A stretch of 42,177 nucleotides of DNA. It comes from Ignavibacteriales bacterium. GTDB taxonomy: Bacteria > Bacteroidota > Ignavibacteria > Ignavibacteriales > Ignavibacteriaceae. The DNA lies in the NCBI GenBank assembly GCA_012517155.1, contig JAAYVN010000074.1:1-42177 (forward strand). The letters run 5' to 3'. Below are positions 1-42,177 of the stretch, in pieces; within the stretch, counting starts at the first letter, position 1, and each line of letters starts with the position of its first letter. The notes beneath the pieces are model-generated. The model ran no database searches. It saw nothing but the letters and a program-made list of their open reading frames with translations, and had not been told where the DNA came from. Both the position numbers and the translations under genes were made by a program.

Positions 1-2
1 CC

Positions 3-1238
3 GATTATATTTATCCTCTGCCAACCAAGTATCCATTGGAACAGTACTTTGCAATAACACAAACAGGAAGACATGGTGTGAAATCCGGAGATTTTAACAA
101 AGACGGGAAAAAAGATTTTGCTGTAACTTCAACAAATTGGCCATACACACCCTACCAACCCGGTGGGAAAGGTAAAATATACATTTATCTGGGAAAGGAA
201 TTACCTGTATATACCCCGGACTTTGAATTAGAAGGAAAAGATTTGCGAACCTATTTAGGAGAATATTTTGATGTTGGAGATATAAACGGTGATGATTATG
301 ATGATCTTCTTTTTAGTTCGATAATCGGGACAAGAACTCTTCCTCATACTGACAGTTTGCATTATTTGTACATATTTTATGGAAGCGACACACCAAATTT
401 TATATTGGGGAACGAAGACTATAAATACGTCTCGTATGTTAAACCAAAAAGCAAATGGGCTGAGTGGTTTGTAAGAAATTTTTCAGTAGATGATATTAAT
501 TGTGACGGATATGATGACGTGGTCATTGGAAGAGGTAGCTATCTTCCTAGAGTAACGAATGTGCATTACGGTTCACCAACGGGAATAGATACAATACCTG
601 ATTTTGTAATTGTAGATCCTGATTCGACCATTGATCTATATGCGGGACATATTTCACAAACAATCGGTGATTATAATGCTGACGGATATAATGATTTTGT
701 TGCATGGGGCGGGTATCATACTTTTTGTCTGTATTTGGGGGGTCCCTATATAAGTAACGAAAATCCGGTAGGTGCCTTGGGATTTGCAGCACCATTCTGG
801 AATTGGCATTTTCCCTGTAAAGCCCTAACAGTTTCAGATCAGACAGGAAATGGTGAAGTAGAATTACTGGTAAATGCACGGAGCATTGACTCTGTTTCTT
901 ACGGTTATGCGGAGATGGTATCTGGTAATAGCGGAGTACACACGGATATAGGAGAGGAAACCAATATAAAAGAAACAGGGATAGATTTGAAGAACAATTA
1001 TCCGAATCCGTTTAATCCGGAAACAGTAATCAGTTATCAGTTACCGGTAAACAGTAAAGTAATTTTAGGGATATATGACATTCTTGGGAGGGAGGTAAGT
1101 AAACTGGTGAATGAGGAACAGGAAGCAGGAAGTCACACAGTAAAATTTAATGCGGGCAACCTTTCAAGCGGAGTATATATCTGCCGTATAATCGCAGCTG
1201 ATTTTGTGAAGACAATAAAGATGATATTAATGAAATAG
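3..1238 (+). CDS. FG-GAP-like repeat protein with T9SS sorting domain (5' end off window)
   Basis: The frame is open from the first full codon at base 3, so the N-terminus and signal peptide lie outside the window; the TTG at 36 is not a convincing start. The visible part has repeats of the FG-GAP/VCBS type, each with a calcium-loop-like Asp-rich core (for example GDFNKDGKKDF, GDINGDDYDDL, DDINCDGYDDV, GDYNADGYNDF), which suggests an integrin-alpha-like beta-propeller. The last 85 or so residues form a T9SS type A sorting domain (NNYPNPFNPETVISYQLP, then YDILGREVSKLV, LSSGVYICRI and a lysine-ending tail). By family knowledge such proteins cross the outer membrane through the type IX system and are released or surface-attached. 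No enzyme domain is visible. The ligand or role is unknown. A strong terminator follows 22 bases after the stop. Confidence 0.88.
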   Translation, partial: DYIYPLPTKYPLEQYFAITQTGRHGVKSGDFNKDGKKDFAVTSTNWPYTPYQPGGKGKIYIYLGKELPVYTPDFELEGKDLRTYLGEYFDVGDINGDDYDDLLFSSIIGTRTLPHTDSLHYLYIFYGSDTPNFILGNEDYKYVSYVKPKSKWAEWFVRNFSVDDINCDGYDDVVIGRGSYLPRVTNVHYGSPTGIDTIPDFVIVDPDSTIDLYAGHISQTIGDYNADGYNDFVAWGGYHTFCLYLGGPYISNENPVGALGFAAPFWNWHFPCKALTVSDQTGNGEVELLVNARSIDSVSYGYAEMVSGNSGVHTDIGEETNIKETGIDLKNNYPNPFNPETVISYQLPVNSKVILGIYDILGREVSKLVNEEQEAGSHTVKFNAGNLSSGVYICRIIAADFVKTIKMILMK

Positions 1239-1260
1239 CTTATTTGGATTTCTTTTTAGT

Positions 1261-1296
1261 AACCCTCTCTGACATTCCAGAACTGAGAGGGTTTTT
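1261..1296 (+). terminator. Rho-independent terminator after the first T9SS gene
   Basis: A perfect 9-bp stem AACCCTCTC / GAGAGGGTT (1261-1269 with 1285-1293) with a 15-base loop runs straight into a T tract (1292-1296). It lies 22 bases after the stop codon at 1238, so it should end the transcript of the upstream cargo gene. Confidence 0.85.
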
Positions 1297-1297
1297 A

Positions 1298-1645
1298 GAA
1301 AACCTCCTGCCTGTCCGGAGTGAATATATGCGATGATTTTCTTTCCATAACTTTTTTTCTCAAACATCCCGGTATTTTTCCCCTCCCCCGCACCGAAACT
1401 TTCAAATATTGAGCAAGACCTCTCAGGTCAAAAACATTCCTGCCGGTAGTGCCTGCACCTCCCCTGAAAACCTATGCACTCTGCTGTCGTTCGACAATAT
1501 AAAGCCGCCTCTTAACCTTTTATCCGGAATCCCCTCACGGCTACAAGCCGGCAAAACCAAACCCGTTTTCGAAATTTTGTTTTATTTCCTTTTTATCTTA
1601 CTTTTGCAATTATTAATATTCTGTTTAGTATTTATAACTAATATA
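1298..1645 (+). other. 350-bp gap with clustered short palindromes
   Basis: This gap lies between the terminator and the preferred start of the AraC-type regulator. It holds at least four perfect short inverted repeats: GACCT-CTC-AGGTC (1417-1429), GTGC-CT-GCAC (1449-1458), TGTCG-TT-CGACA (1485-1496) and CGGCT-ACA-AGCCG (1538-1550), then a promoter-like pair at 1576-1606. One frame is open from a TTG at 1409 into the regulator, but its first 50 residues are low in recognisable character, so I treat this stretch as non-coding. It could be a structured RNA, an operator region or remnant sequence; no known RNA family is recognised. Confidence 0.4.
1576..1606 (+). promoter_or_regulatory. Bacteroidota-type promoter for the AraC regulator
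   Basis: TTTG (1576-1579) is followed after exactly 19 bases by TACTTTTG (1599-1606), matching the -33 TTTG / -7 TAnnTTTG pattern known for Bacteroidota primary sigma factors. Transcription would begin near 1613, about 33 bases before the ATG at 1646, which supports that start over the upstream TTG. Confidence 0.5.
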
Positions 1646-2776
1646 ATGAATTTCTTTACGGAAATATCTTTCGCGGGCGCCCTCGTATCTCTCCTGTTCC
1701 TTGCCTATACCCTGGCATTCTATAAAATAGAATCCACAGGAAAAAAATGTATCGCTGCGCTGATGCTTATTTCTTTCTACCTCTTCTCCTATGACTACTT
1801 GTTCGCCCTCTCCCAGTTCAAAATTCTCTCTTGCCTTTTTTTGCTCTATTTTCCCTTTATTTATTCCCTCTACCCTATCGCCTACAGGTATCTGGTATTT
1901 ATCTCCGGGGATAAAAACGACAGATTGATTATCTCAGTCTTTAACTTGCTCCCCTTTGTTATGTTCTTTGTGATTCTTGTTTTTTATTTCTCACTTCCGG
2001 GTAATCAGCAAAACCTCCTTATCTATCCGGATTTTCCCGGCAGCGGAGAATCTTTCACATTTCTCTCCCTTTTTCAGATTTTTCTCTTTGCCGTCTACTA
2101 TTTCCAGTTTGCTGTTTTCATTCTGATCTTTATTCGCCTCTATAAAACTCATAAGAAACGCAAGTCTGAATTGTTGCGCTCAGGAAAACCTTTCCTCCCT
2201 GATTGGATCTTCCTGCTTGTCTCCGCAAACCTTATTTACGAAGTGATCTATGCCCTGGCTTTTATTTTGTTCAATCTTCAATACTACAATCACCTCTTTA
2301 GCCAGCTCGCTAATCTGCTCCTGCTTATAGTAGTTATTGTTGTCTCCCTAAAGCACGATTCTCTCCTGCTTGAACTTAGGCTCAATTCATCCCCAAACAT
2401 AAACTCATTTTTAAACAAAATCCAGGATGTGATTACCCCCGAAGAAACTCACGAAATTATTTCGGTCCTCCTGAAATTAATGAACGAAGAGAAGATTTAC
2501 CGCAATCCTAATCTTAAACTCGAGTTACTTGCAAAGAAAATTGCCCTGCCTGTTAATAAACTCTCCCGGGTTATTAATACTAATTATTTGATGAATTTTT
2601 CTCAGTTTGTTAATAAATACCGCATCGAAGAGGCTATCGAACTCCTTAATAACCCCTCTGTCCGGATTGAGGAGATTTACCTGAAAGTCGGCTATTATAC
2701 CCGTAGCACATTCAACCGCGCCTTTAAAATCCATACTGGACAAACCCCTACCGACTACTTTAAGTCCCATCATTAG
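1646..2776 (+). CDS. Membrane-anchored AraC-family transcriptional regulator
   Basis: This encodes 376 residues from the ATG at 1646. The N-terminal two thirds consist of several hydrophobic helices separated by short loops, consistent with an integral membrane sensor of about six or seven segments. The last 100 or so residues are an AraC/XylS DNA-binding domain with two helix-turn-helix motifs: the first around LELLAKKIALPVNKLSRVIN and the second ending in the family signature VGYYTRSTFNRAFKIHTGQTPTDY. A longer reading from a TTG at 1409 would add another hydrophobic helix (EILFYFLFILLLQLLIF) and cannot be excluded, but a promoter-like pair at 1576-1606 favours the ATG. Membrane-bound AraC regulators of this layout are common in Bacteroidota; the signal sensed here is unknown. 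The gene is followed after 9 bases by a perfect inverted repeat and then by a secreted-protein gene on the same strand, which is a plausible target. Confidence 0.85.
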   Translation: MNFFTEISFAGALVSLLFLAYTLAFYKIESTGKKCIAALMLISFYLFSYDYLFALSQFKILSCLFLLYFPFIYSLYPIAYRYLVFISGDKNDRLIISVFNLLPFVMFFVILVFYFSLPGNQQNLLIYPDFPGSGESFTFLSLFQIFLFAVYYFQFAVFILIFIRLYKTHKKRKSELLRSGKPFLPDWIFLLVSANLIYEVIYALAFILFNLQYYNHLFSQLANLLLLIVVIVVSLKHDSLLLELRLNSSPNINSFLNKIQDVITPEETHEIISVLLKLMNEEKIYRNPNLKLELLAKKIALPVNKLSRVINTNYLMNFSQFVNKYRIEEAIELLNNPSVRIEEIYLKVGYYTRSTFNRAFKIHTGQTPTDYFKSHH

Positions 2777-2785
2777 CCCCTCTTT

Positions 2786-2809
2786 TGTTGCAAAACACAA
2801 TTTGCAACA
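2786..2809. promoter_or_regulatory. Perfect 9-bp inverted repeat, candidate operator
   Basis: TGTTGCAAA (2786-2794), six bases, then TTTGCAACA (2801-2809). It starts 9 bases after the stop of the AraC-type gene and ends 13 bases before a promoter-like module of the next gene. No T tract follows, so it does not look like an intrinsic terminator. Its symmetry suits a dimeric DNA-binding protein; AraC proteins more often use direct repeats, so the partner is not known. Confidence 0.45.
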
Positions 2810-2822
2810 TCCATTACTTGAC

Positions 2823-2851
2823 TTTACTTCTTTTATTATTTTTATTATGTT
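2823..2851 (+). promoter_or_regulatory. Promoter-like module shared with the giant secreted gene
   Basis: TTTACT (2823-2828), 17 bases, TATGTT (2846-2851). An alternative reading is TTGACT just upstream with TATTAT after 19 bases. The whole 29-base block matches the block at 38175-38203 at 23 of 29 positions, including the inner CTTTTWWTATTTTTATTA core. It lies 26 bases before the ATG at 2878. Confidence 0.35.
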
Positions 2852-2868
2852 CCGTATTTTTATTTTTT

Positions 2869-2873
2869 GGAGG
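2869..2873 (+). promoter_or_regulatory. Shine-Dalgarno site that fixes the start at 2878
   Basis: GGAGG lies four bases before the ATG at 2878. This, together with the signal peptide that begins exactly there, rules out the longer reading from 2785. Confidence 0.75.
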
Positions 2874-2877
2874 CAAT

Positions 2878-4713
2878 ATGAAATCATTTGTTTTTTCTTT
2901 CTGTTCTCTCTTTTTTCTGTTTCTTTCACACTCTGCCTTTGCGCAATTCACTTACGTCCGAAATTATGGCACTAATTTGGCAGATGATAAAGGGAGCGAA
3001 GTGATTCTCACTTCAGATAATCATTATCTTGTAGTCGGAACTACCAAAATATTGAACCAATCAAATGCCGACATTTTTATTGCTAAATTTACTCATGATG
3101 GAGCTGCTGTATTTTCTAAAATATTTGAAACTTCCTATTACGATGAGGCAAGAGGGGTTGTCGAACTTGTCGACGGAAGCGGTTATATTATCATCGGAAA
3201 AACAAATGAATTTGATGACCAGGGGGATTGGGTTATTTTTAGAATTGATTTTAGCGGTAATGTCATTTGGAAAAAGTTTTTCGGAAATGTAGGCCTCGAT
3301 GCCCCCGTCAGAATCCTGACTCTGTCAGACGGCAATTATGTCATTGTGGGTCAGGGTTATGGACAATTGATTGGAGTACCCAAAGAGATGGATGGCTGCT
3401 TTATTAAAATTAATTCTAATGGTGATTTCCTTAATGTTTATATAATTCCCGAGAATAAACGGGAATTCATAACTAACGCCTGTTTGGCTGCGGATGGCGG
3501 AATAGTAGCCTGTGGCTTTGTAAAACATCAAACTCAAAATAAGTACGAAGTATTCGTTTTTAAGCTTAAACCCGACTTTAATCAGGAATTTATAAATACC
3601 TACTCTTTTACTAGAGAAACTAAGGCTAATGCAATTACCCAACTTGAAAATGGTGAATTTATTATTGCTGGCTCCTATGACGTCGAAGGTAATGGCTTGT
3701 ACCTCGACCCCTTGATTCTAAGAATTGATCCCGCTTCCAACCTTCTTAGATCCAGACAAATCACACAATTAAGGAATGACTCGTTTCTGGATATTAAACA
3801 ACGTAAAGATGGTAAACTTGTTGCCTCCGGAAATTCCACTAAATACATGGTCTCTCCGGCAACTTCCAGTGCCGGCGTTTGGATTCTTGATACAAGCGGA
3901 GTTTATCGCTCCAGAAATGTTTTTGGCTCAAGAACTAACCATAGCTATGCAACTAATCTTAAGATCCATAACGACTCTCTTTTAATTCTTACTGGTTATG
4001 CTAATCTTAAAAACGACTATAGCGCTACTACTACCTATACTTTTTTCAATACCTTCCTGGCTAAGACTGACACCGGTGGGTTCCATCGCGAATATTATTT
4101 TAGTAAAAACGGACTTGACTTCGGCTCAGTCCCTGTCGGAAATAATGCCGGGGATACTCTGATTATTGTCAATAACGGTTTTGACCATCTGAACTATTCA
4201 CTCCTTTGGAATAGCGGCAAACCCCCTGTTTTCGACCTGCCCAACGTGATTACTTCCCTTGATACACTTTATTCATCAGACACTCTTAAAATTATAGGTA
4301 TTTATACTCCTTCTTCAATTAGCAATGATTCCTCCGCTTTCAATTTTCACTACGCAAAACTCGGCTGGTCATCCAATATCTTCAAACAACTCTATCTCAA
4401 AGGCACGGGAACTTCCTCAACTGATATCTCGGATAGGAGTGATATCCCGGCAACTTTCGCTATATTCCAAAATCATCCCAATCCCTTCAATCCTGGAACG
4501 CGCATTAAATATCAACTACCCGTAAAAAGTAGAGTCCTGATTAAAATATATGATGCGTTGGGCAAAGAGATAACCACATTGGTGGATATGGAAAAGGAAG
4601 CGGGGGAATATGAAGAAATATTTGAAGCGAATAAGCTGTCAAGCGGGGTCTATCTGTGTCGCATAATCACTGGTGCTTTTATAAAAACAATTAAGATGAT
4701 GTTTATTAAGTAA
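2878..4713 (+). CDS. Secreted repeat protein with ASH-like and T9SS sorting domains
   Basis: This encodes 611 residues. A signal peptide (MKSFVFSFCSLFFLFLSHSAFAQ) is followed by about 400 residues of repeating beta-rich units of the pattern 'LTSDNHYLVVGTT ... IFIAKFTHDGAAVFSKIF', which resemble bacterial beta-propeller repeats that describe paired 'GGYIVVG' and 'KIDSNG' strands. A domain near residues 415-520 (LDFGSVPVGNNAGDTLIIVNNG) looks like the immunoglobulin-fold ASH/choice-of-anchor type. The C-terminus is a T9SS type A sorting domain (NHPNPFNPGTRIKYQLP, YDALGKEITTLV, LSSGVYLCRI). The protein is therefore expected outside the cell or on its surface. No catalytic motif is seen. The adjacent upstream AraC-type regulator, the inverted repeat and the promoter-like block suggest a regulated cargo. 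Substrate or ligand is unknown. Confidence 0.85.
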   Translation: MKSFVFSFCSLFFLFLSHSAFAQFTYVRNYGTNLADDKGSEVILTSDNHYLVVGTTKILNQSNADIFIAKFTHDGAAVFSKIFETSYYDEARGVVELVDGSGYIIIGKTNEFDDQGDWVIFRIDFSGNVIWKKFFGNVGLDAPVRILTLSDGNYVIVGQGYGQLIGVPKEMDGCFIKINSNGDFLNVYIIPENKREFITNACLAADGGIVACGFVKHQTQNKYEVFVFKLKPDFNQEFINTYSFTRETKANAITQLENGEFIIAGSYDVEGNGLYLDPLILRIDPASNLLRSRQITQLRNDSFLDIKQRKDGKLVASGNSTKYMVSPATSSAGVWILDTSGVYRSRNVFGSRTNHSYATNLKIHNDSLLILTGYANLKNDYSATTTYTFFNTFLAKTDTGGFHREYYFSKNGLDFGSVPVGNNAGDTLIIVNNGFDHLNYSLLWNSGKPPVFDLPNVITSLDTLYSSDTLKIIGIYTPSSISNDSSAFNFHYAKLGWSSNIFKQLYLKGTGTSSTDISDRSDIPATFAIFQNHPNPFNPGTRIKYQLPVKSRVLIKIYDALGKEITTLVDMEKEAGEYEEIFEANKLSSGVYLCRIITGAFIKTIKMMFIK

Positions 4714-4798
4714 TTGTAAATCGGTAGTTAGTGTCACGCATTTTGTTGTTTTTGAATTCATAGTACATTACTTGTCTTGATGAAATGTCCAAAATCTA

Positions 4799-4819
4799 TT
4801 TTTCATTAAACATGAAAAA
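4799..4819. terminator. AT-rich hairpin between converging genes
   Basis: TTTTTCAT (4799-4806), five bases, ATGAAAAA (4812-4819). It sits between a plus-strand stop at 4713 and a minus-strand stop at 4882 and could act in both directions. The stem is A/T-rich and weak, so this is tentative. Confidence 0.3.
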
Positions 4820-4881
4820 GAGAAAAAAGACTTAGCACATTGAACAAAGTCAATCCCCTGTACTTGGCTCAATTCTTTATT

Positions 4882-5460
4882 TTATTTACTGCGGACAGAG
4901 AAGAAAAGATAAGTGGAAACAGCAAGTGCCCCGAGGATAATTACTGGTCGGTACAATGATGAAAAGAATGGCTCTGAAGGTCTTTCCCCTTGTGTAAAGG
5001 GGAGTGAAGTGTTCTCGAGTTTTGAAAGATCATCAAACAGCACTGTATCAGTGTGTGTTATGGAAAAATTGTTTACTCCCCTCCCATAAATATAATATCC
5101 ATCTGCTTTTAATGTGCGCGTTACGGTATAGTCCGCGAAAAGCCCATCCCGGGATAGATCTGAATAGTGGACTGAAACGTCTTCCAAAGTGTAGTTAATT
5201 TCCCGGTTTGACTCAGCGGTTTGGTTTACCGGGGCAAGAAGACTTTTGAGCTTTCCTTCAAATACATTAAGGGGGAGAGGTGTATTAATCTTAATGGTGT
5301 ATTCCCCCCCCTCTAATTTTGTTGAAAGCTGCCTTGCCGATGAGTCTATAATCTCATAAAAGATTTCCAGGTTCGATTTAGCACTTTCCCTTCCCTGCGA
5401 TAGTGCGGGTATATTGAATGCTACTAAAATAACCAGGAAAATCAGAGTCCGTCTTCTCAT
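4882..5460 (-). CDS. Unknown envelope protein with signal peptide and C-terminal membrane helix
   Basis: This encodes 192 residues. The first 22 residues form a signal peptide (MRRRTLIFLVILVAFNIPALSQ) and residues about 168-187 form one membrane helix followed by a short basic tail (VRSK). The middle is a soluble beta-rich domain with no motif I recognise. The likely topology is a periplasmic domain anchored at the C-terminus in the inner membrane. It starts only three bases after the htpX stop, so the two are almost certainly co-transcribed, and a role in envelope quality control alongside HtpX is a reasonable guess but not shown. A run of eight G in the coding strand (5304-5311) encodes Glu50-Gly-Gly-Glu53 and could be prone to slippage. 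Confidence 0.75.
   Translation of the reverse strand: MRRRTLIFLVILVAFNIPALSQGRESAKSNLEIFYEIIDSSARQLSTKLEGGEYTIKINTPLPLNVFEGKLKSLLAPVNQTAESNREINYTLEDVSVHYSDLSRDGLFADYTVTRTLKADGYYIYGRGVNNFSITHTDTVLFDDLSKLENTSLPFTQGERPSEPFFSSLYRPVIILGALAVSTYLFFSVRSK
5304..5311 (-). repeat. G8 homopolymer inside the 192-residue envelope gene
   Basis: Eight consecutive C on the plus strand (G in the coding strand) span the codons for residues 50-53. Homopolymers of this length are known to slip during replication; here the frame is intact. Confidence 0.6.
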
Positions 5461-5463
5461 CGT

Positions 5464-6300
5464 CTATATTTTCATGCCTCTTAGTCTTCTTACTCTTTCT
5501 TCAATCGGAGGATGTGTGGAAAAGAGCTTCATGAATGATCTTCCCGATAATGGATTCACGATGAACATGTGGGCAGTAGCAGGCTCTGAATGACTTACAC
5601 CCTTAATTTGGTTTGCGGTGCTTAGTTTTTCTAATGCAGAAGCAAGCCCCAATGGATTTGCCGCAAAACGCGCTCCGCTTTCGTCAGCCAGGTACTCGCG
5701 TGACCTCGATATCCCCAGCTGTATTAAGGTGGCAATTATCGGAGCAAGTATTATCATTAACAATGAGGCAATCCAATTGTCATCATCATTCCCGCCTCGC
5801 CCAAAGAAATAAGCCCACTGTGCCATTTGAACCAGAAATGATATTGTACCGACAAATGTTGCAACTACTGATCCGATTAAAATATCCTTGTTCTTTATAT
5901 GTGCAAGTTCATGAGCAAGTACACCTTCGATTTCTTCAGTATTCAGTATTCTCAAAATTCCGGTTGTAACCACAACTGCAGAGTTCTGTGCGTTCCTGCC
6001 GGTTGCAAAGGCGTTTGGGGTTGGATCGTCTACTGCATATAGCTTGGGCATTGGAAGTCCCGCTCTGACTGTTAAATTCTCTACTAATGAAAATAGCTTA
6101 GGCGCACTGTTCCTGTCCAATGGCTTGGCTCTGTACATTTTCAGCACTATTTTATCAGAAAACCAGTACGAACCAAAGTTCATTACCAGGGCTATGACGA
6201 AGGCTATCATCATGCCCCCTTGCCCGCCAAGCATGTTCCCTGCAAACAGGAAGAGAACAAACATTAAGGTCATTAAAAATACTGTTTTTATTGAGTTCAT
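5464..6300 (-). CDS. htpX: Membrane zinc metalloprotease HtpX (M48 family)
   Basis: This encodes 278 residues, the usual HtpX size. HtpX is an inner-membrane protease that helps remove misfolded membrane proteins with FtsH. Two N-terminal membrane helices (about residues 5-24 and 28-48) are followed by the zinc motif HELAH (His130, Glu131, His134), two further hydrophobic segments (about 142-165 and 176-196) and the third zinc ligand Glu202 in SREYLADESGARFA. The C-terminal part (AHMFIVNPL, FSTHPPIEERVRRL) is also typical. The ATG at 6300 has an AGGAG site six bases upstream. It lies 73 bases after the SMR exporter stop and is followed after three bases by the unknown envelope gene. Confidence 0.95.
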   Translation of the reverse strand: MNSIKTVFLMTLMFVLFLFAGNMLGGQGGMMIAFVIALVMNFGSYWFSDKIVLKMYRAKPLDRNSAPKLFSLVENLTVRAGLPMPKLYAVDDPTPNAFATGRNAQNSAVVVTTGILRILNTEEIEGVLAHELAHIKNKDILIGSVVATFVGTISFLVQMAQWAYFFGRGGNDDDNWIASLLMIILAPIIATLIQLGISRSREYLADESGARFAANPLGLASALEKLSTANQIKGVSHSEPATAHMFIVNPLSGRSFMKLFSTHPPIEERVRRLRGMKI

Positions 6301-6373
6301 TAAGTCTCCTATTAGTTTTTTCTGATTAGACAGAAATTAGATCGAAAAGGTTCATAATTTATGGCCGTATTTT

Positions 6374-6718
6374 TCATTTTGTTACCACTTTTAACCCTGT
6401 AATCCCTATCATAATTAGGGTGATAAAAAATAATCGCAAGAAATCCTTCTCTTCCTTGAACAGGATTATCCCTAAAATTACAGAGGCAATTACCCCTATA
6501 CCTGTCCAGACAGCATACCCGGTTCCGATTGGCAGGGTCCTTACTGCATACGAAAGAAGCAACATGCTTATCACCATGCAAATTACCGTTATGATTGAGG
6601 GAATTATCCGGGTAAAACCGTCTGAGTATTTCATGCCGATTACCCAACCTGCCTCGAATAATCCCGCAATAAAAAGAAGTAACCACGCTGTGTTTGTGTT
6701 TAATACCGGGTATTTCAT
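6374..6718 (-). CDS. sugE: SMR-family guanidinium exporter (Gdx/SugE type)
   Basis: This encodes 114 residues with four membrane helices, the standard small multidrug resistance size. Residues match the Gdx/SugE subgroup rather than the QacE subgroup: AGLFEAGWVIGMKYSDGFTR (with the conserved Glu in helix 1 and KY rather than KA) and LPIGTGYAVWTGIG. Gdx proteins work as antiparallel dimers that exchange guanidinium for protons. The ATG overlaps the stop of the cytochrome c gene by four bases (ATGA), so it is translationally coupled to that gene. Because it is internal to an operon there is no room for a guanidine riboswitch directly upstream, which is the usual control of such exporters. Assignment to guanidinium is by motif only. 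Confidence 0.88.
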   Translation of the reverse strand: MKYPVLNTNTAWLLLFIAGLFEAGWVIGMKYSDGFTRIIPSIITVICMVISMLLLSYAVRTLPIGTGYAVWTGIGVIASVILGIILFKEEKDFLRLFFITLIMIGITGLKVVTK

Positions 6719-7122
6719 TTCAGTCTTAGGAGATAATCGGAAATTTTCCCGAGGTCTTTTACGTCCTGATTGCCATAAGATGGCATTATTGATCTGTATT
6801 TTTCTTTGAACTCCTTGAGTCGTCCTTCTTCTACATAGTCTGCTGGATTGCGCAGATAATTGATAAGTTGCTCTCGGTCATAGTGTTCACTTAATGCATA
6901 TAGTGTTGGACCCATAGGTGTGCCTCTTAAGTCAGCTCCGTGACACGTTACACAATTGAGACGGTCAATAAGGAGTTTCCCTTCATCTTCGTACGTTTCC
7001 GTTGTGCTGGATTCATTGTTCATTACCGGGTGCGTCTCTTCTTTTCTGAGTATCCGTTGCATTATAAAGAGTATTACGAATGCTCCAAGTATCACCACTG
7101 TCCAGATTTGTGCTTTAGACAT
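6715..7122 (-). CDS. Membrane-anchored mono-heme c-type cytochrome
   Basis: This encodes 135 residues from the ATG at 7122, chosen because AAGGA lies a few bases upstream and the first 22 residues form a membrane anchor (IWTVVILGAFVILFIM). Earlier starts at 7140 or 7203 would run into the end of the amidase gene. The soluble part, on the periplasmic side, carries one heme-binding motif CVTCH (Cys57, Cys60, His61) and a probable distal ligand Met113 in SIMPSYG, the layout of a class I cytochrome c. Short anchored cytochromes of this kind shuttle electrons between respiratory complexes or to an oxidase. No oxidase or other redox partner lies nearby. It follows the amidase after 10 bases and overlaps the SMR exporter gene by four. 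Confidence 0.88.
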   Translation of the reverse strand: MSKAQIWTVVILGAFVILFIMQRILRKEETHPVMNNESSTTETYEDEGKLLIDRLNCVTCHGADLRGTPMGPTLYALSEHYDREQLINYLRNPADYVEEGRLKEFKEKYRSIMPSYGNQDVKDLGKISDYLLRLK

Positions 7123-7132
7123 TTTTTTCCTT

Positions 7133-8686
7133 TTATTCATTTTCAATAATTGCGTCGTAGTAAACTTTGAATGATTTGATTGATTTGAATATTGCTTCCG
7201 CAAGTTGATTTTGTCCCTCTTCGCTTTTTAGGAAAGCAGCATCCTTGGGATTGGACAGAAATCCCGCCTCTACTAGTACCGAGGGCATTGACGCCCCTAC
7301 TAGTACGTAAAATCCGGCTTGTTTCACTCCTTTGGAGGCAATATCCACCCCCTGACGAACGTGATTATCCATAATTTCTGCAAACTTTTCTGAATAGCGC
7401 ATATAAGAAGAATGTGCCATTGTTACCAGTATGAAATTTTCGTCAGTAAGTTTTTGATAACGGTCCTGATTGTCTTCAAACTTTATAACACTGTTCTCAA
7501 ACTCCGCAATTGCTATGGCTTCTTCTGTTCTTCCGGGTCGTAGAAGATATACTTCAAAACCATTCGGTCCGGTGTTCTTTTTAGGTACAGAGTTACAGTG
7601 AATTGATATGAACAGTTTTCCGTTGTTTTCATTTGCTATTTTTCCCCGTTTGTATAACTCAACAAAGTTATCGGTCGATCGTGTATAAACAACTTTTACT
7701 TCTGGCATGTTCTCTTTCAGAAGCCTGCCTATCTTTAGCGCAAGTGCAAGATTAATCTCTTTCTCTTTGATGTTGTTTACTCCAATCGCCCCCGGATCCT
7801 TACCTCCATGCCCGGGATCGAGTACAATAACATCAAAAAACCACTTGTCTTTTTCATTTTTTTCGTTTTTTGCTTTCTCGCGGAATGTTTTGTTGTGCAT
7901 TGTGACCAGAATGTCGTTCCCCGAGTTTATTACTTCATAAGTGCTTAAATTCTTGTCAATGCTTAGGGAAAGCGTGCTCTCCCCCTTCTCTGTTTCCAGG
8001 ATGATTTTTTTAATCAGTCCTTTGGGTGAATTGTGTTTTAACAATGATGGATTAATGTCTCCTTTCGGAAAGACAATTTTAATTATCCCGTTATTAATTG
8101 TATGCGTATATTTCCCGAGTTTTACCCCTCCCTTAAGTGTTAGAAGTGTTCCGTTTGCTTTTTCATCTATTACCAGGTTGAGTCCGACTTTGCTTTCGCT
8201 TTTTTCTTCCTCTTTCTCTTCGCTTTCTGTTGTCTGTTTATCCTCTTTTGTGTTCTTCGAAATCACTGATAAATCTTCTCCAAAACAACGATTTAGTAGC
8301 GAAGTTGTGTACTCAAGCGGCAAGTAAATTCCGTTCTCTTTTATCTGTGAGGATAAAGGAAGCTGTATTGTTTCCGATTTGTTGGTTTCTTTATTATAAA
8401 GTACTACAAATGGATTTTTTGCGGTTAATTTAAGAGTGTGTCCTTTGAATTTAAGTTCAATCTTGGCATTTTCAGGATTTACATAATAACCAAGTCCGTA
8501 TGCTTTAGCTAGTTCCAGAGCGGATATATAGGTTATCCCCCCTTTTTGAAATGCGGAAACCTTCCCCTCCTTTCCTCCAACGGAAAGTGCTACCTTGGAA
8601 TTCTCCGTCTGGGAATATGCTCCCCCACTAAGGACGAGAATTAAATATAACAAAATTGCAAAAAAAATGTTTTTTCTAACCGGCAT
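7133..8686 (-). CDS. N-acetylmuramoyl-L-alanine amidase (Amidase_3)
   Basis: This encodes 517 residues. It cleaves the amide between N-acetylmuramic acid and the peptide stem of peptidoglycan in the periplasm, usually during cell separation. A signal peptide (residues 1-25) is followed by a copper-amine-oxidase-N-like domain (about 30-140), a Lys/Glu-rich linker (about 143-167), an AMIN-like beta domain (about 168-265) and the catalytic Amidase_3 domain (about 285-510). Zinc ligands are His293 in LDPGHGG, Glu308 in IKEKEINLA and His363 in SIHCNS; the catalytic Glu473 is in VEAGFLSN. The length and two N-terminal beta domains are typical of larger AmiC/LytC relatives. It opens the downstream group with the cytochrome, exporter and htpX, 87 bases after deoA. 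Confidence 0.92.
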   Translation of the reverse strand: MPVRKNIFFAILLYLILVLSGGAYSQTENSKVALSVGGKEGKVSAFQKGGITYISALELAKAYGLGYYVNPENAKIELKFKGHTLKLTAKNPFVVLYNKETNKSETIQLPLSSQIKENGIYLPLEYTTSLLNRCFGEDLSVISKNTKEDKQTTESEEKEEEKSESKVGLNLVIDEKANGTLLTLKGGVKLGKYTHTINNGIIKIVFPKGDINPSLLKHNSPKGLIKKIILETEKGESTLSLSIDKNLSTYEVINSGNDILVTMHNKTFREKAKNEKNEKDKWFFDVIVLDPGHGGKDPGAIGVNNIKEKEINLALALKIGRLLKENMPEVKVVYTRSTDNFVELYKRGKIANENNGKLFISIHCNSVPKKNTGPNGFEVYLLRPGRTEEAIAIAEFENSVIKFEDNQDRYQKLTDENFILVTMAHSSYMRYSEKFAEIMDNHVRQGVDIASKGVKQAGFYVLVGASMPSVLVEAGFLSNPKDAAFLKSEEGQNQLAEAIFKSIKSFKVYYDAIIENE

Positions 8687-8773
8687 TCAAAAGTAATTTG
8701 TGATGAAATTTCTTAAAACTGAGTTATAATTTACTCTTTTTTTGCTATACACTTCAATAGAAAAGAACAGGGT

Positions 8774-10078
8774 TCAATATAGCGTTTCCTTAATTAATTC
8801 ATTTCCCCTCGGTTTTTTCCCTGAGATTTGAATTGCTTCAAGTAATCTGTTGGTAACTGGTTCAATCTTATTATGAAGATCCGTAAAGATCTCGGCAATT
8901 ACCTCCCCTTTTTTAATTTGTGTGCCTGTTTTAGGATACAAGATGATTCCGGCTTTGGGATCGATTTTATCTTCCTTTGTTAGTCGCCCTGCACCAAGCT
9001 CCAATGATGCAATCCCGATTTGATATGTATCCACTGCAGTTAGAAATCCTTTTGCCGGAGCATGTATTTTTTTATGGTATCTTGATTCTGGATATAATTC
9101 CGGTTGAAGAAGATATTTTATATCTCCCCCCTGCAGTTTTACGATTTCTAGAAATTTATCAAATGCTTTTCCGTTTTTAATAAGTTGCTTTGATATCTCT
9201 ACCCCCTCCTCAACTGAACCGGCTTTCCCGCCAAGGAAAATCATTGCACCCGAAAGTGTGAAAGTCAGTTCGCAAAGGTCTTTTACGTATTCCCCTTTCA
9301 AAACTTTTACTGTTTCATATATCTCAAGCCAGTTCCCAATGTAATTCCCAAGGGGCTGATTCATATCCGTTATAAAAGCAATCGCTTTTTTGTTAAAAGC
9401 TTTTGCGGTTTCTATTAGAGATTTTGCAAGAAGAACTGAATCTCCGTGCTTTTGCATAAAGGCACCGTTACCGGTTTTCACATCTATTACAAATCCTTCA
9501 GCTCCTTCAGCAAGTTTTTTACTCATAATACTTGCCGTTATTAGTGGAATTGACTCAACGGTTGCCGTAACATCCCTGAGGGCATAAATCAATTTGTCAG
9601 CCGGCGCTATCTCTTTTGTCTGCCCAATCATAACTCCCCCTGCCTTTGCAAGTATATGGCGGTAGCCCCTTAATCCAATGTTGGTTCTAAAGCCGGGAAT
9701 AGATTCCAGCTTATCCAACGTACCCCCCGTATGCCCCAGACCGCGCCCTGAAATCATTGGTACTTTGACCCCGGATGACGCTACAATCGGAGCAAGGATC
9801 AAAGAGGTTTTATCCCCCACCCCGCCTGTAGAGTGTTTGTCTATTTTTGCTCCCTTTATAGCTGAAAGATCTATAACTTTCCCGCTGTGAAGCATTATCT
9901 TTGTCAGCGCGGCAGTCTCTTCTTTTTTCATTCCCTTGTAGTAAATTGCCATTAATAGTGCTGACATTTGATAGTCTGGAATTTTGCTCTTTATAAAACC
10001 GTCGATTATATAATGTATTTCTTCACCGGTTAATGCGTATCCGTTTCTTTTTTTCCTTATTATTTCTACTGTGTTCAT
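8774..10078 (-). CDS. deoA: Thymidine phosphorylase
   Basis: This encodes 434 residues and matches the pyrimidine/thymidine phosphorylase family over its full length. It splits thymidine and deoxyuridine with phosphate to base plus deoxyribose-1-phosphate in nucleoside salvage. The phosphate-binding stretch KHSTGGVGDKTSL (Lys81 onwards), the SGRGLGHTGGTLDKLESIPG loop and DVKTGNGAFM are intact. Position 108 is Met (in VPMISGRG) where broader pyrimidine-nucleoside phosphorylases carry Lys, which favours the thymidine-type enzyme; this is from family knowledge and worth testing. It lies 12 bases after yraN, so it belongs to the ubiA-rnhB-yraN-deoA transcript. Confidence 0.9.
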   Translation of the reverse strand: MNTVEIIRKKRNGYALTGEEIHYIIDGFIKSKIPDYQMSALLMAIYYKGMKKEETAALTKIMLHSGKVIDLSAIKGAKIDKHSTGGVGDKTSLILAPIVASSGVKVPMISGRGLGHTGGTLDKLESIPGFRTNIGLRGYRHILAKAGGVMIGQTKEIAPADKLIYALRDVTATVESIPLITASIMSKKLAEGAEGFVIDVKTGNGAFMQKHGDSVLLAKSLIETAKAFNKKAIAFITDMNQPLGNYIGNWLEIYETVKVLKGEYVKDLCELTFTLSGAMIFLGGKAGSVEEGVEISKQLIKNGKAFDKFLEIVKLQGGDIKYLLQPELYPESRYHKKIHAPAKGFLTAVDTYQIGIASLELGAGRLTKEDKIDPKAGIILYPKTGTQIKKGEVIAEIFTDLHNKIEPVTNRLLEAIQISGKKPRGNELIKETLY

Positions 10079-10090
10079 ATTTTTTCTGTG

Positions 10091-10453
10091 TTAAATAGTT
10101 ACATTTTTGTAATGATTGATTTCCGGTAAGCCATTCACGGAAACAAACGTGATTACATCTACTCTGCATAACTGATCGGTTAGTCTGTTTACATATAAAT
10201 AAAACTCTGCCACTTTTTTGATTTTGCTTAGTTTATTCTGCTTGACTGTCTCCTCCGGAGAAACTGTGTCCTTTTTGGATTTTGATCTGACTTCCACAAA
10301 AACAAGCGTATCCTTTTCCTTCGCCACAATATCAACTTCCCCGACATTTCCGTATCGGAAGTTTCGTTTAACTATCGAATAACCGGACTTAATCAGATAA
10401 CTGACCGCCATTTCTTCATATGCATCCCCTTTTTGTTTGGTTGTTTCAGTCAT
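10091..10453 (-). CDS. yraN: YraN/UPF0102 family endonuclease-like protein
   Basis: This encodes 120 residues, the usual size for UPF0102. It has the PD-(D/E)XK-type nuclease core: GDAYEEMAVSYL, GYSIVKRNFRYGNVGEVDIVA with the acidic Glu-Val-Asp, and FVEVRSKSK in place of EVK. The family often sits next to rnhB, as here (the genes overlap by eight bases), and has been linked to Holliday-junction or RNA-DNA processing, but its exact job is not settled. The function of this copy is inferred only from family. Confidence 0.93.
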   Translation of the reverse strand: MTETTKQKGDAYEEMAVSYLIKSGYSIVKRNFRYGNVGEVDIVAKEKDTLVFVEVRSKSKKDTVSPEETVKQNKLSKIKKVAEFYLYVNRLTDQLCRVDVITFVSVNGLPEINHYKNVTI

Positions 10454-11057
10454 TCGATTTTTCTCCTTCGAGTATCCGAGTTAAGAAAGTTTTTCTGTGA
10501 TATTCGGTTATCCCGAACTTTTTAATACTTTCAATATGGTCCTTTGTCGGATATCCTTTATTCTGTTTCCACTTGTAATCAGGGTATGTGCAATCTAGTT
10601 CAAGCATGATGGAATCTCTCACAACTTTTGCAATAATTGATGCGGCGGCTATTGTTAGGGAAAGTCCATCCCCCTTGATTACTGTTTTTATCTTTGGATC
10701 GTTTTTATATGTTTTGTTACCATCAACAAGTATAAATTCCGGAGTTATTGCTAAGTTATTCACCGCCTCCTCCATTGCTCGCATGGTAGCTTGGAGTATA
10801 TTGATTTTATCTATTACCCCGTGAGAAACAACGGAATATGAATAAGCTAAAGCAATCTGCTTTATTTCTTCGGATAATTTCCCCCTCATTGAGGCGGATA
10901 ATTTTTTCGAGTCCTTTATCCTCCGGTTATTGTAATCAACCGGTAGAATGACTGCAGCCGCTACTACCGGACCAGCGAGTGGACCCCTCCCCGCTTCATC
11001 TACTCCCGCAATTAGCTTGATGCCGTTAACCCGGTATCCGTCGTCAAATTTTTTCAT
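10446..11057 (-). CDS. rnhB: Ribonuclease HII
   Basis: This encodes 203 residues. RNase HII removes misincorporated ribonucleotides and RNA from RNA-DNA hybrids. The four catalytic acids are present: Asp20 and Glu21 in GVDEAGRGPLAGPVV, Asp112 in LVDGN and Asp130 in KGDGLSLTIAAASIIAKV, together with the DSKKLS motif and the C-terminal NKGYPTKDH. The start overlaps the stop of the prenyltransferase gene by four bases (ATGA), and its end overlaps yraN by eight, so all three are translationally coupled. Confidence 0.96.
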   Translation of the reverse strand: MKKFDDGYRVNGIKLIAGVDEAGRGPLAGPVVAAAVILPVDYNNRRIKDSKKLSASMRGKLSEEIKQIALAYSYSVVSHGVIDKINILQATMRAMEEAVNNLAITPEFILVDGNKTYKNDPKIKTVIKGDGLSLTIAAASIIAKVVRDSIMLELDCTYPDYKWKQNKGYPTKDHIESIKKFGITEYHRKTFLTRILEGEKSND

Positions 11058-11899
11058 ACACCCGCATATATTGCCACTAGTCCTGCAATCATTGCAATTT
11101 TCAGGATTCCACTTATGTTTTTCATATTTCGCTTACTGTTATCGAGATAAAAAAGTTTATAAATAATAATTAAAAGTGGGTTTACTACCAACATCACAAT
11201 AATGAAATATTCGATCTTGTAAACTCCGCTTATATAAGGATAAAAAGTAAAAAGCATAAGCAAGAACAACACCCCCGTTGCAAGATTCAATGCTTTTTTG
11301 CTACCTGCAATTATCGGGAAGGTCACGATTCCAATTTTACGGTCCCCTTCAATATCCTCTATATCTTTTACTACTTCCCTGACAAAGTTGATTAATAATG
11401 CAAAAATAGCGGGAATAATTCCCCCGCCTATATTATCTGCAAGCAATCCCCCGTATATAAAAGCCATTCCCGTCATAAACGAGACAGTGAAATTCCCCGC
11501 TAAAGGTACTCGTTTGAGTTTGTATGAGTATATAAAAATTATAACCGTTGAAAATAATACAAAAATCAACGCTTCAACTCCGGCCCAGAAAGCTAAATCA
11601 AGCGAAAGAAGAACCAAAAATATATACAGAATAAAAGCCCCCCTTAGAGTTATTTGCCCGGATGGTAATATTCTGTCTGGTCGATTTATTTTATCAATTT
11701 CCAGATCATAATAATCGTTGATTACATTTCCTGCAGCACCTGCCAACCCTCCGGATAAAGCAGCTAGTATTGTTTCCGGCCGAAGGTTCCCCCCTTTTCT
11801 GCTGATCATATAAGCAACAATTACCGACATTACCGTAATTACAAAATTTAGTGGCCTGATGATTTTGTAGACCGCTAATAACTTTTTTAATAAGACCAT
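11054..11899 (-). CDS. UbiA-family prenyltransferase, DGGGP synthase-like
   Basis: This encodes 281 residues with about eight or nine membrane helices. Both Asp-rich motifs that bind the magnesium-prenyl diphosphate are present: NDYYDLEID (61-69) and DIEDIEGD (179-186). The stretch NVINDYYDLEIDKINRPDRILPSG is the form seen in geranylgeranylglyceryl-phosphate geranylgeranyltransferases, which add the second isoprenoid chain in archaeal-type ether lipids; Bacteroidota members of this clade usually carry that annotation. UbiA relatives also prenylate quinones, so MenA-like activity is a real alternative. The gene is divergent from a ferredoxin and geranylgeranyl reductase pair, which strengthens the lipid reading. 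It heads a transcript with rnhB, yraN and deoA. The 82-base region between it and the ferredoxin is A/T-rich and must hold both promoters, though no consensus boxes are clear. Confidence 0.82.
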   Translation of the reverse strand: MVLLKKLLAVYKIIRPLNFVITVMSVIVAYMISRKGGNLRPETILAALSGGLAGAAGNVINDYYDLEIDKINRPDRILPSGQITLRGAFILYIFLVLLSLDLAFWAGVEALIFVLFSTVIIFIYSYKLKRVPLAGNFTVSFMTGMAFIYGGLLADNIGGGIIPAIFALLINFVREVVKDIEDIEGDRKIGIVTFPIIAGSKKALNLATGVLFLLMLFTFYPYISGVYKIEYFIIVMLVVNPLLIIIYKLFYLDNSKRNMKNISGILKIAMIAGLVAIYAGV

Positions 11900-11981
11900 A
11901 AAATACTATATTTAAAAGCTAAAAAATAAAATGCAATATAAATTTTTTACTGACAATTATTAAATAATAAATACTGGTTTA

Positions 11982-12203
11982 ATGGAATATAAACAGGCCA
12001 AAATAGGTAAATTACTGATTGAGATAATTCCGGATAGGTGCGATTTCTGCGGGTGCTGCGTGGGTGTATGCCCTGAAGACGCAATCGAACTTAAAGAGGC
12101 GGAGATTAGAATCATCGCCGAAAATTGCACTAATTGTTCGAAATGTATTTGGTCCTGTCCGATTGAAGTTATAAAATTTAATAAAGAGGGGATCCTCGTG
12201 TAA
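11982..12203 (+). CDS. 2[4Fe-4S] ferredoxin
   Basis: This encodes 73 residues with two complete cluster motifs of the bacterial 8Fe ferredoxin type: Cys20, Cys23, Cys26, Cys30 followed by Pro31, and Cys49, Cys52, Cys55, Cys59 followed by Pro60. It is a small soluble electron carrier. It ends one base before the start of the geranylgeranyl reductase gene, so the two are co-transcribed and probably work together; a ferredoxin next to the reductase gene is known to support full double-bond reduction in Methanosarcina. Here that role is inferred from position. Confidence 0.93.
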   Translation: MEYKQAKIGKLLIEIIPDRCDFCGCCVGVCPEDAIELKEAEIRIIAENCTNCSKCIWSCPIEVIKFNKEGILV

Positions 12204-12204
12204 T

Positions 12205-13374
12205 ATGAAAAATTACTACGATATAATTGTGGTGGGTGCTGGACCCGCCGGATCAGTGGCTGCGAGATATGCCGCTCGGCATGGGGTTTCTGTTCTTTTA
12301 CTGGAGAAGGACCGCGATGTCGGCTATCCGGTTAGATGTGGTGAAGCAGTAAATAAATCCCGTATTACTGAGTTTATTGACCCCGATGAGAAGTGGATTT
12401 GTGCACATATTAATAAATTTCGCTTCGTCGCTCCGAATGATAAGGAAGTTACTCTTCAATTCAGAGAGGAAGGATATATTCTCGAGAGAAGAATATTCGA
12501 CTACCAACTTGCAAAACTTGCTTCCGAGGAAGGCGCCGAGGTTGTAACACGTGCATATGTTAACGGACTGATAATAGATGAAGACTGCGTTCGCGGTGTA
12601 AAGGCATTAATTAGAGGGGAAGAAATTAAGATAAAATCGAAAATTGTTATCGCTGCTGATGGAGTAGAGTCTCGGGTGGGACGATGGGCAGGCTTGAAAA
12701 CTCATATTGATTTCCGTGATATGGAAAGCTGCGTACAGGTTACGGCATCAAATATTAACAACATCAATCCGGACACCTGCTACTTCTATTTCGGCGAGAA
12801 TGTTGCCCCCTCAGGATATTTCTGGATTTTCCCTAAAGGAAATCATATTGCTAATATTGGTCTGGGAGTTAGCGGAATCATAGGAAAAAAGAAATCCGCA
12901 CTGAAATATTTCAATCAATTTATGGAACGAAGATACCCGGATGCTCCTTTCCTTACTTCTATAGCTGGCGGAGTCCCTTGTTCTGTTACATTAAAAAAAA
13001 TCTCTTCGAATGGTATTATCATGACGGGAGATGCGGCTCGACAGGTAAATCCTCTTACCGGTGGGGGTATTTCAAGTGGAATGATTGGCGGTAGTATTGC
13101 AGGGGATATTGCCGGACACTCAATCAAACGTAATACAACTGACTACTTATCAAAGTATCCGGAATTGTGGCATCAGCAGGTCGGGAAAAAACATGAAATT
13201 TATAACCGGATAAAAAACGGTATTTATAATTTTACTGACGATAAATTTAATAAGATTGCCGATTCTGTCCTTAAATTGCCCGACGACAAAAGAACTCTTC
13301 GCAATGTTTTTACAACTGCTTTAATCAACCAGCCCTCTCTCTTATTGGATGTGGCAAAAGTATTCATTTATTAA
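12205..13374 (+). CDS. FAD-dependent geranylgeranyl reductase family protein
   Basis: This encodes 389 residues. The family reduces double bonds in geranylgeranyl chains of archaeal lipids, chlorophyll side chains or menaquinone tails. An N-terminal Rossmann FAD site is GAGPAG (11-16); YPVRCGEAV (41-49) includes the conserved Cys45; the reductase signature GYFWIFPK (204-211) follows, and GDAARQVNPLTGGGISSGM (275-293) is the second FAD motif. The ferredoxin one base upstream is the likely electron donor. The divergent UbiA-type prenyltransferase suggests an isoprenoid lipid substrate. Bacteriochlorophyll use is unlikely because no bch gene is present; menaquinone saturation remains possible. 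Confidence 0.9.
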   Translation: MKNYYDIIVVGAGPAGSVAARYAARHGVSVLLLEKDRDVGYPVRCGEAVNKSRITEFIDPDEKWICAHINKFRFVAPNDKEVTLQFREEGYILERRIFDYQLAKLASEEGAEVVTRAYVNGLIIDEDCVRGVKALIRGEEIKIKSKIVIAADGVESRVGRWAGLKTHIDFRDMESCVQVTASNINNINPDTCYFYFGENVAPSGYFWIFPKGNHIANIGLGVSGIIGKKKSALKYFNQFMERRYPDAPFLTSIAGGVPCSVTLKKISSNGIIMTGDAARQVNPLTGGGISSGMIGGSIAGDIAGHSIKRNTTDYLSKYPELWHQQVGKKHEIYNRIKNGIYNFTDDKFNKIADSVLKLPDDKRTLRNVFTTALINQPSLLLDVAKVFIY

Positions 13375-13387
13375 AGACAAGGACCTT

Positions 13388-13870
13388 ATGAGACTATTTG
13401 GCTTTCCTTTGATTCTGTTCATATTTTTCAGTGCTTTTCTTTACTCACAAACATCCGAGAGTTCTAAAAGTCAATTGCCTCTTGCCTTTGATGAAAAGCG
13501 TGATCCATCTGTCGATTTGAAATATGCTGTTACACTGGCTAAAAAAGAAAAGAAGAATATTCTCTTGGATGTGGGTGGCGAATGGTGCATTTGGTGCAAA
13601 CGGTTGGATGAGTTTTTTGAAGCTGACACCGTATTGAATAATTTTTTACGTCAAAATTTTGTAGTTCTGAAGGTTAATTACAGCAAGGAAAATAAAAACG
13701 AAAAATTTCTTTCAAAGTACCCTAAAGTCGCTGGTTATCCTCATTTCTTTGTGTTGAACAGAAACGGCAGGTTTTTGCATAGTCAGAATACTGGTGATTT
13801 GGAAGCGGGAAAAGGTTATGACTTGGTTAAAATGATGTCCTTCTTAAAAAAATGGGCACCGAAAAAATAG
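13388..13870 (+). CDS. Secreted thioredoxin-fold protein with WCxWC motif
   Basis: This encodes 160 residues from the ATG at 13388, which has AAGGA five bases upstream; a start at 13349 would overlap the reductase gene. A signal peptide (MRLFGFPLILFIFFSAFLYSQ) sends it to the periplasm. The thioredoxin-like domain has the active site GGEWCIWCK (Cys67, Cys70) and the cis-proline region VAGYPHFFVLN, as in the Thioredoxin_7 or DsbD-gamma-like group. It probably reduces or exchanges disulfides or helps cytochrome c assembly. It lies 13 bases after the reductase gene on the same strand and converges on gpsA with a six-base gap. Confidence 0.87.
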   Translation: MRLFGFPLILFIFFSAFLYSQTSESSKSQLPLAFDEKRDPSVDLKYAVTLAKKEKKNILLDVGGEWCIWCKRLDEFFEADTVLNNFLRQNFVVLKVNYSKENKNEKFLSKYPKVAGYPHFFVLNRNGRFLHSQNTGDLEAGKGYDLVKMMSFLKKWAPKK

Positions 13871-13876
13871 CGGTAT

Positions 13877-14872
13877 TTATTCGTCCTTTAAATCGCGGGT
13901 CATAAGATCGTTTGTTGATTTTATCGGATCTTTATCTTCAAAAAGCATTTTATAAACTTCGTTGGTTATCGGAGTTTCAATTTTGTATTTCATCGCCAAC
14001 TCCCTTGCACTCCGGGCTGTTTGTACCCCTTCCGCATAGGCAGTCATGGATTTAAGAATGTCTTTTAACTTCATTCCCTGACCGATTTTCTCCCCCACAT
14101 GCCTGTTCCTGCTGTGCCTGCTCATGCATGTAACAATAAGATCCCCCATTCCGGAAAGACCTGCGAACGTCTCGTTCCTCGCTCCCATTGCAACTCCCAG
14201 CCTGGTTATCTCTGCTATGCCTCGGGTCATAATCGCAGCTTTTGTGTTATCACCAAATTTAGCTCCCTCAATTATCCCCGCCCCAATAGCTATAACATTC
14301 TTAAACGCTCCTCCAAGTTCAACACCTAAAATATCCGTGGCAGAGTAGACTCGAAAGTATGAGGTCATGAATGCGGCCTGAACTGTTTTCGCTGTTTCCT
14401 TGTCTTTGGAAGCAGCTACAACTGCAGTCGGAATTCGGAGACTCACTTCTTCAGCGTGGCTTGGGCCTGATAGGACGCTGATTTGTGATGTGTGTATATC
14501 GGCAAAAACATCTTTTAACATTCCTGACATTGTTAGGGTCGATTTGATTTCTATTCCCTTTGATACACTCACAAAAATTGAGTTCCTTACCGAACTAAAC
14601 TGGATTTTTTTTACTACATCCCTTAGGAATTGAGACGGAATTGCAAGAACAATTAGGTTTTTATCATCGGTAGCTTCTTCTAGATCGTGTGTAATATTAA
14701 TTTCGTCAGGAAGGTCAATCCCCGGAAGATATGTTTTATTCTCTCGTGTTTTGTGAATTTGTTTAGCATAGTGCCTGTCAGACTCCCACAACGTGACTGA
14801 GTGTCCATTATAATGTAGCAGTACTGCAAGAGTCGTTCCCCAGGCACCTGCCCCTATAACAGATACTTTCAC
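13877..14872 (-). CDS. gpsA: Glycerol-3-phosphate dehydrogenase [NAD(P)+]
   Basis: This encodes 331 residues, the family length. It reduces dihydroxyacetone phosphate to sn-glycerol-3-phosphate, the backbone of bacterial phospholipids. The nucleotide-binding motif is GAGAWG (7-12); SVSKGIE holds the conserved Lys105 and ELGGAFKNVIAIGAG the catalytic Lys191; the C-terminal GMGDLIVTC and GRNRHVG-like stretch (SRHSRNRHVGEKIGQG) is intact. The start overlaps the plsY stop by four bases, so the enzyme that makes glycerol-3-phosphate is coupled to the one that acylates it. Confidence 0.96.
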   Translation of the reverse strand: MKVSVIGAGAWGTTLAVLLHYNGHSVTLWESDRHYAKQIHKTRENKTYLPGIDLPDEINITHDLEEATDDKNLIVLAIPSQFLRDVVKKIQFSSVRNSIFVSVSKGIEIKSTLTMSGMLKDVFADIHTSQISVLSGPSHAEEVSLRIPTAVVAASKDKETAKTVQAAFMTSYFRVYSATDILGVELGGAFKNVIAIGAGIIEGAKFGDNTKAAIMTRGIAEITRLGVAMGARNETFAGLSGMGDLIVTCMSRHSRNRHVGEKIGQGMKLKDILKSMTAYAEGVQTARSARELAMKYKIETPITNEVYKMLFEDKDPIKSTNDLMTRDLKDE

Positions 14873-15537
14873 GACTTCGTTTTCTTCTTAAAGTTCACCT
14901 TGCTTTCACTCCCATTGATTATTCTTACAATATTCTTTCTGTGCGTATATAATACAAGCAATGAAAGGATAATCATGAAAGGCAGTAAAGTATTATACCC
15001 GGTAATATGAACGTGAAATAAATTTTCACGGATTATCATCGTCAGAGGAATTGAAAGCGCTGCAGTCATCGAACCGAGCGATACGTATCTTGATAAAAGA
15101 AGTACTATAAGAAATACACCAAGCGCAACAAGTATGTCCACGGTAACAATGGTTACTAGAATTCCAAGTCCGGTTGCAATTCCTTTACCCCCGCGGAAAT
15201 CGGCAAAAACTGACCATACATGCCCTATAACAGCAGCTGAACCTGCAATTATCTGCACCAATGTGAAATCATCAAATGGTGTTAGGTTGTTAAATGGAAA
15301 ATTACCATAATGAAGTCGCGCAATTATTACTACAGCAAGAACTCCCTTTAAAGCATCCAGAATGATTACTAACAAACCGTATTTCCATCCTAATACTCTC
15401 CACACATTCGTACCACCTGCGTTTCCACTACCATGATTACGAATGTCAATTCCGCTTACCATCTTAGAGATAAGTAAACTGGTCGGAATTGCACCTGCTA
15501 AATAGGATAATACAACTATTAGCGTTAAAAGATACAT
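14869..15537 (-). CDS. plsY: Acyl-phosphate:glycerol-3-phosphate acyltransferase
   Basis: This encodes 222 residues with about five membrane helices. PlsY puts the first acyl chain on glycerol-3-phosphate in the inner membrane using acyl phosphate. All three conserved loops are present: GSGNAGGTNVWRVLG (37-51), HVWSVFADFRGGKGIATGLG, and the C-terminal third loop near RYVSLGSM. Together with gpsA it shows that a normal bacterial ester-lipid route is present. It lies 70 bases after ispD. Confidence 0.95.
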   Translation of the reverse strand: MYLLTLIVVLSYLAGAIPTSLLISKMVSGIDIRNHGSGNAGGTNVWRVLGWKYGLLVIILDALKGVLAVVIIARLHYGNFPFNNLTPFDDFTLVQIIAGSAAVIGHVWSVFADFRGGKGIATGLGILVTIVTVDILVALGVFLIVLLLSRYVSLGSMTAALSIPLTMIIRENLFHVHITGYNTLLPFMIILSLLVLYTHRKNIVRIINGSESKVNFKKKTKS

Positions 15538-15607
15538 ATTTATACTTTCAGATTTTTTTAAGTTGTAAATTTACGAAATTTTCTTTTATTCTAAACCCCA
15601 ATAAAAA

Positions 15608-16306
15608 CTACCTGTCATTTCGACCTCTTCGCCCCAGTATTATCTCCTTCATTAATGTAATGTCCTCTGATGTGGTAATTTTGAAGTTTAACGGCGATCC
15701 CTCCACGAAGTTTATCTCATAGCCCGAATTATATACCAACATTGATTCATCCGTGGCAATAAAACCACTATCCCCTAAAAACCGAAATGCTTCATTGATG
15801 ATTTCATACCTGAAGATTTGTGGCGTTTGAATACTCAGTAAATGCTTCCTTTCCGGATATTCAAGAAAACTGTTTGTTGCCTTTATTATGGTGTCCCTGA
15901 CTCCGGTTGCTACTACAGCGGTCCCTTTTTCCTTGGCGGTTTTCAGCGCCTTTTTTAGTATCTCCGGAGGAAGAAGCGGTCTTACTGAATCATGAACAAT
16001 AATAAGGTCTCCATTCTTCATTGATAAACTTCTTAGGGCATTATGTACTGAATGTTGCCTTTCCTTTCCTCCGGATACAACTTTTATTGGTTTGCTGAAT
16101 CCATATTTTTGAGCAAGTTTTGCTGGTATGTTTTTGTACTCCTCGCTTACCGCTACTACTATTTCGTTCACTTGTGAACATTTGTTGAAAATTCCAAGTG
16201 TATAAGCCAGAATTTCCACACCGGCAACTTTACGGTATTGCTTTGGTAATGTACCGCCGATTCTTGTCCCGCTTCCGCCTGCCGGAATTATTACAGCTGT
16301 TTTCAT
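15608..16306 (-). CDS. ispD: 2-C-methyl-D-erythritol 4-phosphate cytidylyltransferase
   Basis: This encodes 232 residues. IspD attaches CMP to methylerythritol phosphate, the third step of the MEP route to isoprenoids. The nucleotide-binding start is IIPAGGSGTRIGGTLPKQYRKVAG, followed by GGKERQHSVHNAL and VHDSVRPLLPPEIL, then IQTPQIFRYEII and TDESMLV, all family signatures. This tells us the isoprenoid chains used by the neighbouring prenyltransferase would come from the MEP pathway. It lies 12 bases after queA. Confidence 0.95.
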   Translation of the reverse strand: MKTAVIIPAGGSGTRIGGTLPKQYRKVAGVEILAYTLGIFNKCSQVNEIVVAVSEEYKNIPAKLAQKYGFSKPIKVVSGGKERQHSVHNALRSLSMKNGDLIIVHDSVRPLLPPEILKKALKTAKEKGTAVVATGVRDTIIKATNSFLEYPERKHLLSIQTPQIFRYEIINEAFRFLGDSGFIATDESMLVYNSGYEINFVEGSPLNFKITTSEDITLMKEIILGRRGRNDR

Positions 16307-16318
16307 CTTCTGGATTTA

Positions 16319-17350
16319 TTATTCCACCATCATCGCATCACCATAGCTGAGCATTCTATACCCTTCCTTTAATGCGCGTTTATATGCTTTCATAGTTAGC
16401 TCGGTCCCGCCAAAAGCACAAACAAGCATAATTAAGGTGGATTGCGGATTATGAAAGTTGGTGATAAGTTTCTTAGTTATCTTAAAATCATAAGGTGGAT
16501 AAATAAATTTATCTGTCCAACCTCGATTCTCTCTTGCAAATCCCTCAGCCGTAACACTGCTCTCAAGCGCACGAACTGTGCTTGTTCCAACTACAACAAC
16601 CTTTTTTTGGTTTGATATTGCTTTGTTGATTATTTCAACTGAAGATCTTGGAACATGAAAATACTCCGAGTCCATCCTGTGCTTCGTTAGGTCTTCTACT
16701 TCTACATCGCGAAAAGTGCCAAGTCCTATATGCAATATAATAGGAGCTATTTCAACCCCTTTCTTCTTTATTTTTTCAAGCAGACGATTTGTAAAGTGAA
16801 GCCCTGCAGTCGGCGCGGCAACTGATCCATCAACTTTAGCGTATACTGTTTGATAATTTTCTCTGTCGCCTGGCTCTGAATCTCTTTTAATGTATGGCGG
16901 CAATGGCGTTAACCCTATTTTTTCTATAATTTCCAGTACATTTGGCTTATTAAAACGCACCGTCCTTCCTCTCGAGGTCGTGTTATCTATAACTTCGCAC
17001 CACATACCATCCTCAAAGTAAATTTTGTTGCCAATCCTCACTTTCCTTGCAGGATCAACAATAACATCCCATATCCACTCGGTTGTATTTAATTCCCTAA
17101 GTAGAAAAACTTCGATTTTTGCATTCGTTTTTTCTTTCCTGCCGTAGAGTCGGGCTTGAATAACTCTTGATTCATTTACAACCAAGACATCCCCTGATTC
17201 CAAATGATCAATAACATTCGAAAAGACTTTGCTCTCAATACCTCCCGTTTCTTTGTTTACAACCAATAATTTGGCTTTATCTCTTGGACTTACGGGATAT
17301 TTGGGAATATTCTTTTTTACTAAGTTGTAATTAAAATCTGATAATTTCAT
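16319..17350 (-). CDS. queA: S-adenosylmethionine:tRNA ribosyltransferase-isomerase
   Basis: This encodes 343 residues, full length for QueA. It transfers and rearranges the ribosyl part of S-adenosylmethionine onto 7-aminomethyl-7-deazaguanine in tRNA to make epoxyqueuosine. The start MKLSDFNYNLVKKNIPKYPVSPRDKAKLLV, the stretch SVAAPTAGLHFT, HIGLGTFRDVEVEDLTKHRMDSEYF and NFHNPQSTLIMLVCAFGG are all diagnostic. It heads the queA-ispD-plsY-gpsA unit and is separated from ppdK by 82 bases holding a stem-loop. Confidence 0.96.
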   Translation of the reverse strand: MKLSDFNYNLVKKNIPKYPVSPRDKAKLLVVNKETGGIESKVFSNVIDHLESGDVLVVNESRVIQARLYGRKEKTNAKIEVFLLRELNTTEWIWDVIVDPARKVRIGNKIYFEDGMWCEVIDNTTSRGRTVRFNKPNVLEIIEKIGLTPLPPYIKRDSEPGDRENYQTVYAKVDGSVAAPTAGLHFTNRLLEKIKKKGVEIAPIILHIGLGTFRDVEVEDLTKHRMDSEYFHVPRSSVEIINKAISNQKKVVVVGTSTVRALESSVTAEGFARENRGWTDKFIYPPYDFKITKKLITNFHNPQSTLIMLVCAFGGTELTMKAYKRALKEGYRMLSYGDAMMVE

Positions 17351-17395
17351 TTCATACCTTTAATATTTATTGACCTTATTCTAACAATAATTTTG

Positions 17396-17422
17396 TACCG
17401 GGAGGACATTTCCCTCCCGGTA
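17396..17422 (-). terminator. Strong stem-loop after ppdK
   Basis: A perfect 10-bp stem TACCGGGAGG / CCTCCCGGTA with a seven-base loop lies 10 bases past the ppdK stop. There is no T tract right after it on the minus strand (the next bases are CAAAATTATTG), so it may end or protect the long lpx-ppdK transcript without being a textbook terminator. Confidence 0.55.
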
Positions 17423-17432
17423 TATCGATTTA

Positions 17433-20177
17433 TTATTTCTTTTTCGCTTTTGCTCTTAATTCAGTCACAACTGCTCTTGCTGCTGCAAGTCTTGCAATCG
17501 GTACTCTGAACGGACTGCAACTAACGTAGTTCAAACCAATCCTATGACAGAATTCTACTGAAGATGGTTCGCCACCATGCTCACCACATATTCCAACTTT
17601 AAGATTTTGCCTTATACTTCTCCCTTTATTTACACCAATCTTCATCAGTTCGCCAACTCCGGCTTGGTCTATTGCTTCGAACGGATCTACTGGTAATATT
17701 TCTTTATCTACGTATAGCGGTAAGAATTTACCCGAATCATCTCTGGATAATCCAAATGCGGTTTGCGTAAGGTCGTTAGTTCCATAGCTGAAGAATTCTG
17801 CAACTTGTGCGATTTCGTTAGCAGTAATCGCGGCACGGGGTAATTCGATCATTGTCCCTACCAGATAATCGAATTTGATCTTTTTCTCCGCCATGACTTC
17901 TTTTGCAACTCTTCGAACTATACCTTCCTGTAACTTTAGCTCGTTAACGTGTCCAACTAATGGAATCATGATTTCCGGTTTAACTTTTACTCCTTCCTTG
18001 ATTGATTCTGCCGCCGCTTCAAATATTGCTCTTGCTTGCATCTCTGTGATTTCGGGATATAAAATTCCTAACCGGCATCCTCTGAAACCAAGCATGGGAT
18101 TAAATTCATGTAATGAATGTATTTTATCTATTATTCTCTGCGGACTCACGTTTAATCCCTTTGCAACTTCTTTAATTTCTTTATCCGTTTGCGGAAGGAA
18201 TTCATGCAAAGGCGGATCGAGTGTTCTTACTGTCACCGGATAACCTTTCATTGCCTTAAATATGCCTTTGAAGTCAGCTCTTTGGAATGGAAGTAATTCT
18301 GCTAATGCCTTTTTCCTGTCTTCTAAAGTTTCTGAGAGAATCATTTTCCTGATGGATGTGATTCTCGATTCTCCAAAGAACATATGCTCCGTTCTGCAAA
18401 GTCCTATACCCTCTGCTCCAAATGCAATTGCGTTTGATGCCTGATCAGGTTGATCTGCATTGGTTCTTATTCCAAGACTTCTGTACGAATCTGCCCATTT
18501 CATCAAGTTATTATAAGTTTGAAACACCTTCGATTTTTTAGAATCCAATGTCTTGCTTATAAGGACTTGCACAACTTCTGATGGTTTGGTATCCAGCTTT
18601 CCGGCAATAACTTCTCCGGTCGATCCGTCAATGGAAATGAAATCGCCTTCCTTAAGTACTGTGGTTTGTCCTTCTACTCCTACGGTCCTGTTCTTGTAAT
18701 TAACCAATAGTTTTCCGCAGCCTGCCACACAAACTTTTCCCATCTGACGGGCAACTAATGCTGCATGTGAAGTCATACCTCCACGTGCGGTTAAGATTCC
18801 CTCTGATGCATTCATTCCCTTTATGTCTTCTGGAGATGTTTCAACTCTAACAAGTACAACTTTATCTCCGTTGGCTGCCATTTTAACTGCATCTTCGGCA
18901 CTCAGAGCAATTTTTCCTGAGGCAGCACCCGGCCCGGCATTCAATCCTTTAGTAAGAAATCTGCCCGCTGCAATCGCTTTCTTTTTCTCTTCTGGGTCAA
19001 AAACTGGCCTGAGTAATTGATTTAACTGGTTAGGTTCAATTCTCATGATGGCTTCTTCTTTGGAGATTAATTTTTCGTTCACCATATCAACTGCCATTTT
19101 AACGGCTGCGAAACCGGTTCGCTTCCCTACTCTGCACTGAAGCATCCATAGTTTTCCCTGCTGGATTGTGAATTCCACATCCATCATGTCTTTGTAGTGC
19201 TTCTCAAGAAGACTTCTGTATTTAATGAGTTCATTATAAATTTTTGGATTATCCTTTTTCAATTCTGCTATTGGCAGCGGCGTTCTTGTTCCGGCAACCA
19301 CATCCTCACCTTGTGCATTAAAGAGATATTCTCCATAAAATACGTTCTCTCCTGAGGCGGCATCTCTCGTAAACGCTACGCCGGTTCCGGAGTCCTCCCC
19401 CATATTTCCAAATACCATGGACTGTACGTTGACTGCTGTTCCCCACGACTCGGGAATGTTGTTAAGCTTCCGGTACGTGATGGCTCTGTCATTCATCCAT
19501 GATCCGAATACTGCACCAATAGCTCCCCACAACTGCTCTTCTGGTTTTTCAGGGAAATTGTGTCCGGTTTTATCTTTGATAGCTTTCTTGAATTCTGCAA
19601 CTAACTCTTTTAAGTCCTCAGTTGTAAGTTCAGTGTCAAGTTTAATTTTTCTCTTTGCTTTTTTTGCATCAAGTATAACTTCAAATGGATCGTGTTCATG
19701 CTTATCAACTGGTTTAAGTCCAAGAACCACATCACCATACATCTGTACGAATCTTCTGTATGAATCATATACAAACCTTGGATTGTTCGTTTTCTTTATC
19801 ATCCCCTCTACCACTGCATCGTTTAGTCCAAGATTAAGAATGGTGTCCATCATACCTGGCATTGATGCTCTTGCTCCGCTTCTTACTGATAAAAGCAGTG
19901 GGTTTTTTGCATCGCCGAACTTTGCACTCATTGCTTTTTCAACTCGCTCTAATGCTTGCTTCACTTGAGCAACTAACTCCTTAGGATACTTGTTTTTATT
20001 CGCATAATAATATGTACACACTTCTGTTGTTATTGTGAATCCGGCTGGAACGGGTATTCCTATGTTAACCATTTCCGCTAAATTGGCTCCCTTTCCTCCC
20101 AATAATTCTTTCATCTGTGCCTTCCCTTCGGCTTTTTTTCCGCCAAAGAAATAGACATACTTTTGTTTTGTTGCCAT
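17433..20177 (-). CDS. ppdK: Pyruvate, phosphate dikinase
   Basis: This encodes 914 residues. The enzyme interconverts pyruvate, ATP and phosphate with phosphoenolpyruvate, AMP and diphosphate, and so links glycolysis with gluconeogenesis. The ATP-grasp N-terminal domain starts with [26 protein letters not shown] and contains [16 protein letters not shown]; the phosphohistidine domain has [18 protein letters not shown] with His471; the PEP-binding barrel ends with [19 protein letters not shown], whose Cys887 is the catalytic acid. It starts 11 bases after lpxK and so closes the lipid A gene run; a stem-loop follows it. Confidence 0.97.
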
Positions 20178-20188
20178 TCTTACCTCCG

Positions 20189-21280
20189 TTATGTTGATTT
20201 ATTTCGTAACTGCAAATTGTTCTTAACTTCAGTTACTCGGTTTAATATTATATTATTTATTTCTTTTTCATTATCAAATCTGATTTCTATCTTTAGATAA
20301 AAAATATCGATATCATCCAGTTCCTTTAAATAGGAAAATAATCTTACCGCGTCTTTTTGTGTGGTTATCACAGAGTGCACATTCAATGCATAAAATTCTT
20401 TCCTGATCCTTTTAATATCATCCTCAGTATAAAACTTGTGATCCCTTAACACTATATGGTTTGCTGTTTCAATGTTTATCTTCTTAAGTGCATTAATAAA
20501 GGAATATGGATTTGCAATTCCACTCACTACCAGACTTTTTTGTCCCACGAATTCTTCTGGTTTGTAATGAAGATTGCTTTTCAGGTCCACAAACCCAACT
20601 GTTTCATAGTAACCATTAAAAACTTTTTTCCCCTGAAAGTGCCTTGTTGTGCTTTCACCAATTTGAGCTATCTCCGAAAATTTTCTGTTTATCACAATAA
20701 CGTCCCCCCTCTTCACTGACTCAATCGGTTCCCGCATGTTCCCCGTAGGTAACATCATCCTTCTGTAACGATTTGATGTTATTAAATGCCTCTGCTCAAA
20801 AATCACTACGTCAAGATCACGATTGATCCATCTGTGTTGAAACGCATCATCAAGTATTATCACATCAATCTCTGTTTCTTTTAATAAACGCTTGGCACCA
20901 TAAACTCTGTTCTCTGAAACTGCCGCTGGTATACGGCATTCAACCACACATTGAAAAATTTCATCCCCGCTCTTCTCTACGCTTGTAAGAATTTCTCCCT
21001 TTTTTGATACCAACAGATATCCCTTTGATTTCCTTCCATATCCCCGGCTAAGTATCGCCGGTCGGTATCCCTTTGATTTTAATAGTTCTGCTATATAAAT
21101 AGTCAAAGGTGTTTTTCCTGAGCCCCCAACTGTCAAATTTCCTACTGAAATAATCGGAACGGATACTCGCTTCGCTTTAAATACTCCCTTGTCAAACAGA
21201 AAATTTCTGAACCTTATGATCAATTCATAAATCGGTGTTAATGGTATCAATACTATCCTGATCAGATCAAGAAATTTCAT
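20189..21280 (-). CDS. lpxK: Tetraacyldisaccharide 4'-kinase
   Basis: This encodes 363 residues. LpxK phosphorylates the 4' position of the lipid A disaccharide at the inner membrane. An N-terminal hydrophobic segment is followed by the Walker A site [13 protein letters not shown] (GGSGKT at 52-57), then [23 protein letters not shown] and [21 protein letters not shown], all family hallmarks. Its start overlaps the DUF374 gene by four bases, placing it in an lpxB-DUF374-lpxK unit. Confidence 0.96.
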
Positions 21281-21939
21281 GCGGCAAATACTCCGGCATT
21301 TCTTTGCATCGTTCTCAATTTCTCACCGCATTCAGCAATAACAGACGACGTTTCTTCGTAGCTCGCATCTTTATTGATCATAATCGGTTCCGAATATATG
21401 AGCCTGACTTCAGAAAAAGGCTTCGGTATTTCAAACTCATCCCAGCTCTTGAGCACATATTTACTTTTATAACCTACCCCTAATAGAATCAACGGTACTC
21501 CGCTTTTTTTCGCCGAGACTACCGCTCCTGCTTTTAACTCTTGTCTCGGTCCTCTTGGTCCGTCAGGTGTGATACATACACATCCTTCAAATTTTGCGTA
21601 ATCCACCATTACCCCCAAGGATACTTCTCCCCCTTGAGAACTTGATCCTCGCGTTACTTTGTAATTCCACCTCTTAAGGATTCTTGCAAGTATCTCACCA
21701 TCTTTGCTTTGACTGATTATCCCAAGCATCCTCATATTCCTGTGCATATACCATGGAATTAGCATCGTACCGTGCCAAAAAGCTAAAATGAAATTTTCAC
21801 CCCTGTTCCTTAGTTCTCTTATACTCTCCTCGTTTTTTGCTTCCACCTTGTATGTTTTGCACAACAGATTAATCATTGTATAAAGAAGATGATTCCCTAA
21901 AAATCTCAGAACTCCGGATTTAAATTTCTTCAAATTCAT
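21277..21939 (-). CDS. DUF374 lysophospholipid acyltransferase-like protein
   Basis: This encodes 220 residues of the DUF374 branch of the lysophospholipid acyltransferase superfamily. Diagnostic stretches are ILAFWHGTMLIPWY (the catalytic-His region), SQSKDGEILARILKRW, VTRGSSSQGG and ITPDGPRGPRQELKAGAV. It has only one short N-terminal hydrophobic region, so it is probably a peripheral inner-membrane enzyme. Sitting between lpxB and lpxK with four-base overlaps on both sides, it is a good candidate for an acyl transfer to a lipid A precursor, in place of LpxL/LpxM. The acyl acceptor is not shown. Confidence 0.88.
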   Translation of the reverse strand: MNLKKFKSGVLRFLGNHLLYTMINLLCKTYKVEAKNEESIRELRNRGENFILAFWHGTMLIPWYMHRNMRMLGIISQSKDGEILARILKRWNYKVTRGSSSQGGEVSLGVMVDYAKFEGCVCITPDGPRGPRQELKAGAVVSAKKSGVPLILLGVGYKSKYVLKSWDEFEIPKPFSEVRLIYSEPIMINKDASYEETSSVIAECGEKLRTMQRNAGVFAA

Positions 21940-23057
21940 CCGATTAAACTCGCTATCATTAATGCAGATCTCTCTGAAGCCGGCTCTTCTCCTAAAACTG
22001 TTCTTGATTTAAGTAATTCTTTTTTTATCTCCTCGCTCCTGGCCATAACTTCTCTCCCGCGGGTATAAATTCCGTTTTCCGTTAACTCACCTTGAATTAA
22101 TTCCGGGACTACAGTCTTCCCCATAACAATATTTATCAATCCTATGTTTTTAAGCTTGACCAAGGTCCTCCCAATTAAATAAGTCAGGGGGTTCGCTTTA
22201 TAAACTATTACCATGGGTAACCCCATTAAACCTGCTTCTAATGTTGATGTCCCCGATTTTACAATTCCAAGTGTCGCGTATTTCATAAGTTCATAAGTGA
22301 ATCCTTTAATCACTTTCGGCTGATTATCCGCCAATAATCCTTCAAAGATTTCTCTTTCAATTCCCGGTGAACAGTTCACAACAATCTGAAGATCGTACTC
22401 TTCCGCCAATCTTCTTGCTCCCATTATGATCACCGGATACATTTCAAGGACTTCTTGCTTTCTGCTCCCCGGTTGTACAAGTAATATTCCTTTCGAGCTA
22501 TCCAGATTATTTTCTATATAAATCCTGTCTCTCTCAGTAAAGCAATAATTATTTATCCTTTCAACTAACGGGTGTCCCACATAATCACAGTCCACACCAT
22601 TATCTCGGTATAATTTTTCTTCGAATGGAAGAATTACCAGCATTTTATCCACTAATTTTTTGATCTTCGTTATTCTTCCTCTCCCCCATGCCCATATTTG
22701 TGGAGAGATATAATATATTATATTAACTCCTTCTTTCTTTAAACTCTTCGCAAGACTCAGATTAAATCCCGGATAGTCAATTAATACCGCATGCTTGATC
22801 CCCTGGTTTCTGACATGAGTAATTATTTCTTTTTTTACTCGCTTAATAAATGGAAGATGCTTGATCACTTCTACCAATCCCAGAAAAGACATTTTACTTA
22901 CATGATACATCAGATTAACCCCCTCTTTTTGCATCTCATCGCCGCCTATTCCTGTAAAGGCTACTTCTGGCTTAAGTTTTTTGAATGCATGAACAAGTGC
23001 CGATCCATGCATATCTCCTGATACTTCGCCGGCTATTATCAATATTTCACTTCCCAT
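21936..23057 (-). CDS. lpxB: Lipid-A-disaccharide synthase
   Basis: This encodes 373 residues. LpxB joins UDP-diacylglucosamine with lipid X to make the beta-1,6 disaccharide of lipid A. The GT-B fold begins with IIAGEVSGDMHGSALV (AGEVSGD at 8-14), then FTGIGGDEMQKEGV, KHAVLIDYPGFNLSLAK, YYISPQIWAWGRGRI, LPFEEKLYRDNGVDCDYVGHPLVE, PGSRKQEV and KSGTSTLEAGLMGLPMVIVYK, all signatures of the family. It overlaps the DUF374 gene by four bases. Confidence 0.97.
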   Translation of the reverse strand: MGSEILIIAGEVSGDMHGSALVHAFKKLKPEVAFTGIGGDEMQKEGVNLMYHVSKMSFLGLVEVIKHLPFIKRVKKEIITHVRNQGIKHAVLIDYPGFNLSLAKSLKKEGVNIIYYISPQIWAWGRGRITKIKKLVDKMLVILPFEEKLYRDNGVDCDYVGHPLVERINNYCFTERDRIYIENNLDSSKGILLVQPGSRKQEVLEMYPVIIMGARRLAEEYDLQIVVNCSPGIEREIFEGLLADNQPKVIKGFTYELMKYATLGIVKSGTSTLEAGLMGLPMVIVYKANPLTYLIGRTLVKLKNIGLINIVMGKTVVPELIQGELTENGIYTRGREVMARSEEIKKELLKSRTVLGEEPASERSALMIASLIG

Positions 23058-23077
23058 TTTTTATCTTCTTTATACTC

Positions 23078-23680
23078 TTAAAAAGACAATCTTCTTAAAA
23101 TGTGAATTAGCACAATGGTGATGATTACTATCGTAATGGCTTGCAGTGTTCTTCTTTCAGATTTTAATGCCTCTTTTATTTCCTGCTCTGGTTGACGCAG
23201 ATTTTTATTTTGATATTTTGTCAGCCTCGGAATGAATCTGGGAACATTTTTATAGTACTCCTCATATTCTTTTCCGAATTCTTTTTTCAGGTACTCTTCT
23301 TCTTCTTTTACTATCATATAATACTGGAATACAAAATAGATTAACCCGAATATCTGGAAGTAAGGGAAAATAGCAAACGACATAACCCCTGCTCCGGTAT
23401 AGATCAGTATGTTCCCCACATAAAGAGGATTTCGCACATATCCAAATGGCCCACTGATAACTAGATTAGTCCCTCCGACTTTCCCTGTTGTCCTCGTCTC
23501 GCTCCCCGCATAACTCACTCCCCAGAATCTGATAAACTCTCCTGTCAATATCAGTATAAACCCGGTAACTAAACTCCAAATGTTTGAATCCTGAAATACT
23601 AGCATTAAAATTACAAACGGTATAGGAGTATAACTTCTGTTTGTAAATAGAAATTTTGTGAGTCCTGATTTTTGTTCCAT
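23078..23680 (-). CDS. ICMT/PEMT-like membrane methyltransferase
   Basis: This encodes 200 residues with about five membrane helices, including a helix beyond the core near the C-terminus (residues 178-195). The S-adenosylmethionine-binding region GPFGYVRNPLYVGNILIYTG and the C-terminal EEEYLKKEFGKEYEEYYKNVPRFIPRL match the isoprenylcysteine carboxyl methyltransferase / phospholipid methyltransferase group. Bacterial members have varied and often unknown substrates. It lies 20 bases upstream of lpxB in the same direction, so a membrane-lipid substrate is a fair inference but not proven. Confidence 0.85.
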   Translation of the reverse strand: MEQKSGLTKFLFTNRSYTPIPFVILMLVFQDSNIWSLVTGFILILTGEFIRFWGVSYAGSETRTTGKVGGTNLVISGPFGYVRNPLYVGNILIYTGAGVMSFAIFPYFQIFGLIYFVFQYYMIVKEEEEYLKKEFGKEYEEYYKNVPRFIPRLTKYQNKNLRQPEQEIKEALKSERRTLQAITIVIITIVLIHILRRLSF

Positions 23681-23710
23681 TAGTTTTTGCCTTTATTTTC
23701 TTTCCTTTTC

Positions 23711-24439
23711 CTACCCCAACAAATATACACTGCGCCTTTTTAATCCTGCTTGATGCCTTCTTTTTAGCCTCTTTCTCAATAACATTTCCGTCATTTTTCT
23801 TCTTACATCACTGAATGTCTCGAATTGTGAATAAGGAATCTTTTCTTTCTCACAGAATTTCAGCAAAGTCTCTTTCGCAAATATAAAATCACAATATTGT
23901 GCGGGACATCTGTCACTGCTCCCGTTACCTACATATATGGTATATTCATCGTCTCCACTGTACATCAATAAGTGATTGCGTTTGCAGTTCGCACAATCTC
24001 TGCATTCCTCATCCCTGTATGGATAATCCGTTTTCATGTCTGCGTTGTCGGAGTAAAACAGTTTGTTTGAAAAATATTTTATCCCCTTTATTTTCTCTTT
24101 CTCGAATATCCTCTCTATATAATAGTCGAATCCATCGCTTAACACATAGAACTCTATCTTGTTCTCACGCAGATATTGAACAAACTCATGAAAAGAAGGA
24201 TCAATTTCCATTGTTTCAATAAAGTCATCCAGTTCTTTTTTCGGTACCGCTGGCAGCAATTTGAAAAGTTCTTTCCATCCTTCACTCCCGGAAATTTCCC
24301 CTGCGTCAATTCTGTTTACTACTGGTCCAATCTTCTCCATATCTCCGAAATTTAAGAACATCGATGCCCCGACATCTTTCAATGTGATGGTTCCGTCAAA
24401 ATCTATGAACACTTTTATTTTTCTGTCCTCTGTTAACAT
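23711..24439 (-). CDS. HAD-IB phosphatase of the MtnX-like group
   Basis: This encodes 242 residues from the ATG at 24439; a TTG at 24460 would overlap the upstream stop. The nucleophile motif is IDFDGTIT, followed by VLSDGFDYYI (motif II), the Cys-rich stretch CRDCANCKRNHL that marks the MtnX-like subgroup, and YVGNGSSDRCPAQYCDFIFAK (motif IV). The first acid of motif IV is Asn rather than the commoner Asp; the second (SSD) is present. Relatives dephosphorylate methionine-salvage or phosphoserine-like compounds, but no methionine-salvage genes are nearby, and its place beside an ICMT-like gene and lpxB leaves the substrate open. Confidence 0.85.
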   Translation of the reverse strand: MLTEDRKIKVFIDFDGTITLKDVGASMFLNFGDMEKIGPVVNRIDAGEISGSEGWKELFKLLPAVPKKELDDFIETMEIDPSFHEFVQYLRENKIEFYVLSDGFDYYIERIFEKEKIKGIKYFSNKLFYSDNADMKTDYPYRDEECRDCANCKRNHLLMYSGDDEYTIYVGNGSSDRCPAQYCDFIFAKETLLKFCEKEKIPYSQFETFSDVRRKMTEMLLRKRLKRRHQAGLKRRSVYLLG

Positions 24440-24449
24440 TCCTGTCGCT

Positions 24450-26450
24450 TTATTTTGCAATTACCATCTTTTTTACATCTACGAAATTTCCGGCAACAAA
24501 TCGGTAAAAGTAAACTCCCGACGGCAAATCATCTGATTGAAATATGTAATTGTTCCTGCCAACTTTGGTATCCGTTAATTCTATTTTTTTTATTTCTTCC
24601 ACTCTGGAATTGTAAATTTCAATTCTTACATTCCTTTTTGTCGGTAGATAAAAACTTATTGTTGTAGTCGCGGAAAACGGATTTGGTACATTCTGATACA
24701 GGAAAATATCTTCTGTATCCCCGGCAATATAATTCACTCTGGCTATGTCTGATACCTGCTCAATCCCTCTTCTGTCTACTCTCACTACCCTGTAATATAC
24801 TGTGCCGCTCTCTTCCGGTTTGATTTTATATTCATACTTTCCGGTATTAATAAAAACATCTGTCTCTATTGTTCTTAGCGTTATCCATTCTTCATCACCC
24901 TCCTCATCCCATTCCAATTGCTCAATCCTGTAAAACCTTACATCCGCTTTCCCTCCTACTTTCCAGCTTAATTTTACTGAATCTCCTTCAACTCTGGCAG
25001 AAAAATCAAGAATTTCCGACACATAAATACTGTTGCTGAATATTCTCTGACTGTACAGCCCGGCACCCCTTCCCCGCTTTTCCTTGAATACCGCTATCAC
25101 ACCATCATTTTGATCCCTGCAAATTGACAGATAACTCTTTTCTGAGTTTTCATTTACCGCAATTGGAATCCCATCCCTTGGCCACACCAACTCCCCCCTC
25201 TTATTGATTCTCTGAGCATATAGATCCGGTTTCTTTTTGGGTTGTCTTGAATCAAACCATGCTATTATTACCCCCCCTTGATTATCGGCTACTAAATTCT
25301 GTCCAAACTGATCTCCGTTTAATCTCATATAACTTACTCCCCCTGTTTCCCATCTTTCTTTTCCTTTTAACCAGAATTTTTGTACGAAAATATTCCTGTC
25401 TGACTGGTTTTCATTTATCCAACTTGTTATAATTGTTGAATCACTCGCTAAAATTGTTTGTGGATTGTAATTGTTCCCCTTCATCTTTGTCATTTGTTTC
25501 CCGTTCGCATCCCACAAAAGTCCTCCTCGTTCACTAAATATCTGATGGAAAATATTCTTTTCTTTTTCCTGTGTTTGCCATACTGCATATACAAGCTCAG
25601 AATTTAGCAGTATTGCTTTATAACTCAGTACTCTCGTTTTGTTCCCTGATAATTCCAGCGCTTTCTCATCCCAGTCAAGACTGTTGTCTCTTAAAAGTTT
25701 CTTTACAAATATTTTGTTCTTTCTCTCTGCATACTCTGCCCAAAGCATATATGCTTCTTGCTTGATAGTCGCTAGCACTGTCGGAATACTCATCTGGTTC
25801 GAACTTGAATCTATTGCTTCTCCGCTCAGAGGAAATTCATTTTCCCCTATAGCAGTCATTTTTTGCAATCGTAATCTGAAACTATATTTCCCGGCTGGTA
25901 TTTTTTCAATATATAAAAGATAACTCGTTCCGTCAGGGTCTGTTGCTACTGAATATTCAATTATTTCACCATTCGTTTCAATAGCTTTTTTCCCGGATTC
26001 TCCCCATATTAAAAATCCGCTTTTATCAACTCTCTGGGCATATAGTTCTCCCTTTCTGTCCCTGTTATACTCTTTCCAGATTATTACCGTCGAATGATTC
26101 ACTGCATTTGACACTACCGGTTTCTCTTTTGCAAAAACCCGGTTGCTGACTCTCTTCCCGTCTGCTCTGAAGCTTACTTTTCCGTTGAGATCAATGTGCT
26201 GATAATATATCTCGGATCTGCTTCCGTCAATTTTATCCTGCCAGACAACAAACACTCCCCCATCTGGATTCTCGCTTGTCACAATGTCTTTCGGATTCTT
26301 TACATCCTCAGCAATTTGGTTGTTTATTGCCGGATCGTTTACCCATTGTGCCTGCATCAATCCCGATAGAAGAGTATTTGCTATAAGTAAAAATATCCAA
26401 AATGTCGTACGGAATAACTTGTTCTTATGCAACAATATTAACATCCTCAT
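24450..26450 (-). CDS. Secreted beta-propeller-like protein with T9SS sorting domain
   Basis: This encodes 666 residues. A signal peptide (about residues 10-34, ending SGLMQAQ) is followed by about 430 residues of repeats of the form 'VVWQDKIDGSRSEIYYQHIDLNGKV' and 'IIAWFDSRQPKKKPDLYAQRINKRGELVW', typical of a secreted beta-propeller. A fibronectin-III-like domain (residues about 475-575, SWKVGGKADVRFYRIEQL) comes next, then a T9SS type A sorting domain (LYQNVPNPFSATTTISFYLP, DLPSGVYFYRFVAG). No catalytic motif is visible. The start overlaps the end of smc by 26 bases (an ATG six bases further in is equally possible), so this extracellular protein is co-transcribed with a chromosome-segregation gene, an unusual pairing. 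Confidence 0.87.
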   Translation of the reverse strand: MRMLILLHKNKLFRTTFWIFLLIANTLLSGLMQAQWVNDPAINNQIAEDVKNPKDIVTSENPDGGVFVVWQDKIDGSRSEIYYQHIDLNGKVSFRADGKRVSNRVFAKEKPVVSNAVNHSTVIIWKEYNRDRKGELYAQRVDKSGFLIWGESGKKAIETNGEIIEYSVATDPDGTSYLLYIEKIPAGKYSFRLRLQKMTAIGENEFPLSGEAIDSSSNQMSIPTVLATIKQEAYMLWAEYAERKNKIFVKKLLRDNSLDWDEKALELSGNKTRVLSYKAILLNSELVYAVWQTQEKEKNIFHQIFSERGGLLWDANGKQMTKMKGNNYNPQTILASDSTIITSWINENQSDRNIFVQKFWLKGKERWETGGVSYMRLNGDQFGQNLVADNQGGVIIAWFDSRQPKKKPDLYAQRINKRGELVWPRDGIPIAVNENSEKSYLSICRDQNDGVIAVFKEKRGRGAGLYSQRIFSNSIYVSEILDFSARVEGDSVKLSWKVGGKADVRFYRIEQLEWDEEGDEEWITLRTIETDVFINTGKYEYKIKPEESGTVYYRVVRVDRRGIEQVSDIARVNYIAGDTEDIFLYQNVPNPFSATTTISFYLPTKRNVRIEIYNSRVEEIKKIELTDTKVGRNNYIFQSDDLPSGVYFYRFVAGNFVDVKKMVIAK

Positions 26451-29400
26451 TAAATCTTACACTTACAAGTTTGGATACCCCCTCTTCCTGCATTGTAACC
26501 CCATATAGTGTCTCGCAGGCTTCCATCGTTCGCTTGTTATGAGTAACCACAACAAACTGCGTGTTAATGCTGAACTCTTTTAGAATTTTTGTGAACCGGT
26601 CAACATTTGCATCATCTAGTGGCGCGTCAATTTCATCCAGAATACAAAATGGACTCGGCTTTACAAGATAAATTGCAAACAACAAGGCTATTGCAGTTAA
26701 TGTTTTTTCCCCTCCGGACAGTAATTCAATTGATGTCGGTCTTTTCCCCTTGGGTTTCGCTATTATCTCAATTTTCCCTTCAAGAGGATCGGCAAATTCT
26801 TCGAGTTTTAAATCTGCTTCATCTCCCGGATTAAAAAGGCTTCCGAATATCTTAATGAAGTTCGTCCTGATTTTTTCAAATGTCTCCGAGAAAAGTTTTT
26901 GAGCCGTTGCGTTTATTTCTTCTATTGTCTTTGCTAAATCCTTTTCCGATTCCAGCAAGTCGTTCCTCTGCTTCTGCAGAAATTCCATTCTCGCTCGCTC
27001 TTCTTCAAATTCTGAATATGCAAGCAGATTGATCGGTCCCAAATTCTTTATTTGTGTCTTTAATTGCTGAACCTGATCTGTCCTGGCTTCAAAATCAAAT
27101 GTTTCGTTATCATCAAACGCTTTTAATTCAAGCGGTAACGAATAGTTCTCTTTAAGATGCTCTTTTATGTTCTCAATTTTCATGTCTAATTCCCTCAGTC
27201 TTATCTCAAATGAGTGAATTTGATTTGAGAACCCCTCCCTGTCATCGCGGAATTTTTTCTGACTTAATTCTAAATTGTTTATCCTTCCTTTGACTTCCCT
27301 GTAACCCGCGTCTATCTCTTCCTTTTCTTTCTCTAAAACACTCCCTCTTTCAGATGCACCATCAAGATTATAACTGTTCTCATCCGCCACCGCTTCAAGG
27401 GTTATTAGTTCTTCTTGGTACTTTGTAATATCATTCTCTCTCTTGGCTATGGATTTCCTTGCATTATCTAGCGACTCATATCCAAACGAAATTACGTTAT
27501 CGGCATTTTTCCTTTCTCCCGCTAAACGCTCTAATTCAAGATTTAGTCTGTTTGCACGGTTCAGGTGTTGATTGTATTCAGTTTCTGCCACCCTGACTTC
27601 TTCTTCATATTTTTCTCTTTGGAGTTCAATAGCCTCCTTTTCCCCCTTCTTCGTGGTCAGAAATTGGCTTAACGATTCCCTTTCATTATCTTGTTTGTTG
27701 GACGTGATAATTAAATTCTGAACCTCCCCTCTTGTCTTTTCAATTTCGTCAATCGTTTTTTTCTTTTCGTATTCAAACTGCCCGATTTGCTTCTCAACAT
27801 TCGCCAGATCATTTATCAGTATCCTCCCTTTCTCCGAAAGCACCCGGAGATCAATCTGCCCGATTTCCTTCTCTACATACTCTATTTCCTTTATGATTGC
27901 ACTAAGGTTATTTTGTCTGGCCGGTACTTCTTTCCTTAATGTTTCAAGTAGTTGTTTTCTTCCTAATAGTGTATCATCAAGTTTGGGTGCTGATCCCCCT
28001 TCAATTACTCCGCTCGCTTCTATAAAGTCCCCATTTAAAGTCGCATATCTGTATTCTGGATATTTTTTTGCAATCGCAAATGCATTCTCCAATGTATCAG
28101 CAACAACAATATCTTTAAGTATCCTTCTGAAAAATGGTTTCCATCTCTCTTCGCTTTTAATTACGTTCTCTGCCCAATTAATAAAACCCGGTTCCCTGGC
28201 AGCTTTATTTTTTTTTCTCTTTATAAAATATCTTTTCAACCGGTTGCTAAAACCACTCTTCGCATCTTGGTCATTGCTGTAAATATAAAATGAGGCTTTC
28301 CCAAAATTGGACATCTGTAAATACTCAACTCCCCGTTTCACCTCTTCAATCGATTCAACCAGTATATTGTTTAGATTATTTTTCAGTGCGGCTTCAATCG
28401 CAAAACGGTATTCATCGTCAGCATCACCAATGTTGGCTAACAGGTTTTTCTCCCCTCGGTTCCAACCTTCATTTTCAAGCAGCGCTTTTGCCCCCTTCGA
28501 AAATCCCTCAAGGTTGTCAATAAGATTCTGTAAAAACTGTATCTTTTCTTTAACAGAGTTTATTCCGGTCGTCTCTTTTAGCTCTTCCCCCTTTAACTCA
28601 TTCAGCCTTTTTTCTAATTCTTCTTTTTCCCTTTGTTTTTCTGCATAAAACTCTTCTGCCTCTGCAAGTTTTTTCTCTACATCTTGCTTATCCTGTTGAA
28701 GTTCTTCCAAATACCCCACAGTCTTTGCCATGTTCCCCGTTAGGTTCTGTATCCTCTCATTCTGTGTCGTGATTTCGCTGTTCGTTCGGTTCAAACTTGT
28801 AACCGTATTGGTTAATTCACTCTCCTTTGTGGTTATCTCTTTGAATTTTTGAAGCGATTCATCTGAATATTTCTTAAAATTGATCTTCTTTGCCTCAAGA
28901 TTTTCCTTCAGACCACTAACCAGTTTAATCAGTTCCTCTTTTTCTTTTTCTTTTTCGGAAATCTGATTAGTGATATTAGTTAACTTCCCCTTGCTTTCTT
29001 CTATCGTCTCTTCAATATTTAATATTTCATTATTCAGCTCTTCTATTTCCTGTGTATACTTATCTATGTTTTGCTGAACAGATTTCCTTCGCTCTTCCGT
29101 CACGGATAACTTCTGTTGAAGCGAGTGTATCCTGGCAGTGTTTTCCGTTATCTCATTTCTTTTTGCACCTAGTTGCACTTCTATTTCATTTAGCTTCACC
29201 TTTATTTCGTTAATCTCGTCATCCAGTCTTACAAGTTCACTCTCACATTGAATTTTCGACTGAGCAACTTCTTCCCGTTTTAATTTTAGCTCCCCCTTTT
29301 CCTTTTCATAAAGCGCATTCTCTCTTTCAATTAATTCGATTTCAAGTTCCCTCAGTGAGGTTGCCAGCGCATTATGTTTATCTGCCCTTTTTGCCTGTCG

Positions 29401-30018
29401 TTCCAGCGAACTTACTTTCTTCTCCACTTCACTCACAATGTCATTCACCCTTGTCAGGTCTGTTTTAACATCATCAAGCTTTTTAAGCGTCAGGCGTCTT
29501 CTTAATTTGTACTTGTTTACCCCCGCCGCCTCTTCAAACATTACTCTTCTCTCATCGGCTCGGTTACTTAAAATGGTCTCAACCATCTTTAACTCAATTA
29601 CCGAATATGCATTTGAACCCATTCCTGTATCCATAAACAGATTCGTAATGTCCTTTAGTCTGCAGAGGTTCTTGTTTAGCAAATATTCGCTTTCCCCGGA
29701 TCTGAATATCCTCCTGGCAATTGTTACTTCCGAAAACTCTGTTGGCAATATCCCCTTGTCATTCTCAATCGTTAGCGAGACTTCCGCCATCCCCATGGGT
29801 TTCTTGCTTGATGTTCCGTTAAAAATAACGTTCTCCATCTTGTCGGATCTTAAAGTACTGCTTTTTTGCTCTCCAAGCGACCATCTGATTGCATCAACTA
29901 TATTTGTCTTCCCACACCCGTTTGGTCCGACTATTGCCGTCAGCCCGTGGTTGAAATTAACAACCGTCTTTTGCTGAAATGACTTGAATCCTAATATCTC
30001 TAATCTTTTTAAATACAC
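26425..30018 (-). CDS. smc: Chromosome segregation ATPase SMC
   Basis: This encodes 1197 residues, the full SMC length. SMC dimers with ScpA and ScpB organise and separate chromosomes. The N-terminus MYLKRLEILGFKSFQQKT and Walker A GPNGCGKT (31-38) form the first half of the ATPase head; long coiled coils flank a hinge around residues 510-670; the C-terminus has the ABC signature LLSGGEKTLTAIALLFAIYL and Walker B FCILDEIDAPLDDANVDRF. The start is a GTG one base after the stop of the GH2-like gene. ScpA/ScpB are not in the window. Confidence 0.98.
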   Translation of the reverse strand: MYLKRLEILGFKSFQQKTVVNFNHGLTAIVGPNGCGKTNIVDAIRWSLGEQKSSTLRSDKMENVIFNGTSSKKPMGMAEVSLTIENDKGILPTEFSEVTIARRIFRSGESEYLLNKNLCRLKDITNLFMDTGMGSNAYSVIELKMVETILSNRADERRVMFEEAAGVNKYKLRRRLTLKKLDDVKTDLTRVNDIVSEVEKKVSSLERQAKRADKHNALATSLRELEIELIERENALYEKEKGELKLKREEVAQSKIQCESELVRLDDEINEIKVKLNEIEVQLGAKRNEITENTARIHSLQQKLSVTEERRKSVQQNIDKYTQEIEELNNEILNIEETIEESKGKLTNITNQISEKEKEKEELIKLVSGLKENLEAKKINFKKYSDESLQKFKEITTKESELTNTVTSLNRTNSEITTQNERIQNLTGNMAKTVGYLEELQQDKQDVEKKLAEAEEFYAEKQREKEELEKRLNELKGEELKETTGINSVKEKIQFLQNLIDNLEGFSKGAKALLENEGWNRGEKNLLANIGDADDEYRFAIEAALKNNLNNILVESIEEVKRGVEYLQMSNFGKASFYIYSNDQDAKSGFSNRLKRYFIKRKKNKAAREPGFINWAENVIKSEERWKPFFRRILKDIVVADTLENAFAIAKKYPEYRYATLNGDFIEASGVIEGGSAPKLDDTLLGRKQLLETLRKEVPARQNNLSAIIKEIEYVEKEIGQIDLRVLSEKGRILINDLANVEKQIGQFEYEKKKTIDEIEKTRGEVQNLIITSNKQDNERESLSQFLTTKKGEKEAIELQREKYEEEVRVAETEYNQHLNRANRLNLELERLAGERKNADNVISFGYESLDNARKSIAKRENDITKYQEELITLEAVADENSYNLDGASERGSVLEKEKEEIDAGYREVKGRINNLELSQKKFRDDREGFSNQIHSFEIRLRELDMKIENIKEHLKENYSLPLELKAFDDNETFDFEARTDQVQQLKTQIKNLGPINLLAYSEFEEERARMEFLQKQRNDLLESEKDLAKTIEEINATAQKLFSETFEKIRTNFIKIFGSLFNPGDEADLKLEEFADPLEGKIEIIAKPKGKRPTSIELLSGGEKTLTAIALLFAIYLVKPSPFCILDEIDAPLDDANVDRFTKILKEFSINTQFVVVTHNKRTMEACETLYGVTMQEEGVSKLVSVRFNEDVNIVA

Positions 30019-30019
30019 T

Positions 30020-32611
30020 TTATACTTCTTTGATCTTGAATTCTTTTATTGTATGGAACAAATAATCCCCCCCCGAATTACTGTACTGCATTACCAGATA
30101 AACTACCGCAACTATAACCACCAGCACTAAAAAACCCGTTATATACACTCTCCCGGGAATTACGTCATATATAACATGCATCCCCTTTAATAATCTGTAT
30201 ATAACCAGAAGTCCGAATATTGCCAATATTATATACAGATAAACCACCAGTATATCCGCAGCAATCAGTCTGTAAAGCACTATCGCCAGCGGTATGGATA
30301 AAACCATTGGCAAAAACGACCACACCCCCGTATAGTATGCATTACTTAAATATACTTTATTCATCACAAACAACGAGCCGGTTTTTATTACCAACCCCAC
30401 AAATGCCTCGAAAACAAATGAGAATGCTGACAAATAAAGCGTTGCCTCTATCGGATTCCATGAAAGATAACTTATTATATTCATTAGTTTTGTATTCCCG
30501 ACAGAAACAAGCAGTTTCTCCAGGAATACACTCTCCCTCAAACTGAATAAAATGCTGCTCGTTATCAGTCCCATTACCCCCGCAACAATTATCGCCAATA
30601 GCGTTGTGTGAAATCCCGAGATAATTCGCATATCTCTTATATCTGCAAAAAAATTGTATGGCCTGATTAACGCCCTCGATGCGTCCTCCCTGAATCTTCT
30701 CGTTGAATTAGCAAGAAATCCTAAAAATAGCGCAAGCCCCAATCCGAAAATTATAAACACCATTGGCGAGTCATCTTTCTTTATCCCTAACGGAATTGTT
30801 ACCTTCTCCGAGTTCTGAAGCTTCGAAGTGATTACCTTGTAACTTAATCTGCTTGTGTTTCTGTCCGTTCCAAGAATGCCAAGTTTTATCAATCCCTCTT
30901 CGTTGTATCCGCTCACTAATGAATTATAATCCCCGTAATAATCAAACATTGTATGACAAAAATATCCCGCCCCCTTCGTTTCTTCCTCATGTGTTATTAA
31001 CTCATCAAAAAACTTCGCCTGTGCTTCATACGTGTGTGGGTTCGTGTACCCGCTCGAATGTCCGCCATTTGCCGTATATCCCGCTTCACCAATGAACACC
31101 TTCCCCTCTCCCCATTTTTCCTTTAACGATTCATAATAACTCAACGCCTCTTTAACTGGAACATTTAACATCTCCACACCAATCATATCAAGCAAGTTCT
31201 CATTTACCTCATAATTGATAAACGATGCATATATCATTTTGTTATATCCCGAGCGCACCTCTTTATACATGTTATTAAGATAGTACAAATGCGCTTCTGA
31301 TGTCCCAAGATACCCTGTCCCTAGTCCAACCCCCGCAATTACCGTATAGTTATTATACGCCTTTAAAAATCTCGTCAGATAATTTTTACTCCTGTCAAAG
31401 AATAAATAATCTTCTGCCAGAGTCTCTGGAACTGAATTAAGCGGCACCTCTATAAAAGCCAGCAGCCCATATTTCTCGCACAGTGAAAGAAGATATGGAT
31501 GGGGAGTTCTTCTCGCAAATTTTACAAAATTAAACCCTGTTTCTTTTATCAGTTTAATGTCCTCTTCCATCTCCTGATAATTCATAAGTCTTGTGAAATT
31601 ACCGCTTCCCGGTATATACGTAACTCCCTGAATTTTGAACCCCGACCCGTTTAGCACTAATCCCTCTTTTTCAGATTTCAGCGAATAAAAGGATACCGTC
31701 TTAACAACCTCATCAACAACCGCCCCCCCCCTTAATAACTGCATCCTCAATCTGTAAACCATTGGTCTCTCCGGAGTCCATAACCTTACATTCCCCATTT
31801 GCAAAACCTGATTTACAGATCTCTCTTTGCCTGTTCCAATCTGCAGCATTTGACTTCCGGCAACTATTTCTCCACCTGTCGTGTCATTCACAATGGAGGT
31901 TTTTAACTCATACATGCTCCCGGTTGACCCCAGCGAATCATTCTTTTGTACAAATTGATTGTTTGATATCCTCGTGATTACTTTTAATCTGACACCGGAA
32001 CTACCTGTTACCTCATAATTATACGACACATTATTCAAATTTACGCTCGGAATCACCCGGATATAAACATCTCTGAAAATCCCCCCATAACTTCTGGGAA
32101 ATAGAAATCTCTGCTTTACCGGGATTGTCCCTTCAGGATCAAGTTTTGAACTTACCCTTACAGAGATAATATTCTTCTTCTTTTTGAGCAGGTCTTTCGG
32201 AAGAGGAAGCGAAAATGGATATTCTCCCCCGGTATGCTTAAAGATCAAACTGTTATTTATCGAAATATCCGCAGTATAATTGATCCCCAAAAAGTTTAAT
32301 TCAAAATTATGATTCCCCAAATATTGCTCGGGAATTTCAAACGCCTTTTCATACACCAAATCCCCCTCTCCCTCGAAAACTGAAGGAACTCTTACTCTCG
32401 TTTTTCCTTTCTTATCGTCCTCATAATTATAAACACTCCAACTCCCGTTTAATACTATCGTCTTCCGTACCGAAGAACTCTCTATAAAGCTGAATTGCGT
32501 CTCTTTCTGTGAATAATCTGAAGGCTCTTTGAACTTGATCTGTGTGAATATGGATATGTATGTGGCTAATACAATTACAACAGTTAGAAATACATCTCGT
32601 CGAATCGGCAT
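30020..32611 (-). CDS. GH2-like protein with multi-pass membrane C-terminus, probable lost acid/base residue
   Basis: This encodes 863 residues from the ATG at 32611; a TTG at 32647 adds 12 residues but would sit on the predicted transcription start. Numbering below uses the longer form. After one membrane helix (18-35), residues about 55-600 follow the glycoside hydrolase family 2 plan: a sugar-binding jelly roll (LNGSWSVYNYED, SYGGIFRDVYIRVIP), an immunoglobulin-like domain and a TIM-barrel (IKLIKETGFNFVKFARRTPHPYLLSLCEKYGLLAFIE). The usual acid/base position (GNE) reads GVGLGTGY (439-446), so that Glu appears lost; the nucleophile region IGEAGY (Glu521) is kept. Residues about 628-855 hold six or more membrane helices resembling a Yip1-type domain. 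It may bind rather than cut glycans on the outer face of the inner membrane. Smc starts one base later. Confidence 0.78.
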   Translation of the reverse strand: MPIRRDVFLTVVIVLATYISIFTQIKFKEPSDYSQKETQFSFIESSSVRKTIVLNGSWSVYNYEDDKKGKTRVRVPSVFEGEGDLVYEKAFEIPEQYLGNHNFELNFLGINYTADISINNSLIFKHTGGEYPFSLPLPKDLLKKKKNIISVRVSSKLDPEGTIPVKQRFLFPRSYGGIFRDVYIRVIPSVNLNNVSYNYEVTGSSGVRLKVITRISNNQFVQKNDSLGSTGSMYELKTSIVNDTTGGEIVAGSQMLQIGTGKERSVNQVLQMGNVRLWTPERPMVYRLRMQLLRGGAVVDEVVKTVSFYSLKSEKEGLVLNGSGFKIQGVTYIPGSGNFTRLMNYQEMEEDIKLIKETGFNFVKFARRTPHPYLLSLCEKYGLLAFIEVPLNSVPETLAEDYLFFDRSKNYLTRFLKAYNNYTVIAGVGLGTGYLGTSEAHLYYLNNMYKEVRSGYNKMIYASFINYEVNENLLDMIGVEMLNVPVKEALSYYESLKEKWGEGKVFIGEAGYTANGGHSSGYTNPHTYEAQAKFFDELITHEEETKGAGYFCHTMFDYYGDYNSLVSGYNEEGLIKLGILGTDRNTSRLSYKVITSKLQNSEKVTIPLGIKKDDSPMVFIIFGLGLALFLGFLANSTRRFREDASRALIRPYNFFADIRDMRIISGFHTTLLAIIVAGVMGLITSSILFSLRESVFLEKLLVSVGNTKLMNIISYLSWNPIEATLYLSAFSFVFEAFVGLVIKTGSLFVMNKVYLSNAYYTGVWSFLPMVLSIPLAIVLYRLIAADILVVYLYIILAIFGLLVIYRLLKGMHVIYDVIPGRVYITGFLVLVVIVAVVYLVMQYSNSGGDYLFHTIKEFKIKEV
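30067..30074 (-). repeat. G8 homopolymer near the 3' end of the GH2-like gene
   Basis: Eight C on the plus strand encode Ser858-Gly-Gly-Asp on the minus strand. A slip here would change only the last 15 or so residues and would also alter the junction with smc. Confidence 0.6.
31723..31731 (-). repeat. G9 homopolymer in the GH2-like gene
   Basis: Nine C on the plus strand encode Arg306-Gly-Gly-Ala309 on the minus strand. It is the longest G/C homopolymer I noticed in the window and lies in the middle of the immunoglobulin-like domain; a single-base slip would cut the protein short before the barrel and the membrane domain. Confidence 0.65.
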
Positions 32612-32653
32612 TAAAGGTACATTTCCTAAAGATTTTAAAAATTTCAAACTGTA

Positions 32654-32683
32654 AATATACTACTTCTGGTGGGGGGAAATCAA
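32654..32683 (-). promoter_or_regulatory. Promoter-like pair for the GH2-like gene and smc
   Basis: On the minus strand TTGATT (32678-32683) is followed after 18 bases by TATATT (32654-32659). Transcription would begin near 32647, which argues for the ATG at 32611 rather than the TTG at 32647 as the start of the GH2-like protein. Confidence 0.4.
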
Positions 32684-32790
32684 CTTAAAAATTATCCCAT
32701 TTCCCATTTATCTCTTATTTTCCCAATATTCCCCTAACCCTTCTTCACTTCTCCACTTACCCCCCATTCCCTCCCCTCTTCCTTCGATAT

Positions 32791-32856
32791 GAATACGTAG
32801 TGAATACGTACTGAATACGTACTAAAGCCGTGGTGAATACGTACTGAACTCGATCT
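32791..32856. repeat. Array of six 11-bp units (GAATACGTACT)
   Basis: Six units follow each other without spacers: GAATACGTAGT, GAATACGTACT, GAATACGTACT, AAAGCCGTGGT, GAATACGTACT, GAACTCGATCT. Three are identical, one differs by one base and two are degenerate. Four contain the palindrome TACGTA. The period of 11 is close to one DNA turn. The array lies in a 282-bp gap with no gene (32648-32929), between the stop of the C39-like cargo gene and the promoter of the GH2-like gene. The rest of that gap is C-rich on the plus strand with no other clear structure. Confidence 0.8.
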
Positions 32857-32929
32857 CAACTCCCTCTACCCCCATTTTATGTTTACTATTTCAACACCTT
32901 TTCACTCAATTACCCCCCAAAAAAACCTA

Positions 32930-35290
32930 TTATTTAACCAAACTCATTTTTATTGTTCTTATCTGCTTTCCAATGCTCAGTTCACATATATACATCCCTG
33001 ACACAAGCCCTCTCCCGTCAAATTCTATCTCATAACGCCCCGCTTCCTGCTCATTATTCACTAATTCTGCCACTTCCTTCCCCAAAATATCGTAAATCCT
33101 CAATCTAACCATTCCTCGCTCAGGCAATTCATACTGTATCATTGTTGATGGATTAAATGGATTAGGGTAATTCTCATACAACTTAAAACCTCCGGCAACC
33201 CCTTCCACCTCTTCTGTACCGGATATAAAATCCCCCATATAATTGAACTTCATTGCATCAAAAATCATTTGTTGTCCTGCCACTCCTGTCGCATCTCCTA
33301 ATCTCACATATCCATTCCCTGTCGCAAGAAAATTAAACTTTCCTAACGAAACCCACTGACTGGCATATATCTTCTGATTAATCACTACCGTATCCATCCC
33401 GTCCTTGTGAAAAACTTTGTAAATCACCTTGGTAGCATTCGAAAAAGGTATATATACCAAAACCTCATAAGCGCCGTCCCGGCTCAACTTTGGCTTCCAC
33501 GTAGCATAACATGTGTCCGTATGTGTCGTCCCATTTGAAAACGCATACCACATATGATTATTTGCATACCCGACATTCCTGTCGTACCACCTGAACATCG
33601 TTGCCGGATATTTTGTGTGAAGATAAAACCCTTTATCTAATTGCCCGTCATCAACCACCGAATCAGCCGCTCCAAAAATTCCAAACCTTGTCTTTATCCC
33701 CCAGGGCACTCCGGTTAGATTCTGAAATCCGTTATTGTAACTCGGCCAGTCGTATTTTACATTCTTTCCGGACCAGTTGAAGTATCCCGTATTTTTATTC
33801 CCATATGGATCGTTGAAAATCAGCGTCCTCTCCTGATGTATCCCATGCCCAACAATTATATGCCCTGCGGTTGTAAGCATTACACATAAAGTATAAGGAT
33901 AATTGGAGTTTATTTCTGATATCACTTCTTCATAGGTTGGTGGTTCCTTAAACTCCACTGAGACTTTGTGATTTGCTAACCATCCGCTCATTTTTGTCCT
34001 TGGACTGCCTCCCCTCCATAAATACCCATGCCCTCCCCAGGCTGGATTCCCGTTTGGATCATCCACCTGTAACTCATATGCTCTCTCACCATACCTGTAC
34101 TTCTCCGCTACATACCTTCCCCAATTATTATAATGAGGTGACGGCTTCGCACAATATCCTTCCCATTTTGGAAGAATATTAAAATATGCAAGCGTCATCA
34201 CCCCTGCCGTAGCCCCGCATGATGAATGCCCGTTATGCCAGTCCGGTGTATCATAAACTTGATTCACATATGGTATATCAAGAGTTTTCACTTCCTCTCC
34301 ATTCCCTTGAATTTCATAAAATTTAATGGAGAGTTTTGGTTTTATTCTTTTCTCTTGGTCTGGTAATCTAAAATCATTGAAATCAAATCCCCTTTCAATT
34401 ATTTCTCCCCCTTCATAATTATGGTAAATCACTCTCTTTCCATCAATTGAAAACGTCGGTTCCATTAAGTTTTCTTTTCCGGCAGTCAATCGCTTTAATT
34501 CGGTTCCATCAAATTTCGAAATATAAATGTCCGATCCCTCCAAAGTCATGTCTGTTATCACCTTACGGTCAAATATCAGATACTCCCCATCAGAATTCCA
34601 GGTTGGATTATCCCCTGTTCCAAGTTCGTAAGTACTTCCTGTCTCTATATCATAAACCAACAAATCCCCCGTAAAACTTCTATACACAAATCTCTTCCCA
34701 TTCTCAGCCCATTCTGGATAGAAATACCCCCCCTTATCAGTAATCTTTCTTTTATCCCCCTTCAGTAAATTATAAAGCCATAAATTGTCGCTCAAATCAT
34801 TAAAAACCACATAATTCAAGTCTGCCGAAACTGGTGCTATGTTTGAATAATGCCCGATATCATATATTTCTGCCTTTTCGTCCCTGATCACCACCAGTTG
34901 TTTATCCACCATAAATGCATAAATTCCCCCTTTCGCAAAACTCACCTGCCCGCATTTATCTCCTTTTTCCCAAACCTCAGTTATTTTACCGCTTCTCAGA
35001 TCATAAATTGCAGGCGTTTGTGATCCGTCCTCCCGGATTTTTTTGTACCCCAGTAAATTCCCATCTGCATCAACACTATAGAACTTCCCGCAGTTCGGCG
35101 ACTCAACTATCTTTTCCACATCATTTCCACTTAAAAGGTACAACCCCGAACCCATATTATCCGAAAAAACAAGCCCATGCCTCGTTTCCCTGATTTCACT
35201 CAGATAACCTGATTTTTCAATCTCATATTGGTTCTGGCTGAATATAGTACCAACTATCAAGAAACTAATTATTACAAAAATTTTCATCAT
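32930..35290 (-). CDS. T9SS cargo with PD40 propeller, C39-like peptidase and golvesin-type domain
   Basis: This encodes 786 residues. A signal peptide (1-19) is followed by a PD40/WD40-like propeller (about 25-300; units such as NPTWNSDGEYLIFD and EPTFSIDGKRVIYHN). Residues about 335-530 look like a C39-family cysteine peptidase: IPYVNQVYDTPDWHNGHSSCGATAG with Cys358, TTAGHIIVGHG with His477 and FNDPYGN with Asp494 as the likely triad. A golvesin/xanthan-lyase-like C-terminal domain (about 540-690; MWYAFSNGTTHTDTCYATWKP, QMIFDAMKF) precedes the T9SS type A sorting domain (NYPNPFNPSTMIQYELP, LVSGMYICEL). It is thus a predicted extracellular peptidase or peptide-binding protein. The ATG follows the photolyase stop directly. 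Substrate is unknown. Confidence 0.85.
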   Translation of the reverse strand: MMKIFVIISFLIVGTIFSQNQYEIEKSGYLSEIRETRHGLVFSDNMGSGLYLLSGNDVEKIVESPNCGKFYSVDADGNLLGYKKIREDGSQTPAIYDLRSGKITEVWEKGDKCGQVSFAKGGIYAFMVDKQLVVIRDEKAEIYDIGHYSNIAPVSADLNYVVFNDLSDNLWLYNLLKGDKRKITDKGGYFYPEWAENGKRFVYRSFTGDLLVYDIETGSTYELGTGDNPTWNSDGEYLIFDRKVITDMTLEGSDIYISKFDGTELKRLTAGKENLMEPTFSIDGKRVIYHNYEGGEIIERGFDFNDFRLPDQEKRIKPKLSIKFYEIQGNGEEVKTLDIPYVNQVYDTPDWHNGHSSCGATAGVMTLAYFNILPKWEGYCAKPSPHYNNWGRYVAEKYRYGERAYELQVDDPNGNPAWGGHGYLWRGGSPRTKMSGWLANHKVSVEFKEPPTYEEVISEINSNYPYTLCVMLTTAGHIIVGHGIHQERTLIFNDPYGNKNTGYFNWSGKNVKYDWPSYNNGFQNLTGVPWGIKTRFGIFGAADSVVDDGQLDKGFYLHTKYPATMFRWYDRNVGYANNHMWYAFSNGTTHTDTCYATWKPKLSRDGAYEVLVYIPFSNATKVIYKVFHKDGMDTVVINQKIYASQWVSLGKFNFLATGNGYVRLGDATGVAGQQMIFDAMKFNYMGDFISGTEEVEGVAGGFKLYENYPNPFNPSTMIQYELPERGMVRLRIYDILGKEVAELVNNEQEAGRYEIEFDGRGLVSGMYICELSIGKQIRTIKMSLVK

Positions 35291-36673
35291 TTATTCCGGT
35301 TTATTTTCTAAGTTATATCTTTTCTCAAATGCCTTAACATCAAACTTTCTTGCACACCCGTTATAATTCATATATCGGATCTTCCCGAAAATCTCCCTTT
35401 CCACCCAGGCTCTGTCATGAATTCCCCCTATCGACCACGCAATCCCGCAGTATCCGTTCGGGTCCCTTCCGTCCAGTTCATACTTATCATTCAGATATAT
35501 CGCAATTTCAATAGCCGCTTCCGGCGAGTCCGTCCATTCCAGAATCTTCTTCGCCCAGTACATCCTCATATAACTGTGCATCTTCCCCTCAATTTTCATC
35601 TGGTTCTGCGCCGCATTCCATAACGCATCATCAGTTCTTGCTTCCTCAAACTCATCCCTTGAATACAAAAACACCCTTTTGTCTTTCCGGTGTTTATTCA
35701 ACGTCTCTTTTCCCCAGTCCTTAAATCCTTCAAAGGAATCATAGTTCTTGTTGTAATAACAAAAATTATCCGCTAATTCTTTCCGCACAATCAGTTCTTC
35801 AAGAAAACCTTTACTCCCCTCATCATTTACCCCCGTTTTGTTCACTTCCAGCGCTATCCTCTGCGCAGAAATCTGTCCGAAATGTAAATATGGGGACAAC
35901 CCCGATAAACAATCCTTGTTCGGGTCATTCCTCTCCGTCCCGTAACATTCCATCCTCTTCCCAATAAATTCCTCCAGCATCTTCACCGCACCATCTTCAC
36001 CCGGCTCAATCCCTTCCACCGGCTTCACATCCCTGTTCACCTTTATATCCTTGATCACCCCTTCCCAATCAGTTCCTGCTCTCTTTTTCCCGGCGTTCAC
36101 CTCAGGGAATGTTGGCAGTTCCGGATACTCATCCAGATACTGTGGAAGCAATTTCAATATCTTCGGCCTTATAGTATATGCGGCAAATTCCTCCTTTTGC
36201 GATGTCACCCATACCGGAATCACATTGTGGCCATCAACATCATAGAACGGAATACTTATTTTTTCAAACACCCCCTTCTTCCATTGTCGCTTAATCTTTA
36301 AGGGATCAAAATCAGTCACCAGATAACCCGCTTTGCTTTTATCAATAAACTCAGGGATTGCTTTCACAGGATCACCATTTAGCAGCTCAAAAGGGATATT
36401 CTTTTTTCTCAATCCCTCTTCCACTTGTTTAAGCCCCCTCAGCATGAAATCATATTGCCTTAACGTTGCCCCTAAAAATCCATCCGCCAGACAAAAAACC
36501 ACCTTTAGTCTCAGCCCCTTTTCATTTGCAAGATTCGCCGCAAATATCAGCCCCCAGTTATCATTCACCCTTTGTTCCCTGCTCATCCAGTAAACAACGC
36601 ACTCCCCCCTGATATCGGGCACCCGCCCTGATAACTTATCTCTGTTTAACAATCTCGCACGATCAGGAATCAA
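35291..36673 (-). CDS. phr: Class II cyclobutane pyrimidine dimer photolyase
   Basis: This encodes 460 residues. It uses light and FADH- to split cyclobutane pyrimidine dimers in DNA. The N-terminal stretch VVYWMSREQRVNDNWGLIFA and the C-terminal DPNGYCGIAWSIGGIHDRAWVEREIFGKIRYMNYNGCARKFD are class II signatures, distinct from the E. coli PhrB class I pattern. The gene overlaps the HAD phosphatase gene by 11 bases and abuts the C39-like cargo gene. It suggests the organism meets light or UV at some time. Confidence 0.95.
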   Translation of the reverse strand: MIPDRARLLNRDKLSGRVPDIRGECVVYWMSREQRVNDNWGLIFAANLANEKGLRLKVVFCLADGFLGATLRQYDFMLRGLKQVEEGLRKKNIPFELLNGDPVKAIPEFIDKSKAGYLVTDFDPLKIKRQWKKGVFEKISIPFYDVDGHNVIPVWVTSQKEEFAAYTIRPKILKLLPQYLDEYPELPTFPEVNAGKKRAGTDWEGVIKDIKVNRDVKPVEGIEPGEDGAVKMLEEFIGKRMECYGTERNDPNKDCLSGLSPYLHFGQISAQRIALEVNKTGVNDEGSKGFLEELIVRKELADNFCYYNKNYDSFEGFKDWGKETLNKHRKDKRVFLYSRDEFEEARTDDALWNAAQNQMKIEGKMHSYMRMYWAKKILEWTDSPEAAIEIAIYLNDKYELDGRDPNGYCGIAWSIGGIHDRAWVEREIFGKIRYMNYNGCARKFDVKAFEKRYNLENKPE

Positions 36674-37319
36674 TCTTCTTTCCTTTAAGATTTAGTAATT
36701 CTAAAATCCTTTTCGGGTCATCAATTATGTAATCCGGTCTCTCAGCCTCCAGAAAACTTTTCTCTCTGTAACCATAAGTCACCGCAACCGTCTTCGCCCC
36801 CACATTATGCCCGCATTGCACGTCAAACTCAGTGTCTCCTACCATCATCGATTCCTCTGGTTTTACCCCCAGTTCTTTACAAAGATAATAATAAGGTGCC
36901 GGATCCGGCTTTACCGGTATCCCATCCCTTCGCCCCATAATAAAATCAAAATATTTTGTCAGCTCAAATGCCGCAATTACCCTCTCCGCCTGCTTCTGAG
37001 CCTTGGTAGTTAGCACAGCCATTTTATACTCACCTCTAAGCGCTTCAAGTGTCTCAACCACCTTGGGATAAACACTCGAATAACCGATAAAATCCATATA
37101 GTGACTTAAAAACGTCTTCAGAAACAAATCAAAGTTACCAACATTAATATTCAGCTCCCTGAAAATATCCTCAAAGTGGGCACCTATTCTTGCGTCAAGG
37201 TCCTCCTTTTTTATTTCTATTCCCAGATTCAGTTCTCTGAATGCTGCCGCCGTGGATTCATATATCGTTCTGCTCGAATCAATTAGTGTTCCGTCAAGAT
37301 CAAAAACTAGTAATTTCAA
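36663..37319 (-). CDS. HAD hydrolase, phosphoglycolate phosphatase-like
   Basis: This encodes 218 residues from a TTG at 37319, supported by GGAAGAG a few bases upstream. It has the HAD motifs FDLDGTLIDSSRT (Asp7, Asp9), AVLTTKAQKQAE (motif II), the Lys in GIPVKPDPAPY (motif III) and MVGDTEFDVQCGHNVGAKTVAVTYGY (motif IV), plus a helical cap, as in Gph/PGPase-type enzymes. Likely substrates are 2-phosphoglycolate, formed during DNA repair, or a similar small phosphate ester; pairing with a photolyase gene makes the repair link attractive but unproven. Confidence 0.88.
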   Translation of the reverse strand: MKLLVFDLDGTLIDSSRTIYESTAAAFRELNLGIEIKKEDLDARIGAHFEDIFRELNINVGNFDLFLKTFLSHYMDFIGYSSVYPKVVETLEALRGEYKMAVLTTKAQKQAERVIAAFELTKYFDFIMGRRDGIPVKPDPAPYYYLCKELGVKPEESMMVGDTEFDVQCGHNVGAKTVAVTYGYREKSFLEAERPDYIIDDPKRILELLNLKGKKIDS

Positions 37320-37349
37320 ATGCTCTTCCGTATAATAAAATTTAAGAAA

Positions 37350-37381
37350 TAAAGTTAAGAAAACTCATCCAAAAACTCAAA
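37350..37381 (-). promoter_or_regulatory. Bacteroidota-type promoter for the HAD-photolyase unit
   Basis: On the minus strand TTTG (37378-37381) is followed after 20 bases by TAACTTTA (37350-37357), close to TTTG / TAnnTTTG. It would give a leader of about 25 bases before the TTG at 37319. Confidence 0.35.
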
Positions 37382-37402
37382 CCCTTTCCACCCCCGTTTT
37401 AC

Positions 37403-37440
37403 AAAAAAAAATGCCCGTATTGATTGCTCAACACGGGCAT
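37403..37440 (-). terminator. Rho-independent terminator after the glutathione peroxidase gene
   Basis: Stem ATGCCCGT / ACGGGCAT (37411-37418 with 37433-37440) is extended by an inner TTGA/TCAA stem and is followed on the minus strand by a run of eight T (37403-37410). It begins 20 bases after the gene's stop. Confidence 0.9.
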
Positions 37441-37460
37441 ATACTGTTTTTATTTATCAC

Positions 37461-38063
37461 TTATTTATTCAATTCGGCAAGTACTGTGTCCTTGAGTTGT
37501 TTAGCATCGGCATCCACTCCACTCTTAAACCTTGCAACAATTTTCCCTTTTTTATCAACAACAAATTTTTCAAAATTCCAGGCAATTTCCCCCTGGCCTG
37601 TTACGCTGTTGTTCGTCAGGCGTTCAAACAATGGACTTTTTTCGTCTCCCTTAACTTTGATTTTATCAAAAAGTTTAAATGTAACACCATAATTCGCCGA
37701 ACAGAAATTTTGGATTTCTTCATTACTGTTCGGTTCTTGGTTGCCAAAATCATTACACGGAAAAGCTAATATTTCAAGTCCTTTGTCCTTATAATTTTTA
37801 TACATAGCCTCAAGTCCCTTATACTGCTTCGTATAACCGCAATAGCTGGCCACATTCAGTATAAGCAGAACTTTTCCGTTAAAGGAAGACATTTTCACTT
37901 CATTTCCTTCCATATCAAGAACCGTAATATCGTTAACATTGTCCTTCAATTTAGTCTCTCCTTTTTTCTCTTGCGTTAAATTCACATTTGTCTCATACAA
38001 ACTAACCATTCCCAGTGAAAAAATCACCAGTGCACCTATAATTGCTAAAAATATTTTTTGCAT
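37461..38063 (-). CDS. Membrane-anchored or secreted glutathione peroxidase-type thiol peroxidase
   Basis: This encodes 200 residues. A hydrophobic N-terminus (residues 4-23) and a Lys/Asn-rich linker precede a full glutathione peroxidase fold. The catalytic tetrad is Cys75 (NVASYCGYT), Gln109 (FPCNDFGNQEP), Trp162 and Asn163 (AWNFEKF). It uses Cys rather than selenocysteine, and in bacteria such enzymes often draw electrons from thioredoxin. The anchor puts it in the periplasm, unusual for this family, which is mostly cytoplasmic. It is monocistronic with a clear terminator and is divergent from the giant secreted gene. Confidence 0.92.
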   Translation of the reverse strand: MQKIFLAIIGALVIFSLGMVSLYETNVNLTQEKKGETKLKDNVNDITVLDMEGNEVKMSSFNGKVLLILNVASYCGYTKQYKGLEAMYKNYKDKGLEILAFPCNDFGNQEPNSNEEIQNFCSANYGVTFKLFDKIKVKGDEKSPLFERLTNNSVTGQGEIAWNFEKFVVDKKGKIVARFKSGVDADAKQLKDTVLAELNK

Positions 38064-38153
38064 TACCGCTCCATTATTTTAAAGTTAAAACACTTAAAAA
38101 TTAAATAAGTTCAATTTCCCCGGTATTGTTATGTAAGCAAAATCACAATCTCA

Positions 38154-38178
38154 GCAATAAAAAAAACTTTTTTGTTGC
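38154..38178. promoter_or_regulatory. Hairpin/inverted repeat in the divergent gpx-giant gene region
   Basis: GCAA-T-AAAAAA, loop AAC, TTTTTT-G-TTGC forms an 11-bp stem with one T-G wobble. No plus-strand gene lies upstream, so it is unlikely to be a terminator; its right arm overlaps the promoter-like block at 38175. It may be an operator or an AT-rich bend. Confidence 0.4.
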
Positions 38179-38203
38179 TTTCTTTTAATATTTTTATTAG
38201 ATT
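38175..38203 (+). promoter_or_regulatory. Promoter-like module of the giant secreted gene
   Basis: TTGCTT (38175-38180), 17 bases, TAGATT (38198-38203); it resembles the block at 2823-2851 at 23 of 29 positions. A Bacteroidota-type -7 box TAAGTTTG (38203-38210) overlaps it. The leader to the ATG would be about 90 bases. Confidence 0.4.
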
Positions 38204-38288
38204 AAGTTTGTCAAAGTGACAGTTTTGAAATTCCCCCCTCACTTTTAACTATCAAACGAGTTATTTTATCTCCCTTTTGAGTTAATCT

Positions 38289-38294
38289 AGGAGG
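38289..38294 (+). promoter_or_regulatory. Shine-Dalgarno site of the giant secreted gene
   Basis: AGGAGG lies four bases before the ATG at 38299. The same strong GGAGGC context precedes the T9SS gene at 2878, while most other genes in the window have weak sites or overlaps. Confidence 0.75.
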
Positions 38295-38298
38295 CGTT

Positions 38299-41200
38299 AT
38301 GTGTTCTTTACAATTCCTCAGGTTTAAAATAACGGGTTTTCTCTTCTTTTTGCTTTTAATCCTCGCCCAAACCGAACAAATTTATTCTCAAAGTAGTGCG
38401 AACTATACTTTCTCCACAAACACTGCCGGTTCTTTAATCCTTACTACTAATGCGGCGGTTATTGATTTATCTGGACAACCGAATCTTATCTCGAATAACT
38501 ACTCTTCAACCAATGCAGCCAACCTTCCCATAGGTTTTGATTTTTACTTTATGGGTACCCGGTATGATACTCTTACAGTTGGCGCGGATGGACAAGTTGG
38601 ACTGGGAAAACGTTCCCTTAGCGGTTCAAATGATAATAACTTGGTCCTTCCTCTTGGTCAGCCCCCCATTCTCGCCCCCTTCTGGGACGACCTAAGAACC
38701 GCAAAGTCTGGTCAGACCGTCCGAATGATAACCGTTGGTAGTCCCCCTAATCGCTGTTGTGTTATCGAATGGTATGCTTTAATAAACTCTGCATCAACAA
38801 CCGCTGTTTATGACGGGGTTTTTCAACTCAGACTTTATGAAACCACCGGAGTTATTGAGTTTGTTTATGGAAAGATGTATGTCGGAACAACGTATTCAAA
38901 TGTCACAGCTTCAATTGGTTTCACTGCCGGAACTACTGATAACAGCATGATTTCTGTAACTGATCTTTCAACCTTATCCGTTACAACCGTTGCCGCTGCT
39001 GTTGTAAACAATCTCGTTAATCATCATACTGCCGGACCAATAACTACTTTGAATAGCGAAGTTGAGGGAAGCCGAAGAACTTTAGTTTTTACCCCTCTCT
39101 CCGGAACCGTCTCTGCCCCAACCAATCTTACTTTCCCAACGGTCTATGGAACAAGCATACAATTACAATGGAATGACAATTCAACCACTGAAAGTTTCTT
39201 CAAAATTTATCGTTCTACAGACAACATCAATTTCACTCATATTGCCTCGGTCAACTCAACCACATCCGGTGGCACCGGAACAGCATATTCTTATTCCGCT
39301 GTTGGATTAACAGAAAACACAACCTATTACTGGCGCATATCTGCCGCAAATGAAGCATCCCCCGAAAGTGGTCTTCTGGCAGGAACTCAGGCAACTTCTG
39401 CATCCAGTCTCCTCTCCGGAAAGAAAACCGTTGGACCCTCTGGTGACTATGCAAGTCTGACTGATGCAATCACGGATATGCAGTTAAAGGGACTCGCCGG
39501 TAATTTTGAACTTGAACTCCTTGCAGCATACAATTCTTCAGTAGAAACTTTCCCGCTTATTTTTACTTCGATAAATACCTCTGTTTCAAAAACCTTAACA
39601 ATATACCCCCACACCGATGCTGTGGGTCTTGTAATATCCTCAGATAATTATTATAAAACAATTGAACTCTTTAAACAAAATTACGTTACCTTCGATGGTC
39701 GCCCGGGTAAATCTGGCTCTTCAAAACAACTTACGATATCCAACACAAATCTTAACGGAATTGCTTTCCGGTTTTACTACAATTCCTCCTTCAATACTCT
39801 CCGTTATTGCAATTTTACCGGTGTCAACAATACTGCTTCTGCCGGTGTAATTTCATTTAATCAACCGGAGGGAAATCAGGGAACCAACAACAACACCATC
39901 GAATATTGCGATATTCACGCTGGTGCATCAACCCCCAATAATGCAATTTACTGCTATGGCCTTCCCGCTTCCTCAACAGCAACTAAAAATATAATTATTC
40001 AATATTGTAATATCTATGATTTCTACTCTGATGGGGGCACATCTCGCGGTATTTATCTTACAAACGGAACTGCCAGTTGGACAATAAAAAATAATTCGTT
40101 TTATCAAACTACTCCCCGTTATCCCACAATGAGTTCAACTGTAATGAACGCAATTGAAATTTTCGACTGGGAAGCCTATAACCATAAAATCTATGATAAC
40201 TTTATCGGCGGCAGTGCTCCCCATCTCGGTGGCGATAGTTTGTTCATATTTGCTTCAACCAATCGGCTGATTCAGTTCAGAGGAATATATATATATACAG
40301 CATCAAACTCTTTGAACTCGATTCAGGGCAACAGGATTAGCCGGTTAAGATTCGAAACCTATTCAAATTCTTTTTTGACTAATCTTTTCCGGGGAATTGA
40401 AACCAGTTATGGAATCTATTCAATCGGGGATACAACCGCTAATATTATCGGCGGATTATCTGGAAATGATTCTTTAATAATTATGATAAATGGTTTTCAA
40501 GCTTGTAATATCCGCTTTATTGATCTAAATGACAGTCAGGGTGGCTTTATAAATAATAATATAATTGGGGCAATACGATTTTATATTAATAATTCTCAAC
40601 TTACTTCTGTTTATGGAATATATAGTGGCTCTGGTTTAAGTGCATCTCGGCCACAGACTATATATAATAATCAAATTGGAAATCTAACCACACCCAACAG
40701 CCTGAATATTAATATAACTGCAAGCCCTATTGACCTGATAGGAATATTTGCTCAGTCTTATGGTGCGGGGAATCTGACAATTCAAAACAATACTATTGCC
40801 AACTTGTCTCATAATACCTCAAGTTCTCTAAGCTCAAACAGAGTTTGCGGAATACAGGTTCTTCCACACGGATCCACAAATTATATACTGGATCTTACAA
40901 TTTCTAATAATACCATTTGTAAACTTTCCTCAACCGGCCAGGGTGGCGGAACGGGAACATCCGCTTCATTAATCGGGATCCTAAACAAATATCAACCGAC
41001 TTCATCCTTAACAATAAACAAAAACACTATTTACAGTTTACAAAACACTAACACCTCTCTGGCTGTTTGGGTAACCGGCATTTCAAATGCAGATACTACC
41101 TCCCTTACTGGCAACATACAAAAGAATTTCATTAATCATATCAGCTCATCACTAACAACTACTTCCGCTTATGTATCGGGTATATACCACGAAGGAAAGA

Positions 41201-42177
41201 ATACCTGTTATGCAAATAACATGATCCAGCTTGGTTTTCATCCCGACGGAAGTGTTATCACAAACAACTATAATCTTATAGGCATTTACGATAACGGGAA
41301 ACAGGCTAATATCTGTTTCAATACTATATATATCGGAGGTTCAGGAGTCGTTGCGGGATCCTCCCTCTCCGCTTGTATTAAAAGAGCAACTAATACGAAC
41401 ACAGATAATTACAGAAACAATATTTTGCAAAATAACCGGGCAAGCGGTAGTAAAACAATAAATCACTATTGCGTTGATTACCACTCGGTGACTAACCTGA
41501 CTTCAGACTACAACATCTTCTATCCCTCCGGAGCTGGTTCATATCTCGGTTATATAGCAACTGTAAATTATCAATCGCTTTCGCCTTATCAGTCAGCACT
41601 TGGACTCGATTTACACAGCGGATTAGGAAACCCCAATTTAGTTCTTCCGGGTGGAACTGTCACCACAGTAGATCTTCATGTTGCCTCCCCGACAGCTATT
41701 GAAGCCTCCGGTGAAAATATTTCCGGAATAACCGACGATTTTGATGACCAGACAAGAAGTTCCTTAACTCCTGTTGATATTGGGGCAGACGCAGGTAACT
41801 TCACTCTTACCGATGTTATTAACCCACAGGTTTCTTTTACCCCCCTTGGCAACGGGAATTCCAACAACAGAGTACTTAACAATTTTGCCACGATCACGGA
41901 TAATGCAGCTATTGCCGGAGGAGGCAATGCGCCGAGATTATACTATAAAAAATCCACCGATAATAATGTTTTCGGTGATAATAATTCTTCAGCCAATGGC
42001 TGGAAATATGTTTCGGGAACAGCAAGTGGAAGCGTTTATAGCTTTATAATCGATTATTCATTGATTTTTGGAGGTTCAGTCTCAGAAGGAAACACTATTA
42101 ACTACTTTGTCGCGGCTCAGGATCTGACTGGTAATCTGGCATCTCTCCCTCTCGGTGCAACAGGATCTGTTACATCA
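38299..42177 (+). CDS. Giant secreted beta-helix protein (3' end off window)
   Basis: The frame is open from the ATG at 38299 to the last base, 1293 codons with no stop; I read it line by line through its second half and spot-checked the rest. A signal peptide (about 1-31, ending QIYSQ) is followed by a beta-rich region (about 35-265; GADGQVGLGKRS, GVFQLRLYETTGVIEFVYGKM), a fibronectin-III domain (about 272-372; PTNLTFPTVYGTSIQLQWND), then KKTVGPSGDYASLTDAI and a long right-handed parallel beta-helix-like region (about 400-1100) full of NNTI, NNQI and YCNIYD-type turns. Near residues 1120-1160 comes VDLHVASPTAIEASG and DIGADAGNF, a stretch seen at the end of such helices, then an Ig-like domain. 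By analogy the missing end probably carries more Ig repeats and a T9SS sorting domain. It may be an adhesin or glycan-active surface protein. Confidence 0.85.
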   Translation, partial: MCSLQFLRFKITGFLFFLLLILAQTEQIYSQSSANYTFSTNTAGSLILTTNAAVIDLSGQPNLISNNYSSTNAANLPIGFDFYFMGTRYDTLTVGADGQVGLGKRSLSGSNDNNLVLPLGQPPILAPFWDDLRTAKSGQTVRMITVGSPPNRCCVIEWYALINSASTTAVYDGVFQLRLYETTGVIEFVYGKMYVGTTYSNVTASIGFTAGTTDNSMISVTDLSTLSVTTVAAAVVNNLVNHHTAGPITTLNSEVEGSRRTLVFTPLSGTVSAPTNLTFPTVYGTSIQLQWNDNSTTESFFKIYRSTDNINFTHIASVNSTTSGGTGTAYSYSAVGLTENTTYYWRISAANEASPESGLLAGTQATSASSLLSGKKTVGPSGDYASLTDAITDMQLKGLAGNFELELLAAYNSSVETFPLIFTSINTSVSKTLTIYPHTDAVGLVISSDNYYKTIELFKQNYVTFDGRPGKSGSSKQLTISNTNLNGIAFRFYYNSSFNTLRYCNFTGVNNTASAGVISFNQPEGNQGTNNNTIEYCDIHAGASTPNNAIYCYGLPASSTATKNIIIQYCNIYDFYSDGGTSRGIYLTNGTASWTIKNNSFYQTTPRYPTMSSTVMNAIEIFDWEAYNHKIYDNFIGGSAPHLGGDSLFIFASTNRLIQFRGIYIYTASNSLNSIQGNRISRLRFETYSNSFLTNLFRGIETSYGIYSIGDTTANIIGGLSGNDSLIIMINGFQACNIRFIDLNDSQGGFINNNIIGAIRFYINNSQLTSVYGIYSGSGLSASRPQTIYNNQIGNLTTPNSLNINITASPIDLIGIFAQSYGAGNLTIQNNTIANLSHNTSSSLSSNRVCGIQVLPHGSTNYILDLTISNNTICKLSSTGQGGGTGTSASLIGILNKYQPTSSLTINKNTIYSLQNTNTSLAVWVTGISNADTTSLTGNIQKNFINHISSSLTTTSAYVSGIYHEGKNTCYANNMIQLGFHPDGSVITNNYNLIGIYDNGKQANICFNTIYIGGSGVVAGSSLSACIKRATNTNTDNYRNNILQNNRASGSKTINHYCVDYHSVTNLTSDYNIFYPSGAGSYLGYIATVNYQSLSPYQSALGLDLHSGLGNPNLVLPGGTVTTVDLHVASPTAIEASGENISGITDDFDDQTRSSLTPVDIGADAGNFTLTDVINPQVSFTPLGNGNSNNRVLNNFATITDNAAIAGGGNAPRLYYKKSTDNNVFGDNNSSANGWKYVSGTASGSVYSFIIDYSLIFGGSVSEGNTINYFVAAQDLTGNLASLPLGATGSVTS

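Follow-up and report, generated by a model that had tools for sequence, protein, structure and literature searches.

The genome of the Ignavibacteriales bacterium studied here probably directs the synthesis of a saturated glycerol ether phospholipid with two isoprenoid chains, which would be made beside the ester-lipid and lipid A routes. We analyzed a 42,177-nucleotide stretch of this genome (contig JAAYVN010000074.1), hereafter called the window. Three of its genes, encoding a UbiA prenyltransferase, a ferredoxin and a geranylgeranyl reductase (GGR), appear to encode the later steps of an ether lipid pathway of archaeal type, the substrate and chain length of which we infer. The archaeal-type ether lipid module proposed in an earlier, sequence-only reading of this DNA is supported. 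The UbiA protein best matches DGGGP synthase by sequence and by Foldseek E-value, and is placed with it in a tree.

Organization of the locus

The module and its neighboring lipid genes are arranged in the window as follows.

10,446–11,057, minus strand: rnhB, ribonuclease HII (NF000594, 258 bits; cut-off 243), the conserved neighbor of the UbiA gene
11,054–11,899, minus strand: DGGGP-synthase-like UbiA prenyltransferase, 281 residues, putatively adding the second ether-linked chain
11,900–11,981: divergent intergenic region, A+T-rich, 82 bases
11,982–12,203, plus strand: 2[4Fe-4S] ferredoxin gene, 73 residues, the proposed dedicated electron donor of GGR
12,205–13,374, plus strand: GGR of the digeranylgeranylglycerophospholipid reductase type, 389 residues
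13,877–14,872, minus strand: gpsA, G3P supply for ester lipids (NF000942, 440 bits; cut-off 257)
14,869–15,537, minus strand: plsY, the first ester-lipid acyltransferase (TIGR00023, 172.5 bits; cut-off 137)
15,608–16,306, minus strand: ispD, isoprenoid (MEP) supply (TIGR00453, 206 bits; cut-off 181)

The divergent layout described in the earlier reading is borne out by the open reading frames: 82 bases separate the UbiA gene from the ferredoxin gene, and a single base separates the latter from GGR. The bacterial lipid and isoprenoid genes that it named (gpsA, plsY, ispD, lpxK and lpxB) all score above their curated cut-offs. On the other side, the UbiA gene shares 4 bases with rnhB, and rnhB is not thought to be a member of the pathway.

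Of the 30 top loci in a phylum search, 29 repeat the UbiA–rnhB neighborhood, the exception being locus L030, where the contig ends just past UbiA. In addition, the divergent ferredoxin–GGR pair lies beside UbiA in six of these 30 loci, the window's own counted. Because both features recur, the gene arrangement is more than a chance association. The phylum-wide UbiA search itself (226 of 395 genomes at 1e-10) has paralogues mixed in, and is excluded from the counts below. Contamination with archaeal DNA was considered and rejected, since the UbiA gene overlaps rnhB and their neighborhood recurs in related genomes; the GC content also opposes it (39% in the window, 36–41% in the module genes). 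Separately, a metagenome-assembled genome named Melioribacter roseus (L141, Melioribacteraceae) has the same arrangement as the window.

The UbiA protein resembles DGGGP synthase

The window protein belongs to the UbiA family (Pfam UbiA, 3e-43). Its highest-scoring NCBIfam model is the prenyltransferase PRK12884 (217.1 bits; cut-off 269), and two GGGP geranylgeranyltransferase models, PRK12882 and a second one, give 199.1 and 157.7 bits (cut-offs 296 and 353); no curated equivalog cut-off is exceeded among the best 25 of the 26 models. The best PDB sequence match is the DGGGP synthase 6m31 (2.9e-37, aligned over residues 2–280). Consistently, when the predicted model (pLDDT 91.5) was compared by Foldseek, the first two entries by E-value were the DGGGP synthases 6m31 (E 7.9e-15, TM 0.75) and 7bpu, while an A. 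pernix UbiA homologue (4od4) equals 6m31 in fit when TM-score alone is considered. Both entries are the M. jannaschii enzyme, with which the window protein shares the fold and 34% identity in the structural alignment. The residues of the Asp-rich motifs (N61, D62, D65, D69, D179, D182 and D186) are invariant among 15 aligned sequences. The fold and the presence of both motifs fit a putative DGGGP synthase, which would transfer GGPP to GGGP.

In a quick IQ-TREE analysis of 93 rows, 79 DGGGP-synthase-like rows, including the window protein and 6m31, lie on one side (SH-aLRT 94), with 77 of the 79 having been retrieved as relatives of this family, and 11 MenA rows cluster together with a support of 100. 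The UbiA protein thereby sides with the archaeal DGGGP synthases, apart from MenA, although, in contrast to the M. jannaschii enzyme, it falls among the bacterial rows of the group. The single ChlG, DPPR and AfUbiA rows form very long branches in this tree; three of the 80 fetched loci (UbiA pieces shorter than 200 residues) and one of the 12 MenA loci were left out.

GGR and its ferredoxin

The reductase contains the GGR_cat domain (Pfam, 3.6e-27) and an FAD domain, and its best PDB match is the DGGGPL reductase 3oz2 (9.5e-67). It exceeds the subfamily-level cut-off of TIGR02032 (237.3 versus 158.8 bits), the only model passed among the best 25 of 88, and falls below the equivalogs of single archaeal groups (for example, 262.9 of 780 bits). 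The DGGGPL reductase model gives 263 bits, as compared to 133 for BchP/ChlP and 88 for the menaquinone reductase MenJ. A chlorophyll role was rejected, as ChlG (86 bits) and BchP/ChlP are far lower-scoring models and make it improbable by sequence. The PxxYxWxFP and RxxFD residues and C45 are invariant among 19 aligned sequences, and LxGD reads MTGD in the window protein. In PDB 4opl/3atq, the S. acidocaldarius enzyme, the residue aligned with C45 is the Cys of a CG pair. The GGR motifs and the essential Cys follow PMC10821996.

The ferredoxin has two Fer4 stretches (Pfam, 6.7e-11). All 30 class loci examined have a ferredoxin gene on the same strand as GGR and upstream of it, at a distance of 220 bases or less in 28. 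In Methanosarcina acetivorans, GGR and its own ferredoxin likewise share a locus, and the ferredoxin is required for the reduction (reviewed in PMC10821996); the window pair differs in being bacterial, with a ferredoxin gene upstream of GGR at each of the 30 loci. By analogy, the window GGR may need its ferredoxin.

Other lipid genes in the genome

Which other steps are encoded? The earlier reading pointed to GGGP synthase, G1P dehydrogenase and CDP-archaeol synthase (CarS) as enzymes to be sought in the genome. The first is present on another contig, where it exceeds the GGGP equivalog cut-off (TIGR01769, 204.8 versus 161.55 bits) and that of PRK04169.1-2 (300.3 versus 247 bits), and among PDB entries it best matches the GGGP synthase 4jej. 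The other two did not turn up. For G1P dehydrogenase (EgsA or AraM), PF13685 gave two other proteins in the genome: a glycerol dehydrogenase (469.6 bits, cut-off 336), which reaches 113.2 of 413 bits against the G1P dehydrogenase model, and AroB (338.9 bits, cut-off 305). For CarS, PF01864 had zero matches in the genome, while the same model matched in seven of 14 control genomes, five of them over the cut-off. GGPP could be supplied by two polyprenyl synthases found in the genome. One has Phe five residues before DDIMD and the other Ala before DDVVD, a pattern that may point to a short-chain and a long-chain enzyme.

That CarS and G1P dehydrogenase were not found would also fit a minor or partial ether lipid in place of an archaeol-type phospholipid making up the bulk of the membrane. 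Such a product could be a glycolipid, a mono-ether or a lipid with one ether and one ester bond, and Bacillales indeed etherify glycerol phosphate with a single C35 chain (PMC9179154). However, DGGGP synthase occurs in step with GGGP synthase (see below), which argues for two chains, and a bacterial CDP-diacylglycerol synthase can replace CarS in published E. coli work (PMC7852524). We therefore consider a partial lipid unlikely. The lack of a detected G1P dehydrogenase is also compatible with enzymes running in reverse and degrading archaeal lipids taken from the surroundings, a direction raised as one possibility in PMC6431249. This is very improbable, since the conserved ferredoxin–reductase pair fits saturation, and the Cloacimonetes homologues run synthetically in E. 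coli (PMC7852524).

Co-occurrence across the class

Among 119 genomes of the class, 48 have the complete set of GGGP synthase, DGGGP synthase and GGR, 55 have at least one of the three and 64 have none (Fisher, 1.5e-28 to 2.7e-27); the exceptions are the seven of 55 that miss one or two. Presence was called at E values of 1e-40 for GGR, 1e-5 for PcrB, 1e-30 for UbiA, and 1e-20 for MenA and MenG, so that weaker copies, such as the UbiA match of 3.5e-17 in genome G035, are missed. In seven or eight phylogenetically independent pairs, 5.6 to 5.8 agree on average and none is opposite (median p 0.03, range 0.03 to 0.25). The underlying tree is that of a single gene, MenG, in 111 of the 119 genomes; five genomes without a match and three with partial matches (G398, G406 and G442) were left out. 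Moreover, the three genes are seldom adjacent, as measured from all PcrB places, and thus linkage alone does not explain their co-occurrence.

The same genomes bear on the menaquinone alternative of the earlier reading, in which UbiA prenylates the menaquinone precursor and the ferredoxin–GGR pair saturates the menaquinone tail. A GGR paralogue of A. fulgidus does saturate menaquinone tails (PMC10821996), and the window GGR matches the NCBIfam MenJ model, but weakly, with 88 of 700 bits. In 17 class genomes UbiA is present without a TIGR00751 match, and 15 of these keep the quinone methyltransferase. UbiA also occurs somewhat more often in genomes that have menA (35 of 68) than in those that do not (17 of 51), but the association is not significant (Fisher p 0.06, and 0.14 for GGR; independent pairs, median p 0.5 for UbiA and 1 for GGR). 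Nearly all genomes carry the quinone methyltransferase, whether GGR is present (49 of 52) or absent (65 of 67), and therefore quinones do not need the module. The window genome carries its own menA between menB and menE, in a menHBAE cluster. Tested against menA and the MenG/UbiE methyltransferase, a menaquinone role of UbiA or GGR found no support, and this alternative fares badly beside the mutual co-occurrence of the three genes; we regard it as improbable. The pattern that the earlier reading had set against its own proposal was a UbiA protein grouping with MenA, no other menA and no GGGP synthase. We found the opposite on each point: UbiA lies apart from MenA in the quick tree, the genome has its own menA, and GGGP synthase is present.

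Proposed pathway

Chain attachment: GGGP synthase would transfer the first C20 isoprenoid chain onto glycerol phosphate. Subsequently, the window UbiA protein, as DGGGP synthase, would add the second chain.

Saturation: The ferredoxin encoded upstream would feed electrons to GGR, which would saturate the chains.

Lipid finishing: Since no CarS was found, bacterial enzymes would need to finish the lipid, and CDP-diglyceride and head-group enzymes, presumably present in the genome, could do so. We also infer the saturation, the head group and the presence of the ether lipid in the membrane.

Relation to the pathway in other FCB bacteria

Villanueva et al. (PMC7852524) described a putative archaeal ether lipid pathway in Ca. 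Cloacimonetes and further FCB bacteria, a proposal also mentioned in the earlier reading. The Ignavibacteria module extends this pathway, a conclusion that is well supported. As in Ca. Cloacimonetes, the genome combines GGGP synthase, DGGGP synthase and GGR with bacterial ester-lipid genes, and G1P dehydrogenase and CarS were found neither here nor in the Cloacimonetes MAGs. In contrast, GGGP synthase and DGGGP synthase lie close together in Ca. Cloacimonetes, while in the window genome DGGGP synthase lies beside ferredoxin–GGR and rnhB, with GGGP synthase on another contig. Ferredoxin appears once in the main text of PMC7852524, in a reference title, whereas here it is encoded upstream of GGR, and we count within one class how often the three enzymes are inherited together. 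Further support comes from a Poribacteria contig that carries DGGGP synthase, ferredoxin, GGR and GGGP synthase inside about 4 kb; Omp85, OmpH and LpxD genes flank this group at one end, and HrcA flanks it at the other.

Our literature search brought up no account of isoprenoid ether lipids in Ignavibacteria; a lipidome paper that names both Ignavibacteria and archaeol ties the former, in two passages, to ceramides only (PMC10667739). Of the mixed membrane that the earlier reading thought possible, the genetic part stands, as the module genes lie beside bacterial lipid genes, and the membrane itself may follow from them. It is conceivable, although less likely than not, that the membranes of many present-day Ignavibacteria and their kin are truly mixed and contain saturated archaeol-type phospholipids made by GGGP synthase, DGGGP synthase and a dedicated ferredoxin–GGR pair. 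As no G1P dehydrogenase was found, these ether lipids may stand on G3P and would then be mirror images of the archaeol made by Archaea.

Three observations raise the likelihood of a real ether lipid function: the enzymes are inherited together across the class, the ferredoxin is conserved, and quinone genes show no significant association with the module. The existence of living bacteria whose membranes mix archaeal and bacterial lipids would bear on the lipid divide and on what early membranes were like, and the present analysis points to the Melioribacteraceae as candidates.

Gene arrangement in the window

The window forms one entire contig (C146, 42,177 bases) of a 3.29-Mb genome that is 99.65% complete. 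The sequence-only reading had described a divergent UbiA gene and a ferredoxin–geranylgeranyl reductase (GGR) gene pair. Open reading frames and domain matches bear out the coordinates, the strands and the gaps of 82 bases (UbiA/ferredoxin) and 1 base (ferredoxin/GGR), as follows.

11054-11899, minus strand: UbiA prenyltransferase (ORF and domain match)
11982-12203, plus strand: ferredoxin (ORF and domain match)
12205-13374, plus strand: GGR (ORF and domain match)

The bacterial isoprenoid and lipid genes that it had named, ispD, gpsA, plsY, lpxK and lpxB, all score above curated cut-offs.

The UbiA gene overlaps rnhB by four bases (11054-11057), a pairing kept in 29 of 30 loci, and we know of no function common to the two. 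The end of the GGR gene shares 26 bases with the frame of a 173-residue thioredoxin-like protein (13349-13870, plus strand; Thioredoxin_7, 3.1e-12), which has no NCBIfam match at 1e-15. Adjoining lpxB, Pfam identifies a PEMT/ICMT-type membrane methyltransferase (23078-23680, minus strand), whose closest NCBIfam model, the Leptospira lipid A Kdo2 1-phosphate O-methyltransferase LmtA, is matched far under its cut-off (77.8 of 325 bits); it may methylate lipid A or phospholipids. The DUF374 protein between lpxK and lpxB (21277-21939, minus strand) is possibly a lipid A acyltransferase.

Identity of the UbiA protein

Is the window UbiA a DGGGP synthase (DGGGPS), or does it belong to menaquinone synthesis? 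Its top NCBIfam models are one prenyltransferase and two GGGP geranylgeranyltransferase models, and it falls under the cut-off for all three. The top PDB sequence is the DGGGPS 6m31 (2.9e-37), while chlorophyll synthase matches at 2.5e-12. With the AlphaFold model (pLDDT 91.5), Foldseek ranks DGGGPS entries first and second by E-value; by TM-score, an A. pernix UbiA homologue fits as well as DGGGPS. A quick 93-row tree, a test that the sequence-only reading had proposed, places the protein among bacterial DGGGPS-like rows, which form one group of 79 with 24 archaeal rows (SH-aLRT 94), separate from 11 MenA rows. Since 77 of these 79 rows had been collected as relatives, the tree chiefly shows the distance from MenA and the closeness to the archaeal enzymes. 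Among named sequences, those nearest to the gene mostly carry the labels Ignavibacteria, Ignavibacteriales or Melioribacteraceae, and some Bacteroidetes; the host thus most likely belongs to the Ignavibacteria.

The window genome encodes three UbiA proteins: that of the window, a MenA within menH-menB-menA-menE, and one of the decaprenyl-phosphate phosphoribosyltransferase type. Among the 119 genomes of the class Ignavibacteria, menA occurs in 68, and its association with the module is not significant (p 0.06 for UbiA, 0.14 for GGR). The quinone methyltransferase occurs in 114 of the 119, namely in 49 of 52 genomes with GGR and 65 of 67 without it.

Co-occurrence and linkage in the class

GGR is carried by 52 of the 119 genomes, the GGGP synthase family protein PcrB by 53 and the DGGGPS-like UbiA by 52; 48 have all three, 55 any and 64 none. 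Genomes with another of the three lack GGR in two cases (G066, G427), PcrB in two (G422, G436) and UbiA in two (G441, G447), and G251 has PcrB only as a weak fragment. Pairwise Fisher tests, uncorrected for kinship, give p 1.5e-28 to 2.7e-27. On a single-gene MenG tree (111 genomes, starred branches), UbiA presence contrasts in seven independent pairs, of which a mean of 5.6 agree for PcrB and 5.8 for GGR, with 0 in the opposite direction for both (median p 0.03; range 0.03-0.25 and 0.03-0.125, respectively). MenA gives means of 1.9 with UbiA and 0.2 against (median p 0.5).

The three genes are rarely adjacent in these genomes. As many assemblies are fragmented, the following counts are lower bounds: at least 13 of the 50 genomes having both carry UbiA and GGR on one contig (within 1 kb in at least 4), at least 5 of 50 UbiA and PcrB (minimum distance 13.9 kb), and at least 6 of 50 GGR and PcrB (22.5 kb). 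The UbiA–GGR distance of 9 to 10.5 kb in five genomes of families f4 and f10 (G004, G093, G120, G224, G240) suggests an older, looser linkage.

A ferredoxin gene lies upstream of GGR on the same strand in all 30 best-scoring GGR loci, taken from the 52 genomes with a GGR match. The spacing between aligned ends is at most 220 bases in 28 loci, and 538 and 922 in the other two, where an intervening gene is possible. The GGR motif residues are identical in all 19 aligned sequences. According to PMC10821996, the M. acetivorans GGR depends on the ferredoxin of its own locus.

Clusters in other bacteria

A contig titled Candidatus Poribacteria (L148) holds DGGGPS, ferredoxin, GGR and GGGP synthase (GGGPS) genes inside ~4 kb. 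The cluster is flanked by Omp85, OmpH and LpxD genes at one end and by HrcA at the other, which indicates that the contig is bacterial. Its GGR frame (7753-9027, plus strand) is broken once, by either an assembly error or gene decay, and a second UbiA-family protein (4956-5918, plus strand) is encoded immediately upstream of the DGGGPS gene. UbiA adjoins PcrB on two Cloacimonetes contigs (L154 and L192); according to PMC7852524, such co-localisation among bacteria appears limited to Ca. Cloacimonetes.

Proposed pathway

The sequence-only reading had proposed a search for GGGPS, and one PcrB-family protein in the window genome indeed passes the GGGP equivalog cut-off, its closest sequence being the GGGPS 4jej. 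The genome has one GGR_cat match and two polyprenyl synthases. The start of one polyprenyl synthase gene (L210, 1402-2394, plus strand) is overlapped by an FMN_dh (Pfam) gene (362-1408, plus strand), which resembles type 2 IPP isomerase. Neither G1P dehydrogenase nor CDP-archaeol synthase (CarS), the other enzymes proposed for searching, was found in the window genome. Both were likewise not found in the Ca. Cloacimonetes MAGs of PMC7852524; in contrast, PMC6431249 names Fibrobacteres and Cloacimonetes as FCB phyla with orthologues of G1P dehydrogenase.

Judging from the enzyme families, GGGPS would join GGPP to glycerol phosphate to form GGGP, and the window UbiA would add a second GGPP to yield DGGGP. 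GGR would then saturate the chains with electrons from ferredoxin, and bacterial enzymes would supply the head group. For Cloacimonetes homologues, PMC7852524 demonstrated the first two steps, by GGGPS enzyme assay and by co-expression in E. coli. In the open-licence literature, mostly judged on title and abstract start, we found no report of isoprenoid ether lipids or of the ferredoxin–GGR pair in Ignavibacteria. An ether lipid pathway has already been proposed for FCB bacteria (PMC7852524), and GGGPS and DGGGPS are stated for all 12 FCB phyla surveyed, Ignavibacteria included (PMC6431249).
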